Source of the DNA: Bradyrhizobium sp. JYMT SZCCT0180 | GTDB lineage: Bacteria > Pseudomonadota > Alphaproteobacteria > Rhizobiales > Xanthobacteraceae | Reading direction: 5' to 3' | DNA length: 64,000 nt | NCBI RefSeq assembly: GCF_018130165.1 | Contig: NZ_JAFCLZ010000007.1 | Span: 186,001-250,000 of the forward strand | In this document: positions 1-64,000 of the stretch, in pieces | Layout: the number at the start of each line of letters is the position of its first letter | Numbering within the stretch: position 1 is the stretch's first letter | Translations under genes and position numbers: made by a program | The notes under the pieces: generated by a model | The model's input: only the letters and a program-made list of their open reading frames with translations | What the model was told of the DNA's origin: nothing | The model's database searches: none

Positions 1-784
1 CGCCGATGCCGATGATCAGCGTTGCCTGAACGAAGCCGACGATTACGTAAGGGATGATCTTGCCGAACATCACCTCGACCGGCTTGATCGGCATCGACAG
101 CAGGCTCTCCATGGTGCCGCGCTCGATTTCACGGGTCACCGACAGCGCCGTGAAGATCAGCATGGTCATGGTCAGGATGGTGCCGACCAGGCCCGGCACG
201 ATGTTGAGCCGCGAGGAGGCCGCCGGATTGTAGCGCGAATGGGCACGGATCTCGAACGGCGTCGATGGCGGATCGCCCGCCTGAAGATCGTGCGCCAATG
301 CGGTCTGCACGATGCCGTTGAGCGTGCCCAGCGCCGAGCCCGCCGCCACCGGATCGGTTGCATCCGCGGCGACCAGCAGCGCCGGATGATCGCCGCGCCG
401 CACCGCGCGCTCGAAACCGCGAGGGATTTCGACGCCGAACAGCACCTTGCCGGATTGCAGGAGATCGTCGAACTCGGCGACGCTGTGGACTTCATGGGTA
501 AAGCGGAAATAGGCGGTGTTCTCCATCGCCTTGAGAATTGAGCGCGCCAGGTCGCTGTCTTCCTGCAGCAACACCGCGGTCGGCAAATGGCGCGGCGTGG
601 TGTTGATCGCAAAGCCGAACAGCACGAGCTGCATCACCGGCAGCATCACGATCATCGCGAACGAGACCCGGTCGCGGCGGAGCTGGATGAATTCCTTCAC
701 CAGCATCGCATAGCTGCGCCACCAGAAACCGAATGACGGCTCCCGGACATTGCGGCGTGCGCTGTTCGTGTCGGTCGTACTCAT
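1..784 (-). CDS. ABC-2 type transporter permease (3' end beyond window)
   Basis: Membrane component of an ABC exporter of the YbhS/YbhR (DrrB-like) kind. The reading frame is open from the ATG at 784 to the window edge (261 codons), so the C-terminal half is missing. After a short cytoplasmic N-terminus there is a hydrophobic segment (FAMIVMLPVMQLVLFGFAI), then a roughly 150-residue extracytoplasmic domain, then a second hydrophobic stretch (IVPGLVGTILTMTMLIFTA) followed by the ABC-2 signature region TREIERGTMESLLSMPIKPVEV. Its start overlaps the stop of the ATPase gene (ATGA), so the two are probably translationally coupled. It is the last visible gene of the efflux operon. The substrate cannot be deduced. 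Confidence 0.88.
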   Translation of the reverse strand, partial: MSTTDTNSARRNVREPSFGFWWRSYAMLVKEFIQLRRDRVSFAMIVMLPVMQLVLFGFAINTTPRHLPTAVLLQEDSDLARSILKAMENTAYFRFTHEVHSVAEFDDLLQSGKVLFGVEIPRGFERAVRRGDHPALLVAADATDPVAAGSALGTLNGIVQTALAHDLQAGDPPSTPFEIRAHSRYNPAASSRLNIVPGLVGTILTMTMLIFTALSVTREIERGTMESLLSMPIKPVEVMFGKIIPYVIVGFVQATLIIGIG

Positions 785-1725
785 TGGAAATTGTCCTTTG
801 AGCGGCCCATCAGGTCGATGAACACGTCTTCCAGCGACGGATCTCCATGCTGCCAGTTCCACCCCCTGTTTTCCCGGTAGGGCGCGACGCTGGATTCGAG
901 CGCGGCTTTGTCGCGGCCGGAGACGTGCAGGCTGGTGCCGAACGGCGCCACCATGTCGACGCCTGGTTTGCCTGACAGTTCATCGGCAAGACCGTTGAGA
1001 TCGTCGCCGGTGACCGTCCAGGTCGAAAGCGCCGACTGCGCGATCACCTCGTCGACCGTGCCATGCGCCAGCAGGTTGCCGTAGGCGATATAGGCGATCT
1101 CGTGACAGCGCTCGGCCTCGTCCATGTAATGGGTGGAGACCAGCACCGTCAGGCCGTCGGCTGCGAGCGCATGGATCTCGTTCCAGAAATCGCGCCGCGC
1201 CTTCGGATCGACGCCGGCGGTCGGCTCGTCCAGCAGCAGCAATTGCGGGTTGGGAAGCGTGCAGGCGCCGAGCGCCAGCCGCTGCTTCCAGCCGCCGGAA
1301 AGCTCCCCGGCGAGTTGCTCCTCGCGGCCGTTGAGACCGATGCGCTGGATCATGTCGCGCGCCGCTTGCCGCGCGTTGGACAGGCCGTAGAGCCGCGCCA
1401 CGAACTCCAGGTTTTCGCGCACCGAGAGGTCCTGATACAGGCTGAAGCGCTGCGTCATGTAGCCGACCTGGCGCTTGATCTTGTCGGCGTCGCGGCGGAT
1501 GTCGTAGCCGAGGCAGGTGCCCTCGCCGGAATCCGGCGTCAGCAGGCCACAGAGCATGCGGATGGTCGTGGTCTTGCCGGAGCCGTTGGGACCGAGGAAG
1601 CCGTAGATCGAGCCGCGCTTTACCTGCATCGAGAGGTTTTGCACGACCGCCCGGCCGCCAAACGATTTCGACAGACCCTCGACATTGATCGCAATATCCG
1701 GCGCGGTTGATGGGGTTGAATTCAT
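781..1725 (-). CDS. ABC transporter ATP-binding protein (YbhF-like, single NBD)
   Basis: ATPase of the same exporter, 314 residues with one nucleotide-binding domain. Walker A is GPNGSGKTT near residue 46, the Q-loop is in YMTQRFSLYQDLSV, the signature is LSGGWKQRLALG and Walker B is LLLLDEPTAGVDP, followed by the H-loop STHYMDEAERC. The C-terminal 80 residues are the usual regulatory extension of drug/multidrug exporter ATPases. The E. coli homologue YbhF carries two NBDs, whereas this protein has one. Its start overlaps the stop of the upstream adaptor gene by 4 bases and its own stop overlaps the permease start, which indicates a tightly coupled operon. Confidence 0.93.
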   Translation of the reverse strand: MNSTPSTAPDIAINVEGLSKSFGGRAVVQNLSMQVKRGSIYGFLGPNGSGKTTTIRMLCGLLTPDSGEGTCLGYDIRRDADKIKRQVGYMTQRFSLYQDLSVRENLEFVARLYGLSNARQAARDMIQRIGLNGREEQLAGELSGGWKQRLALGACTLPNPQLLLLDEPTAGVDPKARRDFWNEIHALAADGLTVLVSTHYMDEAERCHEIAYIAYGNLLAHGTVDEVIAQSALSTWTVTGDDLNGLADELSGKPGVDMVAPFGTSLHVSGRDKAALESSVAPYRENRGWNWQHGDPSLEDVFIDLMGRSKDNFQ

Positions 1726-2522
1726 CGCTTGTCCGCCACCGGTATCGGCGCATTGACGAACACGCTGATCGGCTGGCCGACGCGCAGACTGGCCGGCTTG
1801 TTCGGTCGCGCCTGGATCAAGTAGACGAGCTTGTTGCGCTCATCGAGGCTGTAGATCACCGGCGGGGTATATTCCGCCGTCGTCGCGATGAAGTAGATTT
1901 TTGCGGTAAGATCGCCCGCGCAATTGTCGCAGGTCACCTTGACCTCGTCGCCGACCGCAAGCTTCGCCAATTGCGTCTCCGGAACGAAGAAGCGCAGCTT
2001 CATGTTGCCGGGCGGCATGATCGACAACACCGGCCGCTGCGCCGGCACCATCTCGCCTTCGCGGAAATAGATCTGCTGAACGGTGCCGGCGACCGGCGCG
2101 AAACCGTTGCGCCGGGCCAGCCGCGTCTGCGAAGTGTTGACGCGGGCCTCCGCCACACGCAGCGCCGAGACCGCGGAGTCGAGATTGGCCTGGGTGCCCG
2201 AACCGGTCTTGGACAAAGATGCCGCACGGTCATAGGTCTGCTGGGCATTGGCCAGCGTCGCGTTGTGCTGGTTGAGATCGGCCTTCTGCAGATCGTCGTC
2301 GACCGAATAGATCTGCATGCCGGGCTTCACCTCGTCGCCCTCCCGCACGCTGAGCTTGGTCACGCGCCCGGATTCGTCGGGGCTGACGAAGATCATGTCG
2401 GCTTCGACCCAGCCCTGAAAGCCGGGATCCTTGCGCTCCTTGCAGCCGGCCAGCACGGCGGCCAGCGCGAGCGCGGCGAGAATGGCCGACGCTTTCGAAA
2501 AGGTCTTGCGCGCCGAAGTCAT
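1722..2522 (-). CDS. HlyD-family membrane fusion lipoprotein (YbhG-like)
   Basis: Periplasmic adaptor of 266 residues that should link the ABC-2 exporter to the outer membrane. The N-terminus has a hydrophobic stretch ending in a lipobox (AAVLAGC, Cys about residue 27), so it is probably a lipoprotein anchored in the inner membrane. A biotinyl-lipoyl-like half domain (SGRVTKLSVREGDEVKPGMQIYSVD), a coiled-coil hairpin (LNQHNATLANAQQTYDRAA) and a beta-barrel region (LRFFVPETQLAKLAVGDEVKV) follow in the usual order. The ATG overlaps the TGA of the TetR gene. The order TetR-adaptor-ATPase-permease is that of the E. coli cecR-ybhGFSR locus. Confidence 0.92.
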   Translation of the reverse strand: MTSARKTFSKASAILAALALAAVLAGCKERKDPGFQGWVEADMIFVSPDESGRVTKLSVREGDEVKPGMQIYSVDDDLQKADLNQHNATLANAQQTYDRAASLSKTGSGTQANLDSAVSALRVAEARVNTSQTRLARRNGFAPVAGTVQQIYFREGEMVPAQRPVLSIMPPGNMKLRFFVPETQLAKLAVGDEVKVTCDNCAGDLTAKIYFIATTAEYTPPVIYSLDERNKLVYLIQARPNKPASLRVGQPISVFVNAPIPVADKR

Positions 2523-3253
2523 GTCGTCCTCCGTTCGCCAAAAATCAGATCGAGATGAACGCGAAACATCTCGTTCGCATCGAGTGGCGCGTGTTTGCTG
2601 AACAGGCTTTGCCAGATGATCGCGACGATGGCGGGCGCTACGAGGATCTGCGGAAAGCGCGCCAGATTCTTTTGCTGGATTTCGCCGCTGATGACGCCGA
2701 GTTCGATCAGCGCGCGCATGCCGGCGATCCCCTTCGAGACCACTTCGCGGTAGTAGAAGTCGGCGATATCGGGAAATCGCGGCCCTTCGGCAACGATCAG
2801 GCGCACGATGTCGCCACGCCGCGTCGTCACCACGTCATGGATGAAGGCGCGGGCAAAGTTCTCCACCATGTCCCGGATCGAGACGCCGGCCGGCGGCGGC
2901 CCTGCTGCGGCAAGACGGTTGACCAGCGGAACGATCGCGGTCCGGATCAATTCCTCGAACAGCGCTTCCTTGTCCTTGAAGTGCAGGTAGATCGTGCCCT
3001 TGGCGACGCCTGCCCGCTTGGCGACGTCGTCGAGCCTGGTGGCTGCAAAGCCGCGCGCGATGAATTCATCCATCGCCGCCTCGATAATGGCCGCGCGCCG
3101 CTCGGCGGCGCGTTCGGCCCGGTTTGAGGCGGGTTTTGCGGGCTCAACCTTCGCCGAGACCACTTTCGGGCTCTTGGCGGCGGCAGCCCTGCTCACAACG
3201 CGGCTTTTGGCCGGTTTGGACGGGCGTCGGATGCTGGGGCGCGTTTTGCTCAT
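2519..3253 (-). CDS. TetR/AcrR-family repressor of the efflux operon
   Basis: Transcriptional regulator of 244 residues. A basic, Lys/Ala/Pro-rich N-terminal extension of about 45 residues precedes the HTH (RAAIIEAAMDEFIARGFAATRLDDVAKRAGVAKGTIYLHFKDKEALFEELI), which is a textbook TetR DNA-binding domain. A larger ligand-binding domain with a TetR_C-like end follows. It is the first gene of the operon and lies immediately downstream of a perfect inverted repeat inside its own promoter, so autorepression is very likely. No Shine-Dalgarno sequence precedes the ATG, and the predicted transcription start falls at or next to it, suggesting a leaderless message. By synteny it is the counterpart of CecR (YbiH). 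Confidence 0.92.
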   Translation of the reverse strand: MSKTRPSIRRPSKPAKSRVVSRAAAAKSPKVVSAKVEPAKPASNRAERAAERRAAIIEAAMDEFIARGFAATRLDDVAKRAGVAKGTIYLHFKDKEALFEELIRTAIVPLVNRLAAAGPPPAGVSIRDMVENFARAFIHDVVTTRRGDIVRLIVAEGPRFPDIADFYYREVVSKGIAGMRALIELGVISGEIQQKNLARFPQILVAPAIVAIIWQSLFSKHAPLDANEMFRVHLDLIFGERRTT

Positions 3254-3258
3254 GATAC

Positions 3259-3288
3259 ATATATGACTGACTGGTCAGTCATTGTCAA
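3259..3288 (-). promoter_or_regulatory. Promoter with embedded TetR operator
   Basis: On the minus strand TTGACA (3288-3283) is followed after 17 bases by CATATA (3265-3260). The spacer is filled by a perfect inverted repeat, 9-base arms ATGACTGAC / GTCAGTCAT around a 2-base centre (3263-3282). The arrangement fits direct occlusion of RNA polymerase by the adjacent TetR protein. The start of transcription would fall at about 3253, the A of the tetR ATG. Confidence 0.78.
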
Positions 3289-3648
3289 TATCGGACTGAA
3301 GCTGCCGTTTTCACGTCCCCGTGAGGATTTGGTCGTTCAGCCGTCATTGCGAGCGCAGCAAAGCAATCCATCACGCCACGCACTCGCGCGACCCGAACAC
3401 GGGCTCGCCTTCCGCGGCGCGACACGCCCCGAGTCCTTGAACAGCTTGCCCTCGATCAGGACGCAGAGATGCCGGATGCGCGCTGCATCCGCGGTCTCAC
3501 GTGCAAATCGAACAAAGAAGCGCACGCGAGCATGCATATTCACCGCGGACTCTCCGCTATTCGCTGCACTGCGCCAATCTGTCCCGTCTTTCACGCATGG
3601 CGGAAGCCGGACGATGCGATACCCTCCCCGCCAATTCAGGGAGGAATC
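3289..3648. other. Intergenic region between the efflux operon and tctC
   Basis: No convincing gene. Positions 3342-3371 carry half of a GTCATTGCGAGCG...AAGCAATCCAT palindromic element, the partner family of the complete copy at 16272. An open frame runs from 3469 into the receptor gene, but its first 60 codons lack any family resemblance and are taken as upstream non-coding sequence. Confidence 0.5.
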
Positions 3649-4638
3649 ATGTCAACGAAATTCAATCGCCGCCATTTCATCGCTGCCGGTACCGCCGCTG
3701 CAGCGGCGCCGTTCCTGTTGCGCGGGGCCTCGGCGCAAGGCGCGTGGCCGTCGCGGCAAATCCGGATGGTCTGCAGCTACCCGGCGGGCGGGCAGACCGA
3801 CCTCCTGGCGCGCGGCTTCGGCGATTACATCTCCAGGCAGGTGGGCAAGACCGTCGTCGTCGAAAACAAGGCGGGCGCTTCCGGTTCGATCGGCGCTCAG
3901 GAAGTCGCACGCGCCGAGCCGGATGGCCACACCATCCTGTGCTCGATTTCGACGACCTTTGTGATGAACCGGGTCATGATGAAGAACCCCGGCTATGACA
4001 TGGACAAGGACCTGGCGCTCGTCAGCATCATCCCGGGCGCCGGGCTGCTGCTGGTCGCAAGCACGAAATCCGGCATCAAGACATTCGACGACTTCGTCGC
4101 TTTCGCGCGCAAGAGCGGCAAGATGAACTTCGGCACCTACAGCGCCGGCTCCTCCCCGCACATCACCATCAATGAACTCAACAAGCAGTATGGCCTCAAC
4201 ATCGAGCCGATCCACTACCGGGGTGAAGCGCCGATGTGGACGGGCATCGCGGACGGCACCCTCGACGTCGCGATGGGCAGCTACACGGCCGCGCAATCCG
4301 TCCTGCAAAGCAACGCCGGCGTTGTGTTCGCGGTGCATTCCAAGAAGGTCGACGCGATTCCTAACGTCAAGACCCTGCCTGAACTCGGCGCGACCTCGAA
4401 ATTCTTCACCGTGAGCGGCTTTTCGGGCTGGGCGGTGCCGAAGGCGACGCCGCAGCCGATCGTCGACCGGTTGTCCGAACTCTGCGTGGCCGCCAACAAC
4501 GATCCGAAGGTGAAGGAAATTCTCGCGACTTTCGTGCTCGAACCGGCAATCGGTTTCAAGGAAAGCAATGCCTTGTATCAGCGCGAATTGCCGGTCTGGA
4601 TCGAGGCCGGACAGGCGCTCGGCTTGCCGCCGGCCTGA
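3649..4638 (+). CDS. Tripartite tricarboxylate transporter receptor (Bug/TctC family)
   Basis: Periplasmic solute-binding protein of 329 residues. The ATG at 3649 follows a good ribosome site (GGGAGGAATC). The N-terminus has a twin-arginine type signal (NRRHFIAAGTAAAAAPFLL) with cleavage probably after GASA. The mature protein starts with WPSRQIRMVCSYPAGGQTD, the classic Bug beta-strand with the phosphate-like ligand loop, and continues with VVENKAGASGSIGAQEVARAEPDGHTIL, diagnostic of this family. No TctA/TctB membrane partners lie nearby, as is common for orphan Bug receptors in proteobacteria. The ligand, probably a small carboxylate, is unknown. Confidence 0.93.
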   Translation: MSTKFNRRHFIAAGTAAAAAPFLLRGASAQGAWPSRQIRMVCSYPAGGQTDLLARGFGDYISRQVGKTVVVENKAGASGSIGAQEVARAEPDGHTILCSISTTFVMNRVMMKNPGYDMDKDLALVSIIPGAGLLLVASTKSGIKTFDDFVAFARKSGKMNFGTYSAGSSPHITINELNKQYGLNIEPIHYRGEAPMWTGIADGTLDVAMGSYTAAQSVLQSNAGVVFAVHSKKVDAIPNVKTLPELGATSKFFTVSGFSGWAVPKATPQPIVDRLSELCVAANNDPKVKEILATFVLEPAIGFKESNALYQRELPVWIEAGQALGLPPA

Positions 4639-4759
4639 ATTGGCCGCAGCCATCTTGCCGGAACCAGCGTGACGTCAGGCACATAAAGCCAGCCTGGATT
4701 GGCGTATCCCAGCGGCCTGAGGTGAGCGTGAATCTCACCGAAGGTCGCAGGGGTGAAAC

Positions 4760-4960
4760 ATGACCAATTCAAGCCATGAAATTCGCGAACTGAACATCGA
4801 AGATCTCGATCACGTCGCCGGCGGAATGCTCTCTTTGGGCATGATCCGCGCGTATCTCGCGAGCCAGTCCGCCAGCGTTTTTCTTGGCCCAGTGATCGGC
4901 ACCTCGATCGGCTCGGGAATCGGCGGCGGCGCGGCGAGCGGTGGCGGCGATTCCGCCTGA
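4760..4960 (+). CDS. Double-glycine leader peptide, bacteriocin-precursor-like
   Basis: Small protein of 66 residues preceded by AGGGGTG at proper distance from the ATG. The first 22 residues (ending IEDLDHVAGG, Gly21-Gly22) have the conserved acidic and hydrophobic spacing of a double-glycine leader removed by C39-peptidase ABC exporters. The remaining 44 residues are hydrophobic and small-residue rich (VFLGPVIGTSIGSGIGGG) with no Cys, resembling class II bacteriocin cores or glycine-zipper peptides. No peptidase-ABC transporter or immunity gene is visible in this window, so export would have to use a distant system. The leader is seen in the sequence; antimicrobial activity is inference. 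Confidence 0.72.
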   Translation: MTNSSHEIRELNIEDLDHVAGGMLSLGMIRAYLASQSASVFLGPVIGTSIGSGIGGGAASGGGDSA

Positions 4961-4988
4961 CGGCAATCCGCAGGCAGGAATACGCTTC

Positions 4989-5399
4989 CTAGCTGTGAAA
5001 CTTCAGCCCATCGACGATCTTGTCGATCACCTTGCGCTCGGCGCGCATGGCGAGCCCCACGAGATTGAGTTCGGCGCGGATCACCGCTTTCACCACCTTG
5101 CGGTTGGCGGCATCATGCGTGGTCTTGAACATCTCCTCGGTATAGACCGCAGGCGTCACGTCCCGCGCCAACGCGCGTTCGAGCGCGCGCGACAGCGCGG
5201 CGCGATCGGCGCCATAGATCAGGATCGGCTGGCCGATCAGCGACAGATATTTGGTGCCGGAGCCATCGCCATAGGGCTCGCCGATACATTCGGGAAAAGA
5301 AGCGGCAATGCCGCCGGCCAGAAACGAAGCCACGTTGAGCTTCTGCCACGGTTCAAGATCGGTCCGGATCACGACCGCGATTTTGGTGTCGAATTGCAT
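4989..5399 (-). CDS. DUF2000-family protein
   Basis: Protein of 136 residues starting MQFDTKIAVVIRTDLEPWQKLNVASFL, which matches my recollection of the DUF2000 family, a fold related to peptidyl-tRNA hydrolase 2 with no assigned activity. It is soluble, with no signal peptide. It is transcribed convergently with the double-glycine peptide, whose stop lies 29 bases away. The upstream gene (5446-6147) is on the same strand at a distance of 46 bases and could be co-transcribed. Confidence 0.72.
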   Translation of the reverse strand: MQFDTKIAVVIRTDLEPWQKLNVASFLAGGIAASFPECIGEPYGDGSGTKYLSLIGQPILIYGADRAALSRALERALARDVTPAVYTEEMFKTTHDAANRKVVKAVIRAELNLVGLAMRAERKVIDKIVDGLKFHS

Positions 5400-5445
5400 G
5401 ATGGGAGATTGCCCTTGCTGGCGGAGTATCGATCGTCGGAGTTAT

Positions 5446-6147
5446 CTAATATCCGTTTCGGCTGAATGCGGATTCGGCGTCAGTCGAGGAGGCTGTCCAC
5501 AAGCCGGCCGCTTGCACGGCAACCACGGTTGGACGCCCCGGATCCTTCCACCAACCAAGCTTGCTCTCGATTCCAACGGTAACCGGATCATTGGTGATTT
5601 CAACCGTTACCCCGCGTATTCGAACCAGCCGACCAGACATTTGAATTGTCTCGCCTGCCTTCAGATGGCGGGCACTCCTGGGATCACGGGGTTGCTCGAA
5701 TAGAATCATCGTTGGGAATTCGGCTGGCGACAGGTCCCAGTTGCCGCGCACCATGGGAAGTTGCGCAAGTTGCTGGTCCTTGAAGAGTTCCAACTTGAAA
5801 TGTGACGGGACAAGACGCGTAAGGAAATCGACATCCTGACCGAGCGGGCCCGACGCAAGGAGCGCTACAACCAGCTTGTTGTCCGGAATCTGAACGAGCA
5901 CCGCGTTAGCATGAATGGAGAATGCCAATCGGTTTCCAAGCAGAAGCGGTGGATTTTTTCTGACGTAAGCCTCGATCACGCTGGAGCCTGCGCGCAACTG
6001 GCCGTCGACATCGAGGTTGACGGTCAAGCGGTAGCGATAGCTGTAGGTCGGATATTTCAGCTTATACAGCACCACGACGGTTGCGATGACCGCGACAGCA
6101 ATGGCTAGACGCTTGATCCCCGGCGCGATGTTGGTGCCGAATTGCAT
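5446..6147 (-). CDS. Membrane-anchored hypothetical protein
   Basis: Protein of 233 residues that I do not recognise. One N-terminal transmembrane segment (LAIAVAVIATVVVLYKL, about residues 14-30) is followed by an extracytoplasmic domain beginning TYSYRYRLTVNLDVDGQLRAG, rich in beta-strand-like sequence and with few Cys. Similar short anchored proteins in rhizobia are usually annotated as hypothetical. The palindromic hairpin at 6165-6202 lies just upstream of its start, separating it from the DUF4189 gene. Confidence 0.6.
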   Translation of the reverse strand: MQFGTNIAPGIKRLAIAVAVIATVVVLYKLKYPTYSYRYRLTVNLDVDGQLRAGSSVIEAYVRKNPPLLLGNRLAFSIHANAVLVQIPDNKLVVALLASGPLGQDVDFLTRLVPSHFKLELFKDQQLAQLPMVRGNWDLSPAEFPTMILFEQPRDPRSARHLKAGETIQMSGRLVRIRGVTVEITNDPVTVGIESKLGWWKDPGRPTVVAVQAAGLWTASSTDAESAFSRNGY

Positions 6148-6164
6148 CCTTCACTCCAACTGCC

Positions 6165-6202
6165 GTCATTCCGGGGCGCGCATCGCGCGAGCCCGGAATG
6201 AC
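6165..6202. repeat. Palindromic GTCATTCCGGG element (short hairpin)
   Basis: Perfect 11-base arms, GTCATTCCGGG at 6165-6175 and its complement at 6192-6202, around a GC-rich centre. The same termini occur at 10711-10813 and 55026-55143. It sits between two minus-strand genes and may act as an mRNA 3' stabiliser or terminator. Confidence 0.75.
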
Positions 6203-6206
6203 AGAC

Positions 6207-6608
6207 CTACCCCTTGGCGTCGCAGGCCCAGGCGCGGATCACGCATTCCTTGCCGCCGAATTCGTAGCACTTCTTGGTCGCGGCGTTGAGCGAGCTCGAA
6301 ATCTTCGGCTTCACGGCATAGCCGTGGGCGCCGCAGGGCTTGGCCATGTCGATGGCCAACGCGGCGCAGGCACGCTTCATGGTCACGGCGGTGCAGTCGC
6401 CCTTGCATTGCTTCAGGGCTGCGGCGCGCGCGGTCTCTTCGGCGGGATAGTCATACGCCTGGCCATAGGCGCCGCATTTGCCGACCGCCAACGCGCCGGC
6501 CGCCCAGCTTTCGGTGACGAAGCGCGATGCGCCGATCACCAAAGTGAACGCAAGAATGAACAGCGCGCGACGTTGCGCGGCAGCGGTCGAAACGATCAAG
6601 ATCCCCAT
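6207..6608 (-). CDS. Exported DUF4189-like Cys-rich protein
   Basis: Protein of 133 residues if started at the ATG at 6608; an in-frame start at 6701 gives 164 residues but adds an unlikely Pro/Arg-rich tail before the signal sequence. The signal/anchor is RRALFILAFTLVIGASRF with a cleavage-like SWAAG. The mature part (GAYGQAYDYPAEETARAAAL, then CKGDC and CGAHGYAV) matches the DUF4189 pattern in which repeated A-x-x-A and Cys pairs shape a small secreted domain. Function is unknown. Confidence 0.7.
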   Translation of the reverse strand: MGILIVSTAAAQRRALFILAFTLVIGASRFVTESWAAGALAVGKCGAYGQAYDYPAEETARAAALKQCKGDCTAVTMKRACAALAIDMAKPCGAHGYAVKPKISSSLNAATKKCYEFGGKECVIRAWACDAKG

Positions 6609-6706
6609 CCCCCAAGACAGCGGGCGGAATCTAGCCGGGAGGGAGTTGAGACTTGGTGAACGAAGGGTTGAATTTTGGGGGCGGGATAACAACCGATCCA
6701 TCAGTT

Positions 6707-6830
6707 CGTCGTCCCGGCCTTGAGCCGGGACCCATAACCACCGATGGTAATGGCGGAGAAGGCTGGAGCCACAGCGTCACGCAACAATAACGCCCTGTGG
6801 TTATGGGTCCCGGGTCAAGCCCGGGACGAC
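6707..6830. repeat. Composite palindromic element, CGTCGTCCCGG family
   Basis: Outer ends CGTCGTCCCGGC and CCGGGACGAC are inverted, and an inner pair CCCATAACCAC (6730-6740) / GTGGTTATGGG (6797-6807) is perfect. The element fills the gap between the DUF4189 gene and the 3' end of the cox cluster. No ORF is present. Confidence 0.78.
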
Positions 6831-6843
6831 GGGATTGATTATC

Positions 6844-8448
6844 CTACCCCCGCCGTGCCGCTTCCAGCGCCTGCGGGGTGTCGATGTCGAGAAACGCGCT
6901 CTCGCCCTCGACCGGGACTTCGGCAACGGCCTCGGCATGCTTGGCGATGAGGTGGCGGGCGCCGACGTCGCCGTCCAGCGTCATCAATTCGCGGAAGAAG
7001 CGCCGCGACCACAGCACCGGATTGCCGCGCCGGCCCTCGCTGACGGGGACCGCGATCAGATGGCCACGATCCGGCTCGAACGCCTCGATCAGCCGGTCGA
7101 TCAGTTTGGCATCGATCAGCGGCATGTCGCCGAGGCAGACCAGCGCGCCGTCGGCATTGGCCGGCACCGCCGCAATACCCGCCTTGACGGAGCTTGCGAG
7201 CCCGCCGGCGAAATCCGGGTTGCGGACGAATTTCACTCTCAAGCCGGCCAGTGCCTGCTCGACCAGATCAGCCTGATGGCCGGTGACGACGATCACCTCC
7301 GTCGCCTTCGAGGCCAGCGCATGCTCGGTCACGGTCCGCACCAGCTTGTTGCCGTCGAGTTCGGCGAGCAGCTTGTTTGGGCCGCCCATCCGGGTCGAAC
7401 GTCCGGCCGCGAGCACGATCGCCGCGACGTTGCGGCTGGCTTCGGTGTCGGCAACGGTGCGCGGCTGCGGTCTTGTGACGATTTCCATCAGGAGGCCGCC
7501 GACGCCCATGCCGGTGAGTTCGGCGCGCGTCACCTTCAGCCCTGCGAGCAGGCGCATCAGCACCCAATCAAATCCGTTCTCGACCGGCGAGCGCGCGCAG
7601 CCCGGCGCGCCAAGTACCGGCACGCCACCGGCGCTGCCGATCAGCAGCAGATTGCCGGGATCGACCGGCATGCCGAAATGCTCGATCGCGCCGCCGATTT
7701 CGGTGATCGCGGCCGGGATCACGTCGCGGCGGTCGGCAATCGCGGACGCGCCGAACACGATCACGAGTTCGGCGCCAAGGCCGAGCAATTCCTTGATCGA
7801 GGCTGCGAGCACGGTCTCGTCGTGCGGCACGCGGCGCTCGGCGATGACGCTGGCGCCCGCCGGCGCCAGGCGCTCGGCGGTGACGCGCAAGGTTTTCTCG
7901 ATCACTTTTGGCGCCAGCCCCGGCAACAAGGTGGAAACGATGCCGACGCGCTTGATGGTGTAGGGAGCAATCCGCAGCGCGTTCTTTCCGGCGACGGCAA
8001 CGGCCGCGTCGCGCAGTTTCGCTTCGACGCCGAACGGAATGAGCTTGACGGTCGCGATCATCTCGCCTTCGACCACCGGCTTGAAGGCGGCAAGGGTCGC
8101 AAAGGTAATGGCTTCATCGACGCCGTTGATACGGTCGACCGCGGCGCGATCGACCACCAGCACACCGGCCTGCGCGGCGAACAGATTGGAACGGCCGGTA
8201 AAGGCGCGCTCGACATTGACGCCCTCGCCCGTCACCGCCCGCGCGATGCTGGCCGCGGCGACGTCTTCGGAGACGTCACCGTCTTCCAGCCGCACCACGA
8301 CGATTTCCTTGACGCCGGCCTTGGTCAGCGCCTCGACTTCACCGGGACCAATGGTCGTGCCCTTCTTGAGCACCAGCGCGCCCTGGCGGAGCGTATGCAC
8401 GGTGACGCCGCCAATCGCGTCGGCCGGACTGGCGGGGCCGAACTTCAT
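6844..8448 (-). CDS. MoCF-domain / MobA-like nucleotidyltransferase fusion
   Basis: Fusion protein of 534 residues. Residues 1 to about 335 carry a MoeA/MogA-like molybdopterin-binding region: GGVTVHTLRQGALVLKKGT at the start, then ELVIVFGASAIADRRDVIPA, the usual substrate loop of the MoCF fold. The C-terminal 200 residues form a MobA/MocA-type NTP transferase: AAIVLAAGRSTRMGGPNKLL near 337, VVTGHQ, and LVCLGDMPLID with the metal-binding Asp. MocA-type enzymes add CMP to molybdopterin to make the MCD cofactor of xanthine-oxidase-family enzymes. This fits its place after the xdhC genes, whose stop it overlaps by 4 bases. The fused architecture is common in Bradyrhizobium cox-like operons. Confidence 0.9.
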   Translation of the reverse strand: MKFGPASPADAIGGVTVHTLRQGALVLKKGTTIGPGEVEALTKAGVKEIVVVRLEDGDVSEDVAAASIARAVTGEGVNVERAFTGRSNLFAAQAGVLVVDRAAVDRINGVDEAITFATLAAFKPVVEGEMIATVKLIPFGVEAKLRDAAVAVAGKNALRIAPYTIKRVGIVSTLLPGLAPKVIEKTLRVTAERLAPAGASVIAERRVPHDETVLAASIKELLGLGAELVIVFGASAIADRRDVIPAAITEIGGAIEHFGMPVDPGNLLLIGSAGGVPVLGAPGCARSPVENGFDWVLMRLLAGLKVTRAELTGMGVGGLLMEIVTRPQPRTVADTEASRNVAAIVLAAGRSTRMGGPNKLLAELDGNKLVRTVTEHALASKATEVIVVTGHQADLVEQALAGLRVKFVRNPDFAGGLASSVKAGIAAVPANADGALVCLGDMPLIDAKLIDRLIEAFEPDRGHLIAVPVSEGRRGNPVLWSRRFFRELMTLDGDVGARHLIAKHAEAVAEVPVEGESAFLDIDTPQALEAARRG

Positions 8449-9149
8449 GCCGCCTGCTCTTTCACGTTTTCCTTCGGGAGCCGCAGCTCGGCGGTGATCT
8501 CGGCCATGATCGAGACCGCGATCTCCGACGGCGACACCGCGCCGATGTTGAGACCGATCGGCGCATGGATGCGCGCGATGTCAGCGTCCGATGCGCCCTG
8601 CGCCTTCAGCCGTTCGGCGCGCTTGGCGTGGGTCTTTCGCGAACCGAGCGCGCCGATATAGAAGCAGTCGCGCGCAAACGCATGCAGCAGCGCCGGGTCG
8701 TCGATCTTGGGATCGTGCGTCACTGCGACGAACGCGGTGTAGTGATCGACATTGAGCGGCGGCAGCGCGACGTCGGGCCATTCGGCGATCAGCGGCACAT
8801 CCGGAAAACGCTCGGGGCTGGCGAACGCCGTGCGCGGATCCACCACCGTCACGTCATAATCCAGCGAGCGCGCCAGCGGCGCCAGCGCCTGGCTGATATG
8901 GACCGCGCCGACGATCACGAGCCGCGCGGTCGGCGCGTAGACGTTGAGGAACAGTTTCTTGCCGGCGGCCTCGATCATGCCACTCTTGCCCATGCGCAAC
9001 TGTTTTGAAAGCTCAGCCCGCAGGGGATCGGTCGCGATGTCTTTTGCCTTGACGAGGCGCTGATCGCCATTGGCGGTATCGGTGATCACGATCACCGGCC
9101 GCCGCGCGGCACGCTCGATGTTCACTTCGGAAAGAGTTTGTAGCTTCAC
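8445..9149 (-). CDS. XdhC-family protein, Rossmann half (CoxF/CoxI-like)
   Basis: Protein of 234 residues corresponding to the C-terminal part of XdhC. A Rossmann-like segment (ARLVIVGAVHISQALAPLARSLDYDVTVVDPR) is followed by VTHDPKIDDPALLHAFA and the diagnostic YIGALGSRKTHAKRAERLKAQG and IGLNIGAVSPSEIAVSIMAEI. XdhC proteins hold the molybdenum cofactor, assist its sulfuration and deliver it to xanthine-oxidase-family apoenzymes. The N-terminal XdhC domain is encoded by the preceding gene, with which it overlaps by 4 bases, so the two subunits probably act together. Confidence 0.93.
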   Translation of the reverse strand: MKLQTLSEVNIERAARRPVIVITDTANGDQRLVKAKDIATDPLRAELSKQLRMGKSGMIEAAGKKLFLNVYAPTARLVIVGAVHISQALAPLARSLDYDVTVVDPRTAFASPERFPDVPLIAEWPDVALPPLNVDHYTAFVAVTHDPKIDDPALLHAFARDCFYIGALGSRKTHAKRAERLKAQGASDADIARIHAPIGLNIGAVSPSEIAVSIMAEITAELRLPKENVKEQAA

Positions 9150-9475
9150 GACTGGCCCACCTTCTCGACGAAGACGCGGATAGTGCCGCCGCAGCTTAGA
9201 CCGACATTCCAGGCGGTCTCGTCGGCCACGCCGAATTCCAGCATCTTGGGCTGGCCGCTCGCGATCACGTCGAGCGCCTCGGTGACGACCGCGCCTTCGA
9301 CGCAGCCGCCGGACACCGAGCCTAAGAACGTGCCGTCGTCATTGATGACCAGGCTGGAGCCGGCCGGGCGCGGCGCCGAACCCCAGGTTTCGACCACGGT
9401 CGCCAGCGCAACCCCATGACCGGCCTTTTGCCAGGCCTCGGCGGCCTGCAGGATGTCTTCGTCGCGATTGAGCAT
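9146..9475 (-). CDS. XdhC-family protein, N-terminal domain
   Basis: Protein of 109 residues formed entirely by the XdhC_CoxI N-terminal domain: ATVVETWGSAPRPAGSSLVI, then GSVSGGCVEGAVVTEA with the conserved Gly-Gly-Cys, and a C-terminal GLSCGGTIRVFVE. It lies 13 bases downstream of coxE and overlaps the next gene (ATGA). Cofactor insertion for a molybdenum hydroxylase is the known family role. Confidence 0.92.
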   Translation of the reverse strand: MLNRDEDILQAAEAWQKAGHGVALATVVETWGSAPRPAGSSLVINDDGTFLGSVSGGCVEGAVVTEALDVIASGQPKMLEFGVADETAWNVGLSCGGTIRVFVEKVGQS

Positions 9476-9488
9476 AGCGGGCCTCTTT

Positions 9489-10694
9489 TCAAGCTGCCGA
9501 TCGGATCACGCTGCGATGATGGGGCGGAGGCGGCGCCGAAAGCGCCTCGATCAGCCCTTCCATTGAACTCAAATTATGCACCGCGCGGAATTCGTCAACG
9601 TGCGGCAGCATCATTTTGATGCCCTGCGCCTTGGCCTCGAAGCCGCCATAGCGCAATAGCGGGTTGAGCCAGATCAGGCGGCGGCAAGATCTATGCAGCC
9701 GGTCCATCTCGAATGCCAGTTTGTCGTCGGCCTCGCGCTCCAGCCCGTCAGAGATCAAGAGCACGATGGCGCCCTGCCCGAGCACGCGCCGGCCCCACAA
9801 TTTGTTGAACGAGTGCAGCGAGGTGGCGATCCTTGTGCCGCCGGCCCAGTCCTCAACCGAGGACGAGCAGCGCGCCAGCGCCTCGTCGGGATCGCGCGCC
9901 CGTAAGCTGCGCGTCACATTGGTCAGGCGGGTGCCGAACAGGAACACCGAGACGCGCTTGCGCGCATCGGTGATGGCGTGGAGGAAATGCAGGAACAGGC
10001 GGGTGTATTCGCTCATCGATCCCGAGATATCCAGGAGCGCCACGATCGGCGCCGGCTTGTCGATCCGGCCGAGCTTTCGGATGTCGATGATCTCGCCGCC
10101 GGTGCGCAAGGAGCCGCGCAGCGTCCGGCGCATATCGAGCTTGAGCCCGCGCGCGTCCGGCTGATAGCGGCGGGTGCGCAGTTCGGCCTGCGGCAATCGC
10201 ATATTCGCAATCGCGCGCGTCACTTCGGCGATTTCGGCCGCGCTCATCTGCGCAAAATCCTTCTTCTGCAGGATCTCCTTGTCGGAGACGGAGAGCCGCA
10301 GCTCCTGCTCCTGGGCCTGCGGGGCCTCCTCGCGCATCGAGGGTTGCGCCAAAGCCTCCTGCACGCGCCGCGAGGCCGGCGGCGGCTTTTTCTTGGCGTG
10401 GTCCGGCAGCGGCACCGAATCCAGCATCGACTTCCACTCTTCGGCGGCGCGGAAGAACAGGTCGAAAGCCTGCTTGAAAATCAGCGCATGTTCGTGACGC
10501 TTGACGAAGATCGCTTCCAGCGTGGTGTAGACGTCGGCGCGGTTGCCGATCTCGATCACCTGCAGCGCGTTGAGCGCATCGATGACCGCACCCGGCCCGA
10601 CCGGAATCCCGGCGGCGCGCAAAGCGCGGGCAAAGCCGATGACGTTGTCGGCCATTTGGCCGGTGGGCGGGTTGAGGTGGTTGATGGTTGTCAT
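9489..10694 (-). CDS. coxE: CoxE-like VWA-domain protein
   Basis: Protein of 401 residues counting from the ATG at 10694; an upstream in-frame ATG at 10715 abuts the palindromic element and is less likely. The von Willebrand A domain shows the MIDAS motif DISGSMSEY in IVALLDISGSMSEYTRLFLHF. The N-terminal half is the charged CoxE region (Lys-Pro rich around KKKPPPASRR). With the AAA+ protein CoxD it forms the maturation pair known from Oligotropha carboxidovorans, where the two help build the Cu-Mo centre of CO dehydrogenase. Here the pair is separated from coxD by an inserted palindromic element. Confidence 0.9.
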   Translation of the reverse strand: MTTINHLNPPTGQMADNVIGFARALRAAGIPVGPGAVIDALNALQVIEIGNRADVYTTLEAIFVKRHEHALIFKQAFDLFFRAAEEWKSMLDSVPLPDHAKKKPPPASRRVQEALAQPSMREEAPQAQEQELRLSVSDKEILQKKDFAQMSAAEIAEVTRAIANMRLPQAELRTRRYQPDARGLKLDMRRTLRGSLRTGGEIIDIRKLGRIDKPAPIVALLDISGSMSEYTRLFLHFLHAITDARKRVSVFLFGTRLTNVTRSLRARDPDEALARCSSSVEDWAGGTRIATSLHSFNKLWGRRVLGQGAIVLLISDGLEREADDKLAFEMDRLHRSCRRLIWLNPLLRYGGFEAKAQGIKMMLPHVDEFRAVHNLSSMEGLIEALSAPPPPHHRSVIRSAA

Positions 10695-10710
10695 GGAACC
10701 AATCTCTATC

Positions 10711-10813
10711 GTCATTCCGGGGCGCGCCCCTTGGCGCGAGCCCGGAATCCATTGAGCAGCGTGCGTGCTGACAAATGGATTCCGGGTTCACGCTTCGCGT
10801 GCCCCGGAATGAC
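10711..10813. repeat. Palindromic element between coxD and coxE
   Basis: Outer ends GTCATTCCGGGGCGCG and GCCCCGGAATGAC are inverted. The inner pair CCCGGAATCCATT (10741-10753) / AATGGATTCCGGG (10774-10786) is perfect over 13 bases. It separates two genes that normally belong to one operon. Confidence 0.82.
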
Positions 10814-10815
10814 GG

Positions 10816-11721
10816 CTAGTCGCTCGTCGCTTCCTTCAAAACCTTCTGCAGCGTGTCGCCTTGCATCCGCGCGATGTCGTCCTGGTATTTCAGGAGCGCG
10901 CCCAGCGTGTCGCCGACGACTTGCGGCGTCAGCGAGCGGGCGTCGAGTTCGGTCAGCGCGGTGGCCCAGTCGATGGTCTCGGCAACGCCCGGCGACTTGT
11001 AGAAGTCCTGATCGCGCAGCGCCTGCACGAAGCGCACCACCTGCTGTGACAGCTTTGCGGAAATATCCGGCACGCGCGATTTGACGATCGCCAGCTCGCG
11101 CTCGGCATTGGGATAATCCACCCAATGATAAAGGCAGCGGCGCTTCAGCGCGTCGTGGATTTCGCGGGTGCGGTTCGAGGTGATGATCACGATCGGCGCT
11201 TGCGGCGCCTTCACGGTGCCGAATTCGGGGATCGTCACCTGGAAATCGCTGAGGATCTCCAGAAGATACGCCTCGAACGCCTCGTCGGCGCGGTCGAGTT
11301 CGTCGATCAGCAGCACCGGCGCGCCGGCCACGTCGGGCTCCAGCGCCTGCAGCAGCGGCCGCTTGATCAGGAAACGCTCGGCGAAAATATCGCTGGAAAG
11401 CTGGTCGCGGTCAGTGTCGCCGCCGGCTTCCGCCAGCCGGATCGCGATCATCTGCGCGGCGCTGTTCCACTCGTAGACCGCGGAGGCAACGTCGAGCCCT
11501 TCGTAGCACTGCAGACGGATCAGTTTGCGGCCAAGGGCGGCCGACAGCACCTTTGCGATTTCGGTCTTGCCGACGCCGGCCTCGCCTTCGAGGAACAGCG
11601 GCCGTCCCATCCGCAGCGACAGATAGGTCACCGTCGCCAGCGATCGCTCGGCGAGATAGCCGCGCGAGGTCAGCAATTCCTGCATCGCATCGACGGATTT
11701 GGGTAGCGCCGATGCACTCAT
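10816..11721 (-). CDS. coxD: CoxD-like MoxR-family AAA+ ATPase
   Basis: ATPase of 301 residues. Walker A is GEAGVGKTE (about residues 41-49), Walker B VLLIDELDRADE, sensor 1 IVIITSNRTREIHDALKRRC and the arginine-finger region follows in the MoxR order. Known role: membrane-associated chaperone that unfolds or remodels apo-CO dehydrogenase during insertion of the [MoO2SCuS] cluster. It works with the VWA protein CoxE encoded downstream. The gene begins 139 bases after the end of coxM, a gap occupied by a repeat where coxL would be expected. Confidence 0.92.
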   Translation of the reverse strand: MSASALPKSVDAMQELLTSRGYLAERSLATVTYLSLRMGRPLFLEGEAGVGKTEIAKVLSAALGRKLIRLQCYEGLDVASAVYEWNSAAQMIAIRLAEAGGDTDRDQLSSDIFAERFLIKRPLLQALEPDVAGAPVLLIDELDRADEAFEAYLLEILSDFQVTIPEFGTVKAPQAPIVIITSNRTREIHDALKRRCLYHWVDYPNAERELAIVKSRVPDISAKLSQQVVRFVQALRDQDFYKSPGVAETIDWATALTELDARSLTPQVVGDTLGALLKYQDDIARMQGDTLQKVLKEATSD

Positions 11722-11745
11722 GACAAAGCCAATCTTGCTGAGCCT

Positions 11746-11847
11746 AGAGCCTTTTCGGTTCTGATTGAATCAGAACCGGGCTCTCGATTCTTGTTTTGAC
11801 GCGTTTTCTTCACGCGAACCGGTATCCACTTCGCTCGAAAACGCTCT
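11746..11847. repeat. Dispersed ~100-bp element between coxM and coxD
   Basis: Contains the perfect hairpin GGTTCTGATT-G-AATCAGAACC (11757-11777), then the motif TTGTTTTGACGCGTTTTCTT and ends in GAAAACGCTCT. The reverse complement matches the element at 54010-54132 over most of its length (GAGCGTTTTC..AAGAAAACGCGTCAAAA..hairpin..AGGCTCT). It occupies almost the whole gap between the two cox genes. Confidence 0.85.
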
Positions 11848-11860
11848 TGGGACGGCAAAC

Positions 11861-12664
11861 TTACTTCGCCGTCGCGGCTTCGACGGCGCGGCGCGTCAGC
11901 ACGCCAATCAGATGCGCGCGATATTCGGCGCTGCCGTGCAGGTCGCTGTTCAGCCCTTCGGCCGGAACGGAAACGCCGTCGAGCACCTTGTGCGAGAAGC
12001 GCTTCTTCAACGCCTCTTCGAACGGTTCGGCGCGGAACACGCCGTCCGAACCGGCGCCGGTGACGGCGACGCGGACATCCGACGGACGCTTGGCGACGAA
12101 CACACCGACCAGCGCGTAGCGCGAGGCCTGGTTGCGGAATTTGATATAGGCCGCCTTCTTCGGCACCGGGAACATCACCTTGGTGATGATCTCGTCGCTC
12201 TCGAGCGCCGTCGTGAACAGGCCCTGGAAGAATTCTTCGGCCTTCAGCCGGCGCTTGTTGGTGACGATGGTGGCGCCGAGCGCCAGCACCGCGGCAGGAT
12301 AATCCGCAGTCGGATCGTTGTTGGCGAGCGAGCCGCCGATGGTGCCTTTGTGGCGCACCGCGGGATCGCCGATCATGCCGGCGAGTTCGGCCAGCGCCGG
12401 AATGGCTTCGCCGACGACGGCCGAGGTCGCGACCGCAGCGTGCTTGGCGGTGGCGCCGATCACCAGCGAACGGCCCTTCATCTCGATGCCGTCGAGGCCT
12501 TCGATATGGGAGAGATCGACCAGATGCGGCGGGCTGGCGAGCCGCTGCTTCATGACCGGCACCAGCGTGTGGCCGCCGGCGATCACCTTGGCGTCTTCGT
12601 TCTTCACCAGGAGATTGGCGGCCTGACGCACGGTCGCGGGGCGATGATATTTGAATTCGTACAT
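11861..12664 (-). CDS. coxM: Molybdenum hydroxylase FAD-binding subunit (CoxM-like)
   Basis: FAD subunit of 267 residues. The ATG at 12664 gives MYEFKYHRPATVRQAANLL, the normal N-terminus; the frame is open for another 85 codons upstream but that part is a shadow of coxS. FAD-binding motifs are AGGHTLVP (residues ~34-41) and TIGGSLANNDPTADYP (~110-125), the two pyrophosphate loops of the vanillyl-alcohol-oxidase fold used in CO dehydrogenase and related hydroxylases. Electrons would pass from the Mo subunit through CoxS to this FAD. The Mo subunit is not encoded in the window. Confidence 0.93.
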   Translation of the reverse strand: MYEFKYHRPATVRQAANLLVKNEDAKVIAGGHTLVPVMKQRLASPPHLVDLSHIEGLDGIEMKGRSLVIGATAKHAAVATSAVVGEAIPALAELAGMIGDPAVRHKGTIGGSLANNDPTADYPAAVLALGATIVTNKRRLKAEEFFQGLFTTALESDEIITKVMFPVPKKAAYIKFRNQASRYALVGVFVAKRPSDVRVAVTGAGSDGVFRAEPFEEALKKRFSHKVLDGVSVPAEGLNSDLHGSAEYRAHLIGVLTRRAVEAATAK

Positions 12665-12729
12665 GAGAACTTCCTGATCGCGGTCGCGATGAATTCGATG
12701 ATGCGAGGCGGACTTACGCCAGGTCAGAT

Positions 12730-13215
12730 TTAAGCAAGGTCGGATTTGGCCATCGCCTTGGCGCCGGCGGCGATCGAGGTCACGATGTTCTGATAGCCGG
12801 TGCAGCGGCACAGATTGCCTTCGAGCTCTTCGCGAATGACGTGGTCCGAGAGGTCGTTGCCCTTGCGGTGCACCAAATCGACCGCGGTCATGATCATGCC
12901 GGGGGTGCAGAAGCCGCATTGCAGGCCGTGGTGCTCACGGAAGGCTTCCTGCATCGGATGCAGCGGCGCGCCATCGGCGGCCAGCCCCTCGATGGTCCGC
13001 ACTTCATGGCCATCGGCCATGACCGCCAGCGTGGTGCAGGATTTGACCGCCTTACCGTCGAGATGGACGACGCAGGCCCCGCACTGCGAGGTGTCGCAGC
13101 CGACATGGGTGCCCGTCAGCCGCAGGTTTTCGCGGAGAAACTGGACCAGGAGGGTACGGGGGTCGATATTGGCGTTTACGGGATTGCCGTTCACGATCAG
13201 GGAAATCTTGGCCAT
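12730..13215 (-). CDS. coxS: Molybdenum hydroxylase 2Fe-2S subunit (CoxS-like)
   Basis: Iron-sulfur subunit of 161 residues starting [13 protein letters not shown] at 13215, with a purine-rich site upstream; the 40 extra upstream codons do not belong to the family. Two [2Fe-2S] clusters are seen: the plant-ferredoxin type [17 protein letters not shown] with a fourth Cys in KSCTTLA, and the C-terminal four-helix type QCGFCTPGM ... GNLCRCTGY. Length is typical for CoxS (about 160). It lies upstream of coxM with a 65-base gap. Confidence 0.94.
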
Positions 13216-13426
13216 CAGCACTCTCTTGAGCTGCACTGCCGCATATCGGCTGCGCAGGCGTTTAAAATCGTTCCAAGGCCATAATATGGGCCATCCCGGC
13301 AATGAGCAACCGTGGCAGTCACTCACTTCCGGCATGGCCAGATGCGGCCTAGCGGGACTCTTGAGGGGATATTCGGGCTGGACTTGAGGCGGGAATCTTG
13401 GGCGTGGCCAAGCGTTCAGCCAAGCT

Positions 13427-13873
13427 TCACCCCTGCACCGCCTTGGCGAAATTGGCGAAGAACTCGTCGGCCAGTTTCTTGGCCGAGCCGTTGATCAGGC
13501 GCTGTCCGAGCTGGGCCAGCTTGCCGCCGATCTGGGCCTCGACATTATAGCTCAGCAAGGTGCCGCCATCCTTTTCGGCCAGCGCCACCGTGGCGCCACC
13601 CTTGGCGAAACCGGCAACGCCGCCCTCACCTTCACCGGAGATCTTGTAGCCGTTGGGCGGGTCGAGATCGCTCAGCGTGACCTTGCCCTTGAAGCGGGCG
13701 GAGACCGGGCCGACCTTCATTTTGGCGGTGGCGCGGAAGCCGTTGTCCTCGGTCTTCTCGAGCTCCTCGCAGCCGGGGATGCAGACCTTCAGCACCTCCG
13801 GATCGTTCAATTTGGCCCACACGGCCTCGCGCGGCGCCGCAAGCTGGACTTCGCCGTTCATCGTCATGGCCAT
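13427..13873 (-). CDS. coxG: CoxG-like SRPBCC-fold protein
   Basis: Protein of 148 residues of the CoxG (COXG/SRPBCC) family: [36 protein letters not shown], followed by [35 protein letters not shown]. The start at 13873 is preceded by GGAGG. CoxG is known to help anchor CO dehydrogenase to the cytoplasmic membrane, while family members elsewhere accompany other molybdenum hydroxylases. The protein here is shorter than O. carboxidovorans CoxG and lacks its C-terminal membrane tail. It is the first gene of the cox-type cluster. Confidence 0.9.
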
Positions 13874-14111
13874 GGGGGTGCCTCCTGTAACGCTTCAAAA
13901 CTGTTCTCCCAAGTAATGCACGGCCGCGCATAAGGAAAGGCCGCCCTGGGACAATGAGCGATGCATATTCGCAAAGCCCAACAGGGATCACCGCAATGCC
14001 GCATATTTTGGCGACCGGCCCTGTGACCCGGATACCGCCAAATAATCAGGGCGCATTGGCGTTACCAACCGGGTTGGCAGAGCCAGCCGGGGATGGTTAG
14101 GTCCGCCACAG

Positions 14112-15464
14112 ATGAGCACATCCCTGTCACCACTACTTGCCCCGATGCTGTCGAGCGCCGCGATGCGGGCGGTATGCGATGATGTCGCGTGCCTGCAGAA
14201 CATGCTGGATTTCGAGGCTGCGCTGGCCCGCGCCGAAGCCGCGATTGGCGTCATTCCAAACCAGGCGGCGGGCCCGATCACGAACGCCTGCCGGGCCGAA
14301 TCATTCGACCTCGCCGCATTGGCCGACGCCGCGACGCGGTCCGGCAATCTCGCGATCCCGCTGGTGAAGGCGCTGACCTCCAATGTCGCCAAGGCTGACG
14401 CCGATGCTGCGCGCTACGTGCATTGGGGCGCGACCAGCCAGGACGTGATCGATACCGGCGCCATGCTCGGCCTGCGCGCCGGCATCGATGCGCTGCTCAT
14501 GGACACCGCCCGCGCCATCGCGGGCTTTGCCAAGCTGGCGCGCCAGCACCGCAACACCGCCGTGGTCGGCCGCACCTGGCTGCAGCACGCGCTGCCGATG
14601 CCGTTCGGGCTCAAGCTAGCCGAATACGCCGCGGCCTTGCACCGCTCGGAGAAGCGACTGCGGCGATTGCGCAGCGAGACGCTGGCGCTGCAGTTCGGCG
14701 GCGCCGCCGGCACGCTCGCCGCGCTCGGCGACCAGGGATTGCCTGTCGCCGAAAAGCTGGCGCAGGAGCTAAAACTGCCGCTGCCCGAGGCCCCCTGGCA
14801 CACCCACCGCGACCGCATCGCGGAGGCCGCATCCGTGCTCGCCATTCTCGCCGGCACTTGCGGCAAGATTGCCCGCGACGTTTCGCTGATGATGCAGACC
14901 GACGTCGGCGAAGCCTTTGAGCCGTCAGGCGAAGGCCGCGGCGGCTCCTCCACCATGCCGCACAAGCGCAACCCCGTGGCGGCCGCGACCGCGCTTGCCG
15001 CCGCCACCATGGCGCCCAATCTGGCGGCGACGATTTTTGCCGCCCAGGTGCAGGACCACGAACGCAGCGCCGGTCCCTGGCACGCGGAATGGCCGACCCT
15101 GCCGACCTTGCTGCTGGTCACCTCGGGGGCACTTGCGGCCATCGTCGACATCGCCGAAGGACTGGAAGTCGATGTGATCAGGATGCGCGCCAATCTCGAC
15201 GCCACCGACGGGCTGATCATGGCGGAAGCGGTGACATTCGCGCTGGCTGAGAAGATCGGCAAAAGCGACGCACATCATCTGATCGAGGCGGCCAGCAAGA
15301 AAGCGGTCGCCGAGAAGAAACATCTGCGCGACGTGCTGACATCAGATTCAAAAGTCACCGCGCAGCTCAGCGCCGCGACAATCGCAGAACTGTTCGAGCC
15401 GATGGCCTATCAGGGCGCCTCGCAAGCCCTGATCGACCGCCTGCTCGCTTCACTGGAAACTTAA
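14112..15464 (+). CDS. pcaB: 3-carboxy-cis,cis-muconate cycloisomerase
   Basis: Enzyme of 450 residues in the fumarase/aspartase superfamily, converting 3-carboxy-cis,cis-muconate to 4-carboxymuconolactone in the protocatechuate branch of the beta-ketoadipate pathway. The superfamily signature GSSTMPHKRNP lies at about residues 278-288, and the helix with VHWGATSQDVIDTG near 105 is the other conserved region. PcaB is distinguished from adenylosuccinate lyase by the TWLQHALPMPFGLKLAEYAAALHR segment. It starts a pcaB-pcaD-pcaC set, with 17 bases to pcaD. The first two pathway genes (pcaGH) are not in the window. Confidence 0.94.
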   Translation: MSTSLSPLLAPMLSSAAMRAVCDDVACLQNMLDFEAALARAEAAIGVIPNQAAGPITNACRAESFDLAALADAATRSGNLAIPLVKALTSNVAKADADAARYVHWGATSQDVIDTGAMLGLRAGIDALLMDTARAIAGFAKLARQHRNTAVVGRTWLQHALPMPFGLKLAEYAAALHRSEKRLRRLRSETLALQFGGAAGTLAALGDQGLPVAEKLAQELKLPLPEAPWHTHRDRIAEAASVLAILAGTCGKIARDVSLMMQTDVGEAFEPSGEGRGGSSTMPHKRNPVAAATALAAATMAPNLAATIFAAQVQDHERSAGPWHAEWPTLPTLLLVTSGALAAIVDIAEGLEVDVIRMRANLDATDGLIMAEAVTFALAEKIGKSDAHHLIEAASKKAVAEKKHLRDVLTSDSKVTAQLSAATIAELFEPMAYQGASQALIDRLLASLET

Positions 15465-15481
15465 GAGACCGGAGACATTCC

Positions 15482-16264
15482 ATGCCGATGATCGACGCCG
15501 ACGGGTGCCTGCTCAACGTATCCGTCGAAGGCCGCGACGGCGGGCCGACGCTGATGCTGTCGAATTCGCTGGGCTCGACGATGCAGATGTGGGAGCCGCA
15601 GATGAAGGCGCTGACGCAGGTGTTTCGCGTCATCCGCTACGACCGGCGCGGCCACGGCAAATCCAGCGTGCCGCCAGGCCCCTATTCGATGGAACGTTTC
15701 GGCCGCGACGTGCTGGCGATCCTCGACGACCTGAATATTGCGAAGACGCATTGGTGCGGGCTGTCGATGGGCGGCATGGTCGGGCAATGGCTGGGCGCCA
15801 ATGCCCCGGATAGATTCGGCAAACTCATCCTCGCCAACACCGCTTGCCACTATCCCGACCCGACCAACTGGCACAACCGCATCAAGGCGGTGAAGGAAGG
15901 CGGCATATCAGCGGTCGCCGACACCGTGATCGGTGGCTGGCTGACCGCAGATTTTCGCGAGCGCGAGCCGCAGATCACCGCCAACATGAAGGCGATGATG
16001 CTGGCAACACCCGTCGAGGGCTACCTCGCCTGCTGCGAGGCGCTGTCGACACTGGATAACCGCGAGATGCTGCCGAAGATCAAAAGCCCGACCCTGGTGA
16101 TTGCCGGACGCCACGACATGTCGACGCCGGTTTCAGCCGGTGAATACATCCGCAGCCAGATCCCCGGTGCCAGCATGACGATTTTGGACGCCGCGCATAT
16201 TTCCAATGTCGAGCAACCGCACGCCTTCACCGACGCGGTGGTCGGCTTCCTGACGCAACGCTAA
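15482..16264 (+). CDS. pcaD: 3-oxoadipate enol-lactonase
   Basis: Alpha/beta hydrolase of 260 residues that opens 3-oxoadipate enol-lactone. The nucleophile elbow is GLSMGGMVG (Ser95), the catalytic Asp is in VIAGRHDMSTP and the His in LDAAHISNVEQP. The start MPMIDADGCLLNVSVEGRDGGPTLMLSNSLG fits the family and a ribosome site GGAGAC precedes it. It follows pcaB closely, whereas pcaC is separated by an inserted palindromic element. Confidence 0.94.
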   Translation: MPMIDADGCLLNVSVEGRDGGPTLMLSNSLGSTMQMWEPQMKALTQVFRVIRYDRRGHGKSSVPPGPYSMERFGRDVLAILDDLNIAKTHWCGLSMGGMVGQWLGANAPDRFGKLILANTACHYPDPTNWHNRIKAVKEGGISAVADTVIGGWLTADFREREPQITANMKAMMLATPVEGYLACCEALSTLDNREMLPKIKSPTLVIAGRHDMSTPVSAGEYIRSQIPGASMTILDAAHISNVEQPHAFTDAVVGFLTQR

Positions 16265-16271
16265 CAACAGT

Positions 16272-16381
16272 CGTCATTGCCTGCAACAAACGCGAAGCGT
16301 TTGTGCTAGGGAGCGAAGCGACGAAGCAATCCATACCTCCTCAACGGGACAATGGATTGCTTCGCTGCGCTCGCAATGACG
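16272..16381. repeat. Palindromic element between pcaD and pcaC
   Basis: Ends CGTCATTGC / GCAATGACG are inverted; the inner pair GAAGCAATCCAT (16323-16334) / ATGGATTGCTTC (16352-16363) is perfect over 12 bases. This is the GTCATTGCGAGCG...CAATCCAT family also seen as a half element at 3342-3371. Confidence 0.85.
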
Positions 16382-16394
16382 GGAGGAGAATCCC

Positions 16395-16787
16395 ATGGAC
16401 GACGACAAGCGCCGCGAGAACGGCATGACGCAGCGCCGAAAAGTGCTCGGCAATGAATGGGTCGACAAATCGATCAAGAACCGCAACGCGTTCAACACCG
16501 ATTTCCAGGACCTGATCACCCGCTATGCCTGGGGCGATATCTGGACCCGGCCGCATTTCGACCACCGCACAAGGCGCGTGCTGGTCATCGGCACCATGGT
16601 CGCGCTCGGCCAATGGGATGAATTCCGCCTGCATGTGCGGGCGGCGCTGGCCGAAGGCGGCTTCACGCCCGACGATATCAAGGAAATCATCCTGCAGCAG
16701 GCGATCTATTGCGGCGTGCCCGCGGCCAACCACGCCGTCAAGGAAGCCGCAGCGATCGTCGCCGAACTAGGTCTGCTGAAGGGATAG
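16395..16787 (+). CDS. pcaC: 4-carboxymuconolactone decarboxylase
   Basis: Protein of 130 residues (CMD/AhpD fold) that decarboxylates 4-carboxymuconolactone to 3-oxoadipate enol-lactone. The conserved regions are ITRYAWGDIWTRPHFDHRTRRVLVIG, then EFRLHVRAAL and the active-site helix EIILQQAIYCGVPAANHAV. The ATG is preceded by GGAGGAGAA directly after the palindromic element. Its 3' end overlaps the last 21 bases of the convergent membrane-protein gene. Confidence 0.94.
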   Translation: MDDDKRRENGMTQRRKVLGNEWVDKSIKNRNAFNTDFQDLITRYAWGDIWTRPHFDHRTRRVLVIGTMVALGQWDEFRLHVRAALAEGGFTPDDIKEIILQQAIYCGVPAANHAVKEAAAIVAELGLLKG

Positions 16788-17276
16788 CTCGCCCGGGCCG
16801 GCGCCGGCATCCGCGGGCTTTTGCGCCGGCGGCTCGACCAACATCACGATCACGGTGCCGAGCATCATCAACAGTTCGGCCGCATGCATCCGAAGGGCGG
16901 CGGTCTCACCGGCCTGCGACGCCATCAGCACGCCCGCAAAGCTGATGACGCTGCCGATCGCCAGCGCCATGCCGAGCGCCTCATTGCAGCCGCCACTCTT
17001 GCGGATCGCGGCGCGGGTCACGAACACCAGAAAGACCGCAAAGAACGCCACGACCGTCATCCTCCCGAGCGCCAATAGCCAGGCAAAACGGACCGTCGCC
17101 GCGCCCGCCAGATGCAGTTGATCGCTGACGAACAGCGCCATCGAAATGTTGGGCCGGTCGTAGAGGCCGTGGATCGGCGAAACCATGATCTTGAATGCGA
17201 TCAGGGTCCAGGCCGGAATGAAATACGCCGCCAGCAGCGCGCCGCTGAGTGAACTGATCCGCCAGTGTTTGGCCAT
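16767..17276 (-). CDS. Four-helix integral membrane protein of unknown function
   Basis: Protein of 169 residues with four predicted membrane helices: LSGALLAAYFIPAWTLIAFKI, VRFAWLLALGRMTVVAFFAVFLVFV, LGMALAIGSVISFAGVLMAS and AAELLMMLGTVIVMLV. The C-terminus is a short Pro/Ala/Gly tail. The family was not recognised. It is convergent with pcaC and the 3' ends overlap. Confidence 0.65.
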   Translation of the reverse strand: MAKHWRISSLSGALLAAYFIPAWTLIAFKIMVSPIHGLYDRPNISMALFVSDQLHLAGAATVRFAWLLALGRMTVVAFFAVFLVFVTRAAIRKSGGCNEALGMALAIGSVISFAGVLMASQAGETAALRMHAAELLMMLGTVIVMLVEPPAQKPADAGAGPGELSLQQT

Positions 17277-17405
17277 GTCGCTTCCCGTTCATCACGCGGC
17301 GCTTGGCGCCGTCGGTTTGGGCGCGACGTAACTCCCTTAAACGGCGAGCGGCAATTTAAACCCTTTGTTTACCTTAATCGGCCGGCGGCCGGACGGAACA
17401 CGCAT

Positions 17406-17517
17406 GTCATTGCCGGGCATAGCCGTCTGAAGGACGGCGTCGCTTCCGCTCGCCTGTGCCCCGGCAATCCATCGCTCTTGAAAAGATGGACCCCCGGGTC
17501 AAGCCCGGGGGCGACGA
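17406..17517. repeat. Composite palindromic element
   Basis: Left part TCATTGCCGGGCA pairs with TGCCCCGGCAATCCA further in; the right part is a perfect CCCCCGGG-tcaag-CCCGGGGG hairpin. The two halves belong to different repeat families found elsewhere in the window (GTCATTGC and CGTCCCGGGTCAAGCCCGGG), so this looks like a nested or fused copy. Confidence 0.65.
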
Positions 17518-17544
17518 GTAGAACAAGGCCTACCCGCCTAACAG

Positions 17545-17568
17545 AAAAGCCCCGCCTTTCGGCGGGGC
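17545..17568 (-). terminator. Rho-independent terminator for the 53-residue protein
   Basis: Stem GCCCCGCC / GGCGGGGC with a 4-base loop; read on the minus strand the stem is followed by TTTT. It lies 26 bases after the stop of the small gene. Confidence 0.75.
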
Positions 17569-17593
17569 CTCCTTATTCACGCTTACGTTCGAA

Positions 17594-17755
17594 CTAGCGA
17601 TCCTGATCGGGCATCTCGCCGGGTCGCTCGCCCTGACGGCGGCTCGGATCCTGCTGCTGCTGTCCGGGCTTTTGACCGCCGCCCTGCTGTTGCTGGCCGG
17701 GCTTCTGACCCGGATTCTGGTTCTGCTGGCCCGGCTTTTGGGTCGGCTTGCTCAT
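17594..17755 (-). CDS. Small Gln/Pro/Gly-rich protein
   Basis: Low-complexity protein of 53 residues: MSKPTQKPGQQNQNPGQKPG, then repeats of GQKPGQQQQ and an acidic end. The start at 17755 is chosen because AGGGAGA lies 8 bases upstream; the longer frame to 17902 has no ribosome site. It is hydrophilic and probably disordered. Short PGQ-repeat proteins of this type recur in Bradyrhizobium without assigned function. A terminator follows on the same strand. Confidence 0.72.
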   Translation of the reverse strand: MSKPTQKPGQQNQNPGQKPGQQQQGGGQKPGQQQQDPSRRQGERPGEMPDQDR

Positions 17756-18039
17756 TGGGGATCTCCCTTGTTGAACGGAGTCGGGGGCAACGGAAAGTCC
17801 GGGCTTTGGTTGCGAGGGAACACCGGTTCCGGCGCGATGATTGCGCGGCAGAGCCGTGTCGTCATTGTGGCCCAAGGAACTCCCTGGGAACCGGCAGCTC
17901 AAAACTAGCTCTGTACAAGCCCTTTAAGCCGCAGCCAGCGCTGTTGCCGCCCCCAGTTCCAAACTGTAAGAAAACGACACGACGCGTCGATCAAGGCTGC
18001 CGGGGGCCTCGGCGCGTTGACCTCTAGCTACGGCAGCGC

Positions 18040-18957
18040 ATGGATTATTTCGCCCAGCAACTGATCAACGGCCTCGTGCTCGGCTCGATCTACGGCCTGA
18101 TCGCCATCGGCTACACCATGGTCTATGGCATTGTCGGCATGATCAATTTCGCCCATGGCGATATTTTCATGATCGGTGGCTTCATTGCCCTGATCACGTT
18201 CCTGATCCTGGTTTCGTTCGGCCTGACCGCAATCCCCCTGATCCTGCTGGTCGTGCTCCTGGTATCGATGGCGATCACCGCGCTCTATGGCTGGACCGTG
18301 GAGCGCATCGCCTACCGGCCGCTGCGGCATTCGTTCCGCCTCGCTCCGATGCTGTCGGCCATCGGTATGTCATTCGTGCTGACCAATTATTCCCAGGTCG
18401 CCCAGGGCGCGCGCGTCAAGCCGGTGCCGCCGATCATCACCGGCGGCTACACGCTGCATGAGGGCGCCGGCGGCTTCGTGGTGCAATTGTCCAACATCCA
18501 GATCATCGTGGTAATCACGACCGTCGTGCTTCTCGCGCTGTTCACCTGGCTGGTATCGAGCACGCGGCTTGGCCGCGACATGCGCGCCTGCGAGCAGGAC
18601 CAGACCATGGCCTCGCTGCTCGGCGTTGACGTCGACCGCACCATCTCCATGACCTTCGTGATCGGCGCGGCGCTCGCCGCGGTCGCCGGCATGATGTACC
18701 TGCTCTATTACGGCCTGGTCGATTTCTTCATGGGCTTCGTCGCCGGCATCAAGGCGTTCACCGCCGCCGTGCTCGGCGGCATCGGCTCGCTGCCCGGCGC
18801 GATGCTGGGCGGACTTCTGATCGGGCTGATCGAGACGCTGTGGTCGGCCTACTTCTCGGTCGAGTACAAGGACGTCGCGGCGTTTTCGATCCTGATCGTG
18901 GTGCTGATCTTCCTTCCGACCGGCCTGCTCGGCCGGCCTGAAGTCGAAAAAGTCTGA
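18040..18957 (+). CDS. livH: Branched-chain amino-acid ABC transporter permease LivH
   Basis: Inner-membrane permease of 305 residues with the LivH pattern: LINGLVLGSIYGLIAIGYTMVYGIVGMINFAHGD at the N-terminus, RDMRACEQDQTMASLLGVDV as the cytoplasmic coupling loop, and GGIGSLPGAMLGGLLIGLIE near the end. It is the first gene of livH-livM-livG-livF, followed by the receptor gene. Family members import Leu/Ile/Val or related amino acids, and in rhizobia also other compounds. Confidence 0.95.
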   Translation: MDYFAQQLINGLVLGSIYGLIAIGYTMVYGIVGMINFAHGDIFMIGGFIALITFLILVSFGLTAIPLILLVVLLVSMAITALYGWTVERIAYRPLRHSFRLAPMLSAIGMSFVLTNYSQVAQGARVKPVPPIITGGYTLHEGAGGFVVQLSNIQIIVVITTVVLLALFTWLVSSTRLGRDMRACEQDQTMASLLGVDVDRTISMTFVIGAALAAVAGMMYLLYYGLVDFFMGFVAGIKAFTAAVLGGIGSLPGAMLGGLLIGLIETLWSAYFSVEYKDVAAFSILIVVLIFLPTGLLGRPEVEKV

Positions 18958-18965
18958 GCCGCAGC

Positions 18966-20354
18966 GTGAGCGCCAACCCCGCCGCCGCCATGCAAACCTC
19001 ACGCGCACCCGGCGTCGCCTTCATCCTCAAGAAAGCCCTGATCAGCGCGCTGGTCGCGTTGGTGTTGTTCTCGCTGATGATCGGCGTGCGCACCGAAGCA
19101 GGATCAGACGGACAGCTGACCTACTGGACCCGCTTCGGCGACCTTGCCATGATGGTCGCGACCGTGTTCGGCGGCAGCATCGTCGTCGAGTTGCTGCGGC
19201 AATGGTGGGGACCGGTCGGCACCGTGCGCATCGTGCCGCCACAGGTGACATCGGCGCTTTCGCTCGCGGGTCGCCTCGTCGCGCCCGTGCTGTTGATCTT
19301 CACCTTTCTGGTGCCGGTGATCTTCTACAACGAACGCTACATTCTCGACCTCGGCATCCTCGTGCTGACTTACGTCATGCTCGGATGGGGATTGAACGTG
19401 GTGGTCGGCCTCGCCGGCCTGCTCGACCTCGGCTATGTCGCGTTCTACGCGGTCGGCGCCTATTCCTACGCGCTGCTGGCGCAATCCGGGATTCCGTACC
19501 CGCACGTTAGTATGGTGCCGCCCTTTGTGCACGTCGACTTCTTGCAACTCGGTCCTTGGGCGTTCTGGGTGCTGTTGCCGGTTTCCGGCATCCTCGCCGC
19601 GTTCTGGGGCGTGCTGCTCGGTTTTCCCGTGCTGCGACTGCGCGGCGACTATCTCGCCATCGTCACCCTCGCCTTTGGCGAGATCATCCGCCTCGTCCTG
19701 CTCAACTGGCAAAGCGTGACTGGCGGTCCGAACGGCGTCAGCGGCATTCCCCGGCCGACCATGTTCGGCATTCCGCTGTCGCCGGGCGACGACGGGCTTG
19801 CGTTCAAACTCGGCATCGAATTCTCGCCGACCCACCGCATCGTCTTTCTGTTCTATTTGATCCTGGCGCTGGCGCTGCTCACCAACTGGGTCACGATCCG
19901 CCTGCGCCGCCTGCCGATCGGCCGCGCCTGGGAAGCCCTGCGCGAGGATGAGGTTGCCTGCCGCGCGCTAGGCATCAACACGACAACGACAAAACTGACG
20001 GCGTTTGCGACCGGTGCGATGTTCGGCGGTCTCGCCGGCGCGTTCTTTGCGACCAGACAAGGCTTCATCAGCCCGGAATCCTTCACCTTCCATGAATCGG
20101 CGCTGGTGCTGGCGATCGTGGTGCTGGGCGGCATGGGCTCGCAGCTGGGCGTGGCGCTGGCGGCGCTTGCCATGATCGGCGGCTTCGAGCTGTTCCGCGG
20201 GCTCGACCAGTATCGCATGCTGGTGTTCGGCATGGCGATGGTGCTGTTGATGATCTGGCGCCCGCGCGGGCTGATCGGTCACCGTGCGCCGACCGTGTTC
20301 CTGGAACGCAACCAGGCGATCTCGTCCGACCTCGTCAAGGAGGGGCACGGATGA
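18966..20354 (+). CDS. livM: Branched-chain amino-acid ABC transporter permease LivM
   Basis: Permease of 462 residues. A GTG at 18966 starts the reading frame 8 bases after livH. The extra N-terminal 100 residues carry two further membrane segments, as in long-form LivM. Core motifs: LTYVMLGWGLNVVVGLAGLLDLGYVAFYAVGAY, the coupling loop GRAWEALREDEVACRALGINTTTTKLTAFATGAMFGGLAGAFFA, and the end VLGGMGSQLGVALAALAM. It overlaps livG by 4 bases. Confidence 0.94.
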   Translation: MSANPAAAMQTSRAPGVAFILKKALISALVALVLFSLMIGVRTEAGSDGQLTYWTRFGDLAMMVATVFGGSIVVELLRQWWGPVGTVRIVPPQVTSALSLAGRLVAPVLLIFTFLVPVIFYNERYILDLGILVLTYVMLGWGLNVVVGLAGLLDLGYVAFYAVGAYSYALLAQSGIPYPHVSMVPPFVHVDFLQLGPWAFWVLLPVSGILAAFWGVLLGFPVLRLRGDYLAIVTLAFGEIIRLVLLNWQSVTGGPNGVSGIPRPTMFGIPLSPGDDGLAFKLGIEFSPTHRIVFLFYLILALALLTNWVTIRLRRLPIGRAWEALREDEVACRALGINTTTTKLTAFATGAMFGGLAGAFFATRQGFISPESFTFHESALVLAIVVLGGMGSQLGVALAALAMIGGFELFRGLDQYRMLVFGMAMVLLMIWRPRGLIGHRAPTVFLERNQAISSDLVKEGHG

Positions 20355-21180
20355 GCGCCGACCACATCCTTTCTGTAGACCATCTGTCGATGCGCTTCGG
20401 CGGCATCGTCGCCGTCAACGACCTCTCCTTCGGCGCCGAGCGGCACAAGATCACCGCGCTGATCGGACCGAACGGCGCCGGCAAGACCACCGTCTTCAAC
20501 TGCATCACCGGCTTCTACAAGCCGACCAGCGGCAGCATCCGGCTGACGCATGATGACGGCCACACCATCCAGCTCGAGCGGCTGAACGATTTCCGGATTT
20601 CCAAGCAGGCGAAAGTCGCGCGCACCTTCCAGAACATCCGGCTGTTCCCCGGCATGACGGCACTGGAGAATTTGATGGTGGCGCAGCACAATGCGCTGAT
20701 GCGCGCCTCCGGCCTTACCCTGCTCGGGCTGATCGGCGCGCCGTCCTGGCGCGTCGCGGAGAAAGCGGCGATCGATCTGGCGCGAACGTGGCTGGAGCGC
20801 ATTGGCCTCTTGGACCGCGCCGACGATGCCGCCGGCAACCTGCCCTATGGCGATCAGCGCCGCCTCGAAATCGCGCGCGCCATGTGCACTGAACCGGCGC
20901 TGCTCTGCCTCGACGAGCCGGCCGCCGGGCTCAACGCGCGGGAGAGCGCGGCCTTGAGCGAGCTGCTGCTCTCGATCCGGGCGAATCAGGGCACCTCGAT
21001 CCTCCTGATCGAACACGACATGTCGGTGGTGATGGAAATCTCCGACCACGTCGTCGTGATGGACTACGGCGTCAAGATCGCCGAGGGCACGCCGCAGCAT
21101 GTCCGCGACGACCCCAGGGTGATCGCCGCCTATCTCGGCGCCGACGAGGAGGAAGCCATCGCGGTGATGGAGAGCGGAAC

Positions 21181-21184
<4 letters not shown>
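20351..21184 (+). CDS. livG: Branched-chain amino-acid ABC transporter ATPase LivG
   Basis: Nucleotide-binding subunit of 277 residues. Walker A GPNGAGKTT, the LivG insertion containing ARTFQNIRLFPGMTALENLMVAQHN, a signature-like NLPYGDQRRLEIARAM and Walker B LLCLDEPAAGLN are present. The canonical LSGGQ is replaced by LPYGDQ, which is normal for LivG. The ATG overlaps the livM stop and the TGA overlaps the livF start. Confidence 0.95.
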
Positions 21185-21930
<746 letters not shown>

Positions 21931-22106
21931 CGTCGCCCAAGCCGGCGGCGAAAACCGCCCGCTGCGGCAAGATGCTGCGAACGGACCGTGGACTTGCCCG
22001 AAATTTGCCGATGACTTCGCGGTAAAATCAGCCGACAATGGCTGCGGTTTTCGCGCCCGGCCCGCCGGGTGCATCCCGAAAATCGAACAACCCGCGAGGA
22101 TACCTC

Positions 22107-23225
22107 ATGAAATCATTGAAACTCATCGGCCTGGCATTGGGCGCATCATTGGCGCTTTCGACCACCGCGCTGGCGCAGGACATCAATATCGCAGTGGCGG
22201 GCCCGATGACGGGCGGCGAATCCGCGTTCGGCCGGCAGATGAAGAACGGTGCCGAACAGGCGGTGGCCGACATCAACGCCGCCGGCGGTGTGCTCGGCAA
22301 GAAGCTGGCGCTGCAGGTCGGCGACGATGCCTGCGATCCCAAGCAGGCGCGCTCGGTGGCGGAAAAGTTCGCCAGCGCGAAGATCCCGTTCGTCGCCGGA
22401 CATTTCTGTTCGTCGTCCTCGATCCCGGCGTCGGAAGCCTATGCCGACGGCAACGTGCTGCAGATTACGCCGGCCTCGACCAACCCGCTGTTCACCGAGC
22501 GCAAGCTCTGGAACGTGGCGCGCGTCTGCGGCCGCGACGATCAGCAGGGCCTGGTCGCCGCCGATTACATCGTCAAGAACTACAAGGGCAAGAACGTCGC
22601 CATCCTCAACGACAAGACCACCTACGGCAAAGGCCTCGCCGACGAAACCAAGAAGGCGCTCAACAAGGCCGGCCTCACCGAGAAGATGTTCGAATCCTAC
22701 AACAAGGGCGACAAGGATTTTAACGCGATCGTGTCGCGGCTGAAGCGCGACAATATCGATCTGGTCTTTGTCGGCGGTTACCATCAGGAATCCGGCCTGA
22801 TCCTGCGCCAGATGCGCGACCAGGGCCTGAAGACGGTGTTGATGGCGGGCGACGCCTTGAACGACAAGGAGTTCGCCTCGATCGCAGGTCCCGCCGCTGA
22901 AGGCACGCTGTTCACCTTCGGCCCCGACCCGCGCAACAAGGCGACCGCCAAGGAGATCGTCGCCAAGTTCAAGGCCAAGAACATCGACCCCGAAGGCTAC
23001 ACCCTCTACACCTACGCCGCGATGCAGGTCTGGACGAAGGCAGTAGCGAAGGTCGGCTCGACCGATCCGAAGAAGGTGATGGAAGCCATCAAGGCCGGCG
23101 AGTGGGATACCGTGCTCGGCAAGATGGGCTTCGATGCCAAGGGCGACATCAAGGCGATCGACTACGTCGTCTACAAGTGGGACGCCAAGGGCAACTACAC
23201 CGAGATCAATCCGAAGGGTTCTTAA
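22107..23225 (+). CDS. Branched-chain amino-acid ABC transporter substrate-binding protein
   Basis: Periplasmic receptor of 372 residues. The start at 22107 gives a clean Sec signal MKSLKLIGLALGASLALSTTALAQ; the upstream 23 codons of the frame are discarded. The mature protein has the LivK pattern: INIAVAGPMTGGESAFGRQMKNGAEQAVADINAAGGV, then VAGHFCSSSSIPASEAYADG for ligand binding, and TTYGKGLADETKKAL. It follows livHMGF and ends in a strong terminator, so the five genes form one transport unit. Confidence 0.95.
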   Translation: MKSLKLIGLALGASLALSTTALAQDINIAVAGPMTGGESAFGRQMKNGAEQAVADINAAGGVLGKKLALQVGDDACDPKQARSVAEKFASAKIPFVAGHFCSSSSIPASEAYADGNVLQITPASTNPLFTERKLWNVARVCGRDDQQGLVAADYIVKNYKGKNVAILNDKTTYGKGLADETKKALNKAGLTEKMFESYNKGDKDFNAIVSRLKRDNIDLVFVGGYHQESGLILRQMRDQGLKTVLMAGDALNDKEFASIAGPAAEGTLFTFGPDPRNKATAKEIVAKFKAKNIDPEGYTLYTYAAMQVWTKAVAKVGSTDPKKVMEAIKAGEWDTVLGKMGFDAKGDIKAIDYVVYKWDAKGNYTEINPKGS

Positions 23226-23252
23226 GACGCCTCCCAAGCCTAGTTAGCAACG

Positions 23253-23284
23253 AACGCCCCGGCTTTGCCGGGGCGTTTTTTGTT
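23253..23284 (+). terminator. Rho-independent terminator of the liv cluster
   Basis: Perfect 10-base stem AACGCCCCGG / CCGGGGCGTT around a 5-base loop, followed by a run of T. It lies 28 bases after the receptor stop codon. Confidence 0.93.
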
Positions 23285-23535
23285 TGCGGCGCGTTCATCA
23301 AGAAAAGCCCGAAGCCCGCAAAGGTTAACGGCCTTTCACGATATGGAACTTTTTTCCCGGGGTGGCGGAACCAAAAGCATCCGAGCGGTTTTAAACAGTT
23401 CGGGCTGGGTTCCATGTCATTGATTTTGCTGCATCACCTGCTGTTCCACCTTGATCTCCGATCGGGCGGCACGTCTTATGGCGCAAATCGCATACCAGCG
23501 GCCAGATTCGCGCGACATCGCCTCGAGGAGACACC
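23285..23535. promoter_or_regulatory. Upstream region of the poly-HAMP kinase gene
   Basis: About 250 bases without a gene. Two GGAAC motifs occur (23346, 23369), the second as GGAACC followed about 14 bases later by CGGTTTT. This loosely resembles the alphaproteobacterial EcfG stress promoter (GGAAC, spacer 16-17, CGTT), but spacing and -10 match are imperfect, so this is only a candidate. GAGGAGACACC precedes the kinase ATG. Confidence 0.3.
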
Positions 23536-29823
<6,288 letters not shown>

Positions 29824-29834
29824 TCGACGCGCAG

Positions 29835-31340
29835 ATGATGGACCAAGAGAAAGTAAACATACTTCTGGTGGACGATCAGCCGGCAAAGCTGCTCGCCTAT
29901 GAGGTCATTCTGAAGGAGCTGGGAGAGAACCTGGTCTCGGCCGCCTCGGGGCGCGAGGCGCTCGAGTTCCTGCTGAAGAACGACGTCGCCATCATCCTGG
30001 TCGACGTTTGCATGCCGGAACTGGACGGTTTCGAGCTCGCCGCGATGATCCGCGAACACCCCCGTTTCCAGAAGACGGCGATGATCTTCATCTCGGCGAT
30101 CCAGGTCAGCGATCTGGACCGGCTGCGCGGCTACGAGATGGGCGCGGTCGACTACGTTCCGGTGCCGGTGGTGCCTGAAGTGTTGCGCGCCAAGATCAAG
30201 GTGTTCGCCGAACTCTATCGCAAGACCCGTCAGCTGGAGCGGCTCAATGTCGAGCTCGAGGACAGGGTTCGCGCCCGCACCGCCGAATTGGAAGAATCCC
30301 ATGCGCGGCTCTTGGAAAGCGAGCAGCGCCGGAGTCTGGCGATCGCCGCGGGAAAGATGGGGTCGTGGGACTGGGACTGGGTCAATGGCGACTGGATGTG
30401 GGACGAGGGCCAGTATCAAATTCTCGGCGTCGATCCCGGCAGCATTGAGCTGACGCCAGCCAATATTCAGGCCCTGATCCATCCCGACGACGTCCCGGAA
30501 CTGCACGATGCGTGGGCGAGCTTCGCCCGAGGCGAGAAATCATACGAAGCGGAATTTCGCATCATCCGCCCCGATGGCGAAGTGCGCTGGTGCGCGGGAA
30601 CGGCCGCGGCGAGCACCGACAGGGACGGCCGCGTCATCCGCGTCAGCGGCGTGACGGTCGACATCACCGAACGCAAACAGGCCGAAGAGCGCCAAAACCT
30701 GCTCGCCCGCGAAGTCGACCACCGCGCCAAGAACGCGCTGGCGCTGGCGCAGTCGATCGTTCGGCTGACGCGCGGCGAAAACGTCAAGAGCTACATCCGC
30801 TCGGTCGAAGGCCGCATCACCGCGCTCGCACGGGTGCACACCGTGCTTTCGCTGTCGAGCTGGCAGGGCGCTGAAATTGGCAAGCTGATCGACGAAGAGC
30901 TGGCGCCATATTCGATGGGCGATCAGATCGCATTGCGCGGCGCCGAGGTGCAGCTGCAACCGGCGACCGCGCAGACGGTGGCCTTGGCGCTGCACGAGCT
31001 CGTCACCAATTCGGCCAAGTATGGCGCCCTGTCGGCATTGACGGGACGGCTATCGGTGAAGTGGGAGCTCGAGTCGGGCCTTCTCGAACTCGTCTGGATG
31101 GAGACCGGCGGGCCTGTGGTCGAAAAGCCGGTATCAAGGGGATTTGGCACACGGAGCGTCATCGCCAGCATTGAGTCGCAACTCGGCGGAAAGGCCGAAT
31201 TCGATTGGCGCCCCGAAGGTCTCGTTTGCCGGCTCCTGGTCCCGCTGGTGCGCCAGACCGCGCCCGATCCGGTTCCGCCTCGGGAAACCGTGGCTGATAA
31301 AGCCGGCAGCCGGCGCGTTGGACAGTCGGCCCGGCCGTGA
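29835..31340 (+). CDS. Receiver-PAS-HWE histidine kinase
   Basis: Protein of 501 residues. A receiver domain (ILLVDDQPAKLLAYEVIL, phospho-Asp57 in ILVDVCMPELDGF) opens the protein, then a short coiled coil, a PAS_3-type domain (MGSWDWDWVNGDWMWDEGQYQILGVD ... FRIIRPDGEVRWCAG ... VDITERKQAEE), and a kinase core of the HWE family: EVDHRAKNALALAQSIV (His296), LHELVTNSAKYGAL and the LVWMETGGP motif. The ATG pair at 29835/29838 follows the giant kinase stop by 11 bases with no clear ribosome site; a TTG at 29820 overlapping that stop is an alternative start. It probably receives phosphate from the upstream kinase. Alternative reading: an HWE kinase regulated by its own receiver. Confidence 0.92.
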   Translation: MMDQEKVNILLVDDQPAKLLAYEVILKELGENLVSAASGREALEFLLKNDVAIILVDVCMPELDGFELAAMIREHPRFQKTAMIFISAIQVSDLDRLRGYEMGAVDYVPVPVVPEVLRAKIKVFAELYRKTRQLERLNVELEDRVRARTAELEESHARLLESEQRRSLAIAAGKMGSWDWDWVNGDWMWDEGQYQILGVDPGSIELTPANIQALIHPDDVPELHDAWASFARGEKSYEAEFRIIRPDGEVRWCAGTAAASTDRDGRVIRVSGVTVDITERKQAEERQNLLAREVDHRAKNALALAQSIVRLTRGENVKSYIRSVEGRITALARVHTVLSLSSWQGAEIGKLIDEELAPYSMGDQIALRGAEVQLQPATAQTVALALHELVTNSAKYGALSALTGRLSVKWELESGLLELVWMETGGPVVEKPVSRGFGTRSVIASIESQLGGKAEFDWRPEGLVCRLLVPLVRQTAPDPVPPRETVADKAGSRRVGQSARP

Positions 31341-31355
31341 CGGTTGGAAGGCGGA

Positions 31356-31757
31356 TTACCGCGCCGCCGCCCCGGCAACGGCGCCGGCCGATGGCCGCAT
31401 CGCTTCCCGGGCCGCGTCGATCGCGCGGATCAGGTCGGTCGGACGAAACGGCTTTTGCAGGCAGACCACGTCAGCCAGTTCAGGTGATTTGGACAGGAAG
31501 TCGAGCGCCGTCATGCCGGATATCGCGACAACAGGCAGGTCGGGCACCCGTTCGCGCATCGTCGCGATAACATCGGAGCCGTTCGATCCCTGCAGGAAGA
31601 TATCGACGATCGCGAGGTCGAAATCGGCAGCTTCGAATGCGGTCAATCCCGCTTCGGCGGTGGCGGCCTCGACGATTTCGAATTGGTTGATCCGCAGCAC
31701 GATCGAGATCATCGTGCGCACGTCGGACTGGTCGTCGATCACAAGGACACGCGGCAT
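31356..31757 (-). CDS. Single-domain response regulator
   Basis: CheY-like receiver of 133 residues with no output domain: VLVIDDQSDVRTMISIVL at the start, phospho-acceptor Asp52 in LAIVDIFLQGSNG, the conserved Thr/Ser position as VVAISGMTALD and Lys in CLQKPFRPTDL. A 15-residue Ala-rich tail follows. It is convergent with the HWE kinase gene (15 bases between stops) and divergent from the MASE4 kinase. It is likely a phosphate shuttle or sink within this signalling island. Confidence 0.93.
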   Translation of the reverse strand: MPRVLVIDDQSDVRTMISIVLRINQFEIVEAATAEAGLTAFEAADFDLAIVDIFLQGSNGSDVIATMRERVPDLPVVAISGMTALDFLSKSPELADVVCLQKPFRPTDLIRAIDAAREAMRPSAGAVAGAAAR

Positions 31758-32123
31758 GAAGAAAATTCCCGAACGGCCGTGCAGATAGCCTATGATAAAA
31801 GTACCCGACGCAGGCGCAATGCCACGTGGAATATTCAGCGTTTGGGTAAAGGGCCGGTTACCCGGGACCTGTCTTTCCGGCCATGAATTGAATGGCTAGT
31901 ATGTAACCTTGGGTTGATTCCATCCGGACCGACCTCATTGTAGACTTGACGTGCCCATTTCGGCCCATGAGCAGCTCCGCGTCTCCTGCCTGTTGCAGGT
32001 CTGTTAGTCCTCCCGATCGATATCCGCCTATCGGCTAGATACCCCCTTCGGTGGATAGGTTAATGTTCGCCCATTTGGTGCTGGCCCGGTGACGCGTTCG
32101 ATGCCAGTTTGCCAGGGACAACG
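31758..32123. promoter_or_regulatory. Divergent promoter region
   Basis: About 366 bases between the response-regulator and MASE4-kinase genes, without an ORF of note. An inverted pair CCTATC (32025-32030) / GATAGG (32053-32058) flanks TAGATACCCCCTTCGGTG upstream of the kinase, a possible regulator site or promoter; no clear sigma-70 boxes were found. Confidence 0.35.
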
Positions 32124-34904
32124 ATGCAGACGGCTGACGAGCGCAACATCTTTCTATCGACCCTGCCGGCAACCAGCCGCGACCGCAGGGCCGCGCTGGC
32201 AGTGGTCGGCGTCTCGACGGTTCTGTTCGTCCTCGCCGCAGTTTACGCCAGGGTGCCGCTAGCCCCCGTTCCGGCCTTCATTCCAAGTTATCAATCCGCG
32301 CTCGCGATCAACGATCTCATCACCGCGATCCTGCTGTTCTCGCAATTCGCGATCTTGCGCTCGCGGGCGCTGCTGCTGCTCGCGAGCGGATATTTGTTCA
32401 CCGCGACCGCGGCGATCGTTCACGCCCTGACCTTTCCAGGCGTCTTTGCTCCGACCGGGCTGCTCAATGCCGGCCCGCAGACAACCGCCTGGCTTTACCA
32501 GATCTGGCACATCGGATTTCCGGTTGTCATGCTCGGCTATGCGTTCCTGAAAGACAAGGATGGCGGCCCGAAGATCCCGGGATCCGAGGTACGGGCGATC
32601 CTGGGCAGCATCATTGCGGTCGCGGCGGCGATATCCTTTGCCGCCTGGTTCGTCACCGCCAGGCATGACCTGCTGCCTGTCATGATCAGCGGCGGACATT
32701 TCACCTACACGCTGATCGGTACCCTGTCGGCGGAAGTGCTTCTCAGCTTCGCGGCGCTGCTGATCCTGTGGCACCGGCGACCGCATTCCGTGCTCGACGT
32801 CTGGCTGATGGTCGTGATGTGCGCCTGGATGTACGACATCGCACTGTCCGGAATTCTCAACGCGGCCCGCTTCGATCTGGGATTTTACGCCGGCCGGATC
32901 TACGGACTTTGTGCCGCCAGCTTCGTCCTCGCGGTGCTCCTGATCGACAATGTCGCCCTGCAGGCCCAGTTGGCCCGGCTGCTCGACAAGCTGCGCCGCC
33001 AGGCGGCTTCCGAGCGCAGCCTCCACACCGAGCGCGAACGTCTTTTCAGCGCGGTCGTCGAATCCTCCAACGACGCCATCATCACCAAATCGCTCGACGG
33101 CATCATCACCGGCTGGAACCGCGCCGCGGAGCGCCTGTTCGGGTTCGTTTCGATCGAAGCCGTGGGCCGGCACGTCGACCTCATTGTTCCGGCAGACCGC
33201 CGCGCCGAGGTTCGCAACATCCTCCAACAGGTCCGCAGTGGCGAGAGGATCGAAGACTTCGAAACGGTGCGCACCCACAAGGACGGGCGAACCGTGGATG
33301 TCTTGCTGACCATCGCGCCGATCCGCTCGGCCGCCGGCGAAATTGTCGGCGCATCCAAGATCGCGCGCGACATTACCGATAGCAAGCGAACGCAAAAGGC
33401 GCTCAGCCAGGAGATCGAAGAACGGCAACGCATTTTCGAAACCTCGCACGACCTGATCTTCGTCACCGACAGCAGCGGAAATTTCATCCAGGTCAGTCCG
33501 AGCGCCAGGATCATCCTCGGTTACGATCCGGCCGAAATGATCGGCCGGAGCGCCATCCATTTCATCCACCCCGAGGATCTCGACAGCACGCGCAACGAGA
33601 TGCGCGCGGCGCGGCGCGGAAACCAGCTGCGAAATTTCGAGACCCGCTACATGCACAAGGACGGACAGTCCGTCACCTTGAATTGGACCGGCACGTGGTC
33701 GGAGCCGGTGAAACGGCATTTCTTCATCGGCCGCGACCTCACCGAGAAGCAGGCGGCGGAAGCCCAGTTGCGGCACATCCAGAAGATGGACGCGATCGGC
33801 CAGCTGACCGGCGGCGTCGCGCACGACTTCAACAACATCCTGACCGTGATCACCGGGACCATCGGAATCCTGGAGGAATCGGTTGCCGACAAGCCCGAAC
33901 TCGTCGCCATTACCAAATTGATCGACGAAGCCGCCGAACGCGGCGCCAACCTGACCAAGCATCTATTGGCCTTTGCCCGCAAGCAGCCGCTGCAGCCCGT
34001 TGAAGTCGACGTCAACGGGCTGGTGCTGGAGGCCGCCAAACTGCTGCACCCGACGCTCGGCGAAAACGTCGAGATCACGCCGCTGCTGGCCGAGGATGCA
34101 TGGACGGCCCTGGTCGATCCGAACCAGCTATCGACGGCGGTGCTCAACCTTGCGCTCAACGCGCGCGACGCCATGCCCAATGGCGGCAAGCTCGCGCTCG
34201 AGACCGGCAACATCTATCTCGACGAGAACTACGCCGGCATGCACAGCGAGGTCGTGCCCGGCCATTATGTGATGGTCGCGGTGAGCGATACCGGCACCGG
34301 AATCCCCGCAGCGCTGATCGAGCGGGTGTTCGATCCCTTCTTCACCACCAAGGAAGTCGGCAAGGGCACCGGCCTCGGGCTCAGCATGGTGTTCGGTTTC
34401 GTCAAACAGTCAGGCGGGCATATCAAGATCTACAGCGAGGAAGGCCACGGCACGTCGGTCAAGATGTACCTGCCGCGTGCCACGGGATTGAACCAGACCG
34501 CCGCCGAAGCCGCGATATCAGCCAATGTCGATGGCGGCACCGAGACCGTTCTCGTCGTCGAAGACGATTCGCTGGTGCGCCGTTACGTGGTGACGCAGAT
34601 CGAAAGCCTCGGCTACACCACGCTCGAGGCGGCCAATGCCAGCGAGGCCCTGCAGATCATCGATACCGCCCCGACGCTGCATTTGCTCTTCACCGACGTC
34701 ATCATGCCCGGCATGATGAACGGCCGCCAGCTGGTCGATGAGGCGCTGAAACGGCGACCGTCGCTGAAGACCCTGTACACATCGGGCTATACCGAAAACG
34801 CCATCGTTCACCACGGCCGTCTCGATTCCGGCGTGCTGCTGCTCGCCAAGCCGTACCGCAAGTCCGAACTCGCCAGGATGTTCAGATTGGCGCTTGGTAG
34901 TTGA
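32124..34904 (+). CDS. MASE4-PAS-PAS hybrid histidine kinase
   Basis: Membrane-bound sensor kinase of 926 residues. The ATG at 32124 has CCAGGGACAACG upstream and is preferred to a TTG at 32109. Residues ~1-275 are a multi-helix MASE4 sensor domain (FIPSYQSALAINDLITAILLFSQF is characteristic). Two PAS domains follow (~306-423 and ~430-550), then HisKA with GGVAHDFNNILTVITG (His567), a HATPase domain (DTGTGIP, GKGTGLGLSMVFGFVKQSGGH) and a C-terminal receiver (LLFTDVIMPG, Asp858). It closes the four-gene signalling island. Confidence 0.93.
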   Translation: MQTADERNIFLSTLPATSRDRRAALAVVGVSTVLFVLAAVYARVPLAPVPAFIPSYQSALAINDLITAILLFSQFAILRSRALLLLASGYLFTATAAIVHALTFPGVFAPTGLLNAGPQTTAWLYQIWHIGFPVVMLGYAFLKDKDGGPKIPGSEVRAILGSIIAVAAAISFAAWFVTARHDLLPVMISGGHFTYTLIGTLSAEVLLSFAALLILWHRRPHSVLDVWLMVVMCAWMYDIALSGILNAARFDLGFYAGRIYGLCAASFVLAVLLIDNVALQAQLARLLDKLRRQAASERSLHTERERLFSAVVESSNDAIITKSLDGIITGWNRAAERLFGFVSIEAVGRHVDLIVPADRRAEVRNILQQVRSGERIEDFETVRTHKDGRTVDVLLTIAPIRSAAGEIVGASKIARDITDSKRTQKALSQEIEERQRIFETSHDLIFVTDSSGNFIQVSPSARIILGYDPAEMIGRSAIHFIHPEDLDSTRNEMRAARRGNQLRNFETRYMHKDGQSVTLNWTGTWSEPVKRHFFIGRDLTEKQAAEAQLRHIQKMDAIGQLTGGVAHDFNNILTVITGTIGILEESVADKPELVAITKLIDEAAERGANLTKHLLAFARKQPLQPVEVDVNGLVLEAAKLLHPTLGENVEITPLLAEDAWTALVDPNQLSTAVLNLALNARDAMPNGGKLALETGNIYLDENYAGMHSEVVPGHYVMVAVSDTGTGIPAALIERVFDPFFTTKEVGKGTGLGLSMVFGFVKQSGGHIKIYSEEGHGTSVKMYLPRATGLNQTAAEAAISANVDGGTETVLVVEDDSLVRRYVVTQIESLGYTTLEAANASEALQIIDTAPTLHLLFTDVIMPGMMNGRQLVDEALKRRPSLKTLYTSGYTENAIVHHGRLDSGVLLLAKPYRKSELARMFRLALGS

Positions 34905-34987
34905 AGCCTTGTTGACGGCCGATATATCGGCGAGGATGACCAGACATCGATGGCCGCAATCGGCGCGGACTTGAACGGACCGGCATC

Positions 34988-35983
34988 TTGAAAAACCTTC
35001 TCACCGACATTTCCGGCATTCGCGTCGGCCACGCCGAAGACGCTTCCGTCGCATCCGGCGTTACCGCGATCATTTTCGATAGCCCCGCGACCGCGTCGAT
35101 CGATGTGCGCGGCGGCGGCCCCGGCACCCGCGATGAAGCCCTGCTCCGGCCTGAAGCCACGGTCGAGGCCGTCGACGCGATTACGCTCTCCGGCGGTTCC
35201 GCGCTTGGGCTGGATGCCGCGGGCGGCGTGCAGGCCTGGCTCGCCGAACAGGGGCGCGGCCTGCGGATCCGTGAAGCGATTATCCCGATCGTGCCCGGCG
35301 CGATCTGCTTCGATCTTCTCAACGGCGGCAACAAGGCCTGGGGACGCTTTCCGCCCTATCGCGATCTCGGCTATGCCGCCGCCTGCGCGGCGGGCACCGA
35401 TTTCGCGCTCGGCAGCGTCGGGGCCGGCCTTGGCGCCACCACCGCTAATTTCAAGGGCGGTCTTGGTTCGGCCTCCGCGCAAACCGAAGATGGCGTCATG
35501 GTGGCGGCGCTTGCGGTGGTCAACGCCGTCGGCAGCGTGACGGTCGGCGACGGGCCGTGGTTCTGGGCGGCGCCGTTCGAAATCGACGGCGAATATGGCG
35601 GACGCGGACTGCCGCCGACATTCACAAAGGACATGCTGAAGGCGCGGCTCAAAGGCGCCCCGGAACCGATCTCCGGCGAAAACACCACGCTGGTCGTCGT
35701 CGTCACCGATGCGGTGCTGACGAAGGCGCAGGCCAAGCGCCTCGCGATGATCGCGCAGACCGGCATGGCGCGCGCGATCTATCCCGTGCATGCGCCAACC
35801 GACGGTGACGTGGTGTTTGCGGCGGCGACCGGGAGGAAGCCGGTCGATCCGCGGCACGGTCTCACCGAGCTCGGGATGGTGGCGGCCAATGTCGTCGCCC
35901 GCGCGATTGCGCGCGGCGTCCACAGCGCGACCGCGCTGCCCTTTCTGGGCGCGCTACCGGCGTGGGGGGATCGCTTCGGCTAG
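34988..35983 (+). CDS. P1-family N-terminal nucleophile peptidase (DmpA/NylC-like)
   Basis: Protein of 331 residues starting at TTG 34988 (LLTDISGIRVGHAEDASVASG is the normal family N-terminus; no ATG is available). Family markers are DVRGGGPGTRDEALL, TLSGGSALGLDAAGGVQAWL and GLGATTANFKGGLGSAS. The self-cleavage point is likely Asn232-Thr233 in GENTTLVVVVTDA, as in nylon oligomer hydrolase NylC, giving a Thr nucleophile; DmpA-type members use Ser at the equivalent site. Substrates may be N-terminal or beta-aminopeptides. It stands alone, 83 bases downstream of the MASE4 kinase. Confidence 0.88.
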   Translation: MKNLLTDISGIRVGHAEDASVASGVTAIIFDSPATASIDVRGGGPGTRDEALLRPEATVEAVDAITLSGGSALGLDAAGGVQAWLAEQGRGLRIREAIIPIVPGAICFDLLNGGNKAWGRFPPYRDLGYAAACAAGTDFALGSVGAGLGATTANFKGGLGSASAQTEDGVMVAALAVVNAVGSVTVGDGPWFWAAPFEIDGEYGGRGLPPTFTKDMLKARLKGAPEPISGENTTLVVVVTDAVLTKAQAKRLAMIAQTGMARAIYPVHAPTDGDVVFAAATGRKPVDPRHGLTELGMVAANVVARAIARGVHSATALPFLGALPAWGDRFG

Positions 35984-36018
35984 GTCGCATTCCGAAGCTT
36001 CATCGCCGGGTCTCTTTT

Positions 36019-36771
36019 TCAGGCGGTGACCGACAGCGATGCCGATGCCGTGGCGGAAGCCGAAATCGCCTGCGCCTGACGCTGGATCATCTTCTCGATG
36101 ATATTGTACGACGATGTCGCGGCGCTCGAAGCGCTCGCCGATGCGGCCGACGTCATCGTGACCTTGGAACCATCAGCATAGGTCAGCGATGTCGTCACCG
36201 AACCATCGCTGTTGGTGACGGACGTACTGGATGCGCCCTGCAGGGCCTGCATCAGGGGATCGGAATTCGATCCGTTCTCGCCGGAACCGCCGGCGCGATG
36301 GTGGCGCCCCTTGCCGCCCTTCAGCGCCGATGCCAGTTCGCCGAGGCTGACCGAGCCGTCGCCGTCCTTGTCAAGCTTGCCGAAGACGCTGTCGGCATTA
36401 TCCAGATTGGTGCCGCCGGCGCCGAGCGCGTCTTCGAATTCCGATTTGGTGATCTTGCCGTCGCCGTTGCCGTCGATTTGCGAGAACAGGCTCTTGAGCG
36501 CGTCCGAGCGGCTCGTGGACGCCTGTGACGTCGATTCCGTCGAGGACTGACTTTGCGCAGCCAGCAGCGCGCTCATGGTTGCCGGCGAGATTTGCGAACC
36601 GCCGCTACCTCCGGCGCTGCTGCTCGAACCGGTCGAGGCCGAGGCAGTCGCGAAGGAGTCGAACAGGCTTGTCTTGGCAGTTCCGGTGGCTTTTGCGGAC
36701 GACGACTTCGAGGAAGTCAGCGCCTGGAGGGCATCGATCGCCGATGACGCGGCACCAAGAGCAAGCAACAT
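36019..36771 (-). CDS. EF-hand calcium-binding protein, Ser-rich
   Basis: Protein of 250 residues. Residues ~30-90 are a Ser/Thr/Ala-rich low-complexity region. Two complete EF-hand loops follow, DGNGDGKITKSEFE (Asp1-Asn3-Asp5 pattern, Glu12) and DKDGDGSVSLGELA, about 36 residues apart. The C-terminal third is again Ser/Ala rich with repeated SASA. No signal peptide is clear. Family members in Bradyrhizobium are called EF-hand domain-containing protein; calcium-dependent function is inferred only from the loops. Confidence 0.88.
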   Translation of the reverse strand: MLLALGAASSAIDALQALTSSKSSSAKATGTAKTSLFDSFATASASTGSSSSAGGSGGSQISPATMSALLAAQSQSSTESTSQASTSRSDALKSLFSQIDGNGDGKITKSEFEDALGAGGTNLDNADSVFGKLDKDGDGSVSLGELASALKGGKGRHHRAGGSGENGSNSDPLMQALQGASSTSVTNSDGSVTTSLTYADGSKVTMTSAASASASSAATSSYNIIEKMIQRQAQAISASATASASLSVTA

Positions 36772-37029
36772 GACAGAACCCCAACAACGCCGCTCAGCGC
36801 GGCCCCTCGTTCATGCCGGTTCCTCAGCAAGCGCCATGCCACGGCGAGAAACCCAACAAATCAGCGGTTTTCCTGATCTTGTCCGGGCCGCCGAGGTGGG
36901 AACCTGCCCGGCAATAGCTGCCCGAGACGGCAGATTTTTCCGCCCGACCGGAGTCATTCGCAGCCGCATTGCCCCCGGCCGCCCTGCATGATACGCGGGG
37001 AAATCCGTCCCTTGTGCACCGGAGCGCAC

Positions 37030-37731
37030 ATGTCCCAGCAATTCGTCTCGCGTCCGCTCGTCATTGCCCCGTCGATCCTCGCTTCGGATTTCTCCAGGCT
37101 GGGCGAGGAAGTCCGCGCGGTGGACGCCGCCGGCGCCGACTGGATCCATCTCGACGTGATGGACGGGCACTTCGTGCCGAACATTTCCTACGGCCCCGAC
37201 GTCATCAAGGCGATGCGCCCGCATACCAAGAAGATCTTCGACGCGCATTTGATGATCGCGCCGTGCGATCCCTATCTCGAAGCCTTCGCCAAGGCGGGCT
37301 GCGACCAGATCACCGTCCACGCCGAGGCTGGTCCGCATCTGCACCGCTCGCTGCAGGCGATCCGCGCGCTCGGCAAGAAGGCCGGCGTCTCGCTCAATCC
37401 GGGCACGCCTATCAGCGCGATCGAGTATGTGATCGACCTGATCGACCTCGTGCTCGTGATGTCGGTCAATCCCGGTTTCGGCGGCCAGGCCTTCATCCGC
37501 TCGGCGCTCGGCAAGGTCCGCGACATCAGGGCGATGACCGCGGGCCGTCCGATCGATATTGAAGTCGACGGCGGCGTCGGTCCTGACGTCGCGGGCGAAC
37601 TCGCCGCCGCCGGCGCCAACGCACTGGTGGCGGGCTCCGCGGTGTTCAAGGGCGGCACCGTGGAGGCCTACAAGACCAACATATCAGCGATCCGCAATGC
37701 GGCGGCATTGGCGCGCGGCGAAGCGATCTAG
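37030..37731 (+). CDS. rpe: Ribulose-phosphate 3-epimerase
   Basis: TIM-barrel enzyme of 233 residues interconverting ribulose 5-phosphate and xylulose 5-phosphate in the pentose phosphate and Calvin cycles. The start [21 protein letters not shown] at 37030 is chosen by homology; the 14 upstream codons are not conserved. Catalytic motifs: [16 protein letters not shown] (metal His/Asp), [17 protein letters not shown] and EVDGGVG (Asp). No neighbouring cbb genes are in the window, so this is probably the housekeeping copy. Confidence 0.96.
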
Positions 37732-38100
37732 CACAGTCAGGACGTCGTCGCCGATGCCTTCCGGATGATGTCGTGCACCACACGCACATCGGGAACGGCC
37801 TTCATTCTGATAGCCGCATAGCTAACCGCGTCCCCGGCATGGTCGGCTTTGGTTTCGCTAAATTGGAATGTCCCGCTCGCGTCAGAAATAGCGCTTGAAT
37901 CACGGCCAAACCGATGCCTTCAACCGGCAAAACCGGACAACCGGAACTGCCGAGATTACCCCGTGACCGGACATGCTGCGGACGTGTCAAAATCGACGCG
38001 ATTGACCCAAAACGGACTTTTTCAGTGCCCCAATAGTCCGTAGGATTAGGTGACCGCAGGCCGGCACACGCTCACCCGCCGAACGACGGAACCAGTGTCT
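37732..38100. other. Intergenic region with an orphan reading frame
   Basis: No intact gene. On the minus strand a frame without a canonical start (37737-37919, 61 codons, including ETKADHAGDAVSYAAIRMKA) has protein-like composition and ends at a proper TGA; it may be the tail of a decayed gene. Base composition is less GC-biased than the flanks. Confidence 0.3.
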
Positions 38101-38571
38101 TCAACGACCCGAGATTACGTTGGCGTGACGCACAAACAGCCGCCATGTACCCGCTTCGTTTTTCCAGACATTCGTGAAGCGGCGCTTGATTGGCTGCCCA
38201 GCGACCAGACCCGCGCTCGGGGCGTCGCTTACCGGATGAACAGTTTCGAGGCCCATGATGATGACGAAGGCTCCGTCAGCACGGATGAACTCGATCTGGC
38301 GCTCGAACTTCGAAAAATTAATAATGCCCGCCCGTACGAACGTGTCTAGGACGGCGCGTTTCCCTACAACCACCTGGTTGTTCGGCGCGTTGACGATGAA
38401 CTGTTCGGACCACAGTCTCTCCAGGGCGGCACCATCACGATTCAAAGCGGCTGTCCGTTCCTGATCGTCGAGCGAGCGCACAAGTTCTTCGTCCGACTTG
38501 TGATCTTGTGCCATGGCGACCGTCCAAAATAGCGGGCTGAGCAGCAGGAAAAGCGCCGTTGCAATTCTCAT
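38101..38571 (-). CDS. Exported NTF2-like (DUF4440) protein
   Basis: Protein of 156 residues from the ATG at 38571, which has GGGGAG 8 bases upstream. The Sec signal is MRIATALFLLLSPLFWTVAMAQ. The mature domain (SLDDQERTAALNRDGAALERLWSEQFIV ... FTNVWKNEAGTWRLFVRHANVI) has the SnoaL/DUF4440 pattern of a cone-shaped ligand-binding or enzyme fold. It is divergent from the AraC-type regulator gene, a common regulator-target arrangement. Confidence 0.82.
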   Translation of the reverse strand: MRIATALFLLLSPLFWTVAMAQDHKSDEELVRSLDDQERTAALNRDGAALERLWSEQFIVNAPNNQVVVGKRAVLDTFVRAGIINFSKFERQIEFIRADGAFVIIMGLETVHPVSDAPSAGLVAGQPIKRRFTNVWKNEAGTWRLFVRHANVISGR

Positions 38572-38720
38572 TTCACAGCTCCCCATTCGGTCAGTTCGTT
38601 GCTAGACTAGAGTGGCTTTCGGCAGTATTGCACTTCTGCGGGCAGACTAGCAGCTTCGCGTGTTCGCCGCTCGCCTGTGGACGACCGTCGCTTCGACTGA
38701 GAGAGACACCATTGATCTCC

Positions 38721-39656
38721 ATGACGACCGATAGTGTGCTGCCGCGGGAGCGCGCGGACTTCTGGACAGATATTGTCAGCCGCCACGTCACGCCAATGTC
38801 CATCGAGCCGGCTGGCGAACAACCCCTGCGCGGCACGGTCCAGGCGCGAATAATCGGAGACCTTGCGGTGGCGCAAGTCTGCGGCCGCGGAGTTCGTGCT
38901 ACGCACGCACGCGTGCAGATCGCACGCACTAACGGTCACCTGTATGCCGCCTGCGTGCATCTCGACGGCGAAGCTCGGATCAACCGCCGGGGCGAGCAGA
39001 TTGCACTACAAAAGGGCGACGTCTTCATCACCGACAGCCGGCAAGAGTTCACGCTTGACCTTGAACGGCCGTGGCGGCACTTGCTCATCACTTTGCCGAC
39101 TCAATGGATCGACGGTCGCGTGACCCGGCCAGACCTGCTTTCAGGCGCAGTATTGCATGGCAATCCGCTTGCCCGCCTTTGGGCGAGTCAACTTGTCAGC
39201 GGCTTTATGCTTTCCGGCGACCTTTCGCCGGCTGCCGGGACGCTGTTTGCGCGACATTCGGTCGAGTTATTAGCGCAGTTGCTAGAGGAAGCTCACAGTG
39301 ACCAGCCTACGCCCTCAGATGCAGTGCGTGCCGCGATCTTCCTGAACGCCTGCCATGTGATCACGCTCAAATTTGGCGACCCAAGCCTGACGCCAGGTCA
39401 GATAGCGCAGGAACTGAAGGTATCAACACGCACGCTGACACGGATTTTCGCTGCAAACAACGAGACGGTCATGCAGCGCTTATTCGACGAGCGCAACCGT
39501 CAAGCTGCCAAACTCTTAACCATGCCGGGAGCATTTCACCGGTCAATTACTGAAATTGCTTTTGCCTGCGGCTTCAACGACGCCTCGCATTTTGGACGTG
39601 TCTTTGCTGCGAAGATGCATATGACGCCTTCTCAATGGCGACGACGAAAACATTGA
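38721..39656 (+). CDS. AraC-family transcriptional regulator
   Basis: Regulator of 311 residues from the ATG at 38721; the frame is open 54 codons further upstream but that part overlaps the divergent gene's promoter. The N-terminal ~175 residues are the AraC_binding_2 type (FWTDIVSRHVTPMSIEP ... GDVFITDSRQEFTLDLERPWRHLLITLP). The C-terminal two-HTH domain reads LTPGQIAQELKVSTRTLTRIFAANNETV and RSITEIAFACGFNDASHFGRVFAAKMHMTPSQWR. Codon use is less GC-biased than the flanking genes, hinting at acquisition by transfer. Confidence 0.9.
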   Translation: MTTDSVLPRERADFWTDIVSRHVTPMSIEPAGEQPLRGTVQARIIGDLAVAQVCGRGVRATHARVQIARTNGHLYAACVHLDGEARINRRGEQIALQKGDVFITDSRQEFTLDLERPWRHLLITLPTQWIDGRVTRPDLLSGAVLHGNPLARLWASQLVSGFMLSGDLSPAAGTLFARHSVELLAQLLEEAHSDQPTPSDAVRAAIFLNACHVITLKFGDPSLTPGQIAQELKVSTRTLTRIFAANNETVMQRLFDERNRQAAKLLTMPGAFHRSITEIAFACGFNDASHFGRVFAAKMHMTPSQWRRRKH

Positions 39657-40019
39657 GATCCTACCCATCTCAGATTGGCTTGGCTCACTGCGGGCCACCG
39701 CGCAGTTCGTTGAGAAACCGGATCGAGTGAATCGAAATTTTCGCCGCATGCGACATGTCCGCTCCTGGCACTTTTCGGACATGGAGCGATGTCCGACTTG
39801 AGTCCGTTGTGCGCACCAAAGCGGACTCCACCGACGACTACAGATTTACGGGTTCACGCCCTGGCGAGCGACGCCGTTTCTGCTTGCTGCCAATTCGTCG
39901 GGTGGGCAAAGGCGCGCTAGCGCCGTGCCCACCATCTTCGTTTCGGTAGGCACGCGGAGGCTGCCGTCAGGGGCGCATTCGCGCGACCCGTTGGCTTTGC
40001 CCACCCTACGATTCCTCAA
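39657..40019. other. Intergenic region with degenerate repeats
   Basis: No gene. It holds a perfect inverted repeat CATGTCCG (39754-39761) / CGGACATG (39776-39783) with further GTCCG copies, then the composite element at 39896-40010. Confidence 0.5.
39896..40010. repeat. Palindromic element, GTGGGCAAAG family
   Basis: Ends CGTCGGGTGGGCAAAG and CTTTGCCCACCCTACG are inverted with one mismatch. Two internal GCGC-rich hairpins lie between. I recall such GTGGGCAAAG...TTTGCCCAC elements as frequent in Bradyrhizobium. Confidence 0.8.
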
Positions 40020-40313
40020 CTAAGCCAGCGTATGAACAATCACCGGTCCGGCAACTGCCGTCGCAGGCCCCGTGAGCAAAGGCGTCAGGTTCTGCTCGAT
40101 CCAGGCGATCCCGCGCCGGTTCGACTCCTCGGCGCCTGCGTAATTGTTGAAGATGCTGATCGCCGTCACGGTGTCGTCGGGCGCATAGACCACGTAGTAG
40201 GCCATGAAGCCTTCGACATCACTGATGATCGGGATGGCGCCTTCCTTGATCCTGCGTGCCAGTTCTTCGGCCATGCCGGTCTTTGCCTTGCCCTGACGAA
40301 TGGCGGCATACAT
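40020..40313 (-). CDS. Small ABM-like (dimeric alpha/beta barrel) protein
   Basis: Soluble protein of 97 residues: MYAAIRQGKAKTGMAEELARRIKEGAIPIISDVEGFMAYYVVYAPDDTVTAISIFNNYAGAEESNRRG. The alternation of a beta strand, a helix with a charged Lys/Arg pair and paired strands resembles the antibiotic-biosynthesis-monooxygenase or stress-responsive dimeric barrel fold. Function is unknown. The stop is 9 bases after the palindromic element. Confidence 0.65.
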   Translation of the reverse strand: MYAAIRQGKAKTGMAEELARRIKEGAIPIISDVEGFMAYYVVYAPDDTVTAISIFNNYAGAEESNRRGIAWIEQNLTPLLTGPATAVAGPVIVHTLA

Positions 40314-40430
40314 GGGAAACCCTCCTTCACCGGTAGCAGAAGCCCACGCCGCACATTACGCCATCCCCGGCAATCGCGCCATCCAACGTTGCGGCCCGAA
40401 CCATTCTTGCACCGCAAGCGACCAACGGGC

Positions 40431-40988
40431 ATGAGCATGGATGAAATTCGATCGACGCTGTTTTCCGCGAAGCTGCAGCGGCTGCTGGCCGAGGCACTGC
40501 AACGCGGCGAACGCGTGCTCTGGCAGGGCCAGCCCGACGCTGTCGCCGACATGATGATGTGGCGGTTTCTGTGGTGGATCGGATTCCCGTGGCTGACGCT
40601 CGCCGCCGTCGCGACCGCCAAAGGCTGGATCGATCAATCGGCGATGTTCTTTCTGCTGTCCGGCGTCATGATGATCGCGGCGCCCCTGGTGATGCTGCTG
40701 TACGATTGGCAGACGCTATGCGTGATCACCAATCGCCGCGCGCTGATCTTGCGCACGGCCTGGGGCAGGCCGACCGCCAAGGGCACCTCGTTCAAGGACA
40801 TGGACGCGACATTCGAAATCCTCGACATTGGCCGCGGCGCAGGCCACCTGAATTTCGCGTCCGGTGTTTCGACCCGGTCGCCCGATGCCGACTACACCGG
40901 CCGCTACGGGTTTCGTTGCATTCGAAATCCCTCCGCTGTGCGCGACATTCTCGAGCGCGCACGTGCCGGGAACACGCAGAGTGGCTAG
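40431..40988 (+). CDS. Membrane protein with PH-like domain
   Basis: Protein of 185 residues. The start at 40431 is set by the sequence MSMDEIRSTLFSAKLQRLL; the upstream open frame is not protein-like. After GERVLWQGQPD, typical of bacterial PH (YdbS/YdbT-like) proteins, two membrane segments follow (MWRFLWWIGFPWLTLAAVATA and MFFLLSGVMMIAAPLVMLLYDW), then a soluble domain TLCVITNRRALILRTAWGRPT. Function is unknown. Confidence 0.7.
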   Translation: MSMDEIRSTLFSAKLQRLLAEALQRGERVLWQGQPDAVADMMMWRFLWWIGFPWLTLAAVATAKGWIDQSAMFFLLSGVMMIAAPLVMLLYDWQTLCVITNRRALILRTAWGRPTAKGTSFKDMDATFEILDIGRGAGHLNFASGVSTRSPDADYTGRYGFRCIRNPSAVRDILERARAGNTQSG

Positions 40989-41027
40989 TTGGGTTCGGCC
41001 AATGCTCCGCTCGCGGCTGATGGAACC

Positions 41028-41090
41028 CGAAGCGTCATCGTCTTGACCATGAAGCTTCATCGTCTGGCCACGAAGCTTCATGGTCTGGCC
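41028..41090 (+). repeat. Three 21-bp tandem repeats
   Basis: Units at 41028-41048, 41049-41069 and 41070-41090 of the form (A/C)YGAAGCTTCATSGTCTGGCC, the first with two more changes. They lie between two genes, 46 bases upstream of the next start. No ORF claims them. Confidence 0.85.
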
Positions 41091-41136
41091 ATAAAGCCGG
41101 AACACCGTCGATCCCTGACATTCGACGGAACCAGCC

Positions 41137-41568
41137 ATGACCAAAGCCCTCACCGCAGCCGCCATGATCCTGCTGCTTGCGCCCTCCGTAGCCTTTGCGC
41201 AGCATCGGGCTGGCGACGCCGCATTGGGTGCAGTGTCGGGCGCTGTGGTGTTGGGGCCGATTGGCGCGGTCGCAGGCGCCTTCATCGGCTACTCGGCGGG
41301 ACCGTCGATCGCACGGTCCATGGGCATTGATCGATCCGGATCGCAGCGTCCGCGCCGGCAAGCCTCGAAAGAGCGCGTGCGCGGCGCGCGAGCGGAAGTT
41401 GTTCGCGAAACCAGGCCCGTCGCCGCTCGCGCCGAAAGAGATGCGCGTGTCGCGACGACCCGAAACGAAGCCAGTAATGCAGTGCCGAGCGCGAGGCCAT
41501 CGGCGCCTGCAGCGACGACAGCAGCGCCTGCGGCAACGTCAACACCGCCTGTGCAGACACTCGAGTGA
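41137..41568 (+). CDS. Exported glycine-zipper protein with Ala/Pro/Arg tail
   Basis: Protein of 143 residues. The signal peptide is MTKALTAAAMILLLAPSVAFAQ. A glycine-zipper segment follows (GDAALGAVSGAVVLGPIGAVAGAFIGYSAG, about residues 25-55), then a basic Arg-rich region and an Ala/Thr/Pro tail that is likely disordered. Outer-membrane or envelope-associated glycine-zipper proteins look like this; no function is assigned. Confidence 0.65.
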   Translation: MTKALTAAAMILLLAPSVAFAQHRAGDAALGAVSGAVVLGPIGAVAGAFIGYSAGPSIARSMGIDRSGSQRPRRQASKERVRGARAEVVRETRPVAARAERDARVATTRNEASNAVPSARPSAPAATTAAPAATSTPPVQTLE

Positions 41569-41763
41569 GTCCGGCGTAGCTGACGTCGACAATCCGCTGG
41601 CTCGCGAATAATGCCGTCGCGCAGGTTACGCGCCGCACCTGCAGCAATTCATATTGCGCCGCCGCATGCACAAACTTCGTGCGGCCTACCGTAGAAGTCC
41701 GGTCTTCACGGATTCAAGCAAATCACGCACAACGCGTTTCCGAATTTCGCGGAGTGCGGCATC

Positions 41764-41895
41764 ATGACGATGATATTGGTCTGGACCGGCGTGGCGTTGT
41801 GGTTGGCCCTGAATGCAGCCGTCACTGTTTGCCTGGTAGCGGCAGAGCCCGGCACAAAGCGGCGCACAAACAATCGCGCTCCCCGCTGGATGTGA
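41764..41895 (+). CDS. Small single-span membrane protein
   Basis: A 43-residue protein with one membrane span, MTMILVWTGVALWLALNAAV followed by TVCLVAAEPG and a basic tail TKRRTNNRAPRWM. GGAG lies about 10 bases upstream of the ATG. It sits upstream of the interrupted small gene at 41899, with 3 bases between. The positive-inside tail and stop placement support reality, but it is a single case with no homology check. Confidence 0.42.
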   Translation: MTMILVWTGVALWLALNAAVTVCLVAAEPGTKRRTNNRAPRWM

Positions 41896-41898
41896 ACC

Positions 41899-42084
41899 AT
41901 GGGCGCGGTCGCCAGGCGACTGGTGAGGCGCTAGCGCCTGATCGCGCGCCGCCCGCGGCCCGATCTCGAATTCTTCTTCAGCCGGTATGAGCGGCGCCGG
42001 CCGGCGATGGACCGGCTCGATAGCGGTTCCAGGTCCGATCTTTACGAATTGGAAAGCCGGACGCGGTTACAGGATCGCCGCTAG
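41899..42084 (+). pseudogene. Small gene interrupted by an in-frame TAG
   Basis: The ATG at 41899 opens MGAVARRLVRR, then a TAG at 41932-41934, after which the same frame continues as a protein-like stretch (RPDLEFFFSRYERRRPAMDR, then LDSGSRSDLYELESRTRLQD) to a TAG at 42082. I believe similar short proteins with the RPDLEFF...LDSGxxxDLYELE pattern exist in Bradyrhizobium. If so, this copy is truncated by an amber codon after 11 residues. Alternatives: a later start, or chance similarity. Confidence 0.4.
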
Positions 42085-42188
42085 ACACCGTTCCCCCCAA
42101 GTCGAAGCCTGTCGCATTTTTTTGCGCCGTGCGTGGGAACTGTTCGCTTAGCCTGAGAATATTACAGCCAAAGAATTTCGAGAGAGCC

Positions 42189-42365
42189 ATGAATCCGCTT
42201 TGCCCAAGCTGTCTGAACGAGATGTCGAAGACGGCGTCGTCGCGCAACATGTTCCGTTGCGAACCCTGCCGCGAAATCATCCAGTTCTTCGACGTCTGGC
42301 AGGACCGCGACACCAAGCCGCCACGCGACGAGAAGCGCCCGATCGATCGGGCTCGCGCCGCCTAG
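42189..42365 (+). CDS. Small zinc-ribbon-like protein
   Basis: Protein of 58 residues from the ATG at 42189, preceded by GAGAGAG. Two CxxC knuckles, CPSC near residue 5 and CEPC near residue 27, suggest a zinc ribbon. The rest is polar, ending in a basic tail. It overlaps the convergent kinase-fusion gene by 4 bases at the stop. Function is unknown. Confidence 0.7.
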   Translation: MNPLCPSCLNEMSKTASSRNMFRCEPCREIIQFFDVWQDRDTKPPRDEKRPIDRARAA

Positions 42366-43810
42366 CTCGCCTCGATCGCCTTCGGCGTGCTGCTGCTCTT
42401 ATTTTCCGCCACGGCCGAGCGCGGCGGCCGCACCACGGTCACCGTGCAGGCCGCCTCGGCGGCGACCTTGGCCGAGACGCTGCCCAGAAACGTGCGCATC
42501 ATCGAATTCTGGCGCGCGCCGATCACGATATGGTCGACCTGATTGACCGCGGTGAATTCCAGGATCGCGGATGCCGGATCGATCGCTTCCAGCACATGCA
42601 CCGTGAGCCGGCTCTCGTCGAGTTTTAACGGCGAAGCCCAGTGCCGCAGCGCGACCAGCCGGTCGATGTGCTTGTTGTTGCCCTGCTCGTCGAGCGTCCG
42701 GTCGATGGTGATGCGGCCGAGTTTTAGCACGTTAATGCAGGCGAGCCGCGCCGATGGCAGCGTCGCCAACAACTGCTCGGCGGTCGCGCGCAGGCATTCA
42801 TTGAGCGGTCCCGAACCTTCTTCGGTATCGATGGCGACGGCCACGATCGGCCCCGACGCCAGTTGCGCTGCCACATCCGATTTGGGTTTCGGCAGCGTCA
42901 GCCCGCGATTGAAGCGGCGGCGCCACACCGTCGTGAGCGGATCGCGCTGGAGGCGTTCCGACCGCGCAGTGAGCTTGGCTTGATCCGGATGCGCCAGTTC
43001 GAACGCCAGTTGCGAGGCCGTCGGATGACGCCAGACCGGTTCGATTTCCAGGCAACGCAGCACGATTTCCTGCAGCCAAAGCGGATAGTCGGGCTTGAGC
43101 TTTCGCGGCGGATAGGGATCGCGCCACAGCCGCCGCTTCATGCCGCGCAAGGTTTCGCTTTCGCCGAACGGCCGCACGCCCGTCGTGAAGAAATACAAGA
43201 GCACGCCGAGTGAAAACAAATCGCTGCGCGGATCGTCGCGCACGCCGAGCAAACGCTCCGGCGCCATGTAGGGCGCGGTGCCGTAGGGCAGACGAAATTC
43301 TTCCTGCAAGAGATCAGGCAATTGATTGTGATGCGACAGTCCGAAATCGATCAGCACGGCCTCGCCGCTGCCACGAAACATGATGCTGCTCGGCTTGATG
43401 TCGTGATGGATGACGTTCTGCCGGTGCAGGTCGGCGAGCGCGGTCGCGATCTTGCCGGCGATCACCCTCGCCTCTTCATACGGAATCGGCAGGTCGCCGA
43501 GCCGGTCATACAGCGTTTTGCCGGGGATGCGCTCGATCACCACATAAGGCTGCCGGTCGAAATCGCCGGAGCCGAAGCAAAGCGGCACGTGCGGTCCGGC
43601 GAGCCGCGGCACGATCATCTGCTCCATCTCGAAAGAGACGATCGCCGCCGGATCCTCGCCCTCGGAAATCCGCGGGATCTTCATCAGCAGCGGCACAGTG
43701 ATGCCGGGATGAGTCACGCTCCATAGCGTCGCCATGCCGCCTTGATGGACGCGCTCGCCGATCGCAAAACCGTCGAGCTCCGCGCCCGGCTCAATCAAAG
43801 GCTTCGCCAT
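42362..43810 (-). CDS. Ser/Thr protein kinase fused to a universal stress protein domain
   Basis: Fusion of 482 residues from the ATG at 43810; a further 53 upstream codons belong to the overlapping phosphoesterase gene. The N-terminal Hanks-type kinase has GERVHQGGMATLWSV, Lys44, HHDIKPSSIMF (catalytic Asp137) and DFG (Asp155), so it should be active. A ~30-residue linker leads to a C-terminal USP domain (~320-462) with AVAIDTEEG, the HIVIGARQ ATP-loop start and FLGSVSAKVAAEAACTVTVVR. The stop of the phosphoesterase gene is one base from the ATG, so the two are co-expressed. The kinase-USP fusion suggests stress-linked phosphorylation; a partner is not known. Confidence 0.93.
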   Translation of the reverse strand: MAKPLIEPGAELDGFAIGERVHQGGMATLWSVTHPGITVPLLMKIPRISEGEDPAAIVSFEMEQMIVPRLAGPHVPLCFGSGDFDRQPYVVIERIPGKTLYDRLGDLPIPYEEARVIAGKIATALADLHRQNVIHHDIKPSSIMFRGSGEAVLIDFGLSHHNQLPDLLQEEFRLPYGTAPYMAPERLLGVRDDPRSDLFSLGVLLYFFTTGVRPFGESETLRGMKRRLWRDPYPPRKLKPDYPLWLQEIVLRCLEIEPVWRHPTASQLAFELAHPDQAKLTARSERLQRDPLTTVWRRRFNRGLTLPKPKSDVAAQLASGPIVAVAIDTEEGSGPLNECLRATAEQLLATLPSARLACINVLKLGRITIDRTLDEQGNNKHIDRLVALRHWASPLKLDESRLTVHVLEAIDPASAILEFTAVNQVDHIVIGARQNSMMRTFLGSVSAKVAAEAACTVTVVRPPRSAVAENKSSSTPKAIEAS

Positions 43811-43811
43811 C

Positions 43812-44570
43812 TCACCGCCCCTCGAGCAGGCGATCGGCCAGCCAGCGTGGCAGGCCGTTGGCGCGAATGCGGTCCGCCGCGGTCTCGACGTCATACGGCA
43901 CGCGGCAATAGGTGATTTCGCGCGACGCGGTATCGAGCATCGCAAACGCCGCCGCCGGATTGCCGTCACGCGGCTGTCCGACCGAACCGATCACGGCCAG
44001 CCAGCGCCGGCCGCCAAGCAGCTGCACCGGGACATCAGAGGTCGGCACGAAGCTCGTCATCTTCGCCGCCGATGACATCGAATAGAGCGCGGGCTGATGG
44101 ATATGCCCGCAGAAGGTAAATTGAGCATCGGTGGCCTCGATACTGCGGGCAGCTCCCGTCGTGCCATCGACGTAGCGCCATCGCGCCGGATGACTTGCTT
44201 CGGAATGCACGTAGAGGCGATCGTCCTCCTGCTGCGTCAGCGGCAATTCGGCGAGGAACCGCCGCTGCGGCGCGCTCAGCCGGCTGCGCGTCCATTCGAT
44301 CGCGGCCTGGGCCGCGGCATTCATGCTCTCGGACGGCGTGCCGATGGCGTTGTCGTGGTTGCCGCGCACGGCGATGGCGCCGTCATGGACGAGATCCATC
44401 ACGGTCTCGACCGCCCATTCGGGGTCGGCGCCATAGCCGACGATGTCGCCGAGGCAGATGATCCGCTCGGCGCCGCGCGCGCGCGCCGCCGCAAGACAGG
44501 CGCTGAACGCCTGCCGGTTGGCATGGATATCCGCAAACACCGCAAGACGCACGTCTTCCTCCGCGTCCAT
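43812..44570 (-). CDS. Calcineurin-like metallophosphoesterase
   Basis: Protein of 252 residues from the ATG at 44570 (the longer open frame is a shadow of the TetR gene). Metal ligands in order: FADIHAN, GDIVGYGADPEWAV, RGNHDNA, HSEASH and CGHIHQP, giving the complete two-metal site of the MPP superfamily, YfcE/MJ0936-like branch. Substrate is unknown; such proteins hydrolyse phosphodiesters or dephosphorylate proteins. It is tightly followed by the kinase-USP gene, so the pair could act as a phosphorylation switch. Confidence 0.9.
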   Translation of the reverse strand: MDAEEDVRLAVFADIHANRQAFSACLAAARARGAERIICLGDIVGYGADPEWAVETVMDLVHDGAIAVRGNHDNAIGTPSESMNAAAQAAIEWTRSRLSAPQRRFLAELPLTQQEDDRLYVHSEASHPARWRYVDGTTGAARSIEATDAQFTFCGHIHQPALYSMSSAAKMTSFVPTSDVPVQLLGGRRWLAVIGSVGQPRDGNPAAAFAMLDTASREITYCRVPYDVETAADRIRANGLPRWLADRLLEGR

Positions 44571-44673
44571 AGTCGCGCCGCTGCCGGCACGTGGCTTGAT
44601 GGATATCAAACACCGGGAGGCATGCGGCCCGCAATGATGCGGAAGGCTGGGATATGCAGGGGCCCGCCGCTGA

Positions 44674-45270
44674 TCAGCGCTTCCTTGGCGCTTCCAGGCC
44701 CTTGAGCAGCAGCGCCAGCAGCGCGTCGATGCGGGCCGGCGTCTCCGGATCGCGCCATTCGTCGGCATGCGCGGGATGATGGTAGCGCGTGGTGGCGTCG
44801 AACAACGCACGCGCCGTCACCTTGACGTCGGCGATCTGGAAGACGCCCTGCTTGACGCCTTCGGACATGATATCCGTGACCTGGCCGATCAGGCGCTCCC
44901 GGTGCGCCTGCACCGCCTCGCAGGCCTCGCGGGCCAGCGTCAGGTAGGTCTGGAACATCTCGGGATCTTCGGAAACCTTCTTGTATTTGATCTCGAACAT
45001 CGTGCGCAGCCACTTCTCGAGCCTGGCAGGCGCCGGTCCGGAGGATTCCGCGATCTTCTGCAGCGGTGCGTTGGCGCGGTCGAGCCAGCGTTTGGCAACC
45101 GCCTGGCGCAGTGACGCCTTGCTGGGGAAATGCCGGTAGACGCTGCCGTGGCTGACATCCAGCGCACGGGCAACGTCCACCACCGTGGCCTTGGCCAACC
45201 CGTAGCGGCGCAATACGTCCTCGGTAACCTCCAAAATTCGCTCAGGGGTCAAAACCACAACTTCGTTCAT
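44674..45270 (-). CDS. TetR/AcrR-family regulator
   Basis: Regulator of 198 residues. HTH at ILEVTEDVLRRYGLAKATVVDVARALDVSHGSVYRHFPSKASLRQAVAKRWL; the C-terminal domain contains FEIKYKKVSEDPEMFQTYLTLARE, close to the TetR_C_7-type sensors. It is preceded by a small ORF and a palindromic site at 45537-45558 that overlaps a candidate promoter, so autoregulation is probable. The regulated genes cannot be named. Confidence 0.92.
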   Translation of the reverse strand: MNEVVVLTPERILEVTEDVLRRYGLAKATVVDVARALDVSHGSVYRHFPSKASLRQAVAKRWLDRANAPLQKIAESSGPAPARLEKWLRTMFEIKYKKVSEDPEMFQTYLTLAREACEAVQAHRERLIGQVTDIMSEGVKQGVFQIADVKVTARALFDATTRYHHPAHADEWRDPETPARIDALLALLLKGLEAPRKR

Positions 45271-45332
45271 GCGCGCACCTGCGGAATGATGGAATGGGTG
45301 GTCATTTGGTAATCCCTGGAGCCTTGCAAGGT

Positions 45333-45443
45333 TCAGCTTTTCAGCGGTCCCAAACGGGTCGCCTGGGCTTCCAGATGGCGGGCCACCTGGGCGTTCAGCC
45401 AGCGGCTGATTTGTGTCGTCAGATTAATGATTTCGATTGTCAT
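45333..45443 (-). CDS. Small amphipathic protein upstream of tetR
   Basis: A 36-residue ORF, MTIEIINLTTQISRWLNAQV then ARHLEAQATRLGPLKS. AGAGGA lies 10 bases upstream of the ATG. The sequence would form an amphipathic helix. It is in the same transcript as the TetR gene (stop 62 bases before it) and downstream of the putative operator. Codon use is normal for the region. No homology was checked. Confidence 0.5.
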   Translation of the reverse strand: MTIEIINLTTQISRWLNAQVARHLEAQATRLGPLKS

Positions 45444-45520
45444 GGCTTAAGTCCTCTCAAGTACCCGGGCTCAGTGCCAGCGAGCCCGGATGACGCCCCT
45501 ATCCGTGGCGTCGAAGAAGG

Positions 45521-45558
45521 ATATAGCATGTCTCGCTGACAGATTTCAATATCTGTCA
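45521..45558 (-). promoter_or_regulatory. Promoter and operator of the small-ORF/tetR transcript
   Basis: On the minus strand TTGAAA (45549-45544) and CTATAT (45526-45521) are spaced by 17 bases. The perfect 8-base inverted repeat TGACAGAT-ttcaat-ATCTGTCA (45537-45558) covers the -35 box, fitting repression by the TetR protein encoded downstream. Confidence 0.6.
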
Positions 45559-45851
45559 TTCAGTTTTTCGTGATTGAGGCGCTGAGCTGGTCGCCCCTAC
45601 TGAGAGGCTGACTCAAGAGATCGATGGAATGAGCGCCTTGCACCGAACGTCGTCATGCCCGGGCTCGTCCCGGGCATCCACGTCTTAAGCTGTAGCTGCC
45701 AGAAAAGACGTGGATGGCCGGGACAAGCCCGGCCATGACGAAAAAGGGAGTCTTTTTCAGGCAGTTAGGAAGGGCCGAAATACTGCTTCGTTGTCTCACT
45801 CGGGCAGCCCTGCTAAAGCACGGCGTAAAAAACAATTCGCCGGAGTCGTCG
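45559..45851. other. Intergenic region upstream of purB
   Basis: No gene. It holds the palindromic element 45651-45740 and then the upstream region of purB, whose frame extends to 45714 without family similarity. Confidence 0.5.
45651..45740. repeat. Palindromic element, CGTCATGCCCGGG family
   Basis: Ends CGTCATGCCCGGG and CCGGCCATGACG are inverted, with an inner perfect pair ATCCACGTCTT (45676-45686) / AAGACGTGGAT (45705-45715). A closely related copy lies at 48474-48568. Confidence 0.9.
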
Positions 45852-47159
45852 ATGATCCCCCGCTACACCCGCCCGGAAATGGCCTCCATCTGGGAGCCGC
45901 AGACCCGCTTCAAGATCTGGTTCGAGATCGAGGCGCATGCGGCCGATGCGCAGGCGGAACTCGGCGTCATCCCGAAGGAAGCCGCCAAAACCGTCTGGGC
46001 CAAGGCGCGTAACGTCACCTTCGACATCGCCCGTATCGACGAGATCGAACGCGAGACCAAGCACGACGTCCTCGCCTTCACGACCCATCTGGCCGAGATC
46101 GTCGGCCCCGAGGCGCGCTTCATTCACCAGGGCATGACCTCCTCCGACGTGCTCGACACCTGCTTCAACGTCCAGCTCACCCGCGCCGCCGATCTTTTGC
46201 TCGCCGATATCGACAAGGTTCTGGCGGCGCTGAAGAAGCGCGCCTTCGAACACAAGATGACGCCGACCATCGGCCGCTCCCACGGCATCCATGCCGAGCC
46301 CGTGACGTTCGGCCTCAAGCTCGCTTACGCCTATGCGGAATTTTCCCGTGCCCGCGAACGCCTGGTCGCCGCCCGCAAGGAAGTCTCGACCTGCGCGATC
46401 TCGGGCGCCGTCGGCACCTTTGCGCAGATCGATCCGCGCGTCGAAGAACATGTCGCCAAGGCGATGGGACTGACGCCGGAGCCGATCTCGACGCAGGTGA
46501 TCCCGCGCGACCGCCACGCGATGTATTTTGCAACGCTCGGGGTCATCGCCTCCTCGGTCGAGCGTCTCGCCACCGAGATCCGCCACCTGCAGCGCACCGA
46601 AGTACTGGAAGCCGAAGAGTTCTTCTCCGAGGGCCAGAAGGGTTCTTCGGCGATGCCGCACAAGCGCAACCCGGTGCTGTCGGAAAACCTCACCGGCCTG
46701 TCGCGCATGGTGCGCGCCTATGCGATGCCGGCGATGGAGAACATCGTGCTCTGGCACGAGCGCGACATCTCGCACTCGTCCGCCGAACGCATGATCGGGC
46801 CCGATGCCACCGTGACGCTCGATTTCGCGCTGATGCGCCTCGCCGGCCTGGTCGAGAAGCTCTTGATCTACCCCGAGAACATGCAGAAGAACCTCGACCG
46901 CCTCGGCGGCCTCGTGCATTCGCAGCGGATATTGATGGCGCTGACGCAAAAGGGCGCCAGCCGCGAGGACGCCTACAAATACGTACAGCGCAACGCCATG
47001 CCGGTATGGCGCGGCGAAGGCGATTTCCTGACGTTGCTGAAAAAAGACCCCGACGTGAAGAAGCACCTGAGCGACGCCGAAATCGAGGAACGCTTCGACC
47101 TCGGCTATCACTTCAAGCACGTCGACACGATCTTCAGGCGCGTGTTCGGGGCAGCGTAG
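45852..47159 (+). CDS. purB: Adenylosuccinate lyase
   Basis: Enzyme of 435 residues acting twice in purine synthesis (SAICAR to AICAR, and adenylosuccinate to AMP). The start [27 protein letters not shown] at 45852 matches the short alphaproteobacterial PurB. Motifs: [47 protein letters not shown] (general-base His) and the superfamily loop [16 protein letters not shown]. The frame upstream of 45852 crosses the palindromic element and is not coding. Confidence 0.95.
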
Positions 47160-47200
47160 AATTACAGTCGCAAACGAACAACACAAGAAACGGATCTCCC

Positions 47201-48373
47201 ATGCCCATCGTCAACCGCATCGCCGCCTTGTCAGATGAAATGGCCGCCTGGCGCCATGACTTCCACGAGAATCCGGAATTGCTCTACGAAGTCCACCGTA
47301 CCGCCGGCATCGTAGCCGACCGCTTGCGCGAATTCGGCTGCGACGAGGTGGTGACGGGCATCGGCCGCACGGGCGTCGTCGGCGTGATCCGCGGCCGCAA
47401 GAGCACGTCCGGCAAGACCATCGGCCTGCGCGCCGACATGGATGCGCTGCCGATCGAGGAGACTTCGGGTGTTCCCTACGCCTCCAAGATTCCCGGCAAG
47501 ATGCACGCCTGCGGCCATGACGGGCACACCGCGATGCTGCTTGGCGCGGCCAAATATCTCGCCGAGACGCGCAATTTCGACGGTACGGCTGTCGTCATCT
47601 TCCAGCCGGCCGAAGAAGGCGGCGCCGGCGGCAAGGCGATGGTCGACGATGGATTGATGACCCGCTGGGGCATTCAGGAGGTCTATGGCCTGCACAACAT
47701 GCCGGGCTTGCCCGAAGGGCACTTCCACACCACGCCGGGCGCAATGCTCGCTTCAGCGGATAAAATCGAGATCACGGTCCACGGCAAGGGCGGCCATGCG
47801 GGCTCCGGTCCGCACAACGCGGTCGACAGCGTGTTGGTCGGCTCGCAGATCGTCAACGCGTTGCAGTCGATCGTATCGCGCAACGTCGATCCGCTCAAAT
47901 CGGCCGTTATCTCGATCACCATGTTCCAGGCCGGCACCGCCTTCAACATCATTCCGGAGACCGCCAAACTCGGTGGAACGGTGCGCACGCTCGATCCTGC
48001 AATCCGCGATCTCGTCGAGCGCCGCATCGGCGAGGTTGCCGACAGCGTGGCGCGGGCTTACGGCGGATCGGCCGAAGTCAAATACACACGTTCGTATCCG
48101 GTGACGGTGAATCACGCGCGAGAGGCCGGCATCGCCGCAGAAGTGGCCCGCGATGTCGTCGGCGCCGACCGCGTCAACGAGCGCGCGTTGCCACTGATGG
48201 GTTCGGAAGATTTCGCATTCATGCTGGAAGCGCGCCCCGGCGCTTTCATCTTTCTCGGCATGGGCGACGGCAATGAATGCCACCACCCCGGCTACACGTT
48301 CAACGACAATATCCTCGGCCACGGCGCATCGTACTGGGTGCGGTTGATCGAGAAGTCGATGCCGGCGGGTTGA
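47201..48373 (+). CDS. M20-family amidohydrolase (hippurate hydrolase-like)
   Basis: Zinc-dependent amidohydrolase of 390 residues from the ATG at 47201. Metal-binding motifs: KMHACGHDGHTAMLLGAA (Cys/His/His), FQPAEEGGAGGKAM (Glu) and PLMGSEDFAFML; dimer domain ITVHGKGGHAGSGPHNAVD. Relatives hydrolyse N-acyl amino acids, hippurate or IAA conjugates; the substrate here is not determined. The start lies 41 bases after purB, so co-transcription is possible. Confidence 0.93.
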   Translation: MPIVNRIAALSDEMAAWRHDFHENPELLYEVHRTAGIVADRLREFGCDEVVTGIGRTGVVGVIRGRKSTSGKTIGLRADMDALPIEETSGVPYASKIPGKMHACGHDGHTAMLLGAAKYLAETRNFDGTAVVIFQPAEEGGAGGKAMVDDGLMTRWGIQEVYGLHNMPGLPEGHFHTTPGAMLASADKIEITVHGKGGHAGSGPHNAVDSVLVGSQIVNALQSIVSRNVDPLKSAVISITMFQAGTAFNIIPETAKLGGTVRTLDPAIRDLVERRIGEVADSVARAYGGSAEVKYTRSYPVTVNHAREAGIAAEVARDVVGADRVNERALPLMGSEDFAFMLEARPGAFIFLGMGDGNECHHPGYTFNDNILGHGASYWVRLIEKSMPAG

Positions 48374-48473
48374 CGACGCGCGCCACGGCGTTCGGCATCT
48401 CGGCGCAGCTTTCGATCCGATCTTCAGGCGCGCGTTTGGGGAGAGCTGACGAAAGCTAGCCTGAGCATTTGAA

Positions 48474-48568
48474 CTCGTCATGGCCGGGCTTGTCCCGGCC
48501 ATCCACGTCTTTCGTGCTAAGCTGAAGCGAAGACGTGGATGCCCGGCACAAGGCCGGGGCATGACGAG
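48474..48568. repeat. Palindromic element, CGTCATGGCCGGG family
   Basis: Outer ends CTCGTCATGGCCGGG / CCGGGGCATGACGAG are inverted with small differences; the inner pair ATCCACGTCTT and AAGACGTGGAT is perfect. It is the partner of the copy at 45651-45740. Confidence 0.9.
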
Positions 48569-48599
48569 CCAGGTATCGCAACCCTCAACCTCGCGCCCA

Positions 48600-49151
48600 T
48601 CACCCCGCCTCACCGTCGATCATGCGCGCGGCAACGCGATCGCGCCTGACAAAATGATGCCACAGCGCGGCCGCGACATGGATCACGATCAGCGCCAGCA
48701 GCACATAGGCGAAGAAAATGTGGCGGTCTTCCCAGGCCTGCGCGGCGGCGCGGCCGGGCGCGGTAAACTGCGGGACATGAAACAGCCCGAACCAGTCCGA
48801 ATAGTTCTGCGCACGCGCGCCGGAATGCGCCCAGCCCAGCATGGCGACCAGGATGGTGACGGCATAGAGCGCGCCATGGCTGACGCGCGCCAAAATCCGT
48901 TCCCAGCGCGCTGAGGCATCGGGCAAGGCCGGCGTCGGATTGAGGCTGCGCCAGATCAGTCGCAGCACCATCAAGAGCAGCACCGCATAGCCGATATCGG
49001 CGTGGATTGAGCGATAGAAGAAACGGTCGGGCCGCGCCGGAAAATGGTTCATCCACCAGCCAAAGGCAATCATGCCGAGGATGGCGATGCCGAGCAGCCA
49101 GTGGAACCCGCGGGCAACACTGCCCCAACTCGCTTGTGTATTCCGGATCAT
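48600..49151 (-). CDS. Cytochrome b561
   Basis: Four-helix diheme membrane cytochrome of 183 residues: GSVARGFHWLLGIAILGMIAFGWWMN (heme His), RFFYRSIHADIGYAVLLLMVLRLIWR, SHGALYAVTILVAMLGWAHSGA and HIFFAYVLLALIVIHVAAALWHHFVRRD with the paired heme His. The RFFYRSIHxxIGxxVLLLxxLRLxWR pattern defines the YodB/CybB family that oxidises quinol or superoxide. It is a single-gene unit. Confidence 0.92.
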   Translation of the reverse strand: MIRNTQASWGSVARGFHWLLGIAILGMIAFGWWMNHFPARPDRFFYRSIHADIGYAVLLLMVLRLIWRSLNPTPALPDASARWERILARVSHGALYAVTILVAMLGWAHSGARAQNYSDWFGLFHVPQFTAPGRAAAQAWEDRHIFFAYVLLALIVIHVAAALWHHFVRRDRVAARMIDGEAG

Positions 49152-49335
49152 TTCCCGCGCAGCCTCTTAACTCGGGGGTCGACGATTTCGCTCGTAACGG
49201 CAATGGCTTATCCTGATAGCTAGCGGCGATAATCAACGCGACCTGAATCATTGCAAATCACCGATTTGTGCAAATTGCGGCCCCCGAAACGCCAAAACAA
49301 CTGAACGGTAACCGCGGATCGGCTAAAGTCGCAGC

Positions 49336-50124
49336 GTGGCAGCTCCTCCAACGATTCTCGTCTTCGATTCCGGCCTTGGCGGCCTCACTGTCTTGCGCGA
49401 GATCGTGGGCGCGCGGCCCGACGCCCATTATGTCTACGTCGCCGACGACGCGTTCTTCCCCTATGGCCACCATACCGAAGAGCAGATCATCGCCCGCGTG
49501 GTGCCGCTGGTCGGCGAACTGATCGCGGCCCACGCCCCCGATCTGGTGGTGATCGCCTGCAATACCGCCTCCACGCTGGTCATGTCGCATCTGCGCAGCG
49601 CCTATTCGGTGCCGTTCGTCGGCACCGTGCCCGCGATCAAGCCGGCCTGCGCCAGTTCAAGAACAAAACGCGTGTCGGTGCTCGGCACCAAGGGCACCGT
49701 CAAGCGGGAGTACACAAGGAAGCTGATCGACGATTTCGCGCAGGGCTGCGAGGTGACGCTGGTGGGTTCGGGTGAACTGGCCTCGCTGGCCGAACGCGCG
49801 CTCAACGGCTTTTACGTCAGCGACAGGGACATCTCGGCCGAACTCGCACCCTGCTTCGTCGATCACGGTAACGCCCGCACCGACACCGTCGTGCTGGCCT
49901 GCACCCACTATCCGCTGTTGCTGGACCGCCTCGTAAAACTCGCGCCATGGCCGGTTGATTGGATCGACCCCGCGCCCGCCATCGCGCGGCGCGTATCAGA
50001 TTTGCTCGGCGGACCGGGGAGCGAATCCGACACCGCCGGCGCCGAGATGGTGTTTACCTCGAAGCGGCCGCACACGCTGAGCCAGGCCTTGATGCCGTTT
50101 TTCGGCGGCCGGGTGCCGGCTTAG
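49336..50124 (+). CDS. murI: Glutamate racemase
   Basis: Enzyme of 262 residues producing D-glutamate for peptidoglycan. A GTG start at 49336 gives MAAPPTILVFDSGLGGLTVLREI, the family N-terminus. The two catalytic Cys are in VVIACNTASTL and VVLACTHYPLL; VADDAFFPYGHHTEEQI and VPFVGTVPAIKPA are also typical. The stop lies 7 bases before a palindromic element. Convergent with the GST gene. Confidence 0.95.
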   Translation: MAAPPTILVFDSGLGGLTVLREIVGARPDAHYVYVADDAFFPYGHHTEEQIIARVVPLVGELIAAHAPDLVVIACNTASTLVMSHLRSAYSVPFVGTVPAIKPACASSRTKRVSVLGTKGTVKREYTRKLIDDFAQGCEVTLVGSGELASLAERALNGFYVSDRDISAELAPCFVDHGNARTDTVVLACTHYPLLLDRLVKLAPWPVDWIDPAPAIARRVSDLLGGPGSESDTAGAEMVFTSKRPHTLSQALMPFFGGRVPA

Positions 50125-50130
50125 CGGATT

Positions 50131-50224
50131 AGCCTGTAGGATGGGTAGAGCGAAGCGAAACCCATCATCGTCCATCCATGTCGAAAAGTGATGGATATCG
50201 CTGCGCTCCACCCATCCTACGCCT
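50131..50224. repeat. Palindromic element, GTAGGATGGGT family
   Basis: Ends GTAGGATGGGT (50136-50146) and ACCCATCCTAC (50210-50220) are perfectly inverted; an internal CCATC/GATGG arm is present. It overlaps the 3' end of the GST gene, supplying its stop codon. Confidence 0.9.
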
Positions 50225-50867
50225 GCGATACCGCCGTAAAAACCGCCAATTGAGCATCGAAGGCGCGCCCGAACGCCGGCCGCGCTTCGCCGCGGGCGAC
50301 ATAGGCGGAGAGGTTCGCATACTCGTTCAATATTCCAGATGCATTCAACCGGCGCAGCACGGTTACCATCAGAAGGTCACCGGCGCTGAACGCACCATCG
50401 AGCCAGTCGGCATTGCCGAGGCGAAGGGAAAGTTCACCCAGCCGGTTACGGACGCGTTCCTCGAGGAGAGGCATGCGTTGCGCGGACCAGGGCTTGTCGC
50501 TCTCAAAAAGCCTGGCGGTTCCGAATTCAACGATCGGCGGCTCCACCGTGCTGAGCGCGGCGAACATCCATGTGATCGCGCGCGCCCGGGCATTCGCATC
50601 ATCAGGCAGCAGTCCGGCATGGCGCTGCGCGATATGGAACACGATTGCCCCCGACTCGAACAAAGCCAGATCGCCTTCTTCATAGGTCGGAATCTGCCCG
50701 AAAGGGTGAAGCGCACGATGCGCGGATTGCTTCATCTCGCTGAACGAAACAAGACGAACGTCGTAAGGCTTGCCCACTTCTTCGAGTGCCCAACGAACAC
50801 GCATGTCACGTGCCTGTCCCTTGCCGCGGTCAGGCGAACTTTCAAAGGCCGTGATGGTGGGGATCAT
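50217..50867 (-). CDS. Glutathione S-transferase family protein
   Basis: Protein of 216 residues from the ATG at 50867. The N-terminal thioredoxin-like domain (MIPTITAFESSPDRGKGQARDMRVRWALEEVGKPYDVRLVSF ... FGQIPTYEEGDLALFESGAIVFHIA) is a GST_N with the conserved ESGAI motif. The C-terminal helical domain (LSTVEPPIVEFG ... RLGNADWLDGAFSAGDLLMVTVL) follows. Catalytic Ser/Cys is not obvious at the usual position, where the N-terminus reads SSPDRGKG. The TAG stop lies inside the palindromic element. Confidence 0.9.
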   Translation of the reverse strand: MIPTITAFESSPDRGKGQARDMRVRWALEEVGKPYDVRLVSFSEMKQSAHRALHPFGQIPTYEEGDLALFESGAIVFHIAQRHAGLLPDDANARARAITWMFAALSTVEPPIVEFGTARLFESDKPWSAQRMPLLEERVRNRLGELSLRLGNADWLDGAFSAGDLLMVTVLRRLNASGILNEYANLSAYVARGEARPAFGRAFDAQLAVFTAVSQA

Positions 50868-51080
50868 TGGAGGGCTCCGGATAATTGCGTGACGCCGTCG
50901 GGACAGAGGAATTGCGTCCGCAGGACGAACGACCGGCGCCACTCCCGACAACTCACCAATTTTTTTGGCTAGGACCGTAGATGGGGTACATGTGAAGAGA
51001 ACTGCCGGATTGCAGTGACGATCGCTCAATCCATCCTTGTACACGCTGCTGCGGCGGATTGCATTTTGAAGGGAATATCG

Positions 51081-51614
51081 ATGCCTCCTCCGCTTAAGGT
51101 CGAGTTGAAACCTCATGATCTTCAGTGGGCCAGCAAAGCTGAAGATGAAGGTCAGGCGCTTGCAGCCAGGATAGGGGCATGCCTGCTGAACGTTCATCAT
51201 ATCGGCTCAACCGCCATCCCCGACATTCATGCTAAACCCATCCTCGACCTCATGCCGGTTGTGACAAACCTGGCGGAGTTGGACGACCGCAAGCCTCACA
51301 TTGAGACGCTGGGTTATGAATGGTGGGGAGAGTTTGGCCTTCCCGGCCGGCGCTACTGTACGAAATCCGATCCTGATACGGGACGCAGGCTCGTGCAGCT
51401 TCATTGTTTCGCTCAAGGTTCGCCAGAGATCACACGGCACCTTGCATTCCGGGAGTATCTACGAGGGCACCCTGAGGTCGCGCGCGCATATGATCGCGAG
51501 AAGATCCGATGCCAGGCACGGCATCCTGACGACTCCCACGCTTACGGCGACTGCAAAGGCCGATGGATCGAAACGGTCGAAGCCGAAGCGCTCAAATGGT
51601 TTCCCGGCAAGTAG
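51081..51614 (+). CDS. GrpB-family (UPF0157) nucleotidyltransferase-like protein
   Basis: Protein of 177 residues from the ATG at 51081, with GAAGGGAA upstream; an alternative GTG/ATG further up is less likely. GrpB/UPF0157 markers: LLNVHHIGSTAIPDIHAKPILDLMPVV, then HIETLGYEWWGEFGLPGRRYCTK and LHCFAQGSPEITRHLAFREYLRGHPEVARAYDREK. These proteins have a nucleotidyltransferase-like fold and unknown function. Confidence 0.93.
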   Translation: MPPPLKVELKPHDLQWASKAEDEGQALAARIGACLLNVHHIGSTAIPDIHAKPILDLMPVVTNLAELDDRKPHIETLGYEWWGEFGLPGRRYCTKSDPDTGRRLVQLHCFAQGSPEITRHLAFREYLRGHPEVARAYDREKIRCQARHPDDSHAYGDCKGRWIETVEAEALKWFPGK

Positions 51615-51638
51615 CCGTATAGGAGAAGCGCCACGACC

Positions 51639-52643
51639 TCATTCGCGACCTTGCATGCATGCCGTCATGAAGGCGCGCTGCCCGTTCATCATGTCATGAC
51701 CGGTGCCCTTCCAGCCACGTTGAGCCGCAATCGCGCTGCAGGCTTCAAACGAACGCTTCGGTGCATCAGTTTCGCTGGTGGAAGAGCTGGTGCGACGGAT
51801 GATGACTGGGGCGGGCGCGGCCGATTTCGGAGGTGATGACGAGGCCGGAGGCGATGGCAATGTCGCAGGTGATGACGAAGCCGGAGGTAATGGCGATGTC
51901 GGAGGCGGTGACGAGGCTGGGGGTGCCATCGCCGGCACCGGCGGCATTGCCGCGACAGCGGTTGGGCCAGATGAAGCCTTGCCGTCAGGCCTCTGGTTTA
52001 CAAGAACGAACGCGAGAGCCGCAGTGCATAGCATGCAGGCGCTGATGATTGCGACCGCAAGCAACTTCCTGGCCGATCTTGCGCCTGCCGGAACGGCAGC
52101 CGCCTGTGACGCTTCAGAGGATCGGCTGTCGTCCCACGTCACCACGATGTAGGCATGAACCGGCTGTGGAATATTCTTCACCTGCCGCGCGCCGATGTCG
52201 ATAAATCGCGCGGACAATTTGCCGGCCACCTGCTCCTGCACCGCGCGCGAAATGCAGATGCCGCCAATTTCGGCCAGGCCTTCCAGGCGCGCCGCGATAT
52301 TGACGCCATCGCCGAGCAGATCGCCGTCGCGCTCGACCACGTCGCCGATACCAATCCCGATGCGATAGCTCAGCTGCCGGCTGCCGGGATAAGCAAGGTT
52401 TCGCGTGCGCAGGCTTTCCTGGATGTCGATGGCGCAGCGCACCGCTTCGACCGCGCTGGGGAATTCTGCAAGAACTGCGTCGCCCGCGGTATTGAAAATC
52501 CGGCCGCCCGCTACCGCAATGAAGTCGTCAGTGGTGGTCCGACAGGACGCCATTCGCCGCAGCGTCTGTTCTTCGTCCTCAGCGACCAACCTGCCGTAGT
52601 CGGCGATGTGGGCCACCAGAATTGCGGCGATCTTGCGCCTCAT
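51639..52643 (-). CDS. Class III cyclase homologue with PsiF-like C-terminus
   Basis: Protein of 334 residues from the ATG at 52643; 35 upstream codons of the open frame lack homology. Residues 5-170 form a class III adenylate/guanylate cyclase homology domain (second metal-binding Asp55 in GDAVLAEF, transition-state N115/R119 in NIAARLEGLA). The first metal-binding Asp of the usual ADxxGYSRL is replaced by His12 in AHIADYGRL, so catalysis is doubtful. A membrane segment (residues ~194-215), a Pro/Ser-rich extracytoplasmic linker and a Cys-pair module resembling PsiF repeats (FEACSAIAAQRGWKGTGHDM ... FMTACMQG) complete it. Possibly a nucleotide or lipid sensor rather than a cyclase. Confidence 0.88.
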   Translation of the reverse strand: MRRKIAAILVAHIADYGRLVAEDEEQTLRRMASCRTTTDDFIAVAGGRIFNTAGDAVLAEFPSAVEAVRCAIDIQESLRTRNLAYPGSRQLSYRIGIGIGDVVERDGDLLGDGVNIAARLEGLAEIGGICISRAVQEQVAGKLSARFIDIGARQVKNIPQPVHAYIVVTWDDSRSSEASQAAAVPAGARSARKLLAVAIISACMLCTAALAFVLVNQRPDGKASSGPTAVAAMPPVPAMAPPASSPPPTSPLPPASSSPATLPSPPASSSPPKSAAPAPVIIRRTSSSTSETDAPKRSFEACSAIAAQRGWKGTGHDMMNGQRAFMTACMQGRE

Positions 52644-52954
52644 GAAGATGGTATCCTGCAGTAATCGGTCGCCGGAGAATGCTCCCAGGCCAGGACAACC
52701 AGGGCGATCGACATCCGGGAGCCTATCTGCCGCCCATCCCGGCTGCAATAACTAAACGCCCCGGTAGAGCGCGCGCGCCGGCCTTGCGCGGAGCCGCGGG
52801 GTTCCAGCCCTGCCGAATTTGCTGCGTCGCTCCCCACGCAAGCGCAATCTTGCAACCCGCATGTGACAAATCAACCCGACGGGCAAACCACTTCCGTTTT
52901 ACAGAATTCATGTCAAGCCCCAAAACAAAAAATATTTCTGTTTACCAGAATGAA
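52644..52954. other. Upstream region of the cyclase homologue
   Basis: About 310 bases with no convincing gene; the positive-strand frames there are Arg/Pro/Ala-rich shadows. An AT-rich stretch near 52906-52960 stands out against the flanking GC-rich DNA. Confidence 0.4.
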
Positions 52955-53390
52955 AATCAGGTGCATATCTATCACCATCCCGTCCCACTCAGAGGGCGTC
53001 GGCCGTCGTCACGGACGTTGGGCGGGTTGCGGTGGACGCGGGTTCACGTCTGACGACGGCGTGTATTTAGCGTACGGCAAAACCGTGTGGTCCTGGCGCC
53101 CGTTGCAGGCGTCAAGCTGTCGGAGAAGCGTAAGCGGAAACGACAGTGACGGAGTCAACCAAGAACTCGTCTCCGGGGAGATCACGGCATAAGCCGTAAA
53201 GCCATTGCGCAGGGAAGGCCGGGTGTTCTCCGCTGCCCTGTATGCTCGTGTGCAGCCTACTTAGTGCAAACCGCACACGGGACCGCGGGTGCAGCGCGCA
53301 CCCGGTCTTCCCTGCGCCCTCTGTTTAAAGAGGGCGGGAAGTTTCTGGCAAAGCTCGGGCGCATCGCGTCGCGAGAACGCGAACACACAT
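52955..53390. repeat. Probable dispersed structured non-coding element
   Basis: I recall close relatives of this stretch (ACGGCATAAGCCGT ... ATTGCGCAGGGAAGGCCGGG ... TGCTCGTGTGC ... CACCCGGTCTTCCCTGCGCC) from many Bradyrhizobium and Rhodopseudomonas genomes, where it is often mis-annotated as short ORFs. Seen directly: a 19-base inverted repeat, 53207-53225 with 53299-53317, with 18 of 19 pairs and one G-U; a nested arm CTCGTGTGC (53245-53253) / GCACACGGG (53273-53281); ACGGC-ATAA-GCCGT (53184-53197); and CCCTCT-gtttaa-AGAGGG near 53317-53334. Possible repeat RNA or mobile-element remnant. Confidence 0.65.
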
Positions 53391-53396
53391 TCAGTT

Positions 53397-53534
53397 GTCG
53401 TCACCCGCGAAAGCGGGTGACCCAGTATTCCAGAGACGCCGATGATTGAACCGAAAGGCCGCGGCGTACTGGATCACCCGACCGGAGCCTGTCATCGGGC
53501 GGCCATTCGGCCGACCCGGTGGCGGGTGACGACA
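53397..53534. repeat. Palindromic element, GTCGTCACCCGC family
   Basis: Ends GTCGTCACCCGC and GCGGGTGACGAC are perfectly inverted; inner GTGACCCAGTATTCCAGAG pairs partly with GCGGCGTACTGGATCAC. It follows the structured element directly. A further GC-rich hairpin GGGCGGCC...GGCCGACCC lies inside. Confidence 0.85.
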
Positions 53535-53617
53535 GCATGGTGCGGAGCCGCACTGACGCGGAGAGAGCAGCTCCACGCATCGTGTGCTAGTCTTTACCCA
53601 CAGGGAGAACAAACATC

Positions 53618-54004
53618 ATGATCAGGAAAATTCTGCTCGGACTGACCGTCATTGCGTTCGCCGGCGCCGGGGTCGCGATTGCTCAGCAAAGCGGCATCAA
53701 GCGCACACCGCTGCAAAAACTCGACTTCCCGCCCGGCTACAACACCGTCACCGCGATTGCGGAAGTGCCTGCCGGCGGCGCGGCCGGCCGCCATACCCAT
53801 CCCGGTGCCGAGACGGGCTATGTGCTCGAAGGCGAGCTTGAACTCATCATCGACGGCAAGCCGCCCGTGAAGATCAAGGCCGGCGAATCCTACCAGATCC
53901 CGGAAGGCGCCGTTCACGACGCCAAGGCCGGCGACAAGCCTTTCAAAGTGCTTGGGGTTTACGTCGTCAAGGCGGGCGAACCATTGGCCAAGCCGGCGCC
54001 ATAA
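53618..54004 (+). CDS. Exported cupin protein
   Basis: Protein of 128 residues. The signal peptide is MIRKILLGLTVIAFAGAGVAIAQ. The cupin motif RHTHPGAETGYVLEGELELIIDGK supplies metal-binding His/His/Glu, and a second cupin motif YQIPEGAVHDAKAGDKPFKVLGVYVV supplies His. It has a single conserved beta-barrel and unknown substrate. The ribosome site is GGGAGAAC ahead of the ATG. Single-gene unit. Confidence 0.88.
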   Translation: MIRKILLGLTVIAFAGAGVAIAQQSGIKRTPLQKLDFPPGYNTVTAIAEVPAGGAAGRHTHPGAETGYVLEGELELIIDGKPPVKIKAGESYQIPEGAVHDAKAGDKPFKVLGVYVVKAGEPLAKPAP

Positions 54005-54009
54005 GGCTG

Positions 54010-54132
54010 GAGCGTTTTCAAGCGAAGCAGCCCTCGGACTTGATCCGTGGGTGGACCCGGTTCGCGTCAAGAAAACGCGTCAAAATAAGGGCCCAGAGCC
54101 CCGTTTCGATGCAATCGAAACGGAAAGGCTCT
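54010..54132. repeat. Dispersed ~120-bp element (second copy)
   Basis: Reverse-orientation relative of 11746-11847: GAGCGTTTTCAAGCGAAG, TCAAGAAAACGCGTCAAAA and a GTTTCGAT-gca-ATCGAAAC hairpin, ending AAAGGCTCT. It separates the cupin gene from the acyltransferase-like gene. Confidence 0.85.
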
Positions 54133-54231
54133 GGCGTCAAACCGGCCGGTTCGTGCTACATCAGGGCACTGGCGGGTCGTTGGGCCCGCCGGTTTTTCTG
54201 ATTTGTTGATTGCGGGAAGTTGAGCGAAGCC

Positions 54232-55011
54232 ATGCGCGGAACGGTTCGAAAAATAACATTGCCGCGCCGTCTCGTCGTTGACCTCATGCATGCGTCGAAG
54301 CGCGTGCCGTTTGTCTCGCTGGCGCGGCCGCTCAATATCCGCGGCCTCTCGGAGGCCCGCGCGCAGGCTGCCGTGCGGCCGGGCTGGGCGGCGATCTTCG
54401 TCAAGGCGTTCGCGCTGGTCGCCAAGGAGCAACCGGTACTGCGCACGCTCTACGTCAAATGGCCCCTGCCCGCGTTCTACGAACTGCCGCGCAGCGTTGC
54501 GATGGTGGCGATCGCGCGCGTCGAAGACGGCCAGGATTGCGTGCTGCCGCAAAAGGTCACCGCGCCCGATGAAATGTCGCTGGCGGAAGTCGATGCGATG
54601 ATCCGGCATGCCAAGGAGGCGCCGATCGAACAGGTGCCGGCGTTCCGGAAAATCCTGCGCACGACGCGGCTGCCGCTGCCGCTGCGCCGGCTGTTCTGGG
54701 CGATCGGGCTCAATTTCGGCCGCCAGCGCGCCAATTATTTCGGCAGTTTCGGGGTCACGTCGGTGGCCGCCTATGGCGCCGGCCAGCTCCACGCCCTGAG
54801 CCCGGGCCCCTTCGTCCTGAGCTACGGGGTCGAGAAACCGGACCAGACGATCGACATCGTGCTGCGCTGGGACCACCGGATTACCGATGCCGCCCTGATC
54901 GCGAAGGTGCTGAATCGGCTGGAACAGGTGCTGAACACCGAAATATCAGGCGAATTGCGCTCGAATCGGCAACAAACCGAGCCAAAAGCGGTCCGGGCGG
55001 TCGCGACTTGA
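54232..55011 (+). CDS. 2-oxoacid dehydrogenase acyltransferase-fold protein
   Basis: Protein of 259 residues from the ATG at 54232, preferred to the TTG at 54220 where the ribosome site would be too close. The second half matches the catalytic domain of dihydrolipoyl acyltransferases (CAT fold): RANYFGSFGVTSVAAYGAGQLHALSPGPFVLSYGV, then DIVLRWDHRITDAALIAKVLNRLEQVL containing DHR-x-x-D (family DHRxxDG). No lipoyl or peripheral-subunit-binding domain is present, so this is a free-standing member. Catalytic His is the H of DHR. Substrate is unknown. It is not near any E1/E3 genes. Confidence 0.78.
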   Translation: MRGTVRKITLPRRLVVDLMHASKRVPFVSLARPLNIRGLSEARAQAAVRPGWAAIFVKAFALVAKEQPVLRTLYVKWPLPAFYELPRSVAMVAIARVEDGQDCVLPQKVTAPDEMSLAEVDAMIRHAKEAPIEQVPAFRKILRTTRLPLPLRRLFWAIGLNFGRQRANYFGSFGVTSVAAYGAGQLHALSPGPFVLSYGVEKPDQTIDIVLRWDHRITDAALIAKVLNRLEQVLNTEISGELRSNRQQTEPKAVRAVAT

Positions 55012-55025
55012 CGGCCGCGCGCGGC

Positions 55026-55143
55026 CGTCATCCCGGGGCGCGAAGCGAACCTCAGGGGTGCAATTGCACCTCGGGGGATCTCGAGATTCTCAGGTGCGCA
55101 ATCGCGCACCATAGTTCAATGCTGCGCATTGCCCCGGAATGAC
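55026..55143. repeat. Palindromic element upstream of rpsD
   Basis: Ends CCGTCATCCCGGGGCGCG and CCCCGGAATGACG are inverted with one mismatch; inner GGGGTGCAATTGCACC and CAGGTGCGCAATCGCGCACC hairpins fill the middle. It ends 13 bases before the -35 box of the rpsD promoter. Confidence 0.82.
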
Positions 55144-55155
55144 GTGCCCAAATCG

Positions 55156-55184
55156 TTGACAGAACGGCACTTCCCCCCTAATAC
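55156..55184 (+). promoter_or_regulatory. Near-consensus sigma-70-type promoter of rpsD
   Basis: TTGACA (55156-55161), exactly 17 bases, then TAATAC (55179-55184). The transcript would begin around 55191 and leave a leader of about 145 bases before the rpsD ATG. Confidence 0.85.
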
Positions 55185-55190
55185 CCCGCT

Positions 55191-55336
55191 TGCTCGCGGG
55201 CCGTTTTCGGCCCGCGTTGCGTTTCGCGACCCGTGGTCCTCCCCGAGCTTTCGAGGCGGACCTGTCGGCACCGGGAAGTTCCCGGCGCACAGGAGGGCGC
55301 GTCTCCTCAAAACTCAAACTTATCCAAGAGGACGCG
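55191..55336 (+). promoter_or_regulatory. Leader of rpsD with hairpin
   Basis: A perfect GCGGGCCG-TTTT-CGGCCCGC hairpin at 55196-55215 forms at the predicted 5' end. GAGGACGCG precedes the ATG. Ribosomal-protein leaders often bind their own protein; whether S4 does so here is only inference. Confidence 0.45.
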
Positions 55337-55954
55337 ATGACTAAGCGCAGTGAGGCGAAATACAAGATCGATCGCCGTATGGGCCAGAATATCTGGGGCC
55401 GCCCCAAGAGCCCCGTGAACCGCCGTGAATATGGCCCCGGCCAGCACGGCCAGCGCCGCAAGGGCAAGCTGTCCGACTTCGGCGTGCAGCTCCGCGCCAA
55501 GCAGAAGCTCAAGGGCTATTACGCCAACATTTCCGAGCGCCAGTTCCACGGCATCTATGTCGAAGCCGGCCGGATGAAGGGCGACACCGGTGAAAACCTG
55601 ATCGGCCTCCTCGAGCGCCGCCTCGACACCGTGGTGTATCGCGCCAAGTTCGTCGCCACGATGTTTGCCGCGCGCCAGTTCATCAACCACGGCCACATCA
55701 AGGTGAACGGCCGCCGCGTCAACATCTCGAGCTACAAGGTCAAGCCCGGCGACGTCGTCGAGATCAAGGAATCCTCCAAGCAGCTCACCCCGGTGCTGGA
55801 AGCCAGCCAGCTCGGCGAGCGCGACGTGCCCGACTTCATCGAGGCCGATCACTCCAAGATGACCGCGAAGTTCACCCGCATCCCGGCGCTGTCGGACGTG
55901 CCGTTCGCGGTGCAGATGGAGCCACATCTGATCGTCGAATTCTATTCGCGCTGA
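55337..55954 (+). CDS. rpsD: 30S ribosomal protein S4
   Basis: Protein of 205 residues. The start at 55337 gives [21 protein letters not shown]. Conserved S4 features: [85 protein letters not shown] (the S4 RNA-binding domain). It binds 16S rRNA early in 30S assembly. A monocistronic unit with its own promoter and terminator, as common in alphaproteobacteria where rpsD lies outside the S10-alpha cluster. Confidence 0.97.
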
Positions 55955-55978
55955 TCGGCGCGGATTTTCGAGCTACAA

Positions 55979-56005
55979 AGGCCCCGGAAACACCGGGGCC
56001 TTTTT
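55979..56005 (+). terminator. Rho-independent terminator of rpsD
   Basis: GGCCCCGG (55980-55987), 5-base loop, CCGGGGCC (55993-56000) followed by TTTTT. It lies 26 bases after the stop codon. Confidence 0.93.
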
Positions 56006-56026
56006 GCTGCCCCGCGGGGAAACGCC

Positions 56027-57172
56027 ATGCGCCTGAGCGACTGCCACAACTTCCATGATTTCCGCAAGCTGGCGCAACGGCGCCTGCCCGGCCCGATCTT
56101 CAATTACATCGACGGCGCCGCCGACGACGAGGCGACGCTGCGCCGGAACACGTCAAGCTTCGAGCGTTGCGATCTGGTGCCCAACGTCCTGCGCGGCGTC
56201 GAGGCCATCGACATGTCGGTGACCGTGATGGGCCAGAAGCTGGCGATGCCGGTCTATTGCTCCCCGACCGCGCTGCAACGCCTGTTCCACCACACCGGCG
56301 AACGCGCCGTGGCTGCCGCGGCCGCAAAATACGGCACGATGTTCGGCGTCTCCTCGCTCGGCACGGTCAGCCTCGAGGAATTGCGCAAGGCGCACGACAC
56401 GCCGCAGGTCTATCAGTTCTATTTTCACCGCGACCGCGGTCTCAACCGCGCCATGATGCAGCGGGCGAAGCAAGCCGGCGTCAACGTCATGATGCTGACG
56501 GTGGACAGCATCACCGGCGGCAACCGCGAGCGCGATTTGCGTACCGGATTCTCGATTCCCTTCCGCCTGACGCTTGCCGGCATGGCCCAGTTCGCGATCA
56601 AGCCGATGTGGGGCATCAACTATCTCACCCATGAGGGCTTCAAACTGCCTCAGCTCGACGAGCACGTCGACATGAGCGGCGGCGCCATGTCGATCGGGCG
56701 CTACTTCACCGAAATGCTCGACCCTTCCATGACCTGGGACGACGTCGCCGAAATGGTGAAACTATGGAACGGACAATTCTGCCTGAAGGGCATCATGTCG
56801 GTGGCCGATGCCAAACGCGCCGTCGAGATCGGCTGCACCGGCATCATCCTGTCCAACCATGGCGGCCGGCAGCTCGACGGTTCGCGGGCGGCGTTCGATC
56901 AGCTGGCTGAAATCGTCGATGCGGTCGGCGACCGGATCGACGTCATCATGGACGGCGGAATCCAGCGTGGCACCCATGTCCTGAAAGCATTGTCGCTGGG
57001 GGCCAAAGCGGTTGGCGTCGGCCGCTTCTATCTCTATCCTCTCGCGGCAGCCGGCCAGGCCGGCGTTGAGCGCGCGCTCGGCCTGATGCGGACCGAGATC
57101 GAGCGCGACATGAAGCTGATGGGGTGCAGATCGATCGACCAGTTGTCCCGCGAAAATCTGCGCTTCAGATAA
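56027..57172 (+). CDS. FMN-dependent alpha-hydroxy-acid oxidase/dehydrogenase (LldD-like)
   Basis: TIM-barrel flavoenzyme of 381 residues. It opens MRLSDCHNFHDFRKLAQRRLPGPIFNYIDGAADDEATLRRN, and the FMN/catalytic signature SNHGGRQLDG contains the proton-abstracting His. Further FMN contacts are VMDGGIQRGTHVLKALSLGAKAVGVGRFYLYPLAAAG. Substrates of the family include L-lactate, glycolate and mandelate; the membrane loop (residues ~180-220, AQFAIKPMWGINYL) favours an LldD-type respiratory enzyme. Start ATG is 21 bases past the rpsD terminator. Confidence 0.93.
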   Translation: MRLSDCHNFHDFRKLAQRRLPGPIFNYIDGAADDEATLRRNTSSFERCDLVPNVLRGVEAIDMSVTVMGQKLAMPVYCSPTALQRLFHHTGERAVAAAAAKYGTMFGVSSLGTVSLEELRKAHDTPQVYQFYFHRDRGLNRAMMQRAKQAGVNVMMLTVDSITGGNRERDLRTGFSIPFRLTLAGMAQFAIKPMWGINYLTHEGFKLPQLDEHVDMSGGAMSIGRYFTEMLDPSMTWDDVAEMVKLWNGQFCLKGIMSVADAKRAVEIGCTGIILSNHGGRQLDGSRAAFDQLAEIVDAVGDRIDVIMDGGIQRGTHVLKALSLGAKAVGVGRFYLYPLAAAGQAGVERALGLMRTEIERDMKLMGCRSIDQLSRENLRFR

Positions 57173-57216
57173 TTCCTCCCTCTCCTCGCCGTCTTGCAAC
57201 TACCGAGAGCCAGCCA

Positions 57217-58287
57217 ATGACCTATTACACCCCTCCTCCGCGCGATCCCAACGCAGCGCCGGTCCGTATCAATTTGCTGTCGGATACCCAGACCCGCCCC
57301 ACGCCGGCGATGCGCGAGGCAATGGCGCGGGCGGAGGTCGGCGACGAACAGATCGGCGACGATCCGACCGTCAACCTGCTCTGCGAACGCGTCGCCGACC
57401 TGCTCGGCAAGGAAGCGGCCGTGTTCATGCCGTCGGGTACCATGTGCAACGTCGCGGCGACATTGGCCTGGTGCCGGCCGGGCGACGAAATCCTGGCGCA
57501 TGCCAGCGCGCACATCATCGCCCGCGAAGGCGGTGCGCATGCCGCCCTCGGCGGCTTCCAGATCACCCCGCTGCCGGGCGACGACGGGCAATTCTCGCCG
57601 GAGACGCTTCGTGCCGCGCTTCACCCGCGCTCGCGCTACCAGCCGCCGCAAACCGTCGTCAGCGTCGAACAAACAGCCAATATCGGCGGCGGCACGATCT
57701 GGAAGAAGGCAGCCCTCGATGAGGTCGTCGAAATCGCCAAGGCCAACGGGCTCGTCACCCATATGGACGGCGCGCGGCTCTTGAACGCCTGCGTCGCGTC
57801 AGACATTTCCGCACGCGACATGGCCGCAGGCTGGGACTCGGCGTGGATCGATTTCTCGAAAGGCCTCGGTGCGCCCGTCGGCGGCGCCATCGCCGGCTCG
57901 CGCGATTTCATCGACAATGTCTGGCGCTGGAAGCAGCGGCTCGGCGGCTCGATGCGGCAGGCCGGCGTGTGCGCGGCGGCCTGCGTCTACGCGCTCGACC
58001 ATCACGTCGACCGCCTCGCCGACGACCACGCCAACGCACGGGCGCTGGCGCGCGGGCTGTCGCAGATCAACGGCGTCGAGGTGCAGCAGCCGGAAACCAA
58101 CCTGGTGTTCTTCAAGCCTGACGGTGCCGGCATCCCGGGCGACAAGATGATCGAGGCTCTGCGCAAGCGCGGCGTGCTGCTGGCGATGATGGACGGCAGG
58201 ATCCGTGCCTGCACCCATCTCGATGTGACGGCCGTGATGATCGAGGAGACGGTCGGTTTCGTGCGCGAGATCGTGCGCGGGGCTTGA
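57217..58287 (+). CDS. Low-specificity L-threonine aldolase
   Basis: PLP enzyme of 356 residues (beta-eliminating lyase/aldolase family) splitting threonine to glycine and acetaldehyde. The ATG at 57217 gives MTYYTPPPRDPNAAPVRINLLSDTQTRPTPAMREAMARAEVGDEQIGDDPTVN, typical of the family. PLP Lys is in WIDFSKGLGAPVGGAI; substrate motif HMDGARLLNACVAS. It overlaps nothing and follows the alpha-hydroxy-acid gene by 44 bases, so the two may be co-transcribed. Confidence 0.93.
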   Translation: MTYYTPPPRDPNAAPVRINLLSDTQTRPTPAMREAMARAEVGDEQIGDDPTVNLLCERVADLLGKEAAVFMPSGTMCNVAATLAWCRPGDEILAHASAHIIAREGGAHAALGGFQITPLPGDDGQFSPETLRAALHPRSRYQPPQTVVSVEQTANIGGGTIWKKAALDEVVEIAKANGLVTHMDGARLLNACVASDISARDMAAGWDSAWIDFSKGLGAPVGGAIAGSRDFIDNVWRWKQRLGGSMRQAGVCAAACVYALDHHVDRLADDHANARALARGLSQINGVEVQQPETNLVFFKPDGAGIPGDKMIEALRKRGVLLAMMDGRIRACTHLDVTAVMIEETVGFVREIVRGA

Positions 58288-58290
58288 CGC

Positions 58291-59586
58291 TTACCTTCCC
58301 AGCGCCTGATAGATCAGCGTCTTCAATGCAAGTTGAATGCGCCCGCGCTGCGACGGCGTCTGCACCATGAAGATCGCGAACATATCGTCCCTGGGATCGA
58401 TGAAGAAGAACGTGCCCGCGACGCCGTCCCAGCGGTATTCGCCCAGCGGCCACGACGTATTCGGCGGCACCGACGTGCGCACCGCAAAGCCGAGGCCGAA
58501 GCCGCTGGTTTCGCCGGGGTAGTAGGCATAGTCGCGCGCGATTTTCGTTTCCGCGCCGATGTGGTCGGACGTCATCAGCGCGATCGTCTCGGGCCTGAGG
58601 TAACGACGGCCTTCGAAAGTGCCGCCATTCAGCAGCATCTGGGCGAAGCGAGCGTAGTCGCCGATGGTGCCCACCATGCCGCCGCCGCCGGACTCCATCC
58701 TCCTCGGCTCCATCGGATCTCGGACGTTGGTGACCGGGCTGATCGCGCGGTCGGTCGGCATCGGCTCGGCAATGCGCGGCCGCATCGCGGGATCGGTGAC
58801 GATGAAGGCCGTCTCGTTCATCCCGAGCGGACCGAGCAACCGTTCCCGCTCAAATTCAAGCAGGGATTTCCCCGACGCCACCTCGATCACGCGACCGAGT
58901 ACGTCGGTGGAAAGGCCGTAGTCCCATCGCGTACCGGGCTGCTCGACCAACGGCAGCTTTGCGACTTGCTCGGCAAATTCGGCATTGGTCAGGTTGCGTC
59001 GCATGAGACCGGCCTCGGCGTAGCGGGCGCGTACGAGACCTCCTCCCATGTAACCGTAAGGCAGGCCGGAGGTATGGCGCAGCAGATCGGTGATCGTAAC
59101 GGGCCGTTCGAGCGGCTCCTCGACGAGCGTCAACGTGCCGTCGTCAGCGCGCTTCTCGACGCCGACTTTTGTCGCCGCAAAGGCCGGGATGTATTTCGAG
59201 ACGGGATCGTCGAGCTTTAATTTTCCGTCCTCGACCAGCATCATCGCGGCCACCGAGGTAATCGGCTTCGACATCGAATAGAGGCGGAAGATGGTATCCG
59301 CGGTCATCGGCAGTTTGGTCGCGACGTCGCGGACGCCGAAGCTCTCGAAATAGACCGGCTTGCCGTGCTGCTGGATCAGCAGGATCGCACCGGGGATTTT
59401 GCCGGTCGCGATCTCGTTGCGGATATAGTCGCCGACCCGCGTCAGGCCTTCGCGCGAAAAGCTTCCCGCGCCCGGCGCAGGCTCGCTGGCACGCACGATA
59501 TGCGACGAGACGAGGACGACGAATGCGGCCAGCGCCGCGACGAAAACACCGCGGAGCCTCACGCCGTCAATTCTCCATCGCTTCAT
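58291..59586 (-). CDS. Exported beta-lactamase-fold serine hydrolase
   Basis: Protein of 431 residues. A signal-like segment (GVFVAALAAFVVLVSSHIVRA) precedes the mature domain. Class C/esterase motifs: SMSK (in FRLYSMSKPITSV), YGLSTDVLG as the YxN equivalent, and the third-motif region near GETSGFGLGFAV. Family members are esterases or peptidases, not necessarily beta-lactamases. It is a paralogue of the following gene with which it overlaps by 20 bases. Confidence 0.88.
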   Translation of the reverse strand: MKRWRIDGVRLRGVFVAALAAFVVLVSSHIVRASEPAPGAGSFSREGLTRVGDYIRNEIATGKIPGAILLIQQHGKPVYFESFGVRDVATKLPMTADTIFRLYSMSKPITSVAAMMLVEDGKLKLDDPVSKYIPAFAATKVGVEKRADDGTLTLVEEPLERPVTITDLLRHTSGLPYGYMGGGLVRARYAEAGLMRRNLTNAEFAEQVAKLPLVEQPGTRWDYGLSTDVLGRVIEVASGKSLLEFERERLLGPLGMNETAFIVTDPAMRPRIAEPMPTDRAISPVTNVRDPMEPRRMESGGGGMVGTIGDYARFAQMLLNGGTFEGRRYLRPETIALMTSDHIGAETKIARDYAYYPGETSGFGLGFAVRTSVPPNTSWPLGEYRWDGVAGTFFFIDPRDDMFAIFMVQTPSQRGRIQLALKTLIYQALGR

Positions 59587-60850
59587 AAACCAACTGTTTG
59601 AGGGTGCGCTGGACGCGCTGCCGTTCGCTGGGGGTCTGTTCCAGCAGCACGAAAAGCATTTCCTGCTTGCGGTCGATCACCATGTAGCAACCCGAGGCGC
59701 CGTCCCATTTCAATTCGCCCAGCGATCCCGGCGGCGGCGGCTTGGCGTTGCCCGGATCGGTGCGCACGGCAAGCCCAAGCGCCATGCCGAAGCCGTCACC
59801 GGGAAAATAGAAGTAGTCCCGCTCGACGCCGGAGCTCTTGCCGGTCTGGTCCGATGCCATCAATTCAAACGTCTTCGGGCTGAGATAGGTCTTGCCCTCG
59901 AACGTCCCGCCGTTGAGCAGCATCTGCGCAAAGCGCGAAAAGTCGGCCATGGTCGAAACCATGCCGCCGCTGGCGGATTCCCATTTCTGGCGAACCTCGG
60001 TCCGGTACTGGCGGCCGACACGGAAATCACTGTCGTTCGGCACCGGCTGGGCGAGCCGTTGCAACCTCTCCGGTTCGGTGACGAAGAAGCCGGTGTCGGT
60101 CATGCCGAGCGGATCGAGCAGCTTTTCCTTCTCGATCTCGAGCAAGGACTTTCCGGAGACGATCTCCATGACCCGCGCCAGAATGTCGGTGGAATGGCCG
60201 TATTGCCAGAGCGCACCCGGCTGGTTGTGCAGCGGCAGCTTGGCGATCCGTTCGGCGAACTCGGCGAGGTCGAATTCGCCAGCATAGATGTTGGCTTCCT
60301 TGTAGGCCTTGCGCACCAGACTGTCGCCATAGAAGCCGTAGGTGATGCCGGAGGTGTGGCGCAACAGGTCGAGAATGGTGATGGGCTGGGTCATCGGCAC
60401 CAGTTCGAGCGTCTTGGTGCCGTCCTCGGCCTTTTTCTCCACGCCGACCTTCATGTTTGCGAACGACGGAATGTATTTCGAGACGGGATCATCGAGCTTG
60501 ATCTTGCCGTCCTGGATCAGTTGCATCGCCACGACTGACGTGATCGCCTTGGTCAGCGATGACAGGCGGAAGATGGTCTTGTCCGTGATCGGCGCCTTGG
60601 AGACCACGTCCTGCACACCGAAGGTCTGATGATAGACCGGCTTGCCGCGCTGCTGGATCAGAACGTTGGCGCCGGCGATCTTGCCGGTTGCGACCTCGTT
60701 GGCGAAGAACTCGCTGATCTTGGCGAGTTTTGCTTCATTGAAACGCGCCCCGGCGGGCATGTCGAAGGTGCCTTGAGCGCGGGCGAGCGGTGACGCCCCC
60801 AGCATCAGCGCGCCACAAACGAGCGCGCACAGCACTTGACGTGAATTCAT
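59567..60850 (-). CDS. Exported beta-lactamase-fold serine hydrolase (paralogue)
   Basis: Protein of 427 residues. Signal MNSRQVLCALVCGALMLGASPLARAQ, then the same domain with SLTK (in FRLSSLTKAITSV) and YGHSTDILA. Residues align along their length with the neighbouring paralogue (e.g. DDPVSKYIPSFANMKVGVEKKAEDGTKTLE). Upstream gene of the pair. Function is likely ester or peptide hydrolysis in the periplasm; substrate is unknown. Confidence 0.89.
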   Translation of the reverse strand: MNSRQVLCALVCGALMLGASPLARAQGTFDMPAGARFNEAKLAKISEFFANEVATGKIAGANVLIQQRGKPVYHQTFGVQDVVSKAPITDKTIFRLSSLTKAITSVVAMQLIQDGKIKLDDPVSKYIPSFANMKVGVEKKAEDGTKTLELVPMTQPITILDLLRHTSGITYGFYGDSLVRKAYKEANIYAGEFDLAEFAERIAKLPLHNQPGALWQYGHSTDILARVMEIVSGKSLLEIEKEKLLDPLGMTDTGFFVTEPERLQRLAQPVPNDSDFRVGRQYRTEVRQKWESASGGMVSTMADFSRFAQMLLNGGTFEGKTYLSPKTFELMASDQTGKSSGVERDYFYFPGDGFGMALGLAVRTDPGNAKPPPPGSLGELKWDGASGCYMVIDRKQEMLFVLLEQTPSERQRVQRTLKQLVYEAMEN

Positions 60851-60898
60851 TGGACCCCTCCCCGGAATTCGCCCGGGGAGTGTAGCGGTCGCGTGTCA

Positions 60899-61450
60899 TC
60901 AGGCACAAGGGCTCCCGAAGGCAGCCAGCGCCGATTCATGCAGGCGGGCGCTATCCTCGGAGAAGCAGCAAAAAATAACGCTGGTCATTTCGGGGGCCGC
61001 GGCGAGCGCATCGACCACGGTTGCGACCGCGATCCCGGCCGCGCGATCGGCGGGGAAGCGATAGACCCCGGTTGAAATCGCTGGAAAGGCCACGGAGGCA
61101 AGACCATGCTTCCGGCAGAGCTCGATGGAACGGCGATAGCAAGCGGCGAGCAAATCGTCTTCGCCAAGGCTGCCGCCGTTCCAGACCGGTCCAACTGTGT
61201 GGATCACATGTTGGGCTTTGAGCCGGTAGCCCCGGGTGATTTTGGCATCGCCGGTCGCACAACCATTCAGCGTGCGACACTCGGCCAACAGTTCAGGTCC
61301 GGCCGCCCGATGGATCGCACCATCGACGCCGCGCCCGCCGAGCAGGGACGAATTCGCGGCGTTGACGATGGCGTCAACGCGCAGTGTCGTGATGTCGGCA
61401 ACGATGACTTCCAGCCGCGCCTTGCCGATCTGGCGCGCTGTCGAACTCAG
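60899..61450 (-). CDS. Macro-domain ADP-ribose hydrolase-like protein, non-ATG start
   Basis: A complete macro domain of 183 codons is encoded only if translation starts upstream of the first TTG at 61288. The conserved N-terminus [20 protein letters not shown] then [20 protein letters not shown] lies in that upstream part, together with the ligand-binding Asp and Asn. In frame the only candidate starts are CTG at 61450 (overlapping the grxD stop as CTGA) and ATT at 61504. The C-terminal half continues [25 protein letters not shown] and [15 protein letters not shown]. Family role: hydrolysis of O-acetyl-ADP-ribose or ADP-ribosyl groups (YmdB). Translational coupling to grxD is likely. Confidence 0.75.
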
Positions 61451-61785
61451 GCTGAAGCCGCCGTGTTGACGGCGACGCCCTTGTCGGCGAACAGCTGCTG
61501 CAATTCACCGGCCTGGAACATCTCGCGGATGATGTCGCAGCCGCCGATGAACTCGCCCTTGACGTAGAGCTGCGGAATGGTCGGCCAGTTGGAGTAAGTC
61601 TTGATGCCGTCGCGCAGATCGGCGGATTCCAGAACGTTCAGGCCCTTGTAGCCGACGCCCACGTGATCGAGGATCTGGACCACCTGCCCCGAAAAACCGC
61701 ACTGCGGAAACTGCGGCGTTCCCTTCATGAACAGCACGACGTCGTTCGACTTCACTTCGTTGTCGATGAATTGCTCGATGCTCAT
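61447..61785 (-). CDS. grxD: Monothiol glutaredoxin (CGFS type)
   Basis: Protein of 112 residues from the ATG at 61785, with AGGAAG upstream. CGFS active site in [22 protein letters not shown]; the GSH-binding [23 protein letters not shown] follows. Such glutaredoxins coordinate a bridging [2Fe-2S] cluster and hand it to Fe-S targets, often with BolA. It partly overlaps the macro-domain gene. Confidence 0.96.
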
Positions 61786-62091
61786 ATTCGCTTCCTTTTG
61801 GGGCACAGCCCCCTGCGGCTAAGCCTTACTTACGGGCCGGCTCGTCCGATTCAACCCCGATACTGGTCATATATGTAGCCCAAACCGTTGTGCATCCAAA
61901 GTAAAATGGCGAGGAGCTGGCATGCGCGGCCTTGCCGCGGCGCCCAAAAGGCCAGGCGGCTCATAGTCTGATGGCATCAATATCATGGCGCCGGGAGGCT
62001 TTTTTCCCGGATGGGAACCCCTATCTAGGACGGACTGTCCGTCAGGAACCTGTCTGCCAGAGAAACGTTCTCTCCCGAACCGGAGCCACCA
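61786..62091. promoter_or_regulatory. Divergent region between grxD and egtB
   Basis: No gene in about 300 bases. A 7-base palindrome GACGGAC-T-GTCCGTC (62029-62043) and a CCGGGA-...-TCCCGG hairpin (61991-62010) lie upstream of egtB; their role is unknown. Confidence 0.35.
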
Positions 62092-63342
62092 GTGACGAAA
62101 TCAGTAGCCGCGGCCGCGTTAGCCACCCCCACCCCGTCACTCTTTTCCGACTCCGGCACCCTCGCCCAGCGACTGGTCGACCCCTATCTCGCAGTCCGGG
62201 ACGAGACCGAACGCCGGGCCGCCCCCCTGTCCCCCGAGGATCAGCTGATCCAGTCGATGCCGGACGCCAGCCCGGCAAAGTGGCACCGCGCTCATACCAC
62301 CTGGTTTTTCGAGCAATTCCTGCTCGGCGAGCATTGCGAGGGCTATCGGGTTTTTCATCCCGACTACGCCTTCCTGTTCAACTCCTATTATGTCAGTGCC
62401 GGCCCCCGCCATGCCCGCCACCAGCGCGGTCACCTCACGCGCCCGAGTGCCGACGAAGTCACCGCCTATCGACGCCATGTCGATGCCGCCGTCGTCAAAT
62501 TCTTCCAGACCGCGCGGGAGGACGTGCTTGCCGGACTGGTGCCGCTGGTCGAAGTCGGTCTCAACCACGAGCAACAGCATCAGGAATTGATGCTGACCGA
62601 CATCCTGCACGCCTTCGCCCAGAACCCGATCCCGCCGGCCTATGATGCGGCGTGGCGCTTCCCTGCCCCGACACAAGGCGGTGACGAATGGATCGCCCTC
62701 AACGAAGGCATCCACACCGTCGGGCATACCGACGACAGTTTTCACTTCGACAATGAGAAGCCGGCGCACCGCGCGCTGGTCGGCCCGGTGAAACTCGCCC
62801 GCAGCCTCGTCACCAACGCCGAGTGGCTCGCCTTCATGAAGGACGGCGGTTACGCGACGGCGACGCTGTGGCTGATGGACGGTTTTGCCGCCGTGAACAA
62901 CGAGCAATGGCAGGCGCCCGGCCATTGGCGCCTGGTTGGCGGCGAATGGAAGATCATGACGCTCGGCGGATTGCAGCCGATCGATCCGTCCGCGCCGGTC
63001 AGCCATGTCAGTTATTACGAGGCGGATGCGTTCGCGCGCTGGAGCGGAAAGCATCTGCCGACCGAGATGGAATGGGAAGTCGCGGCACGTGCCGGTCTGT
63101 TGAACGATGCGTTCGGCATCGTCTGGCAGTGGACCCGCAGTTCCTACTCACCCTATCCCGGCTATCGCGCCATCGAAGGCGCGCTCGGCGAATACAACGG
63201 CAAGTTCATGGTCAACCAGCTGGTGCTGCGCGGATCGTCGCTTGCAACTCCGGCCGGTCACAGCCGTATCACCTATCGTAACTTCTTCTACCCGCATCAC
63301 CGCTGGCAATTCACGGGATTGCGCCTTGCAGACTACACCTGA
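62092..63342 (+). CDS. egtB: Ergothioneine biosynthesis sulfoxide synthase EgtB
   Basis: Non-heme iron enzyme of 416 residues starting at GTG 62092. An N-terminal DinB-like domain carries HRAHTTWFFEQFLLG and the iron-binding NHEQQHQELMLTDI. The C-terminal FGE-sulfatase-type domain ends VWQWTRSSYSPYPGYRAIEG ... YNGKFMVNQLVLRGSSLATPAGHSRITYRNFFYPHHRWQFTGLRLA, the full EgtB signature. EgtB joins gamma-glutamylcysteine or cysteine to hercynine through oxygen. It precedes egtD by 103 bases; egtA, egtC and egtE are not in the window. Confidence 0.94.
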   Translation: MTKSVAAAALATPTPSLFSDSGTLAQRLVDPYLAVRDETERRAAPLSPEDQLIQSMPDASPAKWHRAHTTWFFEQFLLGEHCEGYRVFHPDYAFLFNSYYVSAGPRHARHQRGHLTRPSADEVTAYRRHVDAAVVKFFQTAREDVLAGLVPLVEVGLNHEQQHQELMLTDILHAFAQNPIPPAYDAAWRFPAPTQGGDEWIALNEGIHTVGHTDDSFHFDNEKPAHRALVGPVKLARSLVTNAEWLAFMKDGGYATATLWLMDGFAAVNNEQWQAPGHWRLVGGEWKIMTLGGLQPIDPSAPVSHVSYYEADAFARWSGKHLPTEMEWEVAARAGLLNDAFGIVWQWTRSSYSPYPGYRAIEGALGEYNGKFMVNQLVLRGSSLATPAGHSRITYRNFFYPHHRWQFTGLRLADYT

Positions 63343-63350
63343 CCTTTCTC

Positions 63351-63410
63351 AAGCATGATCCGGAACGGCGACGACGCCTTTCCGAACCAGATCATGGACA
63401 ACCTATGATC
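63351..63410. repeat. Small inverted repeat between egtB and egtD
   Basis: CATGATC (63354-63360) and GATCATG (63390-63396) are inverted around CCGGAACGGCG...TTTCCGAACCA. The AAGCATGATCCGGAA...TTCCGAACCAGATCATG arrangement is one I recall as frequent in Bradyrhizobium. Confidence 0.6.
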
Positions 63411-63445
63411 AAAAGCGCGCCGGGAAGCGCGTTCAGGAGAGTATC

Positions 63446-64000
63446 ATGAATGTGCATGCCCCCGCTTTGGCCCACACGCACGAGTTCGATGAGCAGACTA
63501 CGGCGTTTGCGGAAGACGTGATCGGCAACCTCGCGCAGCATCCCAAGCGGCTGTCGCCGAAATATTTCTACGACGTCACGGGGTCGGAGCTGTTCGAACA
63601 GATCACGGTGCTGCCGGAATACTATCCGACCCGTACCGAACTCGGCATTCTGCGCGACCGCGGCGATGCGATTGCCGCGATCATCGCGAAGGGGGCGGCG
63701 CTGGTGGAATTCGGCGCCGGCGCCACCACGAAGGTGCGCCTGCTGCTGGAACGCAGCGACTTCGGCGCCTACGTCCCGGTTGACATATCCGGCGACTTCC
63801 TCAAGGCGCAGGCCGATGCCCTGCGCAAGGATTTCCCCGGTCTCAACGTCTATCCGGTGGCCGCGGATTTCACTGCGCCGTTTGCGCTGCCGGCCGAGAT
63901 CGCCAATATGCCGAAGCTCGGCTTCTTTCCGGGATCGACGCTCGGCAATTTCGAGCCGAATGAAGCCAGCGCCTTCCTGCGCACCGCCCGCGAAATCCTC
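63446..64000 (+). CDS. egtD: L-histidine N-alpha-methyltransferase EgtD (cut by window end)
   Basis: First 185 codons of a SAM-dependent methyltransferase (EgtD family, formerly DUF2260) that makes hercynine. Visible markers: PKRLSPKYFYDVTGSELFEQITVLPEYYPTRTELGIL, then GAALVEFGAGATTKVRLLL with the SAM loop, YVPVDISGDFLKAQA and LGFFPGSTLGNFEPNEA. GGAGA lies upstream of the ATG. The rest of the gene is beyond position 64000. Confidence 0.94.
   Translation, partial: MNVHAPALAHTHEFDEQTTAFAEDVIGNLAQHPKRLSPKYFYDVTGSELFEQITVLPEYYPTRTELGILRDRGDAIAAIIAKGAALVEFGAGATTKVRLLLERSDFGAYVPVDISGDFLKAQADALRKDFPGLNVYPVAADFTAPFALPAEIANMPKLGFFPGSTLGNFEPNEASAFLRTAREIL

Follow-up and report, generated by a model that had tools for sequence, protein, structure and literature searches.

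The coxL-free cluster and its neighbors

Positions 6844-13873 of the window (the whole 64,000-nucleotide stretch of Bradyrhizobium DNA that was analyzed) carry, on the minus strand, coxG, coxS, coxM, coxD, coxE, a split xdhC, and a mocA-like fusion gene, and the catalytic subunit is absent. We use S for the 2Fe-2S subunit (coxS), M for the FAD subunit (coxM), L for the molybdenum-binding large subunit, and hub for this coxL-free cluster. An earlier note on this DNA had listed the eight-gene set, and every member has a Pfam match. The features of the cluster and of the adjoining pca genes are as follows.

13427..13873, minus strand: coxG-like SRPBCC protein, 148 aa, first gene of the cluster (CoxG PF06240, E 8.9e-39)
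12730..13218, minus strand: coxS, 2Fe-2S subunit, 162 aa from the likely start (Fer2_2 PF01799, E 1.5e-31; PF00111, 6.5e-07)
12656..12729, no strand: S-M junction, 74 bases between coxM and coxS; site of coxL in L-containing relatives
11861..12655, minus strand: coxM, FAD subunit, 264 aa (FAD_binding_5 PF00941, E 5.2e-51; PF03450, 3.4e-07)
11722..11860, no strand: coxM-coxD gap, 139 bases, from ORF coordinates
10816..11721, minus strand: coxD, MoxR-type AAA ATPase, 301 aa (AAA_5 PF07728, E 2.1e-11)
9489..10715, minus strand: coxE, VWA-domain maturation protein, 408 aa (VWA_CoxE PF05762, E 1.4e-78)
9146..9475, minus strand: XdhC N-terminal half, 109 aa (XdhC_CoxI PF02625, E 5.7e-28)
8445..9149, minus strand: XdhC C-terminal Rossmann half, 234 aa (XdhC_C PF13478, E 2.2e-45)
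6844..8448, minus strand: fusion with a MobA-like NTP transferase, 534 aa (NTP_transf_3 PF12804, E 3.9e-43)
14112..15464, plus strand: pcaB, divergent neighbor linked to the cluster (NF006554, 669 bits; TIGR02426, 424 bits; both over cut-off)
15482..16264, plus strand: pcaD neighbor (TIGR02427, 298.5 bits, over cut-off)
16395..16787, plus strand: pcaC neighbor (TIGR02425, 151.9 bits, just under the 155.7 cut-off)

Profile alignments and alignments with relatives were used to choose the starts of coxS and coxM, which are probably at 13218 and 12655, respectively, rather than at the outer limit of each ORF (13335 for coxS). The S and M domains exceed the curated cut-offs (in parentheses) for the xanthine-oxidase family: PF01799, 108.8 bits (30.3); PF00941, 173.3 (27); and PF03450, 30.8 (25.5). 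The cluster copy of CoxG is one of two in the genome. CoxD scored 269 bits against the NCBIfam MadB ATPase family, under its cut-off of 475. The two ORFs previously described as an XdhC pair do exist and share a 4-base overlap, but they represent one split XdhC, with the XdhC_CoxI domain in the first and the Rossmann domain in the second, rather than two XdhC proteins. The 6844..8448 fusion is probably a molybdenum cofactor cytidylyltransferase, at 166 bits against TIGR03310 (MocA; cut-off, 186).

The pca linkage may point to an aromatic-pathway role for the cluster. In loci from nearby genera (L103 to L122), pcaD is linked in 18/20 and pcaB in 7/20. Nitrobacter-type loci keep the cluster with no pcaB or pcaC match in the stretches fetched: around the cluster of the Nitrobacter-type genome G100, pcaD is retained beside coxG (TIGR02427, 281.5 bits, over cut-off), and matches to pcaB and pcaC were not found.

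Distribution of the coxL-free state

The ORF list contains no large-subunit ORF within 6844-13873, and a whole-genome PF02738 search gave zero matches on the contig that carries the cluster (C48), so that the same-cluster catalytic subunit of the xanthine-oxidase family is missing here, as the earlier note had observed. Its usual site had been placed between coxS/coxM and coxD, and the 139-base coxM-coxD spacing was measured correctly; however, coxL in relatives sits between coxS and coxM, and the informative gap is therefore the 74 bases at 12656-12729.

We mapped this junction in 25 genomes of the same genus, our own included; five further same-genus genomes lie outside this count. It is intact in 25/25, several of which are single contigs, with alignment gaps of 40 to 95 bases and no large-subunit-like match, so that neither chance nor a gap in the assembly can account for it. 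Loss of coxL in this strain alone, whether recent or an artefact of assembly, was suggested by the first impression of a missing gene and by other clusters that carry L at the S-M site, but the identical junction throughout the genus refutes it and leaves it a negligible probability.

Beyond the genus, all 20 mapped loci from nearby genera are coxL free. In more distant genera of the same family, coxL lies between coxS and coxM in 12/20 loci, as it does in 4/5 loci from other families; L075, L077, L078, and L079 have it at this site. Because the coxL-free state is normal in the genus and in nearby genera and is accompanied by separate large-subunit loci, the combination that the earlier note had named as a sign of ancestry rather than loss, the arrangement is, on these sequence comparisons, ancestral for the genus. 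At a deeper level it looks like a loss, given the coxL-containing loci of distant genera and other families and the tree of hub S plus M, on which coxL presence and absence require eight state changes (at least five forced by starred branches), although the method does not distinguish gain from loss.

Large subunits encoded elsewhere

The genome-wide search for coxL-like genes and their neighbors that had been proposed recovered 19 large-subunit genes in the genome, 5 of them stray, with no 2Fe-2S gene within 5 kb. Conversely, the hub coxS is the only 1 of the 15 S genes in this genome without a large subunit within 5 kb. All stray large subunits (23/23 rows) fall in a single clade (support 100/99), which is sister to large subunits encoded together with S and M. 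One of them, the A-type, adjoins murJ, and its surroundings are free of hub-type S and M in 80/80 named loci (in 68 of these, each flank covers at least 2.5 kb) and in 19/19 loci from more distant genera. The active-site loop AYRGAGR is found in A-type (29/29 rows), B-type (6/6), and C-type (6/7) sequences, with the variants AYRGAGK in D-type and PYRSAGR in E-type sequences. The E-type alignment has Glu at the active-site position (RPGSEGG).

As for enzyme class, the Y-x-CSF (CSFR-type) loop is the active-site motif of the large subunit of form I CO dehydrogenase (CODH). Six-frame translation of the 19 large-subunit loci of the genome (L001 to L019) did not reveal it, and the scores against TIGR02416 (form I CODH; cut-off, 991 bits) were all below the cut-off, at 500.5 for A-type, 461.8 for D-type, 423.7 for E-type, and 663.9 for the large subunit of the genome's own S-L-M operon (L057). 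Because of this motif result and these scores, the "cox" label is, by sequence criteria, a loose one. Aerobic form I CODH (1n5w, 8uem) shares the three-subunit plan and the CoxD/E/G accessory names, and the A-type L has its best PDB match in 8uem_A, but the loop and the profile scores set it apart. Clusters resembling form II (BMS-type) CODH, with the order coxG-S-L-M-D-E (L075, L078, and L274 of Microvirga), have the same genes, order, and maturation set, S and M orthologous to those of the hub, and large subunits that share the AYRGAGR loop. Their three subunit genes share one operon, whereas the hub is without L in all 25 congeneric genomes mapped and stray large subunits of the sister clade lie elsewhere. 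Glyceraldehyde oxidoreductase (NF041018 to NF041020; PDB 4zoh) provides the best NCBIfam matches for hub S (216 bits; cut-off, 290), hub M (223.6; 350), and A-type L (586.2; 790), all under cut-off, and among PDB chains CoxS matches 4zoh_C best. We read the dispersed catalytic subunits as closest to form II CODH/glyceraldehyde oxidoreductase and as unlikely to be CO dehydrogenases. To our knowledge, a split, shared arrangement is not part of the glyceraldehyde oxidoreductase families, and no shared S/M module is described in the titles and abstracts surveyed on coxL, Bradyrhizobium, orphan subunits, and Nitrobacter. The Rieske oxygenases of Sphingobium yanoikuyae B1 offer a comparison of working principle only, as their proteins are unrelated to the hub.

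A candidate shared S/M module

To relate catalytic to electron-transfer subunits, we counted both in 13 hub genomes (12 picked plus our own) and in 12 chosen hub-less genomes, which represent few lineages and all lacked the A-type at the time of selection. The hub genomes hold 80 L and 61 S genes, compared with 74 and 75 in the hub-less genomes, and L exceeds S in 7/13 versus 0/12 (Fisher P value = 0.005), a surplus tied to the presence of the hub. Within the hub genomes, 32 large subunits lack an S within 5 kb, and the 13 S genes without an L are in each case the hub coxS. G145, which has no hub, has no A-type and 4 L for 4 S, and its congener G126 has the hub and three stray large subunits. 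Nitrobacter-type relatives are represented by G100 and G141, whose PF02738 and PF01799 genes number exactly one each. The two genes lie 1.2 Mb from one another on a single contig in G100 and on different contigs in G141; by elimination, the stray L is therefore likely the partner of the hub.

The earlier note had offered that L is encoded elsewhere or that the subunits serve another partner. Both apparently hold together, with S and M probably serving non-neighboring partners, a pairing that we infer from the genomes. We consider it likely that the cluster, which belongs to the xanthine-oxidase family, works as an independent hub for electron transfer and maturation and serves from one to five catalytic subunits whose genes are dispersed. 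CoxS and CoxM would dock onto large subunits encoded elsewhere; CoxD, CoxE, XdhC, and the MocA-like fusion would assemble and insert the cofactor; and CoxG would perhaps tether the complex to the membrane. The A-type beside murJ would be the invariable partner, and in larger genomes up to four more stray large subunits (types B to E and others) may alternate on the same S/M module, so that one support set could yield several substrate specificities, probably for aldehydes or N-heterocycles judging by the family. We lean slightly toward a broader reading, in which a large, old clade of catalytic subunits abandoned the electron-transfer partners that were once its own and now relies on a single S/M/maturation module shared within each genome, with new specificities able to arise by movement of a single gene and the hub repeatedly dispensing with its own catalytic subunit.

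It is unlikely, although less so than the other alternatives, that the hub pairs with the A-type alone, the B to E types using S and M from other operons, forming different complexes, or being inactive. The A-type is the only stray type found in all 13 hub genomes and the sole L in G100 and G141, and D-type copies in our genome (L052) and in G006 (L096) have Gln at the expected position of the active-site Glu. This pairing leaves unexplained the excess of L over S in genomes with B to E types, set against the balance in hub-less genomes, and every type falls in one clade with the A-type. It is quite improbable that stray large subunits hand electrons directly to other carriers, leaving the hub as a relic or with another role. 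A cytochrome c' gene does follow the A-type in 7/12 loci of group A, 17/19 distant loci, and 74/80 named loci, usually with a cytochrome c gene, but five Nitrobacter-type (g36) A-type loci are without both while the hub is kept and conserved. Moreover, hub S and M differ on average by just 4% and 8% among the 13 genomes, an ill fit to a relic. The S-L-M operon on contig C27 of our genome is a possible extra user of the hub, although S and M are already encoded within it, and neither G100 nor G141 carries another S or L.

Wider surveys weigh both for and against the association with the A-type. In its favor, the A-type is present in 45/45 genomes with a coxS at least 85% identical; against it, the A-type is missing from 32/125 coxS-positive genomes. 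Further counterexamples come from G048, G051, G070, and G094, whose hubs are L free and in which a search for the A-type only, at 1e-230, did not find it. G043 (98% complete, 6% contamination) carries the A-type twice, with no coxS found at 1e-70, and contains an M-S-L-D-E operon with an S at 56% identity, suggesting that another S/M set may serve an A-type. G107, G155, and G171 (66, 72, and 90% complete) have the A-type, with no coxS found at 1e-70 and no CoxD at 1e-40.

Molybdenum hydroxylases are usually annotated operon by operon, leaving stray "xanthine dehydrogenase family molybdopterin-binding subunit" genes partnerless. If one S/M module does serve several large subunits, these genes would become assignable enzymes, new substrates could be gained by acquiring one gene, and a single coxS deletion should abolish several activities together. 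The idea can be tested directly in Nitrobacter-type genomes, where the only L and the only S lie at different loci, and the counts caution against treating coxL-free clusters as broken CO dehydrogenases.

The possibility that promiscuity slows CoxS specifically was not supported: the S/M rate ratio is not lower in the hub (0.53) than in a self-contained paralogue operon (0.47), and S is thus under no special constraint. Taken together, hub S and M change at about half the rate of that paralogue operon.

The coxL-free cluster and its relatives

Three features of the window, which spans positions 186001-250000 of contig C48 in a genome of 8.04 Mb and 50 contigs, are considered here:

6844-13873 (-), cox-type cluster (the hub): coxG, coxS, coxM, coxD, coxE, a split xdhC and a mocA-like fusion gene
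14112-16787 (+), pcaB-pcaD-pcaC, divergent from coxG
23536-29823 (+), gene for a hybrid histidine kinase of 2095 aa that contains a long HAMP array

All eight cox-type genes of the hub were confirmed by Pfam. The earlier note was correct in describing the cluster as lacking coxL: no gene for the large, molybdenum-binding subunit (L) occurs among its open reading frames, and the genome-wide PF02738 search had no match on the hub contig (C48). The spacing between coxM and coxD is 139 bases, as that note stated, and coxS and coxM are separated by 74 bases. Its “XdhC pair” is, by Pfam, a single XdhC split across two genes, one for the N-terminal half and the other for the C-terminal half. The pca genes have the same arrangement in another family (locus L075), and pcaD is the most persistent hub neighbor among them.

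Comparison of the same interval in related strains, a check proposed in the earlier note, returned coxL-free hubs in all loci mapped from the genus and from nearby genera. Of 41 genomes searched, 25 belonged to the genus (five other same-genus genomes were left unmapped), and in all 25 coxS adjoins coxM with no L-like sequence (3.5-kb loci). The same was true of 20/20 mapped loci from nearby genera with coxS at least 85% identical, a group of 45 genomes of which 22, including our own and G021, were mapped. Below 80% coxS identity (20 loci from 19 genomes), L lies between the genes for the 2Fe-2S subunit (S) and the FAD subunit (M) in 12 loci and is absent from 8; an additional genome, G186, has L in that position. 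Among five loci from other families, L is present in four (L075, L077, L078, and L079) and absent from one (L076). On an S+M tree of 67 rows, L presence and absence require eight changes, at least five of them forced by starred branches; we read most as losses because the root side of the tree is L bearing, the method itself being unable to tell gain from loss. The coxL-free state of the hub is old, and the arrangement is a conserved split, not a broken cluster and not peculiar to this genome. Genome G108 has two hubs (L133 and L134), one L-free with a second coxM-like gene and the other with L.

Mean differences across 13 genomes were 0.041 for hub S and 0.077 for hub M, versus 0.080 (S), 0.087 (L), and 0.171 (M) for a self-contained paralogue operon in the same genomes. 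Constraint on the hub is stronger than on that operon; the hub S/M rate ratio was not lower than that of the operon in these 13 genomes.

Large subunits encoded at distant loci

The genome-wide search for coxL-like genes suggested in the earlier note found 19 L genes in our genome (20 PF02738 matches, two in one frame), along with 15 S and 9 M genes. Pairing within 5 kb left five L genes without a partner S (stray L), on contigs C13, C14, C12, C39, and C47, and a single S without a partner L (stray S), the hub coxS; no hub-type S or M was present beside the five stray L genes in the 15- to 18-kb stretches examined. A set of 12 relatives, chosen so that small genomes were among them, was searched for PF02738 and PF01799. 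The single-contig genome G100 (3.40 Mb) and G141 each contain exactly one S, the hub coxS, and exactly one L, which stands alone, 1.2 Mb from S in G100 and on a different contig in G141. G128, G158, G059, and G122 each combine a single stray L with a single stray S, and in G132, G126, G082, and G045 the single stray S is accompanied by three stray L; G006 has four stray L genes and G084 has five. The stray S was the hub coxS in 13/13 genomes (the 12 and our own).

The 32 stray L genes of these 13 genomes comprise 13 of type A (one in every genome), 6 of B, 7 of C, 2 of D, 1 of E, and three further singletons. The order murJ, A-type gene, cytochrome c', c-type cytochrome occurs in 7/12 group A loci (for example, L051:5472-9476 has both cytochrome genes downstream). 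The murJ/A-type/cytochrome arrangement occurs in 74/80 named loci, and cytochrome c' follows the A-type gene in 17/19 distant loci; neither set contains a hub-type S or M nearby. Both cytochromes are absent from the five A-type loci of the Nitrobacter-type genus g36 (G100, G141, G158, G059, and G122). The B-type gene adjoins ppx/gppA, and a DHDPS-family gene is often near the C-type gene.

In a 35-L tree (LG+C20 PMSF), 23/23 stray L sequences formed one clade (ultrafast bootstrap 100, SH-aLRT 99), sister to L encoded with S and M; a quick 72-row tree concurred (48 stray rows together, support 99). We added 16 plasmid loci of other alphaproteobacteria, chosen from the best 15 of 117 to 154 matches in each search. 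In the 44-row tree, S lies within 600 bases in 15/15 rows of the hub/operon clade and is absent from that distance in 25/26 rows of the stray clade; for two rows, L280 and L285, the fetched sequence ends ~0.5 kb away, and S may lie just past that point. A single subclade takes in the exception and the near-exceptions: S is at 502 bases in Rhizobium tropici, at 754 bases in Gemmobacter, and at 4.2 kb in Agrobacterium, and these look like an intermediate stage. Support was only 81 for the node adding L276 and 98 without it; L of Methylobacterium aquaticum and Azospirillum thermophilum fall among the stray members. On the Neorhizobium petrolearium plasmid (L280), a UbiD-type decarboxylase gene lies between two stray L genes with UbiX nearby and no S or M annotated in the stretch, possibly a second shared system, for aromatic acids.

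Co-occurrence and subunit counts

Among 149 genomes of the family (cut-offs, E ≤ 1e-70 for coxS and ≤ 1e-230 for A-type L), 93 had both genes, 32 coxS alone, 6 A-type alone, and 18 neither (Fisher P = 7e-6, uncorrected for kinship). The A-type gene was found in 45/45 genomes of the ≥85% coxS group. Of the A-type-alone genomes, G186 has a complete hub including L, and G137 has hub CoxD at a contig end; G107, G155, and G171 (66, 72, and 90% complete) had neither coxS nor hub CoxD at the search cut-offs. G043 is a real exception, carrying a different operon, M-S-L-D-E.

As hub-less controls, we took, from 24 coxS-negative genomes, 12 of the more complete, every one of these 12 being A-type negative too. 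They contain 74 L versus 75 S genes, with L exceeding S in none, compared with 7/13 hub genomes (P = 0.005). Because hub S and A-type L occur once apiece in every hub genome, the surplus reflects other types only, and A-type-negative controls do not create it. Kinship might be a source of this surplus. G145 lacks both hub and A-type gene, and its g41 congeners G126, G064, G104, and G162 have both. In the hub-less genomes, five L genes were farther than 5 kb from any S. One of them is at the edge of a contig, and the other four are in genus g39 (G101, G123, G142, and G159), where a divergent L pair has one S near and a second, unpaired S 17 to 23 kb off on the same contig; this is another, local form of splitting.

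Elimination in two genomes, together with co-occurrence, indicates that the A-type subunit probably pairs with hub S/M, and the surplus, the common clade, and co-occurrence suggest that the other stray types probably do so as well.

Proposed working and enzyme class

In these enzymes the large subunit is the site of the molybdenum cytosine dinucleotide and the substrate, and the two 2Fe-2S clusters of S relay electrons to the FAD of M. Production and transfer of the sulfurated cofactor fall to XdhC and MocA, CoxD and CoxE assist insertion, and CoxG may be the membrane tether of the complex. The hub would supply electron-transfer, maturation, and tethering parts, with the catalytic L coming from elsewhere in the genome. 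Several L on one hub, if true, would be a new version of the molybdenum hydroxylase plan. The nearest working analogy is the Sphingobium yanoikuyae B1 oxygenases, which have one electron donor system in common (PMC1847435).

The AYRGAGR motif and the G-x-GE glutamate are present in A, B, and most C types, and the E-type loop is PYRSAGR. In the D-type genes of our genome (L052, G000:C14:85471) and G006 (L096), Gln replaces the active-site Glu (KGTGQAG), and normal hydroxylase chemistry may be changed or lost as a result. The 19 large-subunit loci of our genome showed no form I CODH loop, and the NCBIfam scores fell short of the curated CODH, glyceraldehyde, and xanthine enzyme cut-offs. A published survey considers CO an unlikely physiological substrate of form II enzymes (PMC6794299).

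Elsewhere in the window, the HAMP array of the 2095-aa kinase comprises 11 PF00672 and 9 HAMP_2 stretches, and the DNA coding for it is a 276-base unit repeated in tandem ~10 times; the strand opposite the gene is open over 1999 codons.
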